53,734 nt of DNA from Desulfomonilaceae bacterium (lineage in GTDB: Bacteria > Desulfobacterota > Desulfomonilia > Desulfomonilales > Desulfomonilaceae), in assembly GCA_031082285.1 (NCBI GenBank), contig JAVHLK010000030.1, forward strand, positions 1 to 53,734, written 5' to 3'. Under the pieces are notes generated by a model, which did not search any database, was not told the DNA's origin, and was given only the letters and a program-made list of their open reading frames with translations. A program made the translations under genes and the position numbers. Of the stretch, positions 1 through 53,734 are shown in pieces (position 1 is the stretch's first letter; every line of letters starts with the position of its first letter).

Positions 1-90
1 CCCAAAATCGGGCGGGTGTAAAACCCGCCCCTACAACGCGACGTGCCACGACTTGGGCGTACATTTGAGTTTTGAGACAATTTCTGAAGT
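1..90 (+). repeat. REP-like palindromic repeat, solo copy
   Basis: A near-perfect palindrome of about 25 bases (10-34, arms GGGCGGG and CCCGCCC) is followed by a conserved tail up to about base 90. The same palindrome plus tail occurs at 26434-26505, downstream of the RAYT transposase gene, and in opposite orientation upstream of that gene. The shared tail has CGTGCCACGA-like and GTTTTGAGACA-like blocks. I infer a dispersed copy of the repeat mobilised by a RAYT enzyme. The element may continue to the left of the window. Confidence 0.75.
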
Positions 91-131
91 ACCGGGCTAC
101 TCTCAGCCGCCCCTGTCGGGGCTCAGGAGTA

Positions 132-156
132 CATACGTCCCCCGGAGGGACGGTAT
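132..156. repeat. Short palindrome downstream of moeA
   Basis: An imperfect inverted repeat (CATACGTCCC against GGGACGGTATG) lies in the 318-base non-coding stretch after the moeA stop codon. Nearby text (about 170-185, GTCTTTCAAGGCCGG) resembles a hairpin arm in the palindrome cluster at 31.6-31.83 kb, so both may belong to one dispersed family. There is no T-run on the minus strand, so it is not a classical terminator for moeA. No gene is recognised between 91 and 318. Confidence 0.5.
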
Positions 157-318
157 GAAAAAGTAGACAGGTCTTTCAAGGCCGGTTCTGAGGCAATCTT
201 GCCTTACGTTAACGCCGGTGGGGAGGAGGCCCCACTGACTTGAGGGATTCCTCATATGCCGTGAGGCAATACCTGCGGACGCGCGGCACATGACCGATAG
301 ATCCTAAGAGCAGGAGTA

Positions 319-1608
319 CTATGCCGTCTGCGACAACATTGATTCATCGCGTGCCGTATCTCTTGACCAAAAGGGGGACGCGTGCGCCAGAGGGCTGTTT
401 GAGTGCAAGATCTGAACCTTGACTCGTGTCCCTTTGGCATAGACCCGGCGACTTGGAGGAAGGATCATCAAGCCGTCCGCGAGAACCATTGACCGGAGCG
501 CTCCCGAACTCTGCGTTCCCGTGCTGACGGCCCACACATGGCCGTTCTCTTCGATCAGCCTGCATCGTACGAGATGCAGCCGACCTGCTTCGGAGACCAC
601 ATCCTTGGCCAGTACGGCTTCGATGACCCGGCGGAAGAGGGCACGCCGGCCCATCATTTTCAGCAGCGCGGGCCTGACGAATTGTTCGAACGATATCATA
701 GCCGATGTCGGGTTTCCGGGGAGTCCGAACACGGGTTTCGTGCCGATTGTGCCGAAAACCAAGGGTTTCCCCGGTTTCATGGCTACTTTCCAGAATTTCA
801 CCTTCATACCGACTTCAGACAATGTGGATTTGACGAAATCGTATTTTCCCACGGACACTCCGCCTGACGTCAGTATCACATCGGCCCGCAACCCGTCGAG
901 CAGTCTGCTCCGCTGATCTTCTTCACTATCGGAGGCAATGCCCAGCGACAACGGGACGGCCCCGGCTTCCATCACCTGTGCCGCCAGGCTGTAGCCGTTG
1001 GAACATATCACCTTTCCGTCGGAGAAGGGTTGATCGAGATCCGTCAGTTCGTCGCCGGTAGAAAGAATCGCGACGATCGGGCGTTGATACACATGAACAT
1101 AACCGTGTCCCAGTGTGGCGAGCATGCCTATTTCGGACGGCCGTATGGGGGTGCCCGTTTCCAGAACCGTTTCCCCGGCTCTCACATCTTCGCCCTGAGC
1201 CCTTATGTACTGACCCGGACGTGGAGCGGTCAGACATTTGACCGCCGCGCTCCCGTCCGGGACGGTGTCTTCCACCTTGATCACCGCGTCGGCCCCCCGA
1301 GGGATCACTGCACCGGTCATGATGCTTACGGCCTCACCGAGACCGACGAAGCCTTCAAAGGGAGATCCGGCACGGGACTCGCCGACGAGTTTGAGTGTTA
1401 CGGGTCGAACGGATTCGGCGCCCGCCAGGTCCCGGTGCCTGCAGGCATAGCCGTCCATGGCGGAATTGTCCCTGTACGGAACGTCCCTTACGGCTTTCAC
1501 GTCCTGGGCGAGGACCCGGCCCAACGCGTCCAGGATATGAATTCTCTCCCGGCCGAGGAGGGGGATGTCTTCAAGCACTCTATGCTGCGCTTCACCAATT
1601 TCGATCAT
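319..1608 (-). CDS. moeA: Molybdopterin molybdenumtransferase MoeA
   Basis: MoeA inserts molybdate (or tungstate) into adenylated molybdopterin in the last step of molybdenum cofactor synthesis, in the cytoplasm. The 429-residue product has the MoeA N-terminal region, then the MoCF nucleotide-binding fold with ADVILTSGGVSVGKYDFV and FGLPGNPTSAMISFEQFV, and a C-terminal beta domain. The length is normal for the family. The ATG at 1608 is chosen over an upstream in-frame ATG (1680) because AAGGAG lies about eight bases before it and the conserved MIEIGEAQ start follows. No other cofactor gene is adjacent, so it appears to stand alone. The product would supply the molybdo- or tungsto-enzymes common in anaerobes; that link is inference. 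Confidence 0.95.
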   Translation of the reverse strand: MIEIGEAQHRVLEDIPLLGRERIHILDALGRVLAQDVKAVRDVPYRDNSAMDGYACRHRDLAGAESVRPVTLKLVGESRAGSPFEGFVGLGEAVSIMTGAVIPRGADAVIKVEDTVPDGSAAVKCLTAPRPGQYIRAQGEDVRAGETVLETGTPIRPSEIGMLATLGHGYVHVYQRPIVAILSTGDELTDLDQPFSDGKVICSNGYSLAAQVMEAGAVPLSLGIASDSEEDQRSRLLDGLRADVILTSGGVSVGKYDFVKSTLSEVGMKVKFWKVAMKPGKPLVFGTIGTKPVFGLPGNPTSAMISFEQFVRPALLKMMGRRALFRRVIEAVLAKDVVSEAGRLHLVRCRLIEENGHVWAVSTGTQSSGALRSMVLADGLMILPPSRRVYAKGTRVKVQILHSNSPLAHASPFWSRDTARDESMLSQTA

Positions 1609-1971
1609 GGTCCGAGCTCCTTGGCGGATGGGTCTCCGATGGACCGAGTATTCCGCACCGAGTGGGGTGTTCTGTCTCAACGAAGGACTGCTGGTTGCCG
1701 CCGGCCGATGGTTGCGGGGCGACTATTCATGATGTGAGTAGTCTAGGAAAATTTGGATCCCGTGTCGAGAAAAAAAATGCATTTCGCGGTCGATCCCCGG
1801 CCTCGTACCCCGTCCCGCGACACGCACACGACAAGACCCGGCCGCTCCCCTCCGAACTCCGTCGGGCACCGGTGGAACCGAATTCCGTTCCGGTCCTCGG
1901 GAAGGTGAACTCGACCGTTCGTGCGAAATCCGAAATCTTCGTTCACACACGCGGCGCGTCGTTCGTTACTC
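1609..1971. other. Non-coding gap between moeA and corA
   Basis: These 363 bases lie between the moeA start and the corA stop, both on the minus strand. They contain the moeA ribosome binding site. Short open frames here have no recognisable protein character. I see no clear -35/-10 pair, no molybdenum-cofactor riboswitch and no terminator with a T-run. Confidence 0.4.
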
Positions 1972-2961
1972 TTACAACCAGCCTTTTCTTTTGAAAAAAG
2001 AGTACGGGAGGAGCGCTGAGATTATCATGAGTAAGATTGCAACCGGGTAGCCGAAGTCCCAAGACAATTCAGGCATGGATCGAAAGTTCATGCCGTATAT
2101 GCTGGCGATGAGGGTGGGGGGCAGAAACACGACCGCGGCAACCGAAAATATCTTGATGATGTTGTTTTGCTCGATATTGATCATTCCCAGAACGCCGTCA
2201 AGCATGAAACTGACTCTGTTGGCAAGGAACGCGGCATGTTCGGTCAGTGATCGCACGTCCCGTATCAGGGTCTGCAGTCTCGATCTGGTTTCCGTCCGCC
2301 ACCATTTCTCACCGCATTGGGAAAGAAAAATCAACAGTCTGTTCATGTTCAGAATACTGAGACGAATTTCCGAAACTTGCTCTCCGTAACGCCCCAGGTA
2401 CTTGATCACGTCGTGAAGACTTATCTCCGAGGCGGCATCGCTTTCCATATTTCCCGTACGACGAGAAAAGAAGATTTTGTGAGACAATTCATCCACGTCC
2501 AGCGCGATCCTCTCGAGGATGTCGGCCATGTCGTCTACGATCATTTCCAGCATTTTCTCCATGATCGAGTCGCTGGATTCCGATTCGCTGCTGTCGCGAA
2601 GCAAGCGGCCGGAAAAGAGGCGAAAAGGTCTTGAATCCTCGTATCGAATCGACACCAGTGTCTTCGGGGTAAGTGCAAACCTCACATCCGTATCGGATAT
2701 CCGACCTGTTTCCAGTCTCGAGAGGACGGTCGCGGTGACGTAGACATTGTCCTTTCGTTGATAGAAGCGGCTGCTGTCCTCGATCTCGACGATTTCCTCT
2801 TCGCTGGGAACATCAATTCTGAGGAACGATTCGACCGCGGCCTCCTCTTCAGGGTCCGGGTCGAGCAAATCCAGCCATACCGCATCCTTTGGAAGACGGG
2901 AAACCTCCAAGGAGTTGATATTGCGAATGCCCTTTTCCGTGTTTACGAATGCTTGAATCAC
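1972..2961 (-). CDS. corA: CorA-family magnesium/divalent cation channel
   Basis: CorA is a pentameric inner-membrane channel for Mg2+ and related divalent cations. The product has a long acidic cytoplasmic domain and two C-terminal membrane helices. The first helix ends in the signature YGMN (SIYGMNFRSMPELSW), the selectivity loop of the family, and the protein ends with a basic tail (FFKRKGWL). I choose a GTG start at 2961 because AAGGAGGAAAGGCTC places a strong ribosome binding site just before it; the upstream ATG at 2997 has none. This gives 329 residues, normal for CorA. It is divergent from the ACT-domain gene at 3127, with 165 bases between them. Confidence 0.93.
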   Translation of the reverse strand: MIQAFVNTEKGIRNINSLEVSRLPKDAVWLDLLDPDPEEEAAVESFLRIDVPSEEEIVEIEDSSRFYQRKDNVYVTATVLSRLETGRISDTDVRFALTPKTLVSIRYEDSRPFRLFSGRLLRDSSESESSDSIMEKMLEMIVDDMADILERIALDVDELSHKIFFSRRTGNMESDAASEISLHDVIKYLGRYGEQVSEIRLSILNMNRLLIFLSQCGEKWWRTETRSRLQTLIRDVRSLTEHAAFLANRVSFMLDGVLGMINIEQNNIIKIFSVAAVVFLPPTLIASIYGMNFRSMPELSWDFGYPVAILLMIISALLPYSFFKRKGWL

Positions 2962-3126
2962 GAGCCTTTCCTCCTTCGGCAAGCCAGGGGGAGGCATGGA
3001 ACACGTTGCAGAGATGAGCTCAGAACCATGACCAGCCGTTCAGTATATCCGCAAAAGAGTTTCATTGAAAGGAGAAGTAAGGCATAATGGTTCCGATCCC
3101 ACAAAAAGGCGAAGCGGAGAATCCAT

Positions 3127-3621
3127 ATGCCTATCCGAAAACAGCTTGAAGTAATGCTGGCGGATGCTCCCGGAGAACTGGCCAAACTGACCGCCATTCT
3201 CCAAGACGAGCATGTGAATATCGAGGCAATGAGTATTCAGGATGCCAACGAGTATCTCTTGGCGCTCTACGATGTGAGAAACCAGACGGGACGCCGGGTT
3301 GCTCCTCGTGACTATTACGAGGCGATCCTCAAGGAATCGGCCAAGTATTCGATGATCAGACTGATCACGGACAATCCTACGAAAGCCGTTGATGTTCTGG
3401 GAAAGGCCGGGTACAAGGTGAAAGTCCAGGAAGTAATCGGTCTGGTTCTGGAAAATAGGCCGGGTTTGCTCCACATGGTGTCCCGGAAATTCGGCGACGC
3501 GGGAATCAATATCGGCTATACGTACGGTTCGGGTTTTGCCGACAGCAAAGAAGCCCTTTTCATATTCAAGGTGTCGGATTTAGATAAGGCTCTTGAAATA
3601 TTCCCTGACGGCAATCCTTGA
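3127..3621 (+). CDS. Tandem ACT-domain protein
   Basis: This 164-residue protein consists of two ACT domains, small ligand-binding modules that usually sense amino acids. The first runs over about residues 5-95 (LEVMLADAPGELAKLTAIL) and the second over about 96-160 (GLVLENRPGLLHMVSRKFG followed by INIGYTYGSG). No catalytic domain is attached, so it resembles free-standing regulators described near amino-acid and acetyl-CoA metabolism genes in anaerobes. GGAG lies eight bases before the ATG. No partner enzyme is adjacent, so the ligand cannot be read from context. Function beyond ligand binding is unknown. Confidence 0.85.
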   Translation: MPIRKQLEVMLADAPGELAKLTAILQDEHVNIEAMSIQDANEYLLALYDVRNQTGRRVAPRDYYEAILKESAKYSMIRLITDNPTKAVDVLGKAGYKVKVQEVIGLVLENRPGLLHMVSRKFGDAGINIGYTYGSGFADSKEALFIFKVSDLDKALEIFPDGNP

Positions 3622-3749
3622 CGCGGCGTGCAAGAATGGGTTCAAACGTTGCCCTTAGGGCGTTGGAACCGCCGGGACCATGCGCACACGGTGAACCGCG
3701 GCGTGACCGGCGCGGACAAATACACTTGATGACCGGGTACAGAGCAAGC

Positions 3750-4142
3750 ATGAAACTCAAACTCAAGCAAGTCGGCCCTCGCAAGATGGAGGTCGTTTCG
3801 GACGACTGGTCATTCGTGGTAGATCTCAAGGAAAAATTCGGAGGCGAGAATTCCGGCCCGAATCCTTCGGAACTTACTGCGGCCGCGGTGGCATCGTGTC
3901 AGGTGCTGACGGGGGTCGTGTGGGCTTCGAGACGCCACGGAATCGAACTGAGAGGGTTGGAAGCCGAAGTGGAATGGGAGTATGGAGAGAAACCCGAGAG
4001 GATTTCGCGTATCGATGTGGTGATTCGCAACGCGGCTTCGCAGCTTGAAGATAAGGTCCGTCCGTTTACCGGGATCGCCCGCGGATGCACCGTGTCCAAG
4101 ACGCTGAAGATACCGCCCGAGACGAGTCTCAAGGTCGAGTAG
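3750..4142 (+). CDS. OsmC/Ohr family protein
   Basis: OsmC-like proteins are small thiol-dependent peroxidases, or of unknown substrate, in the cytoplasm. The 130-residue product shows the fold pattern: an N-terminal beta region, GPNPSELTAAAVASCQVLTG with the first conserved cysteine at a helix start, and GIARGCTVSKTL with the second. Both redox cysteines are therefore present. The start is set at the ATG at 3750, where the family similarity begins (MKLKLKQVGPRKMEV); ATG at 3729 is a possible alternative, and the open frame extends upstream to 3618 without family character. It follows the ACT gene by about 128 bases and may be co-transcribed. Confidence 0.85.
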   Translation: MKLKLKQVGPRKMEVVSDDWSFVVDLKEKFGGENSGPNPSELTAAAVASCQVLTGVVWASRRHGIELRGLEAEVEWEYGEKPERISRIDVVIRNAASQLEDKVRPFTGIARGCTVSKTLKIPPETSLKVE

Positions 4143-4182
4143 ACGAAAAAGAGCCAAAATCTGCTCCCGAACCTCATTCATC

Positions 4183-4755
4183 GTGTCAGCGAGGTACATC
4201 GGCGTAGTGCACGATTCTCACGATCAGCCGGCGTTTACGGGTCCGGAACGACACGTCAGAGAGCCGATGCAGCTTACCATGTGGGAACCCCGCGCCCAAT
4301 GGCCCAGTGCATGCCGGCCGGCCATTGTTGGATGCGGCGACCGCATGCCGGCCGGAGAACCTCGAGGGTCGCGCAAGGAGCGGAAATCGTATGGGATCCG
4401 CCGCGCTCGCGAGCACGACTGCCATAGTGGAGTTTTCTTCTATACCAGTCGTCGCTTTCCGCCGGTTGTCGTACGACCCGACGACCCGCAGGACGATGCC
4501 GGCGACGAGTCGGAGTTGTATGAAGTTCGGATTATCGACAATGATTACAATACGTATCAGGAAGTCATGGACATCACCATGTTGGCACTTGGAATAGATC
4601 CGGCGCAGGCGTTTTCCGTGGCTTGGGAGGTTGACCACCGAGGGCACTGCGTGGTGGCCCATGCTCCGCGGGAGCAGGCCGAGGAGCTTGCGAACGTGAT
4701 ACGGAGCATCGGGATAGAGGTTCAGGTGAATCCGGTATCGAAGCGGTCACATTAG
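4183..4755 (+). CDS. ClpS-like adaptor protein with altered pocket
   Basis: The last 78 residues (from about position 113) match the ClpS fold: YEVRIIDNDYNTYQEVMD, then AFSVAWEVDHRGHCVV, then an AEELANVIRSIGIEVQV end. ClpS normally delivers N-end-rule substrates to ClpAP/ClpCP protease. Here the usual Asn-Asp-Asp is D-N-D, and the His that holds the N-terminal amine appears replaced by Asp in VDHRG, so classical N-degron binding is doubtful. The GTG at 4183 only opens the frame; no start has a convincing ribosome binding site. An ATG at 4391 in another frame, preceded by AAGGAG, may mark the real start if a frameshift lies between (see findings). No clpA is adjacent. Confidence 0.75.
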   Translation: MSARYIGVVHDSHDQPAFTGPERHVREPMQLTMWEPRAQWPSACRPAIVGCGDRMPAGEPRGSRKERKSYGIRRAREHDCHSGVFFYTSRRFPPVVVRPDDPQDDAGDESELYEVRIIDNDYNTYQEVMDITMLALGIDPAQAFSVAWEVDHRGHCVVAHAPREQAEELANVIRSIGIEVQVNPVSKRSH

Positions 4756-4895
4756 GGTGTGCGGCGGTGTGGTGAGCGCAATGTCCGATAAGATATATTA
4801 TGTTAACTCGGTCTCTCCCGCAGGCCCCACGCTCCATGGCCCCGTCATTGCCCTGTCCAACGATCCTCGCGGATCCGTCCCCCATTCCCCCGCGT

Positions 4896-5696
4896 ATGCC
4901 TATGGATAAGAGCCTGACCCAGGACCGGAACACCCTGCCTCGCGTGAGTGTCGCGGTCATCGCCAAGAACGAGGAGGACCGGATCGGGAGACTTCTCAGA
5001 AGTACGTCGTTCGCGGACGAGATAGTCGTCGTCGACTCGGGGAGCTCGGATGGAACCGTGGAGATCTGTCGTGCAGGAGGAGCACGTGTCGTTCACCATC
5101 ACTGGATGGGATACGCGGCTCAGAAACAACTCGCCTTGGAGACGGCTCGAGGAGACTGGATACTGAACCTGGACGCGGACGAGGCGATTTCCGAAGAATC
5201 CGCGGCTGAGATGCTCCGAGCCATTCACGATGCCGATTCGGCTGTCGGGGGATTTTCCATGCCTCGAATGAGCCGGTACCTCAACCGGTGGATACGTCAC
5301 GGAGGATGGTATCCGGACAGAAAGATTCGGTTGGTACGAAAAGGACGGGCCCGATGGGTCGGCGACGGCCTCCATGAAAGGCTTGAAGTTGACGGTACCG
5401 TTGTTGAACTCACGCATCCTCTTCTCCACTACGTCTACCGAGGCATCTCGGATCAACTGCGAACGATCGATCGGTTTTCCACCGTGTTCGCGGAGCAACG
5501 CGGCACACCCGCTTCGCGGCTGTACGTGGTGTGGGGATTGTTTCATGCGGTGGGAAAATTCCTCGAATGCGCGTTCTGGAAATTGGGACTCCTCGACGGA
5601 CTCCCCGGCCTGGTGATTGCCGTGAACAGCTCGTTTTACGTGTTCTTGAAGCATGCCAAGGCTTGGGAGCAAGGTCTTCCTGAAGATAAGTGGTAA
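4896..5696 (+). CDS. Family 2 glycosyltransferase, LPS core (WaaE/KdtX-like)
   Basis: A GT-A fold glycosyltransferase of about 266 residues, likely adding a sugar to lipopolysaccharide core at the inner face of the membrane. The N-terminus has RVSVAVIAKNEEDRIGRLL and DEIVVVDSGSSDGTVEI, then the metal-binding DxD-type motif in NLDADEAISEESA. The middle part (WYPDRKIRLVRKG, GDGLHERL) is typical of the WaaE/KdtX subgroup. The C-terminus has a hydrophobic, probably membrane-associated stretch. The start is the ATG at 4896; ATG at 4902 is equally possible and neither has a strong ribosome binding site. The GT4 gene follows after seven bases, so the pair is probably one operon. Confidence 0.88.
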   Translation: MPMDKSLTQDRNTLPRVSVAVIAKNEEDRIGRLLRSTSFADEIVVVDSGSSDGTVEICRAGGARVVHHHWMGYAAQKQLALETARGDWILNLDADEAISEESAAEMLRAIHDADSAVGGFSMPRMSRYLNRWIRHGGWYPDRKIRLVRKGRARWVGDGLHERLEVDGTVVELTHPLLHYVYRGISDQLRTIDRFSTVFAEQRGTPASRLYVVWGLFHAVGKFLECAFWKLGLLDGLPGLVIAVNSSFYVFLKHAKAWEQGLPEDKW

Positions 5697-5703
5697 CCGG
5701 GTC

Positions 5704-6891
5704 ATGAAGATTGCCATGGCATTGGAGAATTTCAGCCGTCACGCCGGCGGCGCGGAGTCCTATGCCGTCGAGCTTGCAAATACTCTTGCATCCGAAGGAT
5801 GGGAAGTGCACTTGTACGGGCATTCGTGGGACGGACACCCGGAGAACGCGATCTTCCACGAGATTCCAAGGATGCCGAAGTGGGTCCCCCCGTCCGTAAG
5901 GATACTGGATTTCGCCCTTCGTCACAGAGCGATGGTCCGTGCAGAGCACTTTGACGTTGTGCTCGGATTCGGCAACACGATTGCCATGAACGTCTATCAG
6001 AGCCATGGAGGCGTTCATTACCTGAGCAGTGTGAGAAAGATCGGGGCGATTCGTAATCCTGTCTTGCGAGTTCTGAAGTTCCTCGCCATGTGTGCTTCGC
6101 CGAAGTATCACCTGCGTGCCCGAATCGAATCGGCTCCGTTCAGATCAAACCAACGGCCCGTAATAATAGCGATTTCCGATATGGTGAGAAACGACATGGC
6201 CGACTATTTCGGGATCCCGAAAGACTCGATTAAGTTGGTCTACAATGGGATCGACCATGCTCGGTTCGGACGCGCGGACCGGACCGAAGCTCGCCGGTTG
6301 AGAAGAGATATGGGCTTTGATGAGCACGTCCTCTTTCTCTTCATGGCGTACGATTTCCGAAAGAAGGGGGTGAGGAGCTTGGTGCAAGCGGCTTCGGTCC
6401 TGAGGGATCGGGTCGGCCGCGGGCGTTTTGGGGTGGTGGTGGTTGGGAGACCGCCCTCCCCTGCCCTCGGGCGAATGGTCAGGAGGCTCCAGCTAAGCGA
6501 TATAATTGTCTTTCCCGGTCAAACCACACAACCGGAACTTTATTATCACGCGTGCGACGTATTTGTGCTTCCGACCTTTTACGACGCCTGTTCGCTCGTC
6601 GTATTCGAGGCCATGGCCGCGGGGCTTCCGGCAATCACTACGATCCACAACGGCGCATCGGGAATCATGGAGCATGGAGTCGACGGCATGATTCTTCAGG
6701 ACGCGAACGACATCGGTGAACTCGCGGAAGCACTGTCGTTCTTTCTTGACGACGAAATTCGCGGCTCGGCGTCTTCCGCGGCCAGGCGTACGGCAGCTCG
6801 GTACACCCTGGAGCGCAATCATCGGGAGATGATCGCGGTGCTCACCGAAGCGGCACGAGCACGTGTCCGCGGTACCCTCGGATCAGTCTGA
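5704..6891 (+). CDS. Family 4 glycosyltransferase (WaaG-like)
   Basis: A GT-B fold retaining glycosyltransferase of 395 residues. The N-terminal glycine loop is HAGGAESYAVELANTLA. The nucleotide-sugar-binding C-terminal half contains VVFEAMAAGLPAITT with the EX7E-like pattern. Segments such as FGNTIAMNVYQSHGGVHYL and KLVYNGIDHARF are characteristic of LPS core glucosyltransferase WaaG and relatives. The ATG at 5704 starts the conserved MKIAMALENFSRHAGG, seven bases after the stop of the GT2 gene. The two enzymes likely act in succession on the same glycan; acceptor and sugar cannot be read from sequence alone. Confidence 0.9.
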   Translation: MKIAMALENFSRHAGGAESYAVELANTLASEGWEVHLYGHSWDGHPENAIFHEIPRMPKWVPPSVRILDFALRHRAMVRAEHFDVVLGFGNTIAMNVYQSHGGVHYLSSVRKIGAIRNPVLRVLKFLAMCASPKYHLRARIESAPFRSNQRPVIIAISDMVRNDMADYFGIPKDSIKLVYNGIDHARFGRADRTEARRLRRDMGFDEHVLFLFMAYDFRKKGVRSLVQAASVLRDRVGRGRFGVVVVGRPPSPALGRMVRRLQLSDIIVFPGQTTQPELYYHACDVFVLPTFYDACSLVVFEAMAAGLPAITTIHNGASGIMEHGVDGMILQDANDIGELAEALSFFLDDEIRGSASSAARRTAARYTLERNHREMIAVLTEAARARVRGTLGSV

Positions 6892-6893
6892 AT

Positions 6894-6908
6894 GAGGGCC
6901 CGGCCCTC
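6894..6908. terminator. Hairpin after the glycosyltransferase operon
   Basis: GAGGGC and GCCCTC are separated by three bases, immediately after the stop codon of the GT4 gene. There is no T-run, so it would be a weak or Rho-assisted terminator at best. It lies in the convergent gap between the GT4 gene and the ankyrin gene on the other strand. Confidence 0.3.
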
Positions 6909-7018
6909 CGGCAACTGCCAATGAAAGAGCCGCATGGGATTCCCGGGCACGGTACCCAATGCGGCATGTTCATATCGGGCTCAAGGTCCCGACGCGGCCT
7001 GCGGTTCGGCCGGTCGGC

Positions 7019-7702
7019 TCACGAGGCATGCTTGGCCAAATGTTCTCTCAACAGATCGACCACAGGCATGTACCCCATTGACGCGGCCCACATGAGTGCG
7101 GACCACCCGTTTCTGTCCGTTGCGGAAGCATCGGCTCCGTGGGCGAGAAGGATTTTCACCGCTTCCGTTCGGAATTCCGAAGCTGCGATTATCAGCGCAG
7201 TGGCTCCGTATTGGTCCTTGATTTCGAGATCCGCTCCGGCTTTCAGAAGCATCTCGACCACCGCGACACTTCCCCGTCGGCACGCGCGCATGAGGGGCGT
7301 CCATCCGTACTGATCCTTGGAATTCACCTCTGCGCCGCCCTGGATCAACAACCGCGCGGTTTCGACATGTCCGCGGCGACAGGCCTTCATCAGCGGAGTA
7401 GCACCGTACGGGTCTCTGGCTTCGGTGGCGGCTCCTCTGGTCAACAGCAACCTCACGACTTCAGGATGATCCATTGCAGCAGCCCAGAGCAAGGGCGTCC
7501 AGTTGGAGGCGGTCTTGCAGTTAGGATCCGCTCCTGATTCGAGAAGTGCGCGAACGATGTCGGTTCTCCCTTCGGACGAAGCCAGGATCAGAGGCGTGTA
7601 CCCGTACTCGTCCGCGACATTGGGGTCGACCCCGTGAGCCAGGAGCGCCTTGACCTTCGCCAGATCTCCCATTTCGGAGGCCAACAACAGTCTTTGTTCC
7701 AT
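7019..7702 (-). CDS. Ankyrin-repeat protein, seven repeats
   Basis: The 227-residue product is made entirely of seven 33-residue ankyrin repeats, beginning with an N-cap (RLLLASEMGDLAKVKALL) and ending in WSALMWAASMGYMPVVDLL. It has no signal peptide or other domain, so it is probably a cytoplasmic protein-binding scaffold. The start ATG at 7702 follows AGAGGT by six bases; upstream in-frame ATGs lack one. It lies 43 bases downstream of a second ankyrin gene, to which repeats 3-7 align almost one to one, so the two arose by tandem duplication. The pair is probably transcribed together from the sigma-54-type promoter near 8.53 kb. The binding partner is unknown. Confidence 0.9.
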   Translation of the reverse strand: MEQRLLLASEMGDLAKVKALLAHGVDPNVADEYGYTPLILASSEGRTDIVRALLESGADPNCKTASNWTPLLWAAAMDHPEVVRLLLTRGAATEARDPYGATPLMKACRRGHVETARLLIQGGAEVNSKDQYGWTPLMRACRRGSVAVVEMLLKAGADLEIKDQYGATALIIAASEFRTEAVKILLAHGADASATDRNGWSALMWAASMGYMPVVDLLREHLAKHAS

Positions 7703-7745
7703 GATGATACCTCTACGGCGGGAAGCCATGTGTTCGCCCATGTTT

Positions 7746-8342
7746 TCAGTGCTTGCGACGACCGTGATGTCCCTTCTCGTATTCGGTGAGAAGCGCGATC
7801 ACGTCCGAGTGACGCATGGACTCCGCCCACATCAGCGCAGTCCAACTGTTCCTGTCTCTCGCGTGAATGTCCGCACCTCGCTCGAGAAGTATCTTCACCG
7901 CATCGGTATGGCCTTCCGCAGCCGCCATGATCAGAGCCGTAGCCCCATACTGATCCGGCTCTTCGATGTTTGCACCGTGGTCGAGCAGGATCTTGATTAC
8001 TTCCGCGTATCCTCGGCGAGCTGCGCGCATGAGCGGAGTCCATCCGAATTCGTCCTCCGCGTTGACATCAGCCCCCTCCTCCAGCAGAACCGACACCACG
8101 TCGCAGAATCCTCTCCTGCAGGCCTTCATGAGGGCGGTGGCGCCATACTGGTCCGATGCTTCGGGATCCGCTCCGTTTCTCATCAGCATCCTCACCGATT
8201 CCGCGAATCCGTTCGCCGCGGCCCACATCAGCGGTGTCCATCCCAACTCGTCTCTGGATTCGGGATCGACTCCTGAAGACAGGAGTCCCCTCAACTCATC
8301 GACATTGCCCGAAGATGCGGCATCCAACAGTCTGTTATCCAT
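7746..8342 (-). CDS. Ankyrin-repeat protein, six repeats
   Basis: The 198-residue product carries six ankyrin repeats and a short basic tail (KGHHGRRKH). The repeats alternate between two types, opening WTPLMWAA or ATALMKACRRG, and joints repeat DQYG, DEFG or DRNS, giving a 66-residue super-period. The ATG at 8342 is supported by AGGAGG eight bases upstream; the open frame runs further up without protein character. No signal peptide is seen. It is the first gene of the minus-strand ankyrin pair, and its shorter repeat number against its neighbour suggests loss or gain of one repeat unit after duplication. Confidence 0.9.
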   Translation of the reverse strand: MDNRLLDAASSGNVDELRGLLSSGVDPESRDELGWTPLMWAAANGFAESVRMLMRNGADPEASDQYGATALMKACRRGFCDVVSVLLEEGADVNAEDEFGWTPLMRAARRGYAEVIKILLDHGANIEEPDQYGATALIMAAAEGHTDAVKILLERGADIHARDRNSWTALMWAESMRHSDVIALLTEYEKGHHGRRKH

Positions 8343-8526
8343 GGCTTGACCCTCCTGGCGTCTCGTCGTATCGACAGTCGGTTGTTCGAGTACTTCGACT
8401 GCTCGAAAACCGGACCGGAAGAACGACCTTGGCGGCATTAACCGGTGCTCGTGCCTTCTCGCGTGAAAGGACTGTCGCCCAATCGGCATCGCGTGGCCGC
8501 GCGTACCGGGTTTATGAATGAAATAA

Positions 8527-8541
8527 GCAATACGCGTACCA
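8527..8541 (-). promoter_or_regulatory. Sigma-54-type promoter for the ankyrin pair
   Basis: On the minus strand the sequence is TGGTACGCGTATTGC followed by T. It matches the sigma-54 consensus TGGCAC-N5-TTGC at every defined position except one (T for C). The GG and GC elements have exactly the required spacing. Transcription would start near 8515, about 170 bases before the first ankyrin ATG. Confidence 0.6.
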
Positions 8542-8908
8542 AGTCCGCTCATCCTATGGGACCGGCAAGCCGCAGCCTTGCTTTTCGCGGTACGTGCGGC
8601 CCCGTACGGATTTGAGCAATTACCGTCACGGCCACGGAGTTGCGCTGCATCCGCGAAACTCGACTCCCCGGTTTTCTCGCAGCAACTGCCGAAGGAAACC
8701 ATCGTTACTTGAAGTCCGGTTTGCCACGGTTCAAAGCGACCAATCCCATGAGATCGCCCTTTGACGAAGCGAACCTGCAGGATTAGATCGGGAACGAGAG
8801 GGACACCGTCATTCCGGGCCGGGGACCGAGATCCTTCTCATTCGCCGTATGCTGCGTACAGGCTTTCCGTACTCAACGGCCGGCAGAGTACTGCAAATGT
8901 CAGAAGTT

Positions 8909-8923
8909 TTTACAGTACGTAAA
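8909..8923. promoter_or_regulatory. Palindrome, candidate activator-binding site
   Basis: TTTAC and GTAAA flank a five-base centre, and a wider pair GTACTG (8888-8893) and CAGTAC (8913-8918) overlaps it. It lies about 100 bases upstream of the plus-strand sigma-54 promoter, the usual place for an enhancer bound by an NtrC-type activator. The activator gene at 12289 is the natural candidate, but binding is inference. Confidence 0.35.
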
Positions 8924-9017
8924 CTCGGACGCATAGGGATCCGTTGTAACCCGCGTTGAATTTTCGATGGGTGATTAAGCCCGCTCGGTCTTCCGAGGTG
9001 AAGCGTGGACCCAGAAG

Positions 9018-9033
9018 TGGCACTAAAATTGCT
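9018..9033 (+). promoter_or_regulatory. Sigma-54-type promoter for the receiver gene cluster
   Basis: TGGCACTAAAATTGCT is a full match to the core consensus TGGCAC-N5-TTGC with the correct GG/GC spacing. The expected start is near 9044, leaving a leader of about 310 bases before the ATG at 9356. It faces away from the ankyrin promoter at 8527-8541. Confidence 0.7.
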
Positions 9034-9355
9034 TAACGGACCCATAGGATGGACCGTGCGTTCCGCAACGCGCCAAACATGGAGCGCGTCTCTTTTCGGA
9101 TGACCCCACGGGTCGTCACGCGCTGCGGACGACGGGCGAGACGATGCCGATGCACCAGGTAATACGCCAATGCCGTTTACCCGTCGTAAGGGGATCCTTC
9201 CGGAGCCTGTCGGTGAAATCTCCGATGCGGAGGCGGCGATCGACCGATCGATGAGTTCGACCAACCGATGAACGTATGATTGAGGCGTTGCCCTGTCGCG
9301 GTTTCATCTGCGGCGTATGCGTGGAAACCAGAACCTAATCCTCTGAGGAGGCTCA

Positions 9356-9805
9356 ATGTCCCTGGTCAAGGTAATGCTGATCGGCGATGAGGTTCCCTTT
9401 GTGCAAACACTGGCAAAGCGGCTGGTCCAAAGGGGTCTTGTGGTGGTTCCGGCGTACAACGGACCCGAAGCGCTTGAACTGATGGCCAAGGACCCTTCGG
9501 TTGACATCGTCCTGCTCAGCGTCGAAATGTCGGGAATGGACGGGATGGAGACGCTCAAACGCATAAAGAAGACCTACCCGCTCGTGGAAGTGATCTTGAT
9601 GGCTGAATGCGAGTGTCTTGAAATGGCGATTACCGCAATGAAACTGGGTGCTTACGATTACGTCTTGAAGCCCTGCGATGTAGATGAATTGGTGGCCAAG
9701 GTGGCCCAGGCGGAAGGGAAAAAGGCAAAGCAGGAAGAGAAGATCCTGGAGGCAAAACTGAAGGAGATCGCACTGAAAAGCGTCCAATGGGACGATTCCC
9801 AATGA
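9356..9805 (+). CDS. Degenerate (pseudo) receiver-domain protein
   Basis: A CheY-like receiver of about 115 residues followed by a charged, probably helical tail rich in Lys and Glu. The fold is clear: MLIGDEVPFVQTLAKRL, SGMDGMETLKRIKK, and AMKLGAYDYVLKPCD with Lys105 kept. The phospho-acceptor Asp is Ser55 (DIVLLSVEMSG), the first acidic-pocket residue is Gly10, and the conserved Thr/Ser is Ala83. It therefore cannot be phosphorylated in the normal way and probably works by protein binding. GAGGAGG lies just before the ATG. It is the first gene of a cluster with CBS-ACT, kinase and sigma-54 activator genes, behind a sigma-54-type promoter. Confidence 0.88.
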   Translation: MSLVKVMLIGDEVPFVQTLAKRLVQRGLVVVPAYNGPEALELMAKDPSVDIVLLSVEMSGMDGMETLKRIKKTYPLVEVILMAECECLEMAITAMKLGAYDYVLKPCDVDELVAKVAQAEGKKAKQEEKILEAKLKEIALKSVQWDDSQ

Positions 9806-9878
9806 GTGCTCGCACATTGTTTACGAATAGAGGTATAATCTTGACGACTTAAAATGGAAGTGGAAGGAGTGGGCTGAA

Positions 9879-10580
9879 ATGTTGGTAAGAGACTGGATGA
9901 GTCAACCGGTGGTGGCCGTTGGTGTGGAAGACACGATGCAGAGAGCGATTGAGTTGATGAAGGACTATGATATCGGCATGCTTCCGGTCATGGACGGTGG
10001 GAGGTTGGTGGGAATAGTCACCGACCGGGATCTAAAACGTGCGGCCCCGTCCGATGCCGCGGTATTCGAAGTTCGTCAGGTCCTCTATCACCTGTCCCGG
10101 GTACAAATGGGCGCAATCATGAGTCGCAAGCCCGTGACCGTACGATACGACCATACCGTGGAAGAGGCCGCGCAAACGCTCCTCGACCGAAAGATCTCGG
10201 GCTGCCCCGTGATGGATACGTCCGGACAAGTAGTAGGGATCATAACCAAAAGCGACATATTCCGCGCAATTGTTTCGGTGACCGGCCTTCTCAAACGGGG
10301 GCTGCAGTTTGGCGTGACGCTGGAGGATCGACCGGGGTCCATCAAGGAAGTTACGGATGTTGTGCGCAGCTACGGCGGCAGGCTCGTCAGTATTCTCACC
10401 TCTTACGACAATGCACCGAAAGGGAGCCGTCGTGCCTATATCCGAGCATTTGGCTTTGACAGGGACAGACTGCCGCAACTGAAACAGTTGCTGCGAGACA
10501 AGATGAAGCTCATTTACATGATCGATCATCGTATCGACGAGAGGGAAATCTATAACAATGCCAAAGATGCGGCAAAATGA
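9879..10580 (+). CDS. CBS-CBS-ACT domain protein (AcuB-like)
   Basis: A 233-residue cytoplasmic sensor with two CBS domains (about residues 1-60, DWMSQPVVAVGVEDTMQRAI; and 77-135, IMSRKPVTVRYDHTVEEAA) and a C-terminal ACT domain (GVTLEDRPGSIKEVTDVVR). CBS pairs bind adenine nucleotides and ACT domains bind small metabolites, so it probably reports energy or amino-acid status. The arrangement resembles AcuB-type proteins. AAGGAG precedes the ATG. A perfect -10 box TATAAT at 9834-9839 could give it its own transcript, though no good -35 is seen. It lies between the pseudo-receiver and the kinase, which suggests a role in the same signalling circuit. Confidence 0.88.
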   Translation: MLVRDWMSQPVVAVGVEDTMQRAIELMKDYDIGMLPVMDGGRLVGIVTDRDLKRAAPSDAAVFEVRQVLYHLSRVQMGAIMSRKPVTVRYDHTVEEAAQTLLDRKISGCPVMDTSGQVVGIITKSDIFRAIVSVTGLLKRGLQFGVTLEDRPGSIKEVTDVVRSYGGRLVSILTSYDNAPKGSRRAYIRAFGFDRDRLPQLKQLLRDKMKLIYMIDHRIDEREIYNNAKDAAK

Positions 10581-10669
10581 ACTCATACCGATCGCGACCC
10601 CGGCCGTACGTTTCCATGCGACATGCGATGCCCTCCGTATGTGACGGGTTGCACGCGAAGACCTGACGG

Positions 10670-12307
10670 ATGACGGCCCGTGAAGGGCCGATCGACAGTA
10701 TGGAAGATATCCGTGCTTCCGCTATAAAGGAACAAGAAGCGTTGACTTCGACCCCCATCAAAGAACCTATTGATTTCACTCAGCCAAAAGCGAAGACCAA
10801 AAAGCATGGGCTTTCCAGTGCGTGGAAGTCGATGGGCTTGCGGTCACGAATCCTTCTCATGCTTTCCTTGCTCGTTCTCATTACGGTCGGTGGAGGAATT
10901 GCCTCGATATGGCATGTCCTCATTATGGAGGGCATCTTCTACAAAGTGACGGACACTGAAATTCCTGCCCTTCAAGCTGCTCAGGCGCTCAAGACGGCTC
11001 TGGTCATGCAGAAAGGGTACGTGACCTACTATTTCCAGGACGAAGACCCTACCTGGCTCAAGGAACTGAATAAGCACCACGAATCCTTTGAAGAATGGTT
11101 GAAACAGGCTCGCAGATGGGCCGGCACGGAGAGAGCGAGGGAGATTCTCAACGAGATCGATTCTCGATACATCCGCTATCGACAGCAGCGGGACGAAGTT
11201 GTGGATCTCTACAAGAAGGGGAAAAAAGGTGAGGGATTCTCGCTTCAACAGAGGGTCAGAGGCGAGTTCTTCGATATCATTCGGTTGTGTCTCGATTACC
11301 AAGTGATCCATGAGAAGCGGGTGGCCGACGCGGTCAGCGCGAATCGCAATCGGGCGGAAATCGTGTATCGAATGGCTCTGGCAGCACTGCTGTGTGTGGT
11401 ACTCCTTGGGTTGTTCCTGGGGTATACGCTGATCAAACAGGTCCTGGGGCCGATTCGTCAGTTGGCGGCGGGAACGGACAAATCCATCGCGGGGGAGCGA
11501 ATGCAGGACGAAGTGAAGGCATTGGGTAACCGCTTCGACAGCCTGCTCCGAGACATCGATCAGACGAGAGACAAACTGGAATGGAGTCGAGAGCATCTCC
11601 AGATGGCCGAGAAATGGGCCATGGTGGGGAAACTCGCCGCAGGCGTTGCTCACAGCGTGCGTAATCCGCTCACGTCGGTGAAGATGAGACTCTTCTCCCT
11701 CGAACGCGGCCTGGATCTGACCAGGCTACAGAAGGAAGACTTCGAAGTCATTTCCGAAGAAATCCGAAACATCGACAAGATCGTGAGCAATTTCCTCGCG
11801 TACTCCCGGCGCCCGAAACTCAGTATGCGTGCCGTCAGTCCCTCGGACGTCGTAGATACGGCCGTTCAGCTTCTCAAACATCGCCTGGAGTCGTACAGCG
11901 TGAAGGTGGACGTGAAACGGAACGGCAGGCTGCCTCTTATATCGGCCGATCCCGATCAACTCAAGGAAGTCCTCGTCAATCTGATCGTCAACGCGTGCGA
12001 GGTGATGCCTGAGGGCGGCACCATATGGATTGAAGAGAGGACGACGGAATCGGATAACGGAGGTCGAGTGGTGATCGTGAGCGTACAGGATGACGGCCCG
12101 GGTGTGTCCGAATCGGTTCGCACCAAGATGTTTCAGCCGTTCTTCAGCACAAAGGAGGAAGGCACCGGGTTGGGGCTCAGCATCGCAATGAAGATCGTAG
12201 AAGAACACGGGGGCTGGCTCGATCTCCAATCCGACGAGGGCGAGGGTGCCTGCTTCGTCATTACCCTGCCCGAACGGGAGGATGAATCTTGGGAAAAATC
12301 CTCGTAA
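10670..12307 (+). CDS. Membrane sensor histidine kinase
   Basis: This 545-residue kinase has a cytoplasmic N-terminal leader, membrane helix 1 (about 60-82), a helical extracytoplasmic sensor (about 85-233), membrane helix 2 (234-255), a HAMP-like linker, HisKA and HATPase domains. The phospho-acceptor is His328 in AAGVAHSVRNPLTSVKM; the residue after it is Ser, where most kinases of this class have Glu. ATP-binding motifs are intact (NLIVNACEVMP, DDGPG, GTGLGLSI). The ATG at 10670 is used; ATG at 10700 is possible. Its 3' end overlaps the sigma-54 activator gene by 19 bases, so the two form a cognate pair. Confidence 0.92.
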   Translation: MTAREGPIDSMEDIRASAIKEQEALTSTPIKEPIDFTQPKAKTKKHGLSSAWKSMGLRSRILLMLSLLVLITVGGGIASIWHVLIMEGIFYKVTDTEIPALQAAQALKTALVMQKGYVTYYFQDEDPTWLKELNKHHESFEEWLKQARRWAGTERAREILNEIDSRYIRYRQQRDEVVDLYKKGKKGEGFSLQQRVRGEFFDIIRLCLDYQVIHEKRVADAVSANRNRAEIVYRMALAALLCVVLLGLFLGYTLIKQVLGPIRQLAAGTDKSIAGERMQDEVKALGNRFDSLLRDIDQTRDKLEWSREHLQMAEKWAMVGKLAAGVAHSVRNPLTSVKMRLFSLERGLDLTRLQKEDFEVISEEIRNIDKIVSNFLAYSRRPKLSMRAVSPSDVVDTAVQLLKHRLESYSVKVDVKRNGRLPLISADPDQLKEVLVNLIVNACEVMPEGGTIWIEERTTESDNGGRVVIVSVQDDGPGVSESVRTKMFQPFFSTKEEGTGLGLSIAMKIVEEHGGWLDLQSDEGEGACFVITLPEREDESWEKSS

Positions 12308-13719
12308 TCGACGATGACCCGCAATTGAGAAGCAGCTTTGAAAAGTTGCTGACCCAGGAAGGTCACGACGTGGCAACAGCTCCAACCGGGGAGAGCGGAC
12401 TGGAGCAGGTCAAGGACAAAGTGCCGGATCTTGTGATTACGGATCTGAGACTGCCCGGCATGGACGGTCTGGAGACCTTTCAGTCCATTCACAAGATACA
12501 GCCGAAACTCCCCGTCATCGTCATGACCGCGTACGGCACGACGGACACGGCCATAGAGGCCACGAAGCTGGGGGCTTTCGACTATGTGCTCAAGCCCTTT
12601 GAAATCCCGGAGATGTTGTCGCTGATCGACAAGGCCCTCGACGCCGGTCGATTCATGCGGTCCAAGGTCGCCATTGGGCCCGACCCTGAGGAAAGTGCGA
12701 GTGAAGCGATATACGGTCGCAGCAGGTCCATGCAGGAGGTGTTCAAGGCCATCGGAAGGGTCGCACCCACGGACGCGACCGTACTGATCAGGGGCGAGTC
12801 CGGAACGGGAAAAGAGCTTGCCGCGGCCGCGATTTATCACCACAGTGTGCGCCGCGACAAACCGTTCGTGGTTATCAACTGCGTAGCCATCCCCGAAACA
12901 CTGTTGGAGAGTGAACTGTTCGGCTACGAGAAAGGTGCGTTCACCGGAGCGACCGCACGAAAGATTGGAAAGATCGAACAGGCCGATGGGGGTACGGTGT
13001 TTCTCGACGAGATCGGCGACATGCCCTTCAGCATCCAAGCGAAAATCCTTCGGCTTCTCCAGGAGAAGAGTATTGAGCGGCTCGGAGGGAGAGCCCCCAT
13101 TCCCGTGGATGTCCGCGTGATCGCTGCGACCAATCGCGACCTGGAAGCAGCCCTCGAGGAGGGTCGATTCCGAGAAGACCTCTACTATCGCCTGAAGGTG
13201 GTCACCCTTCAACTCCCTCCCCTGCGCGAGCGTGTCGGCGACATCCCTCTTCTCGCCGAGGTGTTTCTGAAACGTTTTTGCGCTCAGATGAATATCAGGC
13301 ACCCGGGATTTACCGATCGGGCAATTTCGGTTCTCACCAACTACTACTGGCCCGGAAATGTCCGGGAATTGGCCAACACCGTGCAGAAGGCGCTCATCTT
13401 CAGCCGGGGAGCGCCGATCAACCAGGAAGAGATCTCCATGGCGATGAGCGGCGGAAAGCACGAAAAGGAGACCGAAGGTCTCTCCGAAGCCGATACGGTC
13501 CGTCAGTGGTTGCGGAAGACTCTATGCAGCGGGACCAGCAACAAGGTTTTCGTGGATCTTGTGGACAGCTTCTCTGCGGAGGTCATCTCCGAAGCCCTCA
13601 ACCTCACCGGGGGAAACCGATCTCAGGCGGCCCGACTTCTGGGCATGTCCAGACCCACCTTGTTGGCAAAGATCGAGAAGTACGGAATCACCATCGAAAC
13701 CTCTGCACGGAGAGAATAA
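12289..13719 (+). CDS. Sigma-54-dependent response regulator (NtrC family)
   Basis: A 476-residue activator with three domains: receiver (1-120, acidic pair D8/D9 and phospho-acceptor D52 in LVITDLRLPGMDG), AAA+ ATPase (about 140-380) with Walker A GESGTGKE, the sigma-54 contact loop GAFTGA and Walker B GGTVFLDEIGD, and a Fis-type helix-turn-helix at the C-terminus (GGNRSQAARLLGMSRPTLL). All key residues are present. The start is TTG at 12289, with GGGAGG eight bases before it, inside the end of the kinase gene. It is the obvious candidate to activate the two sigma-54-type promoters at 8.53 and 9.02 kb. Confidence 0.93.
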   Translation: MGKILVIDDDPQLRSSFEKLLTQEGHDVATAPTGESGLEQVKDKVPDLVITDLRLPGMDGLETFQSIHKIQPKLPVIVMTAYGTTDTAIEATKLGAFDYVLKPFEIPEMLSLIDKALDAGRFMRSKVAIGPDPEESASEAIYGRSRSMQEVFKAIGRVAPTDATVLIRGESGTGKELAAAAIYHHSVRRDKPFVVINCVAIPETLLESELFGYEKGAFTGATARKIGKIEQADGGTVFLDEIGDMPFSIQAKILRLLQEKSIERLGGRAPIPVDVRVIAATNRDLEAALEEGRFREDLYYRLKVVTLQLPPLRERVGDIPLLAEVFLKRFCAQMNIRHPGFTDRAISVLTNYYWPGNVRELANTVQKALIFSRGAPINQEEISMAMSGGKHEKETEGLSEADTVRQWLRKTLCSGTSNKVFVDLVDSFSAEVISEALNLTGGNRSQAARLLGMSRPTLLAKIEKYGITIETSARRE

Positions 13720-14172
13720 CCTGTCGCGGTCGCGTCGTTCGAGATCCTCGAAAAGGCGCAGCCTTGGTTCCCCTTCTTGAATACGCCAACAGCTTCACGA
13801 GAGTCATGGCGAGCCCGACTGAAGGGAGGCACGGCAATGCCGGCCTTTCATGAAGCATTGAGATTGCTTCCTCCCCGCGCTCCCCGCAAGGACTGGAGCT
13901 ATCGGCGCGACCGTTGAGGAACCGGATCAGGATCGCCGCGAAATTCAGAGCGCGTCACTTTACCTCCCCCCGAATCCCCGGAATTCATGCCTTGCCCGCG
14001 GCAAAACAAAACTTGTCAAACTCGACCGGCTATGGCAGATTCTGATTAACTGCCGCAATTTATCCCGTTACACCACGGCCGCCGGCCTTCGAACCGCCGG
14101 TCTCCGATCGGAGAGGACCGCAGCCGCGGCCGGCTAAGTAGGTAGGTTTGTTGGAAGAAAGGAGCGAAAATT
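13720..14172. other. Intergenic region with repeat remnant
   Basis: This 453-base gap separates the sigma-54 activator from the substrate-binding protein. At 13860-13893 it has a degenerate copy of the GAGATTGC...CGCAA repeat seen better preserved at 15463-15554. A GC-rich palindromic stretch lies around 14070-14135. TTGTCA near 14013 could be a -35 element but no good -10 follows. No gene is recognised. Confidence 0.4.
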
Positions 14173-15423
14173 ATGCCGGGTAAACAGACGATCGCCTTGT
14201 CGTTGTTCCGTATCTCCATCGTGATCGCCCTCAGTCTGTGTTTCACGATGATCTCACTTGCAGACCCCGTCAAGATCGGTTTTTGCACATCGCTGTCCGG
14301 AGTCTACAAGTCGCTTGGAACGGACATGCGAGACGGGCTCGACCTGTATATGGAGAAAATCGGGTACAAGGCGGGCGGTCGCGACATTGAAGTCCTGGTC
14401 AGAAACATCCAGAGCAATGTCGTAACATTGGCCCTCGACACCGCGCACCAACTCATCGAAAAGGATAAGATAGACATCCTGGCCGGGGTAGTGGATTCCG
14501 GGTGCGCGTACCGCCTCGCAACCTTGGCTACGGAACGTGAAATACCCTTTGTCATATCCAATGCCGGCGCGGACGATGTGACCCAGAGAGATGCCGGTCC
14601 CTACACTGTGCGCGTGTCCTTCAGCAACAGCGGCGGCGGGCACCCTCTGGGAGCCTGGGCATATGAGCAGGGTTATCGGAAGGCGGTAGCCCTCGGGCCT
14701 GCCAATGCGGCCGGTTATGAACAGATCGGCGGAATGGCGCGGACCTTCACGAAAATGGGCGGACAAGTAGTCCAGGAGCTCTGGACACGTCTGGGAACTC
14801 AGGATTTCAAACCGTTGCTGGCCGAAATACGGCCCGATGCGGACGTGGCCCTGGTGTTCTTTGCAGGTGGGGATGCGCCTCGATTCATCCAGCAGTTCGC
14901 CGAATCCGGTCTCAGGGGAAAAATCGCGGTGGTCGCCAAGGGGTTTCTTGTCGACGAGAACGTGTTGGCCAAACAGGGCAAGAACGCCGAGGGGATAGTC
15001 AGCGAATCCCACTGGTCTTTGCTTGTGGACAATCCCCAGAACCGCAAATTCAAATCGGATTTCACCAAGAAATTCGGTCGCGCCCCCACCCTCTATGCGG
15101 AGCAAGGGTACATTACGGGTATGGCGATCGCGGAGGCCCTGGAGAAGTCGCGAGGAGAAGTCCGCGGTCAAGACTTTGTGAAAATAATGCGTTCACTCGA
15201 ACTGAAGGCCCCGCGGGGCACCATAACATTTGACGCATATGGGGGGATTATCCAGAACTATTATATTCGCAGAGTGCAGTTACTCGGCGATCAGTGGCAA
15301 AATGACATCATCACCTCCAATCCTTCTCTCAGTCAGTTCTGGATCTGGAGTCCGGAAGAATTTATGGCCATGCCTCGCTACACTGAAATGGCGGGCAAAT
15401 GGGCCGGAACACCCAAACCTTAG
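14173..15423 (+). CDS. ABC transporter substrate-binding protein, LivJ type
   Basis: A periplasmic binding protein of 416 residues, of the branched-chain amino-acid/amide (LivJ, type I periplasmic) family. A signal peptide ends near MISLAD; the mature part begins VKIGFCTSLSGVYKSLG, the usual ligand-loop start, and includes ILAGVVDSGCAYRLATLA and YAEQGYITGMAIAEAL. AAGGAG precedes the ATG. No permease or ATPase gene is adjacent on either strand, so it is an orphan that either serves a transporter elsewhere or acts as a sensor input. The ligand cannot be told from the sequence. Confidence 0.88.
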   Translation: MPGKQTIALSLFRISIVIALSLCFTMISLADPVKIGFCTSLSGVYKSLGTDMRDGLDLYMEKIGYKAGGRDIEVLVRNIQSNVVTLALDTAHQLIEKDKIDILAGVVDSGCAYRLATLATEREIPFVISNAGADDVTQRDAGPYTVRVSFSNSGGGHPLGAWAYEQGYRKAVALGPANAAGYEQIGGMARTFTKMGGQVVQELWTRLGTQDFKPLLAEIRPDADVALVFFAGGDAPRFIQQFAESGLRGKIAVVAKGFLVDENVLAKQGKNAEGIVSESHWSLLVDNPQNRKFKSDFTKKFGRAPTLYAEQGYITGMAIAEALEKSRGEVRGQDFVKIMRSLELKAPRGTITFDAYGGIIQNYYIRRVQLLGDQWQNDIITSNPSLSQFWIWSPEEFMAMPRYTEMAGKWAGTPKP

Positions 15424-15462
15424 TGGAGAATTTCATAAGTTCGGTTACGTATTTTTCGCGCT

Positions 15463-15554
15463 GAGATTGCTTTCCCGCGTTCTGCGCGGGATTTCACTCC
15501 TCGCAATGACATAGTAGAGGTTGTCGTTGCGAGGACAAAGCCCGTGGCAATCTC
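15463..15554. repeat. Inverted pair of GTCATTGCGAGG-type repeats
   Basis: Two copies of a dispersed repeat face each other: GAGATTGC ... CTCCTCGCAATGACA on the left and TTGTCGTTGCGAGGAC ... GGCAATCTC on the right, separated by about nine bases. They could fold into a long stem-loop. The element lies in the convergent gap between the binding-protein gene and the MFS gene. Related single copies are at 13860-13893 and 17432-17467. Repeats of this general sequence are known to me from many bacterial genomes. Confidence 0.7.
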
Positions 15555-15633
15555 GAGGGTTTAAGCGTCGGTCTCCGTGCCGGTCTCTTCCCTACAAACG
15601 CCCATGGAGAAGGCCCCAGCTCTCGAGGCCGGT

Positions 15634-17142
15634 TCACGACTCTCGTGCCGGCATGGCAAGGCTGAGGACGACGCTCAACAGACTTACCGCCAGGGCCGTC
15701 CAGAATACAGCGACGACACCCGCGGCCACTGCGTCCTTGAGTGCGTGAACCACTTCAGGGGAAAAGGACGATTGGAATTCCGGCCGCAGCAGGTCCTGAA
15801 CATGCCGACTCAATTGAGACGTCGACGGGATCTCAACCGCGGGATCCGGAGACACGGAAATTCTTTCCTTGAGCACTTTCATAGTCTTTGCCGCCAGAAT
15901 GCCGCCCGAAACTCCCACGCCGATGGTCCCGCCAAGGTTCAGAGCGAACTGTTGCGAGCTTGTGGCCACTCCGCGATCCGCCTGCGGAAGGCTGTTTTGA
16001 GCCGCGATGAGCGTACCGATGAAGATGAAGCCCATGCCGATGCCGACTCCGCCGAATACGGCGCAGCAGGAGATCAGACTTGTTTCCGGAGTAAAGGAAA
16101 GTGCAACTGAAATCCCCGTACAGATGCACAGCGATCCGAGAATGCACGTCATCTTGGGACCGATACGGCTCATGAAATGGCCGCTTGCAAGCCCCCCTGC
16201 AGACCAACCGAGACTGAGCGGAATCATGGCTATGCTCACGTCCGCAGCCTTCATGAGGAGGGCACCCTGGACGAAGAGCGGGATGAACGCGATGAGCGAG
16301 AAGATCGCGAAGCTGCAAAAGAACACGATAGAGCTACTGTACAAGAAACCGGGGGTGCGCATCAGATCGAGGCTCAGAATGGGGCTTGCAGCACGCGACT
16401 CGGCGAACAGAAACGCGCCGCCGAGCACAAGACCCGCGATAGTCAATGCGAGGATCTGAGGCGACGCCCAGCTGTATTCCCTGCCTCCCAGGAGGACGAC
16501 CAACAGAAACGCCGGCACCGCCGCGGACAAAGTTGCGGCTCCCCAGTAGTCGATGGACGCGTCGGCCCGTTTCTCCCGAAACTCCTTGAAATAGACCATC
16601 ACGGCGAACAATGCCGCTCCTCCCACAGGGACGTTGATATAGAAAATCCAGGGCCAGGGAAGGTACGTGACGATGGCGCCTCCCAATACGGGCCCCAGAA
16701 CGCTTGCAAGTCCCCAGACAAGACTGATCGACCCCATCATGCGGGCTCGCTGACCGGGAGGTGATATATCCGCCACGACAATATACGCGACGGCAAACGT
16801 TCCCCCCGCGGCCAAACCCTGAATCGCCCTCAATAGGATCAGTTGCGGCATGGTGGTGACGACGCCCGCTGACAATGAAGAAATGATGAAAAGCCCCATG
16901 GTGACCGCGAAGAGTTTCTTGGTGCTGTACATGTCGCACAACTTGCCGACGATGGGCAAGGCGATGGTTCGTGCCAGCATATATCCCGAGAATACCCAGC
17001 CGTACAGTTCGAGGCCCCCCAAATCGGACACAATGGTGGGCATGGCCGTGGAAACGATCAGGGCATCGAGAGCACCGAGAAAAACCGCCAAGAGCGCGGC
17101 GATCACGATCATCACGCGCGTGTGCATCGGTATTGGGGTCAT
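15634..17142 (-). CDS. MFS exporter, DHA2 (EmrB/QacA) family
   Basis: A major facilitator with about 14 membrane helices and 502 residues, the length of DHA2 drug/proton antiporters. The first helix begins VMIVIAALLAVFLGALDALIV; the A-type loop is GKLCDMYSTKK and the antiporter motif C appears as LGPVLGGAIV. It probably exports a toxic compound or metabolite using the proton gradient. The frame stays open to 17520, but the family start is at MTPIPMHTR; I use ATG 17142, with ATG 17127 as an alternative, and neither has a clear ribosome binding site. No membrane-fusion or regulator partner is adjacent. Confidence 0.88.
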   Translation of the reverse strand: MTPIPMHTRVMIVIAALLAVFLGALDALIVSTAMPTIVSDLGGLELYGWVFSGYMLARTIALPIVGKLCDMYSTKKLFAVTMGLFIISSLSAGVVTTMPQLILLRAIQGLAAGGTFAVAYIVVADISPPGQRARMMGSISLVWGLASVLGPVLGGAIVTYLPWPWIFYINVPVGGAALFAVMVYFKEFREKRADASIDYWGAATLSAAVPAFLLVVLLGGREYSWASPQILALTIAGLVLGGAFLFAESRAASPILSLDLMRTPGFLYSSSIVFFCSFAIFSLIAFIPLFVQGALLMKAADVSIAMIPLSLGWSAGGLASGHFMSRIGPKMTCILGSLCICTGISVALSFTPETSLISCCAVFGGVGIGMGFIFIGTLIAAQNSLPQADRGVATSSQQFALNLGGTIGVGVSGGILAAKTMKVLKERISVSPDPAVEIPSTSQLSRHVQDLLRPEFQSSFSPEVVHALKDAVAAGVVAVFWTALAVSLLSVVLSLAMPARES

Positions 17143-17431
17143 GTTGGGGTCAGGTGTAACATATCTGGATTCGTATTGGTATCGGCGTCGTAATGTATTG
17201 GGGTGGGGCTTGAATACATGGATTCGTGCCGGATCGTCTCTCGTCCTCTCCGGTTGCGCAGCCGGACCGGGACTCGTTTCTGCACGTGTGCGCACGCAAT
17301 GGACCGCTTGAATGAGGCTTATTGTCGTCCGGATCTCCCACAATTCCGGTACGAACCGGATCGAGATGAATGTGAGGGACCGTTCCCAACAGATATAGTG
17401 TCGCTCCCAGAATACTGCGGACGCCTTCACG

Positions 17432-17467
17432 TTTGTCATTGCGAGGAGCGCAGTCCCGCGGAGATTC
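17432..17467 (+). repeat. Single GTCATTGCGAGG-type repeat
   Basis: TTTGTCATTGCGAGGAGCG followed by GGAGATTC matches the right arm of the repeat pair at 15463-15554. It lies in the 608-base divergent gap between the MFS gene and the DUF362 gene. The rest of that gap (17143-17431) contains several degenerate ATTGGGGT/ATTGGTAT blocks and no recognised gene. Confidence 0.6.
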
Positions 17468-17523
17468 GTTTCCGCACGCTTCCTTACTTGTCGAAACCGA
17501 ACTCCTTTCCGATCCGTCATATA

Positions 17524-17551
17524 TTGATATTACGAGCTATTATGAGATAAT
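17524..17551 (+). promoter_or_regulatory. Sigma-70-type promoter for the DUF362 gene
   Basis: TTGATA and GATAAT are separated by 16 bases, each five of six to consensus. The stretch is unusually AT-rich for the window. Transcription would start near 17558, about 190 bases before the ATG. Confidence 0.45.
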
Positions 17552-17750
17552 TGAACCGAGACCGCCTTCTCTCAGAAGCCGGCATAATATGCGGAAGCCT
17601 GCGTGCACCGAAAAGCGAAAACCGGACACGGAGGATCGAATACCGAGAGACGGGCTTCTACCGAAATACTTAATCCGTCCTGCACGTCCGGCCCCGGAGA
17701 CGTGCGGTAACGAGAATTGCTGAGACCAAACGGGAGAAAGGAGACAGGCA

Positions 17751-18743
17751 ATGACCACCTTGGTTCGGAGGGATTTTCTGAAATTTGCGGGAGCAGCGGG
17801 AGTCGGTCTGGCCATCATGGACCCCTTCCAGTTGCAGGCGGCCGCGGGGAAGAGCAGAGTATCGCTCGTCAAGACCGAAGATCGCGGAGAGGGAGTAAAA
17901 GCTTCCCTGAAAACTCTTGCCGTCAATCCGGTCAAGAATAAGGACGTCCTCGTCAAGCCGAATTTCAATACCGCGGATCGGTACCCCGGCTCAACGCACA
18001 ACGATACGCTGGTCGCGCTGGTGAAAGAGCTGTGGGCGATGGGGGCCAAGTCCATAAGTCTCGGTGAGAGGAGTTATCCGCCTACTCGTCATGTTATGGA
18101 CGAGATGGGAATTGTGCCGCTCATGGAACAACTCAACGTGAAGGTCATCGACTTCGATACCTTACCGCAAGAGGACTGGGTGCTCATGAAGGCCGAGGGG
18201 AGTCACTGGGAAAGGGGTTTTCGAATCGCTCGACCGATTCTGGAATCGGAGTGTCTTGTTTCCACTTGCTGCCTCAAAACGCATCAGTACGGCGGGGTAT
18301 TCACCATTTCGTTGAAGCTGCACGTGGGCTGCGTCCCTACGACTCGTCATGGATTCCACTACATGAAGGAGCTCCATTCGTCGCCCCATCAGCGAAAGAT
18401 GATCGCGGAAATCAACGAACCGTTCAAGCCGGCGCTCGTCGTACTCGATGCCGTGGAGGCCTTCGTGGACGGCGGCCCCATGGTTGGTAAACGGGCCAAG
18501 GCCGGCGTCTTTCTCGCCTCAACCGACCGGATCGCCACGGACGCGGTTGGCGTGGCAATCCTTCAATTACTGGGCAGCAATCAGTCCATTATGAAGCCGA
18601 AGATATTCGACCAAGAACAGATTGCACGGGCCGTGGAGCTGGGTTTGGGTGTCGATTCTCCGTCCGGGATCGAGCTGACGGCCGACGACGATGAGAGCCG
18701 CCTGTACGGCAAACGGATCATGGACATCCTGAACCAGGGATAG
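17751..18743 (+). CDS. DUF362-domain protein with Tat-like signal
   Basis: A 330-residue protein whose N-terminus (VRRDFLKFAGAAGVGLA) looks like a twin-arginine export signal, followed by a DUF362 domain. Recognisable parts are DVLVKPNFNTADRYPGSTH, LVSTCCLKTHQYGG and the Asp/Gly-rich VVLDAVEAFVDGGPMVG. DUF362 proteins are iron-sulfur-associated proteins of unknown activity, frequent in anaerobes. Here only a CC pair (CLVSTCCLKTH) and an isolated Cys are seen and no ferredoxin motif is present. AAGGAG precedes the ATG. Function is not established. Confidence 0.85.
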   Translation: MTTLVRRDFLKFAGAAGVGLAIMDPFQLQAAAGKSRVSLVKTEDRGEGVKASLKTLAVNPVKNKDVLVKPNFNTADRYPGSTHNDTLVALVKELWAMGAKSISLGERSYPPTRHVMDEMGIVPLMEQLNVKVIDFDTLPQEDWVLMKAEGSHWERGFRIARPILESECLVSTCCLKTHQYGGVFTISLKLHVGCVPTTRHGFHYMKELHSSPHQRKMIAEINEPFKPALVVLDAVEAFVDGGPMVGKRAKAGVFLASTDRIATDAVGVAILQLLGSNQSIMKPKIFDQEQIARAVELGLGVDSPSGIELTADDDESRLYGKRIMDILNQG

Positions 18744-18797
18744 CCGTCGCGGGGGAAAGCAAATGCTTACGAGCACATGACGCGGTGTAGGGATGAG

Positions 18798-18826
18798 TTG
18801 TGGACATCCCGCGGCTGTGCTAGATT
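18798..18826 (+). promoter_or_regulatory. Extended -10 promoter giving a near-leaderless mRNA
   Basis: TTGTGG, a 17-base spacer and TAGATT, with TGC directly before the -10 box (extended -10). The expected start, about seven bases downstream, coincides with the ATG at 18834. The mRNA would be leaderless or nearly so, which fits the lack of a ribosome binding site there. Confidence 0.55.
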
Positions 18827-18833
18827 ACCGCCC

Positions 18834-21773
18834 ATGCTGCCGGGAGAAACGAGGGAGTGCGTCCACGGACGCGTGGTCCGTATTGCGGCGGAGCCCACGA
18901 AGGCCCCACGGGGAGGATATCTCTTTCGAGGGTTGGAGATCGCGGAGGAGAAGGACAAGCACCGGACATTCATCATGGTTCCGGAATTCGCCGGTCCGGC
19001 TCTCTACGAGTTTCCCCTGTTGTGTCGACATGCCGCGACGATCTGCGGGCACTTTCTCGACCTGAACAATGCGCTTGACGACGGGACGTTGATCTATACG
19101 GCCACGCCGGAGAGCGAACTTCTCCTGGAACCACACCGCCCGGTGAGCGTGACCGATGCCGTTGAAGCCGGGGAATGCCTCCGATCGGTCGATGTGCGAT
19201 TCCGTACCGGTACCGGTGAACCCTTTTGGCAAGCAAAGGGTCGCTTGATCCACGAACTCTTCGATCGCCTCGTGCACCACGGATGCGGCGATGACGTTCG
19301 GTTCGACGAAGCGTACCAGACGGCCCTCCCCTCACTCAAAGAGATTCTCCCCGGCTCCGCGGTATCAGTCGACGACCGTGACTTGGAACGTGAAGCCGAA
19401 GGTCATTTCCGCAATCTTGCCGAATGGTTGTCCGACAACGGGAAGTGCTTCGCCGGCGCGGATGTCGAGATCGATCGCATTTCTTCTCGATGGGGGCTCA
19501 AGGGACGCGCCGACGCGATCTTTCGACGACGTGACGAATCCTTGATTCTGGAACTGAAGTCGGGCCGAGTTCCCGTGGATGCCCATCGCCGGCAATTGTA
19601 CGCGTACGGCCTCTTGTTCTCGGAAGCCGGCGAACACATTGCCGACGGCCGGGTCATGTACTCCGCCAATGGCCGAGTCGATTCGTGTGCAGGAATGCCG
19701 GCCGGCGATCTCAAGGCCCGAATTCTCAGCGGCCGCAACAGAGTGGTCGCTCTCAAGCACTCATACACGTCGGACGAGGATTTCTACCAGAGATTTGGCG
19801 GGCTGCCCCCTTGTTCAAGGCAAGGCACGTGTTTCAACAGAAAAAACTGTCATCGGCTCTTCGGTGGACCGGCCGGCTCCCCGCCGGCTCCGGGTGGGGA
19901 GGAGCGGGAGTATTACGACCGATGGATCAGGCTCGTCTCGACGGATATATGGGCCTCAGAAGGTGAATTTTCACGGGTGCTGGACTGCTCGACGTTGCAG
20001 AGCCGAATCGACGCGGGTCGTACCATCTCTTTGGCCGAGCTGACGATGGATATGGATTCCCATACCGAGCGTTCCTGCGGCCTCGCGTTCGCCGTGGGCA
20101 TTTTGGCCGATCCCCAAGGGGCTTCCGATGTTGCCCCGGGCGAAGAGCTGATTGTCCATCAGGGGGATCCATGCGCACCGGAAGCGTTTCGAGCCTGGGT
20201 TACGCGGATCCATGAAGACCGTATATTCGTGAGATTCAGGGTTCCCGTCCCCATGTCGGAGAGAGAGGAATCCAGTGACCGTGAAATACCGGAACCTCGA
20301 GACGGGTGGTTCCTCGATCGGCTTCCATTTTCCCGACCTCGCGAGGCGGCACGGCAGTCGTTGTTCGAATTCCTCACCAGGGCGCACAAGTCCGTCGTAA
20401 GTCTCGTGGTCCGGGGAGCACCGGAAGATACCCTGAGCCGATCGTGTCCGCGCGGGAACACGAGCGATAAAGCCCACACCAACGGCTCATCGGATCTCGA
20501 CGATTTGTGTTTCTCCGAAGGGTTGATCGCGGAGTTGAACGAGGACCAGGAGTCGGCCGTCAGGGCGGCTCTGGCGAGCGAAACCTTTCACCTGATTCAT
20601 GGTCCGCCGGGTACCGGCAAGACCCGCGTGCTTGCCAGGCTCATAAGGTTGTGCCTGGATCGCGGGGAACGAGTCCTGGTGGCATGCCCCACGAACGTGG
20701 CACTGGACGGGCTGCTCTTGTCCGTAATGGACCTGGGAGTGCGGGAATTCCTTCGAGTCGGGCGTCGATCGACGGTGTCGAGGGCCTTCCTCGATGCCCT
20801 GGAACGTATCGGGTCGCCCCCTACCCTACTCCGGGACCTGGCCGCGGTTGACATGGGCATCTCGGAGTTTCGCAGGCGGGTCACGGGTACCCGATTGGTC
20901 GGTGCCACCGCGTACCAATGCGCCACACATCCGTTCTTTCTCAGGCAGAAGTTCGACCGGGTAATCGTGGATGAGGCCGGTCAACTGGACGAACCGGCAA
21001 CACTTGCTCCACTGACCTGTGCCCCGCGGTTCGTCCTCGGCGGAGACCACTTGCAGCTGCCTCCCATCGTGCAGACCCGCGGTCCGGCACCAGAGCCGGG
21101 CGATGGCCCCGGACTGGAGCAGTCCCTTTTCGAACGACTCCTTTCCACGGTGCCTGACGAGGGGATTTCGCGGTTGAAGATGCAGTACCGCATGAACCGT
21201 GAGGTCCAGGACATTCCCTCTCGCCTGTTCTATGACGGTGCTCTGTACCCCTCGCCGGACGCCGGGAATCGTCGGCTGTGCATCGAGCCGGGAGTCTCCT
21301 CCGATCCGGAGGTCAACGAAATCGTGGATCCCCGGTCTCCCGTGGTGTTCGTGGACGTTGAGGGCCCCAACGGCGGACAGGCAAGACCGGAAGAAGCCGA
21401 GGTCGCGGGGAGAATCATCGAAAGCCTTGTGGCGGGCGGCGTGCCTGCGGACGAGGTTGGAGTCATCACCCCGTACCGGGCCCAACAGGCACTGATTCGC
21501 AGACGCCTTTCGCAGGGAAACGGGCTTCCGTGCCTCTCCGTGGATACCGTAGATCGCTTTCAAGGCGGCGAGCGCGAGGTCATCATCCTGTCCCTGTCAC
21601 GGTCCGACGGCGTCACGTCCTTTCTGGCGGACAGGAAACGGTTGAATGTGTCGTTGAGCAGGGCACGGTCGAAGCTCATCCTCCTGGGTCACGGACCCGT
21701 GCTTGAGGGGCATCGGCTCTTCGCCGCGGTACTGGAGGGAGTGAAGCGAGTACGGATGTGTCCGAAATGCTGA
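18834..21773 (+). CDS. Dna2-like nuclease-helicase
   Basis: A 979-residue two-enzyme protein. The N-terminal third is a PD-(D/E)XK nuclease: AKGRLIHELFDRL, LKGRADAIFRR, LILELKSGRV, then HRRQLYAYGLLF, followed by Cys residues (CSRQGTCFNRKNC) that could hold an iron-sulfur cluster as in Dna2/AddB/Cas4. The C-terminal part is a superfamily 1B helicase: Walker A HGPPGTGKTR, VIVDEAGQLDEP, GGDHLQLPP, LKMQYRMN, TVDRFQGGEREVII and NVSLSRARSKLILLG. It should process flaps or broken ends. An upstream in-frame ATG (18777) lies ahead of a promoter, so 18834 is preferred. polA follows after 59 bases, suggesting linked repair roles. Confidence 0.88.
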   Translation: MLPGETRECVHGRVVRIAAEPTKAPRGGYLFRGLEIAEEKDKHRTFIMVPEFAGPALYEFPLLCRHAATICGHFLDLNNALDDGTLIYTATPESELLLEPHRPVSVTDAVEAGECLRSVDVRFRTGTGEPFWQAKGRLIHELFDRLVHHGCGDDVRFDEAYQTALPSLKEILPGSAVSVDDRDLEREAEGHFRNLAEWLSDNGKCFAGADVEIDRISSRWGLKGRADAIFRRRDESLILELKSGRVPVDAHRRQLYAYGLLFSEAGEHIADGRVMYSANGRVDSCAGMPAGDLKARILSGRNRVVALKHSYTSDEDFYQRFGGLPPCSRQGTCFNRKNCHRLFGGPAGSPPAPGGEEREYYDRWIRLVSTDIWASEGEFSRVLDCSTLQSRIDAGRTISLAELTMDMDSHTERSCGLAFAVGILADPQGASDVAPGEELIVHQGDPCAPEAFRAWVTRIHEDRIFVRFRVPVPMSEREESSDREIPEPRDGWFLDRLPFSRPREAARQSLFEFLTRAHKSVVSLVVRGAPEDTLSRSCPRGNTSDKAHTNGSSDLDDLCFSEGLIAELNEDQESAVRAALASETFHLIHGPPGTGKTRVLARLIRLCLDRGERVLVACPTNVALDGLLLSVMDLGVREFLRVGRRSTVSRAFLDALERIGSPPTLLRDLAAVDMGISEFRRRVTGTRLVGATAYQCATHPFFLRQKFDRVIVDEAGQLDEPATLAPLTCAPRFVLGGDHLQLPPIVQTRGPAPEPGDGPGLEQSLFERLLSTVPDEGISRLKMQYRMNREVQDIPSRLFYDGALYPSPDAGNRRLCIEPGVSSDPEVNEIVDPRSPVVFVDVEGPNGGQARPEEAEVAGRIIESLVAGGVPADEVGVITPYRAQQALIRRRLSQGNGLPCLSVDTVDRFQGGEREVIILSLSRSDGVTSFLADRKRLNVSLSRARSKLILLGHGPVLEGHRLFAAVLEGVKRVRMCPKC

Positions 21774-21832
21774 GGACTCCGTAGCCCCGCCGGTGCATTA
21801 ACGGCCCATATCCGGAAACGAATGAGGCACCT

Positions 21833-24499
21833 ATGGCCACGAGTAAAAACGAGATCTATCTCATTGACGGCAGCGCTTACATCTACCGGGCGTACCATGC
21901 CACGGGAGGGCTTTCGAACTCCCAAGGATTCCCCACGGGCGCGGTGTTCGGATTCACCAACATGATCGTCAAGACATTGAGGGACAAATCGCCGAGCAGG
22001 ATCGCCGTGGTGTTCGACGCGAAGGGCCCGACCTTCAGGCACGAGAAGTACACGGAATACAAGGCGAATAGGCCGGAGATGCCCGACGATCTGAGACTCC
22101 AGATCCCCAAGATTCACGAAGTGGTGGATGCATACCGATTGCCCTCGCTGTCGGTGGAAGGATTCGAAGCCGACGACATCATCGCGACGCTCACCCGACA
22201 GGCTCTCGAAAAGGGATGGAAGGTCGTCATCGTGTCCGCGGACAAAGATCTCATGCAACTCGTTGGTGATGACGTCCTCATGTGGGACCCCCAGCGCGAC
22301 ACGGTCTACGATTCCGCAGGGGTGGAACGCAAGTTCGGGGTACCTCCTTCAGGGGTCAGGGATCTGTTGGCCCTCATGGGAGACAGTTCCGACAACGTAC
22401 CCGGAGTACCCGGGGTGGGCCAAAAGACCGCGGCCAAACTTCTCCGTGAGTTCGGGTCTCTCGAACAACTCCTCGCTCGGCTCGACGACGTCGGTCAGAA
22501 GGCGGTACGGGAAAAGATACGGAACCATGAGGACAAGGCCGTCCTGAGCCGTGATCTGGTCGGCCTCAATCCTGAAGTTCCGCTCCAACTGAGCGTTGAA
22601 GACCTTACTCAGGACCAGCAGGACGTGGAAAGACTGCGAAGCATCTTCAGAGAACTCGAGTTCAAACGGTTGTTGGACGAGCTCCCTCCTGAACAGGGTC
22701 TTGATTACTCGGGGTACGAGACAATCGTGCGAATGGAGGATCTCGACCGGTGGGTCACGAACATGTCCGAAATCGGCCGGTTTGCCGTGGACCTGGAGAC
22801 CACCTCACAGGAGCCGGTACGCGCGGATCTCGTCGGGGTGTCCCTGTGCGCGGAAGGGGGCAAGGCGTGCTACGTACCCGTCGCTCACACCGAAGGCACG
22901 CAACTTCCGAAAGCCGATGTGCTCACAGCGCTCAAACCGATCCTGGAAGACGAACATCTCGAGAAGGTGGGGCAGAACATCAAGTACGATATGATCGTTC
23001 TCATGAAGGAGGGGGTTCAGATCCGGGGCATCGCCTGCGATACCATGCTCGCGTCGTACCTGCTCGATCCGGGCCGCCGCGGTCATTCGCTGGACGACCT
23101 GGCCCAACTGTTCCTCCATCATGCCATGATCCCGATCAAAGACCTGATCGGAACGGGCAAGAACCAAACGCTCTTTTCCGAAGTGGACATTCCGAGGGCC
23201 GCAACCTATGCCTGTGAAGATGCGGACGCGACCTTGAGGGTGGCCGAGATCCTCTGCCCGAGAGTCGAGACCGAGGGCTTGGGCGATCTGTTCAGGAACA
23301 TTGAGTTGCCTCTGATTCCAGTCTTGGCCGACATGGAGTTGACCGGCGTGCGGGTGGACACCGAGTACCTGCAGTTCCTGTCTCTGGAATTCGGAGAGAT
23401 GCTCGACCGGTCCGAGCAGGAGATCTACGACCTTGCAGGCGAATCCTTCAACATCAACTCACCCAAGCAACTCGGGGTGATTCTTTTTGACAGGATTGGA
23501 CTGAAACCCCTGAAAAAGACGAAGACCGGTCGGTCAACATCACTGGATGTCCTGGAACAGTTGGCTCTTCAACACGAGTTGCCGAAAAAGATTCTGGAAT
23601 ACCGGTCCATCTTCAAACTCAAGTCAACCTACGTGGACGCACTCTTCAGCCTCGTCAACCCCAAGACCGGCCGAATACACACTTCGTACAATCAGGCGGT
23701 TGCAGCCACCGGCCGCTTGTCGTCATCAGACCCCAATCTGCAAAACATCCCGGTCCGATCCACTGAAGGACGGAAAATCCGCCGAGCCTTCATACCCGCG
23801 GACGATCACGTGTTTGTCGCGGCCGACTATTCGCAGATCGAACTCCGGGTTATGGCCCATCTGTCGAACGATCGGCGATTGAAGGACGCGTTTTCCGGAG
23901 GAGAGGACATCCATGCCATAACCGCGGCCAGTGTTTTTCAGGTTCCGCCCGCGCACGTGACCCCCGAGATGCGGCGCAAGGCAAAGGCCATCAACTTTGG
24001 AATCATGTACGGCATGGGCCCGTACAGGTTGGCTGAACAGCTTGGAGTGGGCTTGGGCATGGCCCGCAAGTATCTCGAAGACTACTACGCAACCTATGCC
24101 GGGGTCAGACGGTACATGGAAGAGGTGCCCGAAAAGGCCGCGAAGGCCGGCTTCGTCTCCACGCTCCTTGGAAGGAAGCGTTTTCTCCCGGAACTCAACA
24201 GTACCAACAAGATCGCGCAGCAAGGGGCTCGACGGGTGGCCATCAACACGACGATCCAGGGGACCGCGGCGGACCTCATCAAACTCGCAATGATAAAAGT
24301 GAGCGACTCTTTGGCACGAAGCGGACTGCCGGCCCGGATGATACTCCAGGTGCACGACGAGCTGATTCTCGAGGCTCGGAAAGACGCGGCTGAAGAAACC
24401 GCGGCACTTCTCAAACGAGAGATGGAGCGCGCATATGAACTCAGCGTGCCGCTCGTCGTCGACGCGGCCATTGGGAACAACTGGGATGAGGCACACTGA
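21833..24499 (+). CDS. polA: DNA polymerase I
   Basis: An 888-residue polymerase with all three activities. The 5' nuclease domain is at 1-290 (LIDGSAYIYRAYHA, FEADDIIATLTRQA, LMGDSSDNVPGVPGVG). The proofreading 3'-5' exonuclease is at about 305-480 and looks intact (AVDLETTSQEP, NIKYDMIVL, YACEDADATLR). The family A polymerase follows, with ATGRLSSSDPNLQNIPVR, VAADYSQIELRVMAHLS, RRKAKAINFGIMYGMG and the C-terminal LQVHDELILEA. It fills gaps and removes RNA primers. GAGG precedes the ATG. Its stop overlaps the cinA start by one base, so the two are translationally coupled. Confidence 0.97.
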   Translation: MATSKNEIYLIDGSAYIYRAYHATGGLSNSQGFPTGAVFGFTNMIVKTLRDKSPSRIAVVFDAKGPTFRHEKYTEYKANRPEMPDDLRLQIPKIHEVVDAYRLPSLSVEGFEADDIIATLTRQALEKGWKVVIVSADKDLMQLVGDDVLMWDPQRDTVYDSAGVERKFGVPPSGVRDLLALMGDSSDNVPGVPGVGQKTAAKLLREFGSLEQLLARLDDVGQKAVREKIRNHEDKAVLSRDLVGLNPEVPLQLSVEDLTQDQQDVERLRSIFRELEFKRLLDELPPEQGLDYSGYETIVRMEDLDRWVTNMSEIGRFAVDLETTSQEPVRADLVGVSLCAEGGKACYVPVAHTEGTQLPKADVLTALKPILEDEHLEKVGQNIKYDMIVLMKEGVQIRGIACDTMLASYLLDPGRRGHSLDDLAQLFLHHAMIPIKDLIGTGKNQTLFSEVDIPRAATYACEDADATLRVAEILCPRVETEGLGDLFRNIELPLIPVLADMELTGVRVDTEYLQFLSLEFGEMLDRSEQEIYDLAGESFNINSPKQLGVILFDRIGLKPLKKTKTGRSTSLDVLEQLALQHELPKKILEYRSIFKLKSTYVDALFSLVNPKTGRIHTSYNQAVAATGRLSSSDPNLQNIPVRSTEGRKIRRAFIPADDHVFVAADYSQIELRVMAHLSNDRRLKDAFSGGEDIHAITAASVFQVPPAHVTPEMRRKAKAINFGIMYGMGPYRLAEQLGVGLGMARKYLEDYYATYAGVRRYMEEVPEKAAKAGFVSTLLGRKRFLPELNSTNKIAQQGARRVAINTTIQGTAADLIKLAMIKVSDSLARSGLPARMILQVHDELILEARKDAAEETAALLKREMERAYELSVPLVVDAAIGNNWDEAH

Positions 24500-25776
24500 T
24501 GGAATCACCAATCGAGGCGTGGATACTGACCATCGGGAATGAAATCGTCAACGGCGTCATTACCGACACCAACAGGGAGACCATTTCGCGGGAGCTTCGC
24601 TCCGTGGGCATCGGAACCAAGGGCATGTCCTCGGTGGGCGACGACGCCGCGCTCATTGCCGATGCGCTGGGGAGCGCGATGGGCAGAGCCCCGGTGACCA
24701 TTGTGTCGGGAGGATTGGGACCTACGGAGGACGACAAGACCTCTGCTTCGGTCGCGGCATTTCTGGGCGTTCCCCTGGAGTCGAACGGGGAACAGCTCGC
24801 CCGAATTGAAGCACGCTTCAAGCAGTGGGGACGTCCCATGTCGCCCAGCAACGCGAAGCAGGCGCTCTTCCCACAGGGCGCGGTCCCTCTTCCCAATGAT
24901 TACGGCACCGCGCCGGGCTTCATGATCGAAAAAGATGAGAGGATCGCGTTGTTCTTCCCCGGCGTGCCGAGAGAACTGATCAAGATGATTCGGGAACAAG
25001 GCATCCCCGCCATCCTGAAGCGGTTCGGCGGGCCCCGGAGGGTCTTCCGCACCCGCACGCTCAAAGTCTACGGACTCTCGGAATCCAAGTTGGGAGAAAT
25101 CCTCTCGGATGTCTCGGGAGACGAGGAGAACTATCATCTCGCATTCTTGCCAAGGTTTCCCATCATCCGCCTGCGGATCGACGTGGTGGCCGACACCGAA
25201 GAAGAGGCGCTTCGGTTGCTGGACGCGAAGCAGGCCGCGCTCAACGAACGGATCCCCGAGAACATTCTGTCCGCGGACGGCAGGTCAATGGAGGCCGTGG
25301 TCCTGGAATTGCTCGCGGACAGAGGGCTGACGCTTGCATTGGGGGAGTCGATAACCGGCGGCATGATAGGACAAATGATCACCGGCGTGCCGGGGTCGTC
25401 CCGAACGTTCATGGGGTCCGTGGTCGCCTATTCGAACGATGTGAAGATGAAGATACTTGGGGTCCGTGAGCAAACCCTCATCGATCACGGAGCCGTGTCG
25501 CATGCCTGCGCTCGGGAAATGGCCGTTGGTGCCAGCGAGGTTGCCGATGCCCACATTGGGCTTTCCGTAACGGGAATCGCCGGCCCCGGAGGGGGAACCC
25601 CCACGAAGCCCGTGGGGACCTTTTATCTGGGCCTTGCCGCTCCGGACACGGTGCTCACCCGCGGGTTCTTCCTGCCCGGTCACCGTGAATGGGTGAGGAC
25701 CCTCGCGGCAATGCAGGCCCTCGACCTGCTCCGGCGACACATGCTCGGGTACCGTATCCATGGGAAGGAAGAGTAG
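24499..25776 (+). CDS. cinA: CinA family protein (NMN amidohydrolase/ADP-ribose pyrophosphatase)
   Basis: A 425-residue CinA with the two usual parts: an N-terminal MoCF-like COG1058 domain (AWILTIGNEIVNGVITDTN, TIVSGGLGPTEDDKT, FFPGVPRELIKMI) and a C-terminal PncC amidase (LALGESITGGMIGQMITG, FMGSVVAYSNDVKM, LSVTGIAGPGGGTPTKPVG). The family recycles NMN and ADP-ribose in the pyridine nucleotide cycle; NMN is a by-product of NAD-dependent DNA ligase, which may explain linkage to polA. The start ATG overlaps the polA stop (TGATG). Confidence 0.93.
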   Translation: MESPIEAWILTIGNEIVNGVITDTNRETISRELRSVGIGTKGMSSVGDDAALIADALGSAMGRAPVTIVSGGLGPTEDDKTSASVAAFLGVPLESNGEQLARIEARFKQWGRPMSPSNAKQALFPQGAVPLPNDYGTAPGFMIEKDERIALFFPGVPRELIKMIREQGIPAILKRFGGPRRVFRTRTLKVYGLSESKLGEILSDVSGDEENYHLAFLPRFPIIRLRIDVVADTEEEALRLLDAKQAALNERIPENILSADGRSMEAVVLELLADRGLTLALGESITGGMIGQMITGVPGSSRTFMGSVVAYSNDVKMKILGVREQTLIDHGAVSHACAREMAVGASEVADAHIGLSVTGIAGPGGGTPTKPVGTFYLGLAAPDTVLTRGFFLPGHREWVRTLAAMQALDLLRRHMLGYRIHGKEE

Positions 25777-25834
25777 GGCTGGAAGAAAGTGTCTCAAGAC
25801 CCGGATACCCGTCCAAATCGTGGCACGCCGCGAC

Positions 25835-25859
25835 GTAGGGGCGGGGTTAACCCCCGCCC
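25835..25859. repeat. REP palindrome, left copy 1
   Basis: GTAGGGGCGGGG, TTAA, CCCCCGCCC. It is identical over 25 bases to the copy at 25882-25906, 22 bases further right, so the two form a tandem direct pair upstream of the RAYT gene. Confidence 0.85.
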
Positions 25860-25881
25860 GCAAGGAACAACGATGCGATCG

Positions 25882-25906
25882 GTAGGGGCGGGGTTAACCC
25901 CCGCCC
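25882..25906. repeat. REP palindrome, left copy 2
   Basis: An exact repeat of 25835-25859. It ends 12 bases before the RAYT start codon, so a hairpin here could affect translation of the transposase as well as being its DNA target. Confidence 0.85.
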
Positions 25907-25918
25907 GGTTGCGACAAT

Positions 25919-26407
25919 ATGAAACGTATTACAAACCTGCCGAAACGAAAAACAATACGATTACCCGGGGATGCCTACCGTCAGAACGACGTGTTCTCTG
26001 TCACCATTGCGGCATCGCACAGGCACCCATGGTTCCACATCTATGTTGAGCTTGCAGATGTGGCCGTCCAACTCCTGGCTGACCTGGCTTCGGAACGTAA
26101 GACATCTCTCTACGCGTGGTGCATCATGCCGGACCATGTTCACCTGCTGCTGCAGGACGAAGAAATCGTAGAGTTTCTTCGTCTGTTCAAAGGGAGAATG
26201 ACGCCAAAGAGTCGAAGACTGGATCCAACACGGACATTGTGGCAGCGCAGCTTCTACGATCATGCCTTGCGAAAGGATGAATCCCTGGAGACGGTTGCGG
26301 TTTACATCTGGCAGAACCCGGTACGCTTGGGAATCGTGGACCATGCTTTTGTTTATCCATGGTCGGGTTCGCTGGTTTGGCCAAATTGGAGACAGTTCTT
26401 CCTGTAA
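25919..26407 (+). CDS. REP-associated tyrosine transposase (RAYT, Y1/IS200-like)
   Basis: A 162-residue single-strand DNA nuclease of the Y1 transposase superfamily. The metal-binding HUH motif is HVH at residues 73-75 (WCIMPDHVHLLL), and the probable catalytic Tyr113 lies in LWQRSFYDHAL. The C-terminus (YIWQNPVRLGIV, YPWSGS) is typical of RAYTs, which cut and mobilise REP palindromes. The protein is complete and not obviously decayed. No strong ribosome binding site precedes the ATG, as often for transposases. The flanking palindromes are the likely substrate; that link is inference from family knowledge plus position. Confidence 0.9.
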   Translation: MKRITNLPKRKTIRLPGDAYRQNDVFSVTIAASHRHPWFHIYVELADVAVQLLADLASERKTSLYAWCIMPDHVHLLLQDEEIVEFLRLFKGRMTPKSRRLDPTRTLWQRSFYDHALRKDESLETVAVYIWQNPVRLGIVDHAFVYPWSGSLVWPNWRQFFL

Positions 26408-26433
26408 CGGTAGGCGTGGGTGAACCGAAAAAA

Positions 26434-26457
26434 GGCGGGGGTAAACCCCGCCCCTAC
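26434..26457. repeat. REP palindrome, right copy
   Basis: GGCGGGGGTAAACCCCGCC followed by CCTAC. It is a variant of the left copies in opposite orientation, with the same trailing block as the copy at the start of the window. Confidence 0.8.
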
Positions 26458-26535
26458 GTGGCACGATTCGGGCGGATCTTTGGGTTTTGACACAGTTTCG
26501 GAAAGCCTTCCCCACAAAGAGACCGGGCGGAAGGC

Positions 26536-27435
26536 TTAGTACGAAACCACCGCCTGGATAAACGCGCCCCCCCATCGGGCGGTCACATTGGCCTCGGCAC
26601 CGTCGATGTTCGGTTGTTGCCCTTCGTCCGCATGGATTGGCAACGGCGTTGAGCTAAACATCAGGTAGCTCATACGGTACCCGCCTTCGATGCCGAACGA
26701 AAACGTGGAATGTCCGAGGAGACTCGTCTCCCAGATCGCGGGGCGGAGACCGGCCGAGATTTCCCAGTCCGTGATCTTGGCCTCAGTGGGTCGGTCGAGA
26801 AACGGAACGGGAAAACGAAATCGCCCCTGGATCGTGATAGGCACGTCACGAATACGACCGGGAAAGATCCGAGCGTGAACACCCAACTGAAGGGGCTCCT
26901 TTCCCGAATAATGCGTCCACGTCCAAGCCGATGATTCCCCCCGTCTGTCCGTAAACTTGATCTCGTGCAGATAACCGGTGAAGTCAATGCCGGCCCTGGC
27001 AAATGGCGTTCGAATGACGTCCAAGTCCAGTCCCAGGCGAATCCCGCGCAGGTCGAGTTCCGATATGCGGGATTCCCCGGCCAAGGATTCAAGTCTTCCA
27101 GTGAAGCGGTGGTCCTCTTCGACCTCGACACGGAAGCCGAGCCGATCAATGTAGAATTCCAAGTTGACTGAGTTGAAGAGGTCCGGATCGTCCCCGAAGC
27201 CGAATTTCGAGAAGTCGTCAGTTTCTCCGCTCACCTCGAAGGTTCCGGATATGCTGGGCAGGGATATCCGGTATGCCGCGGATCCCCTGAAGTCGGACCA
27301 ATCCCACCATGAGGAACCGCCCCACCATGAGGATAACGCCCGGGCCTCGGAAGGATACGCGGTCAAGGCGGAAAACACGACCGCGAGGATGAGACACGCG
27401 GGGAGTGCCTTCTGCATGAGGTTCGTGAGCTTCAA
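26536..27435 (-). CDS. Predicted outer-membrane beta-barrel protein
   Basis: An exported protein of about 299 residues. The signal peptide is MQKALPACLILAVVFSALTA with a cut near SEARA. The remainder alternates hydrophobic and polar residues in beta-strand style (FRVEVEEDHRF, AKITDWEISAGLRPAI) and ends in aromatic AFIQAVVSY, as outer-membrane barrels do for BAM recognition. A Trp/Gly/Ser-rich segment follows the signal (SSWWGGSSWWDWSDF). I recognise no named family. The start is TTG at 27435 with AGAGGT upstream; ATG at 27417 is an alternative. It is a single gene with its own promoter. Confidence 0.7.
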   Translation of the reverse strand: MKLTNLMQKALPACLILAVVFSALTAYPSEARALSSWWGGSSWWDWSDFRGSAAYRISLPSISGTFEVSGETDDFSKFGFGDDPDLFNSVNLEFYIDRLGFRVEVEEDHRFTGRLESLAGESRISELDLRGIRLGLDLDVIRTPFARAGIDFTGYLHEIKFTDRRGESSAWTWTHYSGKEPLQLGVHARIFPGRIRDVPITIQGRFRFPVPFLDRPTEAKITDWEISAGLRPAIWETSLLGHSTFSFGIEGGYRMSYLMFSSTPLPIHADEGQQPNIDGAEANVTARWGGAFIQAVVSY

Positions 27436-27593
27436 TCCATACCTCTTATGCCGGTTGCCAAGGACGTTGTATCACCCGGGAACTATTCGCCTGCTGAAAG
27501 CTTACGTGTCTCGGTTATGCGAAACAACATTTCCGGCACATCCTCTAAGGGGGCAAAACATAAGGAAAATATAACACCACATGATCACTGGTA

Positions 27594-27623
27594 AATATAT
27601 AGCAGATTCAGCCCCAGTGTCAA
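27594..27623 (-). promoter_or_regulatory. Sigma-70-type promoter for the barrel protein
   Basis: On the minus strand, TTGACA (perfect) and TATATT (five of six) are separated by 18 bases. Transcription would start near 27587, about 150 bases before the start codon. The surrounding stretch is AT-rich. Confidence 0.55.
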
Positions 27624-27790
27624 GGAATTCCTCTTGTTGTTCGGCTTTCCCGCAATCGCAGGAGAACGATAAGGGACGGGTTATTGTCTTAATTAGTTGA
27701 AATCAGAGACACTAAGAACTCGGTCGTTCCGCGGTGGGAACTGAGCGCACGTGGTGCGGAAGGCCGGAACGGACTTTGAACGTGCCAATG

Positions 27791-27819
27791 TTGTTGAATC
27801 CAAGGCACCGATATATTAT
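27791..27819 (+). promoter_or_regulatory. Possible promoter for the B12-domain/icmF operon
   Basis: TTGTTG and TATTAT are separated by 17 bases. The -10 box is good and the -35 box weak. It would start transcription about 50 bases before the TTG start at 27875. I looked for a cobalamin riboswitch in this gap and saw none. Confidence 0.4.
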
Positions 27820-27874
27820 TGTAGGGAGAATCTCAGTCTTGAATTCCCTCATGCACATACCGACGGAGGTTGAA

Positions 27875-28273
27875 TTGGCGCTCAGAAGTATTCCAAGGAT
27901 TCTTCTGGCCAAGCCCGGCCTGGACGGTCACGACCGCGGGGCAAAGGTCGTGGCCCATGCGCTGAAGGATGCCGGGTTCGAGGTTATCTACACGGGCCTG
28001 CATCAGACGGTCGAGATGATCGTTGAGGCGGCGATCCAAGAAGACGCCGATGTGATAGGCCTGTCCATAATGTCCGGGGCACATGTTCCCATTTGTCGCA
28101 AGCTGTTCGACTTACTGACGACGAAGGGCGCAACGGACATCGTGGTCCTGGTGGGGGGCGTGATCCCGAGCAGAGATATTCCCGTTCTCAAGGATATGGG
28201 CGTGGCCGAAGTCTTTCCGGGCGGTTCGGACATCGACGCGCCTGCACAGTACATCAAGGAACGCCTCATGTAA
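27875..28273 (+). CDS. Stand-alone cobalamin-binding subunit, methylmalonyl-CoA mutase C-terminal type
   Basis: A 132-residue B12-binding domain with the base-off signature DGHDRG ([17 protein letters not shown]) and the downstream [17 protein letters not shown] and [11 protein letters not shown] segments. Such small subunits normally pair with a separate mutase large subunit to rearrange methylmalonyl- or related acyl-CoA. No free large subunit is in the window; the next gene, 28 bases on, is icmF, which has its own B12 domain. The start is TTG at 27875 after GGAGG; ATG at 27851 is an alternative. Either the partner is elsewhere or it interacts with IcmF. Confidence 0.88.
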
Positions 28274-28301
28274 GTCACTCGCACTACCGCAGGAGGTCGA
28301 T

Positions 28302-31300
28302 ATGAATCCGGCTCTGAAACCATACCAGCCGGCGAACCACATCAGGATTGTCACGGCGGCTTCTCTCTTCGACGGTCACGACGCGGCCATCAACATCATG
28401 AGACGAATTCTTCAGGGTACGGGTGCGGAGGTGATACACCTCGGTCACGACCGGGGCGTTGCGGAAATAGTCGACGCCGCGGTCCAGGAAGACGCCCAGG
28501 CCATCGGGATAAGTTGCTACCAGGGCGGTCACGTCGAGTTCTTCAAGTACATGGTCGATCTTCTGAGGAAACACGACTGCGAACACATCAGGGTGTTCGG
28601 CGGCGGCGGGGGCGTCATCGTGCCCGAGGAGATCAAGGAGTTGGAGGCGTACGGCGTTACCAAGATCTACAGTCCTGAAGACGGTCGCAGGATGGGACTT
28701 CAGGGAATGATCAACGATTTCATGCAAAGATGCGACTTCCCCACATCCGACGGCACGCTCAACGGAGACCTCTCGGACCTCTCCACCACCAACTGGAAGC
28801 TCCTGGCCAATACCATAACCACTGTTGAAACGGCCAAGATGTCGGGGAACGGAGACCTGCCTCAGATTCGCTCCATGCTCAAAGAGAAGATCGGCGATCG
28901 CGCCGCGCCGGTCTTGGGCATCACGGGGACCGGGGGAGCCGGCAAGTCGTCGCTCACGGACGAACTCGTGCTCAGGTTCCTGAACGATCAACCGGAAAGG
29001 ACCGTGGGAATCATCTCCGTGGACCCCACACGACGCAAGACCGGCGGGGCGCTCCTCGGCGATCGTATCAGGATGAACTCGATCCACACCCCCAGGGTCT
29101 ATTACCGCTCCATGGCCACGAGAGCCCAAGGCATGGAGGTCCCGGCACACATCGAGGAAGCCATCGAGATCCTCAAGGCCGCGGGGTTCGATCTCATCAT
29201 CGTGGAAACCGCCGGCATCGGACAGGGAGACGCGGCAATCGTTCCCCTTTCCGACGTTTCCTTGTACGTCATGACCTCGGACTTCGGTGCCCAGAGTCAG
29301 CTCGAGAAGATCGATATGCTCGATTTCGCGGATCTCGTCGCCATCAACAAGTACGATCGCAAAGGCTCCGAGGACGCGATTCATGATGTGCGCAAACAGA
29401 TCCAGCGCAACCTCGCGAGCTTCGGAACGCCGCTGGATCGCTTCCCCGTCTACGGAACCATTGCCTCACGGTTCAACGACGACGGAGTCACCAGCTTGTA
29501 CGTGGGGATCCTTGGAAAGATCGCTGAAAAAACCGGGGTGCGGTGGACCACGGGATTGAAGGACAATCCGTCCAAGAAATCCTCTTCCCGAACCATCATC
29601 ATTCCACAGGAACGGACCGGATATCTCTCCGAGATTGCCGCCACCGTGCGCAGGTATCACGGCTGGGGCGCGGAGCAGGCCTCACTGGTGCGGCGTCTCT
29701 GGCATCTGGACACCGCGGTGAAGGCCCTCAGGGAAGACGGTCTCGATGACGAATCCGCGCCTGTACGCCACATCAAACGACTCCAGGACGATGTGGAGAA
29801 GAAGCTCGATCCGCGAGCCCTTCGCCTCATCGGGGAATGGGACGACATCAAGGAGTCCTATTCCGGAGACGAATTTGTATTCACGGTGCGAGACAAAGAG
29901 ATCCGAACTCCGTTGAAGACAAAGACGCTCAGCGGAACCATGCTGCCGAGAGTGGCCCTCCCCAAGTACGAGGATCCCGGTGAAATCCTCCGGTGGAGAC
30001 TCAAGGAAAACCTTCCGGGCATGTTTCCCTACACCGCGGGGGTATTCCCGTTCAAACGGCAGGATGAGGACCCGACCCGCATGTTTGCCGGTGAAGGAGA
30101 CCCCTTTCGTACGAACAGGAGGTTCAAATACGTTTCCGAGAACAGTCCTGCAAAGCGTCTTTCAACCGCATTCGATTCAGTTACCCTGTACGGCAGAGAT
30201 CCGGAGGAGCGGCCCGATATATACGGGAAAATTGGGACTTCGGGTGTGTCCATCTGCACGTTGGACGACGTGAAGGTGCTGTACTCGGGCTTCGACCTTG
30301 CCGCGCCCAACACGTCGGTCTCCATGACCATCAACGGACCGGCTCCCATGATGTTGGCCATGTTCTTCAACGCCGCGATCGATCAACAAATCGACAAGTA
30401 TCGGGAAGAAAACGGCACCGAGCCCGGCCCCGAGGAGGCGCGGCGGATCCGGGCTCATGTTCTTGGCACCGTTCGCGGCACCATCCAGGCGGATATCCTC
30501 AAAGAAGACCAGGGGCAGAACACCTGCATCTTCTCGACCGATTTTTCCCTGAAGATGATGGGCGACGTGCAGGAATACTTCATCCGGAACCGCGTCCGGA
30601 ACTTCTACTCGGTGTCCATCTCCGGGTATCACATCGCGGAGGCGGGAGCCAATCCCATCACGCAGCTCGCATTCACGCTGGCCAATGGATTCACGTACGT
30701 GGAATACTACCTGTCCCGAGGAATGCACATCGACGATTTTGCCCCCAATCTCTCGTTCTTCTTCTCCAACGGCTTGGAGGCGGAATACGGCGTGATCGGG
30801 CGTGTGGCTCGGCGGATCTGGGGCGTCGCCATGAGGGACAAGTACAACGGGAACGAACGATCGCAGAAACTGAAGTACCACATTCAAACCAGCGGCCGTT
30901 CATTGCATGCTCAGGAGATTCACTTCAACGACATTCGCACGACGTTGCAGGCCCTCATAGCCGTCTACGACAACTGCAACTCGCTCCATACCAACTCGTA
31001 CGACGAGGCCATCACCACCCCCAGTGAAGAATCCGTGCGCCGGGCCTTGGCCATCCAGTTGATCATCAACAAGGAATGGGGGATGAGCAAGGTCGATAAC
31101 GTCAATCAAGGGAGCTTCATCCTCGAGGAACTGACCGACCTGGTCGAGGAGGCGGTGCTCACGGAATTCGAGCGGCTCTCAAAAAGAGGCGGAGTGCTGG
31201 GAGCCATGGAGACGGGTTACCAACGGACCAAGATCCAGGATGAGTCCATTTACTACGAAACTCTCAAGTCATCGGGCGAGTATCCCATCATCGGCGTCAA

Positions 31301-31577
31301 CACCTTCTTGAACCCCCACGCGGACTACGCTGAGCAGTGCGCCGTGGAACTGGCGCGGGGAACGGAAGAAGAGAAGCACTCGCAGCTCGATCGTCTGCGA
31401 GAGTTCAAGGAACGGAACAAGGAAACGGCCCCGAGAGCCCTGGAAAGACTCTTTCGCGTGGCTCAGTCGGGAGGCAACATCTTCGAGGAACTGATGGAAA
31501 CCGTGAGGTACTGCTCGCTGGGTCAGATCTCCGCCACGCTCTTCAAGGCCGGCGGACAGTACAGGAGGAATATGTAG
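28302..31577 (+). CDS. icmF: Fused isobutyryl-CoA mutase IcmF
   Basis: A 1091-residue fusion in the IcmF order: N-terminal B12 domain (about 10-140, [17 protein letters not shown]), a central MeaB-type GTPase chaperone (Walker [13 protein letters not shown] near residue 206; [10 protein letters not shown]), and the mutase barrel (about 560-1091, [35 protein letters not shown]). It interconverts isobutyryl- and n-butyryl-CoA, and family members can act on related branched acyl-CoAs. Phe582 in the substrate loop sits where methylmalonyl-CoA mutase has Tyr, as expected for this subfamily. AGGAGG lies five bases before the ATG. It is probably co-transcribed with the B12-domain gene. Confidence 0.93.
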
Positions 31578-31599
31578 CGCGGAGTTAGGGGTGCGGGTG

Positions 31600-31835
31600 C
31601 CCTAGTGCTCGGTGGCGCAAATACGGTCGCGCGTTTCTGTAGACGCTCGGTAGCGTCCCGGCGTCCCTGCCGGGCGAAAATGCGGGCATCCCGCGTTCCG
31701 CGGGACCCTACGGTCTCTCTTGACGTCCCCAAGGGACACGTCCCGCGTCTCGCGGGGTGAGCCGGGTCCTTTCAAGGCCCGGAAACGTTGCACGCCGTAC
31801 TGCGACGATGCGTCCTGAAGGGACGCCGGAGCCTA
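31600..31835. repeat. Cluster of short palindromes between convergent genes
   Basis: At least five GC-rich hairpins follow one another, for example CCCGCGTTCCGCGGG, GTCCCCAAGGGAC, CCCGCGTCTCGCGGG, a perfect CCGGGTCCTT...AAGGCCCGG and GCGTCCTGAAGGGACGC. There is also a direct repeat of GCTCGGT. It lies between the icmF stop and the stop of the barrel gene on the other strand and could act as a two-way transcription barrier. Parts resemble 110-190 at the window start. Confidence 0.6.
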
Positions 31836-31851
31836 TTTCCACGTATACGGT

Positions 31852-33147
31852 TCATCGTACGGGGTCCCCCGTGTCGTCCTCGATAACGATATGCGTCACA
31901 CCGGAGACCAGCCCCGTGGGTTTGTGAATCAACCTGATGCGATATTCGCCGGGCGGCAGGTTCAGCGTGCCTGAATAAGATCCTGAAGAATTCGTGACCA
32001 GCTCGCCCACGTCCCTCCACGGGCTCTGGGACACCTGGACCGTGACGCGGGAATCGACCAGACCCGCGAACTCGCCTCTCAGTGACACGGTGTCGTCCAT
32101 CACGGCCGCGGCCAGAGTCACGTAACGTTCACTTCTATCCAGCGGCAAATCGTAGTGCCGGTTGGCCCGCGTGTACAGACCGTCGCGGATTCTCCTTTGG
32201 TAACGGGTCTCGGGAACTCCATATGGTGCGGACAGAGGTACTTCGCCGTTCAACAGGGCCTGCCAGTCAAATGCCAAGTTGACATTGCCTTGCAGCCGAT
32301 AGTTCTGCACGCCGGAACCGGTCATGTCCCTCGCCAGCGAGGCGCTGAACATTCCGTCTCTCGAACTCACGGTGAGGCCTGTGTTGTATCCCCAGACCGT
32401 CGTCTCCTCCCCCCGGAATGAATGAGCCTGTGCATCGACGCGGATGTCCAGCAAATCCACCAGCGGCGGCAGCAACATACTCAGTTGGACGTCCACCCCG
32501 TGCGGCATGGATTCCTTGACAAGTACCGTGTTGTCTCGTTCCGTCCGCCTCCGTTCATTGGTCGGAAGGTATGCATTGAGCGACAGACTCACGTCCGAGA
32601 AATTCCCCGGTAATGCGGATAACTCCACTCCAACGCCGGCCTCGTTCAGAAATCCCGCGTCGGATCCTCTCGGTCTTCTCCAGTCATGGAACGCGTGAAA
32701 TCCGATGAGAGTATCGGAATTCAACATCCGCCGAATCCCGGCACCCATGGAATACGTCTCTTCGCCGCCCGTGAGCGACAGCCTCGGCGCAAAGAAGATG
32801 CTCTTGTCGCTCCAATGCTTAATCGACAGGAAATAGTCCGCCTGGACGGTGGGAAGACCTTGCCAACGATCGTAACCGGCATCCAGTTGGAGCCCTTCGC
32901 GATATCTCTGGGGAATAACCAGACCGAGACTGTAGTTCAACGCGGGATCGATATACTGTTCCGGCCACGGAAGCTCGACCGGAGCCGAAGCCTCCGCAGA
33001 CAACTCCGCGGGATCGAGGGACGGCCGATAATGGGCCGGATCGAAATATGACGCACCTGCGAACCCGCCGGGGTAACCCACGAGAAGAAGCCCCAGGAGG
33101 AGAGTCAACCCATGCGATATAATTAAAGTAATACATTTTATTTTCAT
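31852..33147 (-). CDS. Inverse-autotransporter-type beta-barrel protein with minimal passenger
   Basis: A 431-residue outer-membrane protein. A signal peptide covers about 1-31. The central part matches the inverse autotransporter (intimin/invasin) barrel, including MGAGIRRMLNSDTLIGFHAF, HDWRRP and EAGVGVELSALPGN. Instead of a long chain of Ig-like adhesin domains, it ends with one small beta domain (SGSYSGTLNLPPGEYRIRLI) and a short tail. It may therefore be a short adhesin or a bare barrel. GAGGT lies eight bases before the ATG at 33147, and a good promoter stands upstream. It appears to be a single gene. Confidence 0.78.
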   Translation of the reverse strand: MKIKCITLIISHGLTLLLGLLLVGYPGGFAGASYFDPAHYRPSLDPAELSAEASAPVELPWPEQYIDPALNYSLGLVIPQRYREGLQLDAGYDRWQGLPTVQADYFLSIKHWSDKSIFFAPRLSLTGGEETYSMGAGIRRMLNSDTLIGFHAFHDWRRPRGSDAGFLNEAGVGVELSALPGNFSDVSLSLNAYLPTNERRRTERDNTVLVKESMPHGVDVQLSMLLPPLVDLLDIRVDAQAHSFRGEETTVWGYNTGLTVSSRDGMFSASLARDMTGSGVQNYRLQGNVNLAFDWQALLNGEVPLSAPYGVPETRYQRRIRDGLYTRANRHYDLPLDRSERYVTLAAAVMDDTVSLRGEFAGLVDSRVTVQVSQSPWRDVGELVTNSSGSYSGTLNLPPGEYRIRLIHKPTGLVSGVTHIVIEDDTGDPVR

Positions 33148-33177
33148 TACAACTACCTCATTATCGAGGCTTTTTTG

Positions 33178-33206
33178 AAGCTATCTTTTTTTGCCCGCGC
33201 TGTCAA
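33178..33206 (-). promoter_or_regulatory. Sigma-70-type promoter for the inverse-autotransporter gene
   Basis: On the minus strand, TTGACA (perfect), a 17-base spacer and TAGCTT. Transcription would start near 33171. The short leader could form a small CCTC/GAGG hairpin next to a run of A. Confidence 0.55.
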
Positions 33207-33355
33207 GAAAATTGAATCCCGCCCCGTTCGTGCGCTGATTATCTCCTCCCCGGCCTGCTGCCGGTCATTCGTCAATAGACAGACGAGAGGCCTCTCCTAC
33301 CAGGGCAGAATACGACACCGATCTCATGCAACCGGACACTAAGCATTCACGCGTG

Positions 33356-33384
33356 TTGCATCTTTCAGACCGCATTGCTATAAC
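33356..33384 (+). promoter_or_regulatory. Sigma-70-type promoter for hisC
   Basis: TTGCAT and TATAAC with exact 17-base spacing. Transcription would start near 33391, about 93 bases before the hisC ATG. hisC, cmk and perhaps rpsA could be read from it. Confidence 0.55.
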
Positions 33385-33483
33385 TACCGTCTGCCGCCGT
33401 GAAACGCTGGGTCGTGCCGGGATAGGACGTTGAAATCATGGATTCGGCCCGCCGGCCGCACGGACGCGATGCGAGGAGTGCAC

Positions 33484-34608
33484 ATGGACGTGAACACACC
33501 TGGTTGGCTCAGTGAAGTAGTGGCCTCCCACATACTTTCGATCCCGCCCTACGTGCCCGGCAAGCCCGTCGAAGAGTTGGAGAGGGAGCTTGGTGTGGAG
33601 CGCGCAGTCAAGATGGCTTCCAACGAGAATCCGTTAGGCCCTTCTCCCAGGGCTCTCGCGGCGGTGCAGCAGCACTTGCGCGCTTCCCACGTGTATCCGG
33701 AGTCGTCGGCCCCCCGATTACGCACGGCTTTAGCGGAACGGTACGGTCTCTCGCCCGATTCGGTCATACTGGGAAACGGATCCGACGAGATCATGCAGTT
33801 CGCGGCACACGTGTTCATCAGGCCAGGGGACGAGGCGGTGATGGGAGCGAATGCATTCTCGATGTATCGAATCGTGGTGGAGGCTTTTGGGGGAATCCCC
33901 GTTCAGGTGCCCCTGAAACGACACGCATCGGATTTGAAGGCCATGGCGGGTGCGGTTACGGAGCGCACGAGGATCGTCTTTCTTGCAGTGCCGAACAGCC
34001 CTACCGGCACAATCGTGTCGCGCGCGGAGTTTGAGGGATTTCTGGGATCGCTTCCTCGGAAGGGATTACTGCTTGTCGTGGACGAGGCATATCGGGAGTA
34101 TGTCCGGGACCCCGACTGCCCCATAGGGCTCGATTACCTGAACCACGAGGTGCCGGTTCTGGTATTGCGCACCTTTTCCAAGGCGTACGGACTTGCAGGT
34201 ATGCGGGTGGGGTACGGAATGGCACGGGAGTGGATCGTGGAATTGCTGAATCGGGTCCGGCCGCCTTTCAACGTCAATTCCTTGGCCCAGACTGCGGCTC
34301 TGGCCGCGCTCGACGACGAGGAACATGTGCGAAGGACCTTGACGGCCGCACGCGAGGGAATGGAATACCTCGTCGGTGAACTGAAGGGACTGGGCTTTGA
34401 AGTGATCCCGTCGGAAGCGAACTTTGTCGCGTTTTGCATGAACCGTGACGCCCGGCCGGTGTACGAAGCCTTGTTGAGGGAGGGGGTCATCGTCCGACAC
34501 CTCGGTTCATTCGGGATGCCCGAATGCATTCGGGTGACGATCGGAACGCACTCTGAGAATGAGCGGTTCGTGCACGCGCTGAAGCGTGTTGTTCCGTGCA
34601 CCGCGTGA
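33484..34608 (+). CDS. hisC: Histidinol-phosphate aminotransferase
   Basis: A 374-residue PLP-dependent class I/II aminotransferase that converts imidazole acetol phosphate to histidinol phosphate in histidine synthesis; many relatives also act on aromatic keto acids. Motifs are KMASNENPLGPSP near the N-terminus, LGNGSDEIMQ, AVPNSPTGTIV, LVVDEAYREYV, and the PLP lysine in TFSKAYGLAGMRVGYG. AGGAG lies five bases before the ATG at 33484, so the open frame upstream of it is not used. It is not in a histidine operon here; its neighbours are cmk and rpsA. Confidence 0.93.
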   Translation: MDVNTPGWLSEVVASHILSIPPYVPGKPVEELERELGVERAVKMASNENPLGPSPRALAAVQQHLRASHVYPESSAPRLRTALAERYGLSPDSVILGNGSDEIMQFAAHVFIRPGDEAVMGANAFSMYRIVVEAFGGIPVQVPLKRHASDLKAMAGAVTERTRIVFLAVPNSPTGTIVSRAEFEGFLGSLPRKGLLLVVDEAYREYVRDPDCPIGLDYLNHEVPVLVLRTFSKAYGLAGMRVGYGMAREWIVELLNRVRPPFNVNSLAQTAALAALDDEEHVRRTLTAAREGMEYLVGELKGLGFEVIPSEANFVAFCMNRDARPVYEALLREGVIVRHLGSFGMPECIRVTIGTHSENERFVHALKRVVPCTA

Positions 34609-34632
34609 GAACCGCGGGGGAAGACCGCGTTT

Positions 34633-35352
34633 ATGGAAACGGGCATCTCATCGTGTCGAGCGAAGGACACCACGGTGATCGCCATCGACGGGCCCGCAGG
34701 CTCGGGCAAGTCCACCGTGGCGAGACTCACGGCTCATCGGCTCGGCTTTTTTCTCCTGGACACGGGTGCGTTGTACCGGGCGCTTGCATTGCATTTGATG
34801 CGTCACGGAATAACCGACTCGGCCGGTCCCGTTGATCCTGAGGTGCTGAACTCGGTGAACCTGAGAGTGGAACCCGCGGTCGGAGCCATGCAGGTCTTTC
34901 TGGACGGCGAGGATGTCACTGCCGACATCAGATCCGAGAAGGTGGGCGATGCCGCGTCCAGGTACTCGTCGAGACCGGAAGTGCGACACACGCTCGTCGG
35001 ATTGCAGCGTGACCTCGGGACCAGGTGGAACCTGGTCGCGGAAGGGAGAGACATGGGAAGCGTGGTCTTCCCGGAAGCCAAAGTAAAGATCTTTCTGACC
35101 GCAGACCTGGAGGTCCGGGCCCGGCGACGATATCTGGAACTGAGGGACAAAGGCGAGCGGCCCGCGTTCGATGACGTTCTGGCGGACATGCGCGACCGAG
35201 ACGTGCGCGACGAAACGAGATCGGTATCGCCGCTGGTTCAAGCTTGGGACGCGACACGACTGGACACGACCGATCTGACGCCGGACCAGGTCGTGGAACA
35301 AATTATTCAGTACATTAAGGAATCCTGCGCGGACGCGTCTCCCGTCTCATGA
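34633..35352 (+). CDS. cmk: Cytidylate kinase
   Basis: CMP/dCMP kinase of 239 residues, cytoplasmic. The P-loop is IDGPAGSGKSTVARL near residues 18-32, followed by LLDTGALYRALALHL, the NMP-binding region, VAEGRDMGSVVFPEA and the basic lid RARRRYLEL. It supplies CDP for nucleic acid and phospholipid synthesis. It begins 24 bases after hisC and precedes rpsA, an order (cmk-rpsA) conserved in many bacteria. The ribosome binding site before the ATG is weak (GGGGGAAGA). Confidence 0.95.
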   Translation: METGISSCRAKDTTVIAIDGPAGSGKSTVARLTAHRLGFFLLDTGALYRALALHLMRHGITDSAGPVDPEVLNSVNLRVEPAVGAMQVFLDGEDVTADIRSEKVGDAASRYSSRPEVRHTLVGLQRDLGTRWNLVAEGRDMGSVVFPEAKVKIFLTADLEVRARRRYLELRDKGERPAFDDVLADMRDRDVRDETRSVSPLVQAWDATRLDTTDLTPDQVVEQIIQYIKESCADASPVS

Positions 35353-35581
35353 ATGGGTCGGAAGGGCCTTCACGGCACGCCTCGGTCACGCGGTGTCTCC
35401 GTGTGTCGTGAAGAGGTTTATTGACCCGGGAGTGCGAGAACTCCAAAGTGAGTCCACAGGAAGCGTTCGACCTTGGGACGACCTTAAAATACCGGTCCGT
35501 TTTCAACCCGTTAGGTGCTCCGAAGAAGAGATTCCCCCCCTACTCTTGTCAAAAAAAGGATTGAGCCCGGTAAACTTTCTC

Positions 35582-35610
35582 TTGTCAGGAGACACAAAAA
35601 TAGGTATACA
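35582..35610 (+). promoter_or_regulatory. Strong sigma-70-type promoter for rpsA
   Basis: TTGTCA and TATACA with exact 17-base spacing, in an AT-rich pocket. Transcription would start near 35617, leaving a leader of about 60 bases. A second, poorer pair lies at 35546-35576 with a 19-base spacer. The rest of the 324-base cmk-rpsA gap shows no gene. Confidence 0.65.
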
Positions 35611-35676
35611 TAATTGATTATCCTGGGGCGGTGAATAACCTAACATAGGAACAAAGAGTCTGGGGGTGGCAACTGG

Positions 35677-37416
35677 ATGGAAAACGTGGAAACCCAAACC
35701 AACAACGACCTATCTGTCGAAGAAGACGGGCAGGACATTTCAAGAGAAGAGGATTTTGCCGAGCTTGTTGAAAGCAGCTTTCACAAGGTTCAAGAGGGCG
35801 AAGTAGTCACCGGGGTGGTTGTGCAGATAACGCCCGATTTCGTCATGATCGATGTGGGATCGAAATCCGAAGGACAGATTCCGGTCGACCAGTTCAAGGA
35901 CGAAGACGGCGAGCTCACGGTGAGTGTCGGCGACGAAGTTCAGGTTTTTCTCGAAGATACGGAGGAATCGTCCGGTCAGGTACGAATTTCCAAGAGCAAG
36001 GCCGACAAGATCCGAATATGGGATGAGATAGCCGAGATCTGCGACACGGAGAAGACGATATGCGGCAAAGTGGTGGCCCGTGTGAAGGGCGGTCTGCAGG
36101 TCGATATCGGCGTATCGGCATTCCTGCCCGGGTCTCAGGTGGATTTGCGCCCTGTTCGTAACTTTGAGAAGTACATTGGCGAGACATTTGAATTCAACGT
36201 CCTCAAGTACAATCGCAAGCGCGGCAATATCGTTCTGTCCCGCAGACCGCTCCTCGAGAAAGCGAAAGACAAGAAGAAGAACCTCATTCTCCATGCCATG
36301 GAAGGCTCCGGAGTCTTCATCGGAACCGTCAAGAACATTACCGATTACGGGGCCTTTATCGACCTCGGTGGAATCGACGGACTCCTTCACATCACCGACA
36401 TGTCGTGGGGACGTATTAACCATCCCTCCGACGTACTCAAGGTGGGCGACGAGTTGGAGGTAAAGGTCCTCAAATTCGACCAGGACAAGGAACGAGTTTC
36501 TCTGGGACTGAAACAGACTCAGCCCGATCCCTGGGAAAACGTCGACGAGAGGTACCCGTCAGACTCCAAATGGACGGGGACGGTGGTAAGCATCACCGAC
36601 TACGGGGTATTCGTGGAATTGGAGAAGGGAGTGGAAGGTCTCGTCCACATTTCCGAAATGGCCTGGACGAAGAAGCCGAGACATCCCTCGAAGCTCGTGC
36701 AGGTCGGTGAAGAAGTGGAAGTGATGGTCCTGAATGTGGACAAGGCTCAGAAACGGATATCACTGGGCATGAAGCAGCTCAAGCCCAATCCGTGGGACGT
36801 CATCGCCGAGCGGTACCCGGAAGGCACCAAGATAGAAGGAAAAATCAGAAACGTCACCGATTTCGGAATCTTCGTGGGCATCGACGAGGGCATCGACGGC
36901 CTAGTGCATATTTCCGACATTTCCTGGACCCAGCGGATCAAACACCCCGGGGAGATCTACAAGAAAGGCCAGACCGTCCAGGCCGTGGTTCTCAATATCG
37001 ACAAGGAGAACGAACGGTTCTCACTCGGAATCAAGCAGATTCACGAAGATCCGTGGGAGACCATTCCCGACAGGTATCCTCCGGGAACCAAGGTCAAGGG
37101 TAAGGTCACGTCGGTGACGGACTTCGGCGTGTTCCTCGAGATCGAAGAAGGCATTGAAGGCATGATTCACGTCTCGGAACTGTCCAAGGATCGGGTCAAC
37201 TCCCCGTCGGATTTCACTCAGGAAGGCGAGGAATTGAACGCAGTGGTCCTCAAGGTGAACAAGAAGGACAAGAAGATCGCCTTGTCGATCAAGAGTCTGG
37301 ACAGGGCCGGCGACTACGATCAGGTGAAAGGTTACATGCATAGCCAGGAAGTGGTGGCGTCCAATCTGGGCGACCTCCTGAAAGAAAACCTCGGCAATTC
37401 GTTCGGCAAGGAATAA
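35677..37416 (+). CDS. rpsA: 30S ribosomal protein S1
   Basis: A 579-residue protein with six S1 RNA-binding domains, preceded by an acidic N-terminal tail. S1 binds mRNA leaders and helps load them onto the 30S subunit. Typical repeat units are ITDYGAFIDLGGIDGLLHIT, VSITDYGVFVELEKGVEGLV, VTDFGIFVGIDEGIDGLVHI and VTDFGVFLEIEEGIEGMIHV, each with the (V/L)H(I/V)S end. A GGGGGTGG stretch lies before the ATG. The length equals that of the six-domain proteobacterial type. Its position after cmk and its strong promoter fit a highly expressed housekeeping gene. Confidence 0.96.
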   Translation: MENVETQTNNDLSVEEDGQDISREEDFAELVESSFHKVQEGEVVTGVVVQITPDFVMIDVGSKSEGQIPVDQFKDEDGELTVSVGDEVQVFLEDTEESSGQVRISKSKADKIRIWDEIAEICDTEKTICGKVVARVKGGLQVDIGVSAFLPGSQVDLRPVRNFEKYIGETFEFNVLKYNRKRGNIVLSRRPLLEKAKDKKKNLILHAMEGSGVFIGTVKNITDYGAFIDLGGIDGLLHITDMSWGRINHPSDVLKVGDELEVKVLKFDQDKERVSLGLKQTQPDPWENVDERYPSDSKWTGTVVSITDYGVFVELEKGVEGLVHISEMAWTKKPRHPSKLVQVGEEVEVMVLNVDKAQKRISLGMKQLKPNPWDVIAERYPEGTKIEGKIRNVTDFGIFVGIDEGIDGLVHISDISWTQRIKHPGEIYKKGQTVQAVVLNIDKENERFSLGIKQIHEDPWETIPDRYPPGTKVKGKVTSVTDFGVFLEIEEGIEGMIHVSELSKDRVNSPSDFTQEGEELNAVVLKVNKKDKKIALSIKSLDRAGDYDQVKGYMHSQEVVASNLGDLLKENLGNSFGKE

Positions 37417-37471
37417 GAGACTCACCACAGAGGCCGACTCCGGGCACTCTCACCAGGGACACAGGCGGTGG

Positions 37472-38917
37472 TCACGGCTTATCGTCCTTCTCAATCAGCA
37501 TCTTTGCTGCTGCGAGGGCCTGCTCTCTGGTCGTGATCTTGTCGCGGTCCCGGAGTTCCGCCAACTGCCTGAGAAGCTTCCCCACGTACGGCCCTGGTGC
37601 GATCCCAAAGGTACTCATCAAGTCGTGACCGTTGACAAGAGGGACGCGCCGCTTCTTCAGCCCCATGTACCACGTGAGAACTTCCCGCGCTCTCTCAAAG
37701 GCTCGCTCCCGTTCACCCTTGGGTCTCGCCGGCCCGCGGGAAGCGCTCAAGTCTGAAAGATACACCAGGAACAATCCCGGAAGATCCCTGTCGAATTTCC
37801 TGCACAAGCGATAGACTGCACGCTTCGAAACCGAATCGTCCGTAAGTATGGTCGGTCTCATGTGGCCCTCTATCATCCCCCCGACGATCTCCAACTCTCG
37901 TTTGGACAGTTTCATGCGCCGACCCGCATCGAGAAAAAGATCCCGAGAGACCTTTTCGTGCCCGAAAAAGCGAACTCTCCCCGTGGCATCCGACGTGCGG
38001 GTCCGAGGTTTGCCGGAATCGTGAAAGAGGATTACAAGTTTCAGCAGAGCGACCCGCGGACGACCCACGACGGGTTCCTCAAAGAGGTACGAGGTCACGG
38101 TATCGGTAACATCCCCAAAGAGTGTGGACCGATGAGCCACGATCCATTCGAGTCGCTCGATCGCCTCAAGGGTGTGGCCCCACACATCCAGGTGGTGGTA
38201 CTCATTCTGCCCGCACCCCTTCATGGGACGCAGTTCGGGGAGGACCGCGGCGAGCACTCCGTAAGACTCCATGGCTCTCAGCGCCGTGACGGACGATCCA
38301 CACGAGAGGACCGCAACGAACTCGTCTCTGATTCTCTCCCCGGCAACGTTGACAAGTGATTCGACGCACGGGGGGATCATGGAGGCAGTTTCCGAGGTCA
38401 CCTCAAAACCCAGGCTTGCACTGAACCGAAAGGCCCGGAGAATACGAATGGGATCGTCGCGGAATGAGTCGTTCGAGCAAGCCCGGATCCTCTTCTCCTT
38501 GATATCCGCGACCCCGCCCAACGGATCGATCGGCACGGTCATGCCGAATTGCAGCAGGTCCCGCATTTTGACGGCCAGAGCATTTATGGTGAAATCCCGG
38601 CGGGTTAGATCTTCAACAATATCCGACCCCTTGAACGCCGACACATCAATGGTGACCGCGTCTCCTTCGGTGAGCACCAGTCTCCCCGTGCCCCGGGTCC
38701 GGTCCAACGGTACAAACGCCGCGCCGGGGCCCAACGCATCAGCGATGTCCCGAGCAACGGCATACCCGTCCCCCTGCACGGCCAGGTCGATGTCCGTGCC
38801 TCGATCAAGTCCCATAAGATTGTCCCGAACCGCGCCGCCGACGACGTACGAATCTTCGGCCCGAAGCACGACCAGTTCCAGGACCGTCCGGACTCGTGGG
38901 TTAGACCAGAGTGTCAT
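37472..38917 (-). CDS. cca: CCA-adding tRNA nucleotidyltransferase/poly(A) polymerase family
   Basis: A 481-residue class II nucleotidyltransferase that adds or repairs the tRNA 3' CCA end. The N-terminus has YVVGGAVRDNLMG and the catalytic GTDIDLAV with its two Asp; LTRRDFTINALAV and FRDDPIRILRAFRFSA follow. The C-terminal half holds an HD phosphohydrolase domain (VILFHDSGKPRT, FFGHEKVS), as in the multifunctional type. The related poly(A) polymerase I cannot be fully excluded by sequence alone. No strong ribosome binding site precedes the ATG; the DUF3108 gene ends 41 bases upstream, suggesting one transcript. Confidence 0.9.
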   Translation of the reverse strand: MTLWSNPRVRTVLELVVLRAEDSYVVGGAVRDNLMGLDRGTDIDLAVQGDGYAVARDIADALGPGAAFVPLDRTRGTGRLVLTEGDAVTIDVSAFKGSDIVEDLTRRDFTINALAVKMRDLLQFGMTVPIDPLGGVADIKEKRIRACSNDSFRDDPIRILRAFRFSASLGFEVTSETASMIPPCVESLVNVAGERIRDEFVAVLSCGSSVTALRAMESYGVLAAVLPELRPMKGCGQNEYHHLDVWGHTLEAIERLEWIVAHRSTLFGDVTDTVTSYLFEEPVVGRPRVALLKLVILFHDSGKPRTRTSDATGRVRFFGHEKVSRDLFLDAGRRMKLSKRELEIVGGMIEGHMRPTILTDDSVSKRAVYRLCRKFDRDLPGLFLVYLSDLSASRGPARPKGERERAFERAREVLTWYMGLKKRRVPLVNGHDLMSTFGIAPGPYVGKLLRQLAELRDRDKITTREQALAAAKMLIEKDDKP

Positions 38918-38958
38918 GTCGGCAAGCGATGCGCGCGTAGTGGGACATCGTCCGAGAT

Positions 38959-39720
38959 TTAGTGGGCCTGCACCAATTCAAACCGGACCGTGCCCACGAT
39001 CGGGGAAGAAGTGAGAAGAAGCGGAATTCGATTCTGGTCATTGGAGATCCACAGTTGCCCCTTTGCAAGTTCTTCCTTTTCTCCGGTCAGCTTTACCAGT
39101 CGAAGTCCGAGTTTAACTGCCGGATGGACCCCCGTTTTCACCTTCACCTGCTCGGCGCCCATGAAATTCACGAAGAGACGGGATCTGTCCCTTCCATCGT
39201 AGATGTCCACGTACATGGGTTTCGTGAAATCTTTTTGGTTTCGCAGCAGAAATGCCGCGGTGATGGGATCGTACACATCCGAAAACGCCTCGGAGTGAGT
39301 CTCCCGCTCGCGCCCCAGTACCTTGTTGACGTTCACGGTCTTTTTACCGTGGTCAAAGTCCACCTCAACCAACTCATGTCTCAACAAATTGGATCTCAGA
39401 TTGTACGAGTAGGTTTTGGGTCGAAACGTTTTGGCCGTAAACGTGGCCTGGACTCTGCTCCAAATCTCGCAAACGGCCTTTAGCAACCCGTCGGAAACGG
39501 CCTGGGCAGTGACCGTCACATCCTTCCGTTTGGGATCGATCTTGGTCGTTATATCGCCGTGACCGGCCTTGCGTCCGTTCCAGGTCACCTCGTACCGGAG
39601 GATCTCATGAGGCTCCGATGCCGTCAAATACGGAGGCGCCGCGGCCATGACCGCGGCGAACAGTACCAAGAGAGCGAGGCCACGGGAACCGCTCTTCCTC
39701 GTTGCGTGCGTGCCTGTCAT
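38959..39720 (-). CDS. DUF3108-family exported protein
   Basis: A 253-residue protein with an N-terminal signal sequence (GLALLVLFAAVMAAAPP) and a DUF3108 domain: ILRYEVTWNGRKAGHGDI at its start, then SVYDPITAAFLL-like text (DVYDPITAAFLLRNQ) and GQLWISNDQNRIPLLL near the end. The family is periplasmic with a beta-sheet fold and unknown activity. AAGGA lies just before the ATG. It falls in a minus-strand run of envelope genes (L,D-transpeptidase, lipoprotein, this gene), which hints at a cell-envelope role. Confidence 0.85.
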   Translation of the reverse strand: MTGTHATRKSGSRGLALLVLFAAVMAAAPPYLTASEPHEILRYEVTWNGRKAGHGDITTKIDPKRKDVTVTAQAVSDGLLKAVCEIWSRVQATFTAKTFRPKTYSYNLRSNLLRHELVEVDFDHGKKTVNVNKVLGRERETHSEAFSDVYDPITAAFLLRNQKDFTKPMYVDIYDGRDRSRLFVNFMGAEQVKVKTGVHPAVKLGLRLVKLTGEKEELAKGQLWISNDQNRIPLLLTSSPIVGTVRFELVQAH

Positions 39721-39851
39721 AATCCTTCCGTTACCTTACATGCGACACAAGTGACCCGGTGAAGAAGGCCCCACGGCCTGCTGCATCATGGAACACCCAC
39801 TACCGGAACACCGAAAAGCACACTTCATGCGACAAAAGACGTTCATGCACT

Positions 39852-40322
39852 TCAGCGGAAACGTCGCCAGTAGAACTTCTTTTCAAGTTCCGGCATGACG
39901 ATGGTGAGAGTGTCTTCCGTCAGTTGATAAGGCCACTTGGCGGAATTCCCCACGTCGTCGACGATGTTGATCTGTTCGCCGTCAAGACTGTACGTCCCGG
40001 TTCGGCTCTTTAGCTGACTCGAAGTGTCCTTGTCGAGTCGGTTGAATATGATCTGACCCTTGTCGGTGAATTCAATCAGCGTGCGAGTGGCTTCACGCGG
40101 CCGTTGCTGATCGCCCCGGTTGTCGACCTGATAGAGCAGTTCCCAGGTGTCGACGAGTCCCCTGTCCAACCCTACCCCGGTCGTCAACGGTTCGGTCGAA
40201 GCGGCGGCAGGCGGAGGCTCAACCTTGGCGCTCTTGGGAAGCGACATGCTCAGACATGAGGTGCACAACACAGGCACGAGACACAACAGTATTTTCACAA
40301 AAGTCCTGGAGACGGAAGGCAT
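39852..40322 (-). CDS. Small predicted lipoprotein
   Basis: A 156-residue product with an N-terminal hydrophobic signal (ILLCLVPVLC) and a likely lipidated Cys in LCTSCLSM; the box is not ideal because the -3 residue is Cys. A Pro/Ala linker and a compact beta domain follow (TWELLYQVDNRGDQQ, IIFNRLDKDTSS, GTYSLDGEQINIVDD), resembling small lipocalin-like lipoproteins. No named family is claimed. The ATG at 40322 is used; the frame upstream overlaps the previous gene. It lies 74 bases after the L,D-transpeptidase. Confidence 0.7.
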   Translation of the reverse strand: MPSVSRTFVKILLCLVPVLCTSCLSMSLPKSAKVEPPPAAASTEPLTTGVGLDRGLVDTWELLYQVDNRGDQQRPREATRTLIEFTDKGQIIFNRLDKDTSSQLKSRTGTYSLDGEQINIVDDVGNSAKWPYQLTEDTLTIVMPELEKKFYWRRFR

Positions 40323-40396
40323 GACGAATCCTGCAAGTCGAACGGACCTCACCTTCTGAGATCCGGTAGAGCTCACATTGCCGGGCCGCATATTCA

Positions 40397-41425
40397 CTAC
40401 CACAAACTCCGGAAAACCCGTTCTTGAGCGCCGTCACTTTGTGACGCCACCGTAGCCCTGTTCCGTTCGGATTCAGCCGGGGAGGCCTTCTCCTCAGTCT
40501 CCGTCCGGACGGGTTTGGCTGCGGCCGTTCGTATGGGGAATTCGCCCTTGGCCAGGCGAGTAAGGAACGGAGCGTCCACTATGATGCAGTACGAACCGAC
40601 ATCCAGCGTATGAAAGACGGCCTCTGCATCCTGCCAATCCAATCCCAGACATCCGTGAGTGAGACGCCCTCCCGTCGCTTCAGCATAATGAATATATCGC
40701 GTTCCGTCAAATACGAGCTTGTAGCGGAAAAAACCGGGAACCCGGCGATCCTCCCACCTTTGTGGTATGGGCTCCCCTTCTTCAATGAAGTACCAGTCCG
40801 GCCGGATCCAGTCATCCACCGGGACCTTGCTCCTGATCGGGAATATTCCCACGGGAGTCTCAAAAGCCCCCACACTCGTACGCCCCTTTCCGATGGCCAC
40901 GGGCCCAATTCTCAAGAGTTTGCCGTCCCGGTTATACAAGTAGAACTGAAAGTTCCGCTTGTCGATTACTACGAACGCCTTACCGTTTTTCTTGGCCAGG
41001 GTCTGCGAGATTCTTTGCGCTTCGGCCATGACTCGGCCAACGTGCCCTTGGCTGTTTGTCGACGGGAGAGAATAGTCGTCGTAGAGCTGCGGGTGCGATC
41101 GCCGTCTTTCTTCCTCCGCGGAATACTGTGTTTGCGTGCGCTCGACCTGCTCCCGGAGGATCCGTTCGGCATCTCTCTCATCATATTGCAGGTTCGCCGT
41201 GGAATTCGCATAAGGATGCCCCTGCCGGCGGCCCGCCTCGCCTCCCTGATTCCAACCCTGCCCCGGGGTGTACCAAGGCCCCGATTGGTACGGATTCTGG
41301 GCTCCGGGATACGTATCCTGGTAGTATTGCGCGCCCGCCGGCAACACAACAAGACATGCAACCATCATACAGCCTAAATTTGTTAAAGAGTTTCGGATGA
41401 TTATGGCCCAGTTTTCTCGATTCAC
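40397..41425 (-). CDS. L,D-transpeptidase (YkuD domain)
   Basis: A 342-residue exported enzyme. A signal segment (LGCMMVACLVVLPAGAQ) is followed by a Tyr/Pro/Gly/Gln-rich linker and a charged helical stretch. The YkuD domain (about 145-290) includes AFVVIDKRNFQFYLYNRDG, GAFETPVGIFPIRSK and the catalytic TGGRLTHGCLGLDW with His and Cys. These enzymes make 3-3 cross-links in peptidoglycan or attach proteins to it. GGAGGAG lies upstream, though 13 bases from the ATG. A near-perfect promoter precedes it, and it is the first gene of the run ending in cca. Confidence 0.9.
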   Translation of the reverse strand: MNRENWAIIIRNSLTNLGCMMVACLVVLPAGAQYYQDTYPGAQNPYQSGPWYTPGQGWNQGGEAGRRQGHPYANSTANLQYDERDAERILREQVERTQTQYSAEEERRRSHPQLYDDYSLPSTNSQGHVGRVMAEAQRISQTLAKKNGKAFVVIDKRNFQFYLYNRDGKLLRIGPVAIGKGRTSVGAFETPVGIFPIRSKVPVDDWIRPDWYFIEEGEPIPQRWEDRRVPGFFRYKLVFDGTRYIHYAEATGGRLTHGCLGLDWQDAEAVFHTLDVGSYCIIVDAPFLTRLAKGEFPIRTAAAKPVRTETEEKASPAESERNRATVASQSDGAQERVFRSLW

Positions 41426-41461
41426 TTCGAAAACTCCTCCATTAGGTTGAAATCGTTTCCA

Positions 41462-41490
41462 TCTATATTAGAAATCCGTACCCCTGTCAA
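41462..41490 (-). promoter_or_regulatory. Near-consensus sigma-70 promoter for the L,D-transpeptidase gene
   Basis: On the minus strand, TTGACA (perfect), 17 bases, TATAGA (five of six). Transcription would start near 41455, with a leader of about 30 bases. It is one of the best promoters in the window. Confidence 0.7.
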
Positions 41491-41556
41491 CAATCGTTGT
41501 CCGGTCTCGAGTTGGTCGATCGCAACCCTCACCCATTGTATCCGGGATGGGGCGGA

Positions 41557-42918
41557 TCATGCAAGCAGACCGTATTTCTTCATCTTATACTGTAGGTTAC
41601 TCCTGGACACTCCCAAGATTTTGGCAGCTTGTGCCTGAACGTTTCGTGTTTTCTTGAGGGCCTGTCGGATCATTCGTTCCTCAATGGCATCGAGGGTTTC
41701 CGCCAGCCCCCTCTCCCAAGAGATGAGCGTGTCCAACCCTTCTTCTATTTCCGGCGATTCACGAATCTCGGGGGGAAGATCCTCCGGTTTAATCGTCGTG
41801 CCTCTACACAGGACCAGCGCCCTTTCAATCACGTTTTCCAGCTCCCTGACATTCCCCGGCCATGAGTACCGATAGAGTGCGCTCATTACCTCCGGGTCGA
41901 CGTCATTCACGGTTCTGCCGAGCTTATCCCCGAACTTCGTGATGAAATGGGCCGTGAGAAACGGGATATCGGAACGTCGATCCCGCAACGGCGGAACGTC
42001 AATGCGAACCACATTGAGTCTGAAGTACAGGTCCTCTCTAAAGCGACCCGCGTCCACTTCGTCCTTCAATTCCTTGTTCGTGGCTGCGATGATGCGTACG
42101 TTCACTCGAATTTCGTGATTCCCGCCGACTCGTTGAAACTCCTGCTCCTGGAGCACCCGCAGGAGCTTGACTTGCAGACTGAGAGACATTTCGCCCACTT
42201 CGTCGAGAAACAGCGATCCGCCGTCGGCAAATTCGAACTTGCCCTGTCGAAGACTCGTCGCTCCGGTAAATGCCCCTTTCTCGTACCCGAACAGTTCCGA
42301 CTCCAGCAGGTTCTCGGGCACCGCGGCACAGTTGATCGAGACGAACGGAGCGGAGCTGCGTGAGGAGGCCTTGTGGAGTCCTCGTGCAATAAGTTCCTTA
42401 CCGGTCCCGGACTCCCCCACCACCAACGCGGTCGTGGGTGTATCAGCGACTCGCTTCATCATGGTGAACACGGTGTCCATCGCCTTGGATTTGCCCACAA
42501 TGTTGCCCCAGACGCTGCCAAGCTCCGTCTCCAGGTGCCTGATATTTCTCATGAGCGATCGTTTTTCCGCGCCTCGGGCCACTGCTCTCTTGACATCCTT
42601 GTTGTCGAAAGGTTTCTGCAAATGGTCCAGGGCGCCCTTTTTCATGGCTTCCACTGCCTGGTCCACTTCCGCGTACGCGGTCATGAGAATGACCGGAAGG
42701 TCCGGATCCACTTGCTTGATCCTGTCCAGGAGATCGATTCCGGACATCCCCGGCATCTTGATGTCCGACAGCACCGTGTCAACCGGTTTGGCTTGAATGA
42801 TTTCAAGGGCTTCCGAACCCGATGACGCGGTCAGAACACGGTAGCCTTCGTCCTCAAGCATGTCCTCGAGCACCACGAGATAGTTCTTTTCATCGTCAAC
42901 AACCAGCACCGTTGTCAT
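41557..42918 (-). CDS. Sigma-54-dependent response regulator (NtrC/ZraR-like)
   Basis: A 453-residue activator with receiver (acidic pair D8/D9, phospho-acceptor D52 in SDIKMPGMSG), AAA+ domain (GESGTGKE, ELFGYEKGAFTGA, GGSLFLDEVGEMS) and a C-terminal Fis-type helix-turn-helix (NVQAQAAKILGVSRSNLQYK). All residues for phosphorylation, ATP hydrolysis and sigma-54 contact are present. It follows the kinase gene on the same strand by 11 bases, forming a cognate pair. Target genes are not evident; no sigma-54 promoter was found next to it. Confidence 0.93.
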   Translation of the reverse strand: MTTVLVVDDEKNYLVVLEDMLEDEGYRVLTASSGSEALEIIQAKPVDTVLSDIKMPGMSGIDLLDRIKQVDPDLPVILMTAYAEVDQAVEAMKKGALDHLQKPFDNKDVKRAVARGAEKRSLMRNIRHLETELGSVWGNIVGKSKAMDTVFTMMKRVADTPTTALVVGESGTGKELIARGLHKASSRSSAPFVSINCAAVPENLLESELFGYEKGAFTGATSLRQGKFEFADGGSLFLDEVGEMSLSLQVKLLRVLQEQEFQRVGGNHEIRVNVRIIAATNKELKDEVDAGRFREDLYFRLNVVRIDVPPLRDRRSDIPFLTAHFITKFGDKLGRTVNDVDPEVMSALYRYSWPGNVRELENVIERALVLCRGTTIKPEDLPPEIRESPEIEEGLDTLISWERGLAETLDAIEERMIRQALKKTRNVQAQAAKILGVSRSNLQYKMKKYGLLA

Positions 42919-42929
42919 GTGAACGCCTG

Positions 42930-44375
42930 TCAGCTCATTTCCTTTCTCTCGGTGTCCGGACCGCTGCGAGGCAAACGGATGGTGAACACCGTTCCCCTGC
43001 CCTCCTCGCTCTCGACGGAGAGTTCTCCGCCGTGGGCCGTGATGATGTTGTGAACAACGGACAGACCGAGTCCCGTACCCATCTCATTCGTAGTGAAAAA
43101 CGGCGTGAAGACCTTCTGCAGATTCTCGTGTCGTATTCCGTGGCCGTTGTCGGAAAAATCGACCCGCACCATGGAATCGGACAGTCCGGTGGTTATGGTG
43201 ATGGCCCCTTCCTCTTCCATGGCCTCAAACGCGTTCATCGCCATGTTCAGGAACGCCTGATACAGGAGGTCCGCGTCGCCCATGATCACCGGTCGGTCTC
43301 CGTTGGTCTGCACCTCGGCCCATCGAATTCGTCGGCTCTGGATTTCGTGATCAAGGTTGTTGCGGACCCGAGATACTACGTCTCTCACATCGATCGGGAA
43401 CAGGGCCGGGGAACGCGGCCGAGCAAAATCGAGAAAATCCTTCAGTATGTTGCTCAGTCGAGTGGCTTCTTCCACTATGATTCCACAAAGTTTGCCTATT
43501 CGTGCGGGATCCGGCGAAGATTTCTTCACGAGTACTTCCGCAGAAGACTTGATGATACCCAGAGGATTTCGGATCTCGTGAGCGATAGTGGCCACCATTT
43601 GACCGATTGATGCAAGCTTCTCGGATTGCTGCAACTGCTCCTCGAGCCTTTTCCGCTCCTTTCCTCTCTCAATGAGTATTCGTTCACCCCGACGCACAAT
43701 AAGCGTGAGGGTGATGAACAGGAAGGCCATGAGGCCGACGGCTACAAGGATGATGACCATAATGGATCGTTGAACGGTCGTGTACTGATCGGTCACGTCT
43801 TGAGTGATCTGGATGACTCCGTAAATCCTGCCGAGCATCCAGTAGTTGCCCGCCCCCTCTCTGAGCGGATAATAGGTGTCCGCCAACCGGCTGCTGTGCC
43901 ATTGACCCGACGGCCCCTTTTCCTCGCGAATGACCGTAAGATCGTCTCCCCTGAGTGCCTTCTCCGCGGGTGAATCCTTGGGTTCGTACTGTCCGATCAG
44001 GTCGTATTGCGTGCTATAAACAATCTTCCTCTTATCGTCTATGACCTTGATGCGTTGTATCTTGAGGCCGTATGTGAAGTCCTTGATCAACGAGTCGAGG
44101 GCGCCGAATTGATCCCATTTGCGCAGATCCATCGGGACGCCTCGGGCCTTCAACGGCGCGTAAAACCCTACGAATATGTTGTAGTTCAGGTTCTCCGCGA
44201 GTAAGCGGGCGTAGTTCTGAGCCCCCTTCAGCAGCGTGTTGACGCTTCTCGTGTAAAGGAACGTACCCAACAGGAAGGTCACGATGACGATGACCACGAA
44301 ACCTGAAATAATGAAGTACTTCAGCAGCCTGAAGGGCCCGCCTCGGGGTATGACTGGAAAAGGGTCCTTAGCCAT
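42930..44375 (-). CDS. Membrane sensor histidine kinase
   Basis: A 481-residue kinase: membrane helix 1 (about 20-42), a periplasmic sensor of about 160 residues that resembles single Cache domains (IQRIKVIDDKRKIVYSTQY), membrane helix 2 (about 203-226), then HisKA with His266 in ATIAHEIRNPLGI and a HATPase with NMAMNAFEAM, DNGHGI and GTGLGLSVV. The Glu after the His is present, unlike the kinase at 10670. The ATG at 44375 is preferred to a GTG at 44399. The cognate regulator lies 11 bases downstream. The signal sensed is unknown. Confidence 0.92.
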   Translation of the reverse strand: MAKDPFPVIPRGGPFRLLKYFIISGFVVIVIVTFLLGTFLYTRSVNTLLKGAQNYARLLAENLNYNIFVGFYAPLKARGVPMDLRKWDQFGALDSLIKDFTYGLKIQRIKVIDDKRKIVYSTQYDLIGQYEPKDSPAEKALRGDDLTVIREEKGPSGQWHSSRLADTYYPLREGAGNYWMLGRIYGVIQITQDVTDQYTTVQRSIMVIILVAVGLMAFLFITLTLIVRRGERILIERGKERKRLEEQLQQSEKLASIGQMVATIAHEIRNPLGIIKSSAEVLVKKSSPDPARIGKLCGIIVEEATRLSNILKDFLDFARPRSPALFPIDVRDVVSRVRNNLDHEIQSRRIRWAEVQTNGDRPVIMGDADLLYQAFLNMAMNAFEAMEEEGAITITTGLSDSMVRVDFSDNGHGIRHENLQKVFTPFFTTNEMGTGLGLSVVHNIITAHGGELSVESEEGRGTVFTIRLPRSGPDTERKEMS

Positions 44376-44722
44376 GCCGTTCACCCGTCCGTCGTCCACG
44401 TCGCACCGTGCAAATTACCATTCGGGAAAGCCCGGGTAAAGGAAAAGGATTTCAGTAAATGGTACACGCGTTCCCCCTGAGAGGAGTCGTTGCCGCGTAC
44501 ACGCGCAACATCGCGGAGCTGCTCCCGGGGGCCGGGACACATGTCCCATTGATTCTCTTTAGAAAGGGGATACTCACAAAGATATGAAGAGCATCAGGAC
44601 GGCCGGGTCCGCCCGGCTCGGGCATTCGGGTACCGCACGAATGACGCCTCGGGCGGAATGATCCTCCTTTGGCGAACGAGATTCGAGAGGGAACGTCCGA
44701 TCCGAAACGGCCGGCTCGGCGA
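44376..44722. other. Gap upstream of the second kinase pair
   Basis: These 347 bases separate the kinase start from the stop of the bifunctional-nuclease-family gene, all on the minus strand. I see no gene, no clear -35/-10 pair and no sigma-54 element. The promoter for the kinase-regulator pair must lie here but is not obvious. Confidence 0.35.
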
Positions 44723-45256
44723 CTACGCGTTTCCCAGATCGTCCGGATTCATCCTCTCGAGGATTTTTGTCAGTTCCTCATCGGTCTGCTCAACGTCCTC
44801 CTGAGTGAAAATCGCCTTCTGAGTCTGTCCCTCCTCCTGGTCGGGTCGAGTCATTCCCTCAATAACCTTCTCGCTGACGAAGATAGGCACCCCCGTCCAG
44901 GTAGCCAAGACCAGGGAGTCCGAAGGCCGCGCATCGACGGTGATCAGTTTGGTATCGGAACCTCTGAGATAGATCGTGGCAAAGTACGTATGATCCTTCA
45001 GGTCGTCTATCTCGATATGCTCAATCCGGACGCCGGCCTTGTCAATGATGTTTCTCATCAGTTCGTGGGTCAAGGGACGCTGGAACACTTCCTTGTTCAT
45101 CGCTCTCTGGAGTGCCATGGCCTCCACCGGTCCGATCCAGATGTACAGATCCCGCTCTCCGTTCTTTTCCTTCAGTATGACCACCGGTTGCATGTTTCGG
45201 CTGTCCGATGCAATTCCGATGACACTCATCTCCTTGAACTCTGTGGAACGCTTCAT
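44723..45256 (-). CDS. Bifunctional nuclease (DUF151) family protein
   Basis: A 177-residue cytoplasmic protein with the BFN/DUF151 domain: QPVVILKEKNGERDLYIWIG, then AMALQRAMN, PLTHELMRNIIDKAG and RPSDSLVLATWTGVPIFVSE. The plant founding member has DNase and RNase activity; in bacteria the role is largely unknown. A Glu-rich C-terminus follows the domain (DVEQTDEELTKILERM). The ATG at 45256 has GAGG five bases before it; upstream ATG 45295 does not. It is a single gene. Confidence 0.85.
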   Translation of the reverse strand: MKRSTEFKEMSVIGIASDSRNMQPVVILKEKNGERDLYIWIGPVEAMALQRAMNKEVFQRPLTHELMRNIIDKAGVRIEHIEIDDLKDHTYFATIYLRGSDTKLITVDARPSDSLVLATWTGVPIFVSEKVIEGMTRPDQEEGQTQKAIFTQEDVEQTDEELTKILERMNPDDLGNA

Positions 45257-45806
45257 GAAAACCTCGAAGGTCCAACCGGTAAGCCGGATCGTCATGTCTC
45301 GGGCGAGAAGAGCGGAGGCAATCCGTCGACCGGCTTTCGATTCAGTGGTGTAGGCTGAGTTCCAGTCAACATTACCACCTGGTTGCGTTATGGAATTGTC
45401 CGTCCGTACTCCGGTTCCTACGTTCGGTCACACGTCTCCCGCTTCCGAGACGCGGTCGAGGCTCTTGGGATCGCCAAATGCCTCACGAGCCGGCAGCACG
45501 CCGACGCGCCTCATTCGACCTCTTGGATTACGCTTCGCTGCGATCCGCTGGGCGCCTTGTATTCAAGGGTATCACCTCTTCTCTCGGTCTGTCAACACGT
45601 TGTGCCGAAGGAGCGTGCTCTGCGGGGCCGGCATACCTTATGGACAGGGAGGTGTGACATGCATCGTGCAATGCGCGTCGCATCGAGGCGGGAAACCGGA
45701 GGGACCGCCCGAAGTCCGCAGATTCCGCGACGCGAGGGACCCAAAGGTTTCTCCTCACCAAGGTCCCTCCCGTGGCTGAAAACGCTGCGGACGATCGGAC
45801 CTTGGG
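45257..45806. other. Gap between rnfB and the bifunctional-nuclease-family gene
   Basis: A 550-base stretch between two minus-strand genes. A perfect TTGACA lies at 45590-45595 on the minus strand, with only a weak -10 (TACCCT, 18-base spacing), and could serve the gene at 45256 with a 300-base leader. Nothing like a T-run terminator follows rnfB. No gene is recognised. Confidence 0.35.
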
Positions 45807-46739
45807 TTATCGATCGGCCGTCTGTGGAGTAGGCGCGGCTTCCGCCTCGGCCTTCTTTGCGGCTGCAGCCGCCTTTTTCGCCGCCTGCTCGGCCTTTATT
45901 TCGGCAACTGCGTCGGCCTGCTTTTTCGGATCCGTGTACCGGAAGATGAACTGCTTGTTACACGCCCAGACCGCAGCCTTGGTGAGGTCTTCGTCGATGT
46001 GGTCGTAGTCGATCTCGATACGGCCGTTCACCATATTGACCACGTCCTTGGCCTTTCTCGTACACGCCATGCAGTGGATACAACCGGCTTTGCAGACGTT
46101 GGTGACCGCCTTTCCGGAATCATGGCTGCTGCAGGGCACATAACAGGGAGCATCCTTGGGAAGCATTTGGAGCACTCCCTTGGGACACGCGTTGACGCAT
46201 ACTCCGCACCCGGTGCACTCCTCGGGGTCGATCACCGGCATGTTGTCTTTCATGTGAATCGCGTGGAACGGACATGCCGCTTCACAGTCGCCGTACCCGA
46301 TGCACGCGTACGTGCACTCGTACGGACCGCCGAACGCGATAGCCGCGGCCTGACACGTATCAAACCCGACGTATGCGTGCTTCTTCTTCACTTCCCCTTC
46401 GTTTCGAGAACACCGGAGAAATGAGATTACGTCGCTCGTCTCCCCTGCCGCTTTGCCCGTAATCTCGGCGACCTTGTCGGCCACTTCCTTCTTACCGGGC
46501 GCGCACTTGTTCACAGGGATGTCCGGATTGGTCACCACCGCTTCCGCGTACGATTCGCATCCGGCAAATCCGCACGCTCCGCAGTTGGCACCGGGAAGGC
46601 AGGCTCTGACTGCCTCGATCTTCGGGTCCACCTTAACGGCAAAGCGCTTGGCCGCGTAGGCGAGCGCAACTCCGAAGATTATCCCGAACGCCACAAAGAA
46701 TGCCAATCCGTATGCCGCAGTCACCCAAACACTCTCCAT
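45807..46739 (-). CDS. rnfB: Rnf complex iron-sulfur subunit RnfB
   Basis: RnfB takes electrons from ferredoxin into the Rnf complex. The 310-residue product has one N-terminal membrane helix, then the RnfB-type cluster motif CLPGANCGACGFAGC, and further ferredoxin-like Cys motifs (CTYACIGYGDCEAACP, CTGCGVCVNACPKG, CKAGCIHCMACTRKA). The C-terminus is a long Ala/Lys/Glu-rich helix (AEQAAKKAAAAAKKAEAEA). GAGGTG lies before the ATG at 46739; the open frame upstream is not used. It is the last gene of rnfCDGEAB and, unusually, is set off from rnfA by 257 bases. Confidence 0.95.
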   Translation of the reverse strand: MESVWVTAAYGLAFFVAFGIIFGVALAYAAKRFAVKVDPKIEAVRACLPGANCGACGFAGCESYAEAVVTNPDIPVNKCAPGKKEVADKVAEITGKAAGETSDVISFLRCSRNEGEVKKKHAYVGFDTCQAAAIAFGGPYECTYACIGYGDCEAACPFHAIHMKDNMPVIDPEECTGCGVCVNACPKGVLQMLPKDAPCYVPCSSHDSGKAVTNVCKAGCIHCMACTRKAKDVVNMVNGRIEIDYDHIDEDLTKAAVWACNKQFIFRYTDPKKQADAVAEIKAEQAAKKAAAAAKKAEAEAAPTPQTADR

Positions 46740-46996
46740 TTGTAACACCTCTGCCCGTCGCCGCTCAAATGACGACGGGATTCTTCTCTTCGAGACCGGG
46801 GAATCCGAGGTCCGTTCCGGCAAACGGAAGGGAACCGCAGACCCCGAAGGACTCTTTCTTGACCTGGAATTCGGTCCGACCAGACCGCATTACGCGGTGC
46901 AAGGCCGTGGGAGATGTGACCTCATGCGAGACATCTCACCTGCACCTGGATCATGATACCTCTTTCGTCCGTTCGGATCAACATGTCGGGTCACGC
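46740..46996 (-). other. Unusual rnfA-rnfB spacer with hairpin and tiny ORF
   Basis: The other rnf genes are 1 to 85 bases apart, but 257 bases separate rnfA and rnfB. The spacer contains a seven-base-pair stem (46911-46917 with 46931-46937, GAGATGT/ACATCTC) and a ten-codon ORF (46954-46922) preceded by AGAGGT. The hairpin overlaps the end of this ORF. It might be an RNA processing or translation-control element, or only neutral sequence. Confidence 0.35.
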
Positions 46997-47950
46997 TCAG
47001 AAGATCGACAGACCGGAAAACCCGAGAAACGCCAATGCGAACATCCCGGTCACGATGAATGCGATGGGCAGTCCTACAAAGGTCGGCGGAACGCGACACA
47101 CATCGAGTTTCTCGCGTACGCAGGCCATAAGGAACAGCGCTATGGCAAATCCTACGCCGGCTCCCGCGCCGAGACTCACGCTCTCGAACGGCCCGTACCC
47201 GCTGTCGGTCTGAATCAACGGGACTGCGAGAACAATGCAGTTGGTCACGATCAGTACCAAGTACACGCCGAGCGTCTTGAAGAGGTACGGATTCACTTTT
47301 CTCAAAATGGTATCCACAAACTGCACGAAGATCGCGGTGGTACCGATGAAGACGATGATCTTGAGAAAGTCCAGGTGGAGCACCTCCAGCACGTAGTTGT
47401 ACAGGAACCAGCAGAAGAAGGCCGCCAACGTCATAACGAGCGTAAAGGTTATTCCCATGCCTATCGCGGTCTCCTTCTTCTGGGAGACGCCGAAGAAAAT
47501 ACACAACCCAAGATACTTCGTGAACACGAAGTTGTTGATCAGCATGGCGCCAAGAATGATGGCGAGGAGTATCTGAACCTCACCCTTCTTGACCAAGAAA
47601 CTTCGACTGCCGATGACTTTGCCGTCGGACGTGATGTCCGTCGCGTCCACGATGTACTCCGCGCCGGTGTTCAACGGATCCTTGAAGTTCAGAGTCGCGG
47701 TGGTTCTGCGCGCATCCAACGATATGCTGTCAACCGGAATCCGTATGTCGGGATCGGGCTTTTCATAGACGTTATAATTGGCCGGGTCCTTTGCCCAGGA
47801 TTCGTCGACCGGCACGCCAAAGGGAATCTCAATTCCCTTATCATTCTTGAAATCGCCCGAACCCTCGGTTGCGGCAAAGATCGGGCACGCGGCAATCACC
47901 AGAAGCGCCAGGACCGTGCCGGCCGCGGCAAGGAATCTGATTATCTTCAT
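46997..47950 (-). CDS. rnfA: Rnf membrane subunit RnfA with exported N-terminal Ig-like extension
   Basis: RnfA is a six-helix membrane subunit of the ion pump. The core starts near residue 124 (EVQILLAIILGAMLINNFVF) and runs to the end with the usual LGLCIFFGVSQKKETAIGMG and IVTNCIVLAVPL. Typical RnfA is about 190 residues; this one has 317. The extra 123 residues begin with a signal peptide (FLAAAGTVLALLVIAACPIF) and a small Ig-like beta domain (SISLDARRTTATLNF, LNTGAEYIVDAT). GGAGGAGG before the ATG at 47950 overlaps the end of rnfE, one base upstream, which supports the long start. Confidence 0.93.
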   Translation of the reverse strand: MKIIRFLAAAGTVLALLVIAACPIFAATEGSGDFKNDKGIEIPFGVPVDESWAKDPANYNVYEKPDPDIRIPVDSISLDARRTTATLNFKDPLNTGAEYIVDATDITSDGKVIGSRSFLVKKGEVQILLAIILGAMLINNFVFTKYLGLCIFFGVSQKKETAIGMGITFTLVMTLAAFFCWFLYNYVLEVLHLDFLKIIVFIGTTAIFVQFVDTILRKVNPYLFKTLGVYLVLIVTNCIVLAVPLIQTDSGYGPFESVSLGAGAGVGFAIALFLMACVREKLDVCRVPPTFVGLPIAFIVTGMFALAFLGFSGLSIF

Positions 47951-47951
47951 G

Positions 47952-48575
47952 TTAGTGACCTCCTCCCGACGCCGGAATCTTGCCCGTAATCTTATACTCA
48001 AGCCAGTTGAACGTCGCCATGATGAATCCGATGACGAAGAATCCACCGGCCGGCAATATCATGACCAAGAGCGGCTTGGCTCCTCCCAGCACTTCGTACC
48101 CGAACAATTGCCCGACCCCGCTCAACTCTCGTATCGCACCCACCAGGCACAGGCCGAATGTAAAACCGATGCCCATGCCCATGCCGTCAAAGAACGACGG
48201 TATGAGAGGCTGCTTGGAGGCAAAGAGTTCGAGGCGCGATATGATGATAGCGAAGACCACGATCAGCTTCACGAACAGCGCCACCTCCTTGTATACCGCG
48301 GGAGATATGACGGGCAAAATCATGTCGATGACGCTCACCCAGAGCGCAATTACGATGACGTATGCGGGTATCCGGATTCGCGGATGGATATACGACCGAA
48401 AAATTGCCACCGTGCAGCTGGAAAAGACCTGGACAAAAACCACCGCGAGGCCGAGCATGAGACCGTTCTTCACCGATGTCGTAACGGCCACCGCGGGACA
48501 CAAACTTAGAGCCAACCGGAATATGGGGTTCTCCGGTATTAAACCGTTCCACAGTAGTTGTATGTTCTTGTTCAC
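47952..48575 (-). CDS. rnfE: Rnf membrane subunit RnfE
   Basis: A 207-residue membrane protein with six predicted helices, homologous to RnfA and forming with it the central ion/electron path of the complex. The N-terminus is LLWNGLIPENPIFRLALSL, and the family segments LCPAVAVTTSVKNGLMLGL and FDGMGMGIGFTFGLCLVGAI are present. The start is GTG at 48575 with GGAGG six bases before it. The stop is one base from the rnfA ATG, so translation is coupled. The C-terminal Gly-Gly-Gly-His is encoded by the ribosome binding site of rnfA. Confidence 0.95.
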   Translation of the reverse strand: MNKNIQLLWNGLIPENPIFRLALSLCPAVAVTTSVKNGLMLGLAVVFVQVFSSCTVAIFRSYIHPRIRIPAYVIVIALWVSVIDMILPVISPAVYKEVALFVKLIVVFAIIISRLELFASKQPLIPSFFDGMGMGIGFTFGLCLVGAIRELSGVGQLFGYEVLGGAKPLLVMILPAGGFFVIGFIMATFNWLEYKITGKIPASGGGH

Positions 48576-48587
48576 CTTCTACCTCCG

Positions 48588-49496
48588 CTAGAACGCGACC
48601 TGGACGTTGTCTTGTTTGATGGCATCGTTCAGAATGTCTATCCGGTATACGAACTTCCGAACCGCGTCCTTGACCCCAACCGTTACGGCAACGCTGGAAA
48701 TGGTCGCTCCCGTCAGGGCGTAGATGTCGGCCTTCAGATACTTGTCTCGGGCTTCCCGGACCTGTTCGGGGGTCATCCCCGCCCGTTTCGCCTTGGCCGG
48801 TTCGAGTGCTCTGAAATAGTCGTCGGGCAGCGGTTCCTTGACGACCTTCAGATTCCTCAACACGTCCTGTGTCTTGCCGACAAACTGATTACGAAAAAAA
48901 CCCTGCTCGATCTCCGCACCAAGACCGGGATCTTCCTCAGACTCAGTGATGGCGATTCCCGTCACCGTGAAGTCCGGGTCGAGGGAAACCATCAGATGGA
49001 TAAAGGTCTTGAAGCCCTGGGTCACCCCGGGAACCACGTAGCCCAATCGCTTGTCGCCGAGGTTTGCCACGTAGAGAGTCTGCGCCCAGACGGCTTTCCA
49101 TCCGTCCGGTAGGGCGTCGTTGACGATTTTGTCTCTCGATGCCCGTTCCGCGATCTCGGACTCTTTTCCCTCCAGAGGGATGACCTTGCCGGGTTTACCG
49201 GAAAGCTCGATCTCCGCGAGGACATGTCCTTTGTCCTTCAGCGGCAGTACGTAGCCGAGCATAGTTTTGGCATCCGCCGTGTTGATCACGTACCGGTGTA
49301 TGGAAAACACGTTCAGGTCGGCAGGAATCTCCTTGCCGGGTCCGTATCCAAGGAGGCTTTGAATGGTCTGCCTCTCGGTCTTTTCTTCCTGTTCCTTGCG
49401 GATGTGTTCAGTCTGTGTGTACACCGCTCCCAGAATCAGGGCTGCGGCTATGCATACACAGGTCAAGCTGAGTGTGATCTTAAAAATTTCTTTCAT
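48588..49496 (-). CDS. rnfG: Rnf flavoprotein subunit RnfG
   Basis: RnfG carries a covalently bound FMN on the outer face of the membrane. The 302-residue product has one N-terminal helix (LSLTCVCIAAALILGAVYT) and an FMN-binding domain with the attachment Thr in YALTGATISSVAV. GLGAEIEQGFFRNQFVGK is also typical. It is longer than many RnfG (about 200), mainly through an extended periplasmic N-terminal part. The rnfE start follows 12 bases downstream. Confidence 0.94.
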   Translation of the reverse strand: MKEIFKITLSLTCVCIAAALILGAVYTQTEHIRKEQEEKTERQTIQSLLGYGPGKEIPADLNVFSIHRYVINTADAKTMLGYVLPLKDKGHVLAEIELSGKPGKVIPLEGKESEIAERASRDKIVNDALPDGWKAVWAQTLYVANLGDKRLGYVVPGVTQGFKTFIHLMVSLDPDFTVTGIAITESEEDPGLGAEIEQGFFRNQFVGKTQDVLRNLKVVKEPLPDDYFRALEPAKAKRAGMTPEQVREARDKYLKADIYALTGATISSVAVTVGVKDAVRKFVYRIDILNDAIKQDNVQVAF

Positions 49497-49521
49497 TGAG
49501 ACCTCTCATTCACAAGCGACC

Positions 49522-50646
49522 CTACTTGACGGCCGCAACAGGCGCCTGTTTTGGGGGTGCGAATCGCTTCGGATGGAACCACTCATCCAGTGCCGGAGTG
49601 AGGCAGTTCATCAGCAGGATTGCATAGCATACTCCTTCAGGATATCCGCCCTTGAGACGGATGAGCACCGTCAACGCGCCGACGCCTATCCCGAAGACGA
49701 TCTGGGCACTCTTGAGCGTCGGAGACGTCACATAATCGGTGCACATGTAGAACGCACCGAGCATGAGGCCTCCCGAGAGCACCTGCACCAGCGGCTGACC
49801 GCCGAACCAGGTTTCACCGCCGAAGATCCAGGACAGCACCGCCACCGTGGCGATGGTCGATACGGGGATGTACCATGTGATGATTCCTCGGACCAGGAGG
49901 AATATCCCCCCGACGAGAATCAGGAGCGCCGAAGTTTCACCGATGCATCCGGGCATCGACCCGATGAAGAAATTCCTCCAGATCGTCTCCATACCGCCGA
50001 ACTGCTGCATCAACGCGTTCAGTCCATAGTGTTTCAAGACGTACAAGGGGGTGGCCGTCGATACGGTATCCACCGCGCCCGCTCCGAGAAAGATCCCGAG
50101 CGGAGACTGCGTCCAGTCGATCGGGGGAATCCAGGCTGCGGTCATATAGACGGGAAAGGAGGCCATCAAGAGAGCTCTTCCCACCAGTGCGGGATTCCAC
50201 ACGTTGAAGCCGAGTCCTCCCATCAGCTCCTTGTTGATGAATATGGCTCCGACCGCACCGATAATGGGAAGCCAATACGGTACTCCCGGAGGTATGACGA
50301 ACGCCATGAGGATTCCGGTAAGCACCGCGCTTCCGTCTCCCGCCGTGACCGGCCTCCCCAATGCCTTCTGCGAGATCGCTTCGACCACCACACAGGACAC
50401 GATACTGACCAGCGTAATGATCAGCCCTCGGAAGCCGAAAACGTAGATTGACAAGAGCATCACCGGTATCAGTGATGCGGACACGGTCCACATTATTCCG
50501 GACGTTGTCCTCCCCATTCTGATGTGGGGCGACACCGAAACAGACCACGTGGGTTCGATACTCTTCGGTTTTTGATCTAGTGTTTCGATTGTCCCATCCT
50601 CCCCGAACTCTGAATTTTTTTGGGTGTGCTTACCGATGGACGGCAA
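49522..50646 (-). CDS. rnfD: Rnf membrane flavoprotein subunit RnfD
   Basis: A membrane subunit with about ten helices and a covalent FMN, bound at the Thr of DTVSTATPLYVL. The conserved start region is WSVSVSPHIRMGRTTSGIMW; GDGSAVLTGILMAFVIPP and ELMGGLGFNVWNPALVG follow. The start codon is uncertain. TTG at 50646 gives 374 residues but has a poor ribosome binding site, while the best site (GGGGAGG at 50598-50604) is followed in this frame by no usual start codon. It lies between rnfC (85 bases upstream) and rnfG (25 bases downstream). Confidence 0.88.
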   Translation of the reverse strand: MPSIGKHTQKNSEFGEDGTIETLDQKPKSIEPTWSVSVSPHIRMGRTTSGIMWTVSASLIPVMLLSIYVFGFRGLIITLVSIVSCVVVEAISQKALGRPVTAGDGSAVLTGILMAFVIPPGVPYWLPIIGAVGAIFINKELMGGLGFNVWNPALVGRALLMASFPVYMTAAWIPPIDWTQSPLGIFLGAGAVDTVSTATPLYVLKHYGLNALMQQFGGMETIWRNFFIGSMPGCIGETSALLILVGGIFLLVRGIITWYIPVSTIATVAVLSWIFGGETWFGGQPLVQVLSGGLMLGAFYMCTDYVTSPTLKSAQIVFGIGVGALTVLIRLKGGYPEGVCYAILLMNCLTPALDEWFHPKRFAPPKQAPVAAVK

Positions 50647-50731
50647 TCGGCGGTGTGCCTCGGCTCGAACAAGGCCGTCCGTGCAGCCTCCCTCACGGTC
50701 TTGCCGACGACATACCGCAGGATCGGAAATC

Positions 50732-52054
50732 TCACCCGTGTTTTTTAATCTGTATCTTCGCCAACCTGGCAAACTGGACGAGAGGGCGCTTAGCAGGACA
50801 CACGTATGCACAGCACCCGCATTCGAAGCAATCGAAGACTCCGAACCTTTCGGTCAGGTGTCCGCGACCGGCTTCCACGAAAATCCCCACTTCTTTGGGA
50901 GACAGCCCCATCGGGCAGGCTTCCATGCACCAGCCGCAGTGAATGCACGGACCATGCAAGTCCGAATCCGTTTCCTTGCTGTTGAGGAACAGTACGCCGG
51001 AAGTAGTCTTGGTGACCGGTACGTCGAGAGTCGACATGGCGAACCCCATCATGGGACCGCCGGACACTATCTTCAGAAGATCTCTGGTACCGCCCAGGAA
51101 ATCCACGACGTCCGACAGCACGGTGCCCACCTTTACACGAAGGTTGGCGGGCTTATTGAGCGCGCGACCCGAAAAGGTGACGACCTTTTCGTACAGCGGT
51201 TTGTTCATGACGGTCGCCTCGAAAACGGCAAGTGTGGTGGATATGTTCTGGACGATCACCCCGACGTCGAACGGCAACCCTCCGCCCGGTACAGCTCGTT
51301 GAGTGAGAGAATAGATGAGCTGCTTCTCAGAGCCTTGCGGGTACTTGACTTCCATGCCCTGAACGGCCACATTCATATCGTCGGACCCGGAAGCCTCTTT
51401 CGCCGCTTTGTTCAGTGCGTTTATCGCGTCGGCTTTGTTGAGTTCGACGCCGATCACGGCATTCTTGATCCCAAGGATCTTCAGGATGACCTTGGCACCC
51501 TCGATGACTTTCTCCGGATGCTCGAGCATGATCCTGTGGTCGGTCGTAAGATAGGGTTCGCATTCGGCTCCGTTGAGGATGAGAGTGTCTATCTTCGCCG
51601 TGGGGGGCGGAGACAGCTTCACGTGCGTGGGGAACCCCGCTCCGCCGAGTCCGACAATTCCCGCGTTCTTGACCGCGGCGAGAAGTTTCTCCCTGGAAAT
51701 CTTCCGCCAGTCTTCCGACTGGTATTCCCGAGGAGGTGCATCAGGGTTTCTGTCGATGACGATCGCGTCGCACTTGACCATGGTAGGATGAGGTCTCGAC
51801 TCAATCGTTTTGACTACGCCCGTGACGCTGCTGTGAATGGTCGCACCAAGGGCCTTCTCCACGGTAGCGATGACATCGCCCTCTTGGACCTCCTGTTTCT
51901 TCTTGACAACAGGCTTGGCCGGCGCGCCGAAATGCATTGACAGGGGTAAAACCACCTGGGCGGGAGGCGGCATCTCCTCAATGGCCAGGTGTTCGGTAAT
52001 TTCCTTGTGTTCTTCGGGATGTATCCCGCCTCTTGGGAAGGTAAATCCAGCCAT
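50732..52054 (-). CDS. rnfC: Rnf NADH-side subunit RnfC
   Basis: RnfC is the cytoplasmic subunit that exchanges electrons with NAD(H) through FMN and two [4Fe-4S] clusters. The 440-residue product begins TFPRGGIHPEEHKEIT, has the FMN/NADH-binding GLGGAGFPTHVKL and LILNGAECEPYLTTDHR, and ends with two cluster motifs, CIHCGWCMEACPMG and CFECGCCAYVCPAKRP. AAGAGG precedes the ATG. It is the first gene of rnfCDGEAB. Together the operon makes a ferredoxin:NAD oxidoreductase that pumps H+ or Na+; the ion cannot be told from this sequence by eye. Confidence 0.95.
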   Translation of the reverse strand: MAGFTFPRGGIHPEEHKEITEHLAIEEMPPPAQVVLPLSMHFGAPAKPVVKKKQEVQEGDVIATVEKALGATIHSSVTGVVKTIESRPHPTMVKCDAIVIDRNPDAPPREYQSEDWRKISREKLLAAVKNAGIVGLGGAGFPTHVKLSPPPTAKIDTLILNGAECEPYLTTDHRIMLEHPEKVIEGAKVILKILGIKNAVIGVELNKADAINALNKAAKEASGSDDMNVAVQGMEVKYPQGSEKQLIYSLTQRAVPGGGLPFDVGVIVQNISTTLAVFEATVMNKPLYEKVVTFSGRALNKPANLRVKVGTVLSDVVDFLGGTRDLLKIVSGGPMMGFAMSTLDVPVTKTTSGVLFLNSKETDSDLHGPCIHCGWCMEACPMGLSPKEVGIFVEAGRGHLTERFGVFDCFECGCCAYVCPAKRPLVQFARLAKIQIKKHG

Positions 52055-52249
52055 GTTTCCTCTTCTTCGGTTGCGTCTGCGTGAGCGGGCAGGGACCCCG
52101 GACGCGCATTACCGGATCACCGCCGTATTCTCCGGCGGAGCACCGGGGACCCGTACCGCAAAGTCTCTGAGAACGTGCAGGAAGACTCTGCCCCAATTAC
52201 TCGGAGGGCGAATTGTTTCTCATAGCGTTGAGAAATCTTCAAAATGCTC

Positions 52250-52278
52250 ACAATAATATCATACACGGCCCGTGTCAA
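52250..52278 (-). promoter_or_regulatory. Sigma-70-type promoter for rnfCDGEAB
   Basis: On the minus strand, TTGACA (perfect), 17 bases and TATTGT. The start would be near 52243, leaving a leader of about 190 bases before rnfC. The leader contains a CCGCCG/CGGCGG hairpin near 52120-52140. The rest of the 531-base gap to the next gene shows nothing recognisable. Confidence 0.55.
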
Positions 52279-52585
52279 GAAGTTCTTGTGGCGCCAAGTC
52301 GGCACTCAGACTCTCCGGCGAGCGGGTTTGCCCAGACATGTTGCGGCGAGAAAGGAAGGGACGAAACAAACCTCAGCGTCGCTCGAATCGATCCGTCTCT
52401 CTTGGAACGAGAGTAACTCGTCAAAGGTGCATCGCGGATTCGCGTTCGCGTCTCCGGAGAACACGACCCGTCCCCGCGACTGAACCGGTGAAGTACCGAT
52501 CGGTTTCGCCGGCGCAGCGGTTTCCCTAGACCACGATTCCGTGGTAACGTCGCGATCATGGCATGCACTCCGGAGGAGGAACGGA

Positions 52586-52882
52586 ATGATTGACAAGACC
52601 ATCGAACAACTGGTCATGGAGAGAATTGATCGCCCGGGCTGGGTTTCCACCAGAGGCATTCTCATGGACCCGGCCGGGGACCTGAATTCGGAAGAACACC
52701 GTCGGGCCGAAGAAGTCATGAAGGATCTCGCGCAGAGGGGTCTGGTGACCCTGTGGCGTCTCGTCCTCCAAGATACGGAAGAAGAGCTGCTGGCCGCGGC
52801 CAGACCCGGATTTGAACTGGACAGAGATCTCGAGGACCGAGGGGCCTGGGCCAGAGCGGTGAAGTACGATCCCAACGAATGA
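52586..52882 (+). CDS. Small protein paired with a PLD-like protein
   Basis: A 98-residue acidic, mostly helical protein that I do not recognise. The region around TIEQLVMERIDRPGWVST and HRRAEEVMKDLAQRGLVTLW could form a winged-helix-like fold with a recognition helix and a wing, followed by a tail rich in Glu, Asp and Arg. This is a guess from pattern only. GGAGGAGG precedes the ATG at 52586. Its stop overlaps the start of the next gene (ATGA), so the two products are made together and probably act together. Confidence 0.7.
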   Translation: MIDKTIEQLVMERIDRPGWVSTRGILMDPAGDLNSEEHRRAEEVMKDLAQRGLVTLWRLVLQDTEEELLAAARPGFELDRDLEDRGAWARAVKYDPNE

Positions 52883-53400
52883 AACTGCTGCGAAATCGCG
52901 AGATCTACGATCAATTTACAGAGACGCATCTGACCACGGCGCGGCGTTACGTCTGGATCGCTACGGCAAACGTCAAAGGGACCAATATTCGGTACAAGGG
53001 AAGATTCCTCTCCATCGTCGACCTCATGGCAACTCTGGTCAATCGCGGAGTCGCTTTCAGAATCATCCACTCCGAGATTCCTTCCAAGCCTTTTCGAGAG
53101 AGATACGATCAGCTTGACTCGAAGGGGCAACTCAGTGCGGGGATCGAGTTCCTTCACTGCGTGCGAATGCACGCCAAGATATTCATCGTAGACGGCGACA
53201 AGGCACTGGTCGGCAGCGCCAATCTGACCGGAGCCGGCATCGGAGCAAAGGCCGGCGCGAACCGCAACTTTGAACTGGCATTTCTTCTCGAGGGCGAGCA
53301 GGAAGTGCTGCCGTTCCTCAACTACTTTGACTACATATGGATGGGCGAGCCTTGCCGGACATGCGGCCGCCGAGATATCTGCCCCGCGCCCGCGGCGTGA
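52879..53400 (+). CDS. Phospholipase D-like protein with one HKD motif
   Basis: A 173-residue protein with a single PLD active-site motif: His98, Lys100 and Asp105 in CVRMHAKIFIVDGDKAL, followed by VGSANLTGAG and NFELAF, the conserved second part. Single-motif members act as dimers and include nucleases (Nuc, BfiI-like) and phosphodiesterases. The early segment VWIATANVKG also fits the fold. No signal peptide is seen, so a cytoplasmic nuclease is more likely than a lipase. The C-terminus has a Cys-rich end (CRTCGRRDIC) that could bind metal. It is translationally coupled to the small gene upstream. Confidence 0.85.
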   Translation: MKLLRNREIYDQFTETHLTTARRYVWIATANVKGTNIRYKGRFLSIVDLMATLVNRGVAFRIIHSEIPSKPFRERYDQLDSKGQLSAGIEFLHCVRMHAKIFIVDGDKALVGSANLTGAGIGAKAGANRNFELAFLLEGEQEVLPFLNYFDYIWMGEPCRTCGRRDICPAPAA

Positions 53401-53444
53401 ACCTGAGGGAAGAATACCGGCCCCTGTGGGTGCCCAGTTCCCGT

Positions 53445-53475
53445 ACGATGTGGTGAGCGTAGCGAACCGCATCGT
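53445..53475. repeat. Palindromic REP-like repeat
   Basis: ACGATGTGGTGAGC and GCGAACCGCATCGT pair around a three-base loop with few mismatches. A decayed relative follows at about 53515-53550 (GGTGCGGTTCGC). It lies directly after the PLD-like gene and differs in sequence from the RAYT-linked palindromes. Confidence 0.6.
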
Positions 53476-53609
53476 TCGAGGTGTTTGCGGCCGGCAATCC
53501 GACGACCAAAACCGCGAACGGTGCGGTTCGCACGCCAAATGCACCGTATCCTAAAGGCTATCGCGTTTACCGGCACAGGCTCCCCGGCGAACCCCCATGA
53601 TCGGGGCGA

Positions 53610-53734
53610 TCACAACTGACTATGAAAGTCGACGTGAACTCGAGGCCGCAGATCCCGCGGGACGGGGGAGGGATAGGCGTTCCCAGGCGGAGCCTGGGAA
53701 CGAGAAGGAAGAGGACTTTCAGGGTCAGTTGTGA
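53610..53734. repeat. MITE-like inverted repeat at the window edge
   Basis: The 21 bases at 53610-53630 (TCACAACTGAC then TATGAAAGTC) are inverted at 53714-53734 with two mismatches, and the right arm may run past the window. Inside lies a second perfect palindrome, CGTTCCCAGGC/GCCTGGGAACG (about 53679-53703). At about 125 bases with no gene it looks like a non-autonomous mobile element. Confidence 0.6.

Follow-up and report, generated by a model that had tools for sequence, protein, structure and literature searches.

The rnfA gene of the window (the whole analysed stretch of DNA, 53,734 nucleotides) encodes a protein in which the RnfA core is preceded by a long N-terminal extension, and the locus raises the question of whether this extension is a real part of the protein and, if so, what it does in the Rnf complex. 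The six Rnf genes lie together on the minus strand in the order rnfC, rnfD, rnfG, rnfE, rnfA, rnfB. The features of rnfA and of the three genes of ordinary appearance are the following:

50732-52054, minus strand: rnfC; NADH/FMN domain, Cys residues of two [4Fe-4S] clusters present
49522-50811, minus strand: rnfD; coordinates are those of the open frame; NQR2/RnfD domain
47959-47967, minus strand: Shine-Dalgarno GGGAGGAGG of rnfA, within the 3' end of rnfE; strong ribosome binding site
46997-47950, minus strand: extended rnfA; 317 aa, comprising signal peptide, Ig-like domain and RnfA core
47870-47950, minus strand: signal peptide predicted from sequence features (residues 1-27), namely K2/R5 as basic residues, a hydrophobic core and an Ala-x-Ala-like end
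47585-47869, minus strand: periplasmic Ig-like domain of the SbsC/Big_5 type, spanning residues 28-122, with the signature [DS]PDI at 66-69
47009-47575, minus strand: RnfA core, residues 126-314, six helices; cluster cysteines Cys150 (47503-47501) and Cys238 (47239-47237) kept
45807-46739, minus strand: rnfB of the ordinary short type, with 46739 taken as its start

The extension is a genuine part of RnfA

The gene runs from 47950 to 46997 on the minus strand, which a preliminary description of this DNA had left unstated, and its ATG lies one base past the stop codon of rnfE. The layout proposed there, a signal peptide and a beta domain ahead of the core, was recovered (residues 1-27 and 28-122, with the core from about residue 126), and the long frame has, as had been claimed, a strong ribosome binding site of its own just upstream, which is conserved. 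PF02508 (Rnf-Nqr family) matches residues 129-314 of the window RnfA with 165.8 bits (cut-off 23.8). The best-scoring model for this protein was TIGR01943 (RnfA subfamily), yet its 199.1 bits fall below the cut-off of 229.3, in line with the divergence of the clade described below.

When 60 genomes were searched, the extension was present in frame in all 17 other Desulfomonilaceae genomes, with 69-75% identity. It was absent from all 26 matching genomes outside this family, where the best matches begin at residue 116 or later. The frame, the start codon and a purine-rich upstream Shine-Dalgarno site are conserved in 18/18 loci (L005-L022). Among the Desulfomonilaceae loci we observed no conserved start codon near residue 124; the nearest widely shared internal ATG, at about 135-139, falls within helix 1 and lacks a consistent Shine-Dalgarno site. 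An internal translation start near residue 124 was therefore rejected, and the claim that the extension is genuine held. An assembly error is excluded because independent genomes carry the fusion, including the complete genome of Desulfonema magnum (L063).

The domain by itself was also searched for across 395 genomes sampled evenly from the phylum. Fourteen genomes were matched at E up to 0.01, and 13 of these matches are the extended-RnfA fusions; the 14th (G028, E 0.009, in an 890-aa frame) is marginal. The search gave 13 fusions and no clear standalone domain, which speaks against a separate gene for the extension, the case that had been named as counting against the fusion, and no second copy of the domain was found in the genome of the window. 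The reading of the extension as an artefact of annotation or assembly, in which translation would begin near residue 124 and the upstream part would not belong to one protein, has next to no probability: no point that supports it was found, and both the conserved start, frame and Shine-Dalgarno site and the fusion of every strong domain match argue against it.

The mean pairwise identity was 24% in the signal peptide, 61% in the Ig-like domain and 83% in the RnfA core, and the median dN/dS was 0.15 for the extension (13 usable pairs) versus 0.07 for the core (14 pairs). Judged by its sequences, the extension is under purifying selection, and the RnfA fusion is genuine, with an occurrence far above chance.

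The extension resembles the Ig-like domains of S-layer proteins

In a model of RnfA built from 18 sequences the extension reached a pLDDT of about 74-83; confidence was low outside the extension, with a mean of 58.9. The modelled extension matched SbsC (4uic) with a Z of 14.3 and an rmsd of 1.4 A over 90 residues (22% identity), followed by Sap and SbsB, and matches to CopC-like folds were weaker (Z about 8). The Pfam family Big_5 (PF13205) matched 16/18 Desulfomonilaceae domains at E up to 1, with a best value of 1.2e-6; the window domain scored 16.3 bits, the Pfam cut-off being 23.6. According to the model, the extension is an Ig-like beta sandwich close to the SbsC type, and the proposed resemblance to bacterial Ig-like domains is borne out by the fold comparison. 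It has the same fold as the S-layer Ig-like domains of SbsC, SbsB and Sap, but unlike them it occurs singly, attached to a redox protein of the membrane.

The most constant feature of the domain is a Pro-Asp-Ile loop, [DS]PDI, which is almost invariant. In the model the last strand extends to residue 120 and helix 1 begins at residue 124, leaving a linker of a few residues, so the Ig-like domain would sit directly on the rim of helix 1. No His or Cys is conserved in the domain across the clade and no CxxCH was found in it; His is absent from the domain in 12/18 Desulfomonilaceae rows and from the mature domain in the remaining ones. CopC-like copper carriers presumably bind copper through histidine ligands, and a CopC-like copper-binding domain was rejected, given the absence of histidines and a fold match of only Z about 8. 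A haem-carrying domain was likewise rejected, as there is no haem motif.

The exported domain fits the ordinary topology of RnfA

We observed that loops 1, 3 and 5 of RnfA are richer in basic residues than loops 2 and 4 and the C-terminus in 79/79 sequences, extended or not. By the positive-inside rule, these sequences indicate that RnfA is N-out, so an exported N-terminal domain fits the ordinary topology. The view that the extension alters the presumed topology of the first helix was consequently abandoned; RnfA is able to carry an exported domain as it stands. The topologies of RnfA and RnfE are mutually inverted, as stated in the available part of a review (PMC12174285).

The N-termini of the Desulfomonilaceae proteins have the form of ordinary signal peptides, and most lack a lipobox. 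In the 15/15 Desulfobacterales-type loci L051-L065, a Gly-Cys lipobox-like motif follows the hydrophobic stretch at a single alignment column, although a stricter lipobox pattern is matched by 8/15 of them. Cys22 of the window protein fits a lipobox and occupies the same column as the lipobox-like Cys of these homologues. A lipoprotein is thus a possible reading of the window protein, against which stands the lack of the motif in most Desulfomonilaceae. In the Desulfobacterales proteins the lipobox-like motif takes the place of the signal-peptidase site, and in some lineages the domain is probably lipid-anchored.

Extended RnfA marks a distinct subtype of Rnf

When 84,980 species genomes were scanned for patterns taken from the Desulfomonilaceae domain alone, which missed the divergent L077/L078 types, 30 loci were returned, titled Desulfomonile, Desulfobacteria or Deltaproteobacteria-type. 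The domain is fused to RnfA in 30/30 of them, of which the 15 loci L051-L065 were read over their full length; rarer or more distant carriers may exist in other phyla. The placement of some carrier MAGs in the Myxococcota, through the word Deltaproteobacteria, was taken as a naming artefact. In the sample of 395 genomes, an RnfA-family member was present in 148 and the extended form in 13, from five families, a tally that takes in one unextended match (L085) starting at model position 97 and reading through five stops. Extended RnfA proteins scored at least 377 bits and the other matches at most 217. A search with an RnfE profile singled out exactly the same 13/395 genomes (337-382 bits versus at most 211). 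Seven of these 13 genomes have no RnfA-family match besides the extended one; several of the others also have an ordinary Rnf or NQR.

In the trees of the RnfA core, RnfE, RnfC and RnfD, a single branch, supported at 99-100, set all the extended rows apart from the others; these trees come from quick searches within one phylum, with long branches flagged, and NqrE was the only outside sequence, added to the RnfA tree on a long branch. Duplicate contigs (L099, L100, L103, L106) were dropped from the trees, the residue counts and the cytochrome tally. The preliminary description had proposed a taxonomic mapping of the extension of about 120 residues, and the trees and searches indicate that extended-RnfA Rnf is a distinct monophyletic subtype, carried by Desulfomonilaceae, by several Desulfobacterales and by a small number of further lineages of this phylum. 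Since the clade is monophyletic, the traits that occur together in it may go back to a single ancestral lineage and do not count as independent events. In a literature search that left subscription journals mostly uncovered, we found no report of an N-terminal extension of RnfA or of an RnfE without the cysteine discussed below.

The clade has lost a ligand of the intramembrane cluster

To our knowledge, the intramembrane [2Fe-2S] cluster of Rnf and NQR is held to need four invariant cysteines. The redox state of this cluster has been proposed as the driver of ion pumping. The divergent rnfE of the window is placed as follows:

47952-48575, minus strand: rnfE, divergent; Ala109 (48251-48249) at the cluster-cysteine site, Cys26 kept, Ser24 in place of Gly

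Ala109 of the window RnfE aligns with Cys108 of A. woodii RnfE (9eri_E). This fourth cluster-cysteine site is Ala in 38/38 distinct extended clusters and Cys in 40/40 ordinary ones, so that the extended clade keeps three of the four cysteines, both from RnfA and the first from RnfE. Further changes surround the site (A. woodii numbering): in RnfE, Asn107 is Phe in 38/38 extended clusters, and Pro102, kept in 40/40 ordinary clusters, is replaced by Lys, Arg or Ala in 38/38; in RnfA, Pro107 is Val in 38/38 extended and Pro in 41/41 ordinary clusters, and Glu88, which belongs to a proposed ion-pair gate, has become Asp in 38/38 extended clusters but is Glu in 41/41 ordinary ones. Both helix-4 breaks around the cluster are without their proline. 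On the RnfA side, Thr110, whose T110G variant in A. woodii did not grow, is Val, Ile or Thr in the extended clade. This clade-wide divergence was missed in the preliminary description because it lies outside the part of the DNA with which that description dealt.

No universal replacement cysteine was found in the 38 extended clusters. Cys54 of RnfE occurs in 34/38 of them, but it is absent from both deepest rows (L096, L097) and thus is no general substitute. The column of RnfE Ser24 (48506-48504), two residues before Cys26, is Ser in 37/37 extended and Gly in 40/40 ordinary clusters, which makes Ser24 a possible candidate for a replacement oxygen ligand. According to the available part of PMC11889175, the ligands of the membrane-buried [2Fe-2S] cluster are C25 and C113 of RnfA and C25 and C108 of RnfE, and A. 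woodii mutants in the cluster cysteines did not grow and gave an enzyme that was inactive and short of two irons. Because mutation of the cluster cysteines abolished activity in that organism (PMC11889175), proof is needed for a three-cysteine centre.

RnfG is enlarged in the same clusters

The third altered component of the complex is RnfG, for which the window has the following features:

48588-49496, minus strand: enlarged rnfG of 302 aa; Thr265, which binds FMN, is kept, and EDPGLG (Asp189) stands in place of ETPGLG
49104-49349, minus strand: RnfG insertion 1, residues about 50-131; beta-sheet and helix between the stalk and the FMN domain
48741-48863, minus strand: RnfG insertion 2, residues about 212-252; helical, just before the FMN attachment motif

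Across 41 extended loci RnfG has about 300 aa (298-335), apart from four exceptions: one is cut by a contig end, and three over-long frames become 293-301 aa with a start chosen from the alignment. In 40 ordinary clusters it has 187-255 aa, with one longer frame. The RnfG model (pLDDT 93.8) included both insertions with confidence, in the periplasmic part, and its fold matched NqrC and RnfG structures. The loop at the FMN site reads EDPGLG in 37/37 extended and ETPGLG in 40/40 ordinary clusters, and in the covalent-FMN motif, [ST]GAT, Thr265 is invariant in the 55/55 RnfG rows; the RnfG alignment used 55 of 81 rows, leaving out L098-L107 and some others. Insertion 1 was also considered as a duplicate of the FMN module, and this was rejected on a weak match of 26 columns (probability 17%). 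The anatomy of these proteins, their conservation, the co-occurrence of the altered traits and the loss of the ligand are apparent from the sequences.

A proposed role for the Ig-like domain

We propose, with about an even chance of being right, that in this distinct Rnf subtype the Ig-like domain acts as a collar that docks the enlarged RnfG near a rebuilt three-cysteine centre. The domain would sit as a rigid collar where the RnfA/E groove opens to the periplasm and would receive the enlarged head of RnfG, thereby holding the RnfG FMN near the metal centre. That centre may still be a [2Fe-2S] cluster in which one ligand is not a cysteine (RnfE Ser24, for instance), or else an iron site of smaller size. 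As far as the available part of PMC9588780 goes, RnfA of the C. tetanomorphum Rnf has its N-terminal helix close to RnfG, and RnfG moves between RnfD and the periplasmic RnfA/E groove in solved structures; cross-linking of the NQR counterpart supports both positions, according to the accessible part of PMC10643135. From this movement and the proximity of the RnfA helix we infer the docking of RnfG by the collar, and from position and co-occurrence a contact between the Ig-like domain and RnfG. The earlier suggestion that the extra domain could stabilise RnfG stands as far as its location is concerned, from which it could act on RnfG. The position of RnfG at RnfD is unexplained by a dock at RnfA.

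The ferredoxin domains of RnfB, the flavins of RnfD and RnfG and the NADH site of RnfC look ordinary, so the complex most likely still couples ferredoxin and NAD to ion transport, with a predicted change in the gating of the exit step. The nature of the metal centre and its effect on pumping would follow from the same reasoning. We assign somewhat less than an even chance to the fuller proposal of a previously unrecognised Rnf subtype, in which a three-cysteine transmembrane centre, either with a non-cysteine ligand or as a different cluster, is combined with a rebuilt periplasmic face that keeps the FMN shuttle docked, with a gating or potential unlike that of every studied Rnf or NQR.

The preliminary description had also suggested that a cytochrome, or some other electron carrier of the periplasm, could dock at the domain; electrons would then leave or enter Rnf in the periplasm. 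The domain does face the periplasm beside the RnfG FMN, and other Rnf clusters of the phylum have multihaem cytochrome genes; however, ORFs with at least three CxxCH motifs occurred in the fetched stretches of 2/38 extended clusters versus 11/41 ordinary ones, and the domain has neither a CxxCH nor a His or Cys conserved in the clade. Only one extended cluster (L052) has a multihaem ORF within 100 bases, and it also has rnfC/rnfD-like frames on the other strand. With no consistent multihaem gene in the extended clusters, cytochrome docking is not borne out and we consider it unlikely. We find it equally unlikely that the SbsC-like fold, lipid-anchored in Desulfobacterales, ties the complex to the S-layer, peptidoglycan or another envelope structure. 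S-layer domains are its closest folds and the lipobox-like motif is present throughout L051-L065, but the linker to helix 1 limits the reach of the domain, the lipobox is missing from most Desulfomonilaceae, and SbsC-type folds occur in many unrelated roles.

An aid to biogenesis is also rather improbable, if slightly less so: an exported, folded N-terminus would set helix 1 N-out or help to load the altered metal centre, and would have no part in turnover. It is in keeping with the cluster cysteine of helix 1, with ordinary RnfA being almost without an N-terminal tail and with the changed helix-4 residues around the cluster in this clade; the 61% identity of the domain and its near-invariant [DS]PDI loop, in contrast, suggest a specific partner surface and not just any folded tail. 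The loss of a ligand that is invariant in ordinary clusters could, finally, mean that the three-cysteine complex has degenerated or survives as a relic without redox function, which we regard as very unlikely, given that extended clusters conserve the two cysteines of RnfA, the first of RnfE, all eight of RnfC and the FMN motif of RnfG, that dN/dS in the RnfA core is about 0.07, and that the extended RnfA is the sole match in 7/13 extended genomes. The docking of RnfG by the Ig-like collar is the reading that we prefer.

Comparison with known Rnf and NQR systems

The Rnf complexes of A. woodii, C. tetanomorphum and A. vinelandii (9eri, 7zc6, 8ahx) likewise come from six-gene clusters with a conserved RnfA core, and share with the extended clade the Fe-S motifs of RnfC and RnfB, the covalent-FMN motif of RnfG and three of the four membrane-cluster cysteines. 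The extended clade differs from them in the exported Ig-like domain on RnfA, in an RnfG longer by about 100 aa and in the replacements around the cluster (RnfE Cys108 to Ala, Asn107 to Phe and Pro102 to Lys, Arg or Ala; RnfA Pro107 to Val and Glu88 to Asp), and may work differently from the known Rnf pumps. In the Na+-NQR of V. cholerae (7xk3, 8a1v), the NqrDE core is homologous to RnfA/E, and NqrC, one of the best fold matches of the window RnfG, is also longer than an ordinary RnfG. The clade nevertheless has RnfB and RnfC, and not NqrF and NqrA, and NqrD keeps the cysteine lost from the RnfE of the clade.

Cytochrome-linked Rnf, recognised by a long RnfB, a multihaem cytochrome beside the cluster or both, occurs in related bacteria of the same phylum, sometimes in the same genome (G394), and in contrast to the extended clade has no RnfA extension, a short RnfG, four cluster cysteines and often an RnfB of about 690 aa. 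An RnfB longer than 600 aa was found in 0/38 extended versus 12/41 ordinary clusters. The two Rnf types of these anaerobes, usually annotated alike, are thereby separated. Moreover, a conserved natural clade that lacks one cluster cysteine, and in which the extended form is often the sole Rnf match, offers a natural-variant comparison of the part played by cluster ligation and RnfG docking in pumping.

Gene neighbourhood of extended and ordinary clusters

Ordinary Rnf clusters with adjacent cytochrome genes of 4-8 haems, often with an RnfB of about 690 aa, were observed at L133, L137, L141-L145 and L147. Genome G394 contains both types, the extended L099 and the ordinary cytochrome-linked L137. 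The genome of L035 also has an NQR-like run of nqrB, C, D, E and F (4574-8602, contig C1), whose NqrD has an intact RnfE-type cysteine; none of the frames immediately upstream of this run could be recognised as nqrA.

The gene before rnfC in Desulfobacterales-type clusters (L098-L102, L053, L056) is one that we take, by its start sequence, to be riboflavin kinase/FAD synthetase-like (RibF), and apbE follows rnfB in Desulfobacterales-type extended clusters, placing flavin supply beside a flavin-rich complex. In G301, a gene presumed from its start sequence to be nitroreductase-like (L096, 8796-9368) lies between the extended rnfA and rnfB, and nuo genes are located downstream of the extended cluster. 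A small phospholipase-D-like protein is encoded divergently to rnfC in several Desulfomonilaceae (window 52541-53400, plus strand; L105 3467-4315; L107 401-922), and in the window and L105 a short partner gene lies beside it.
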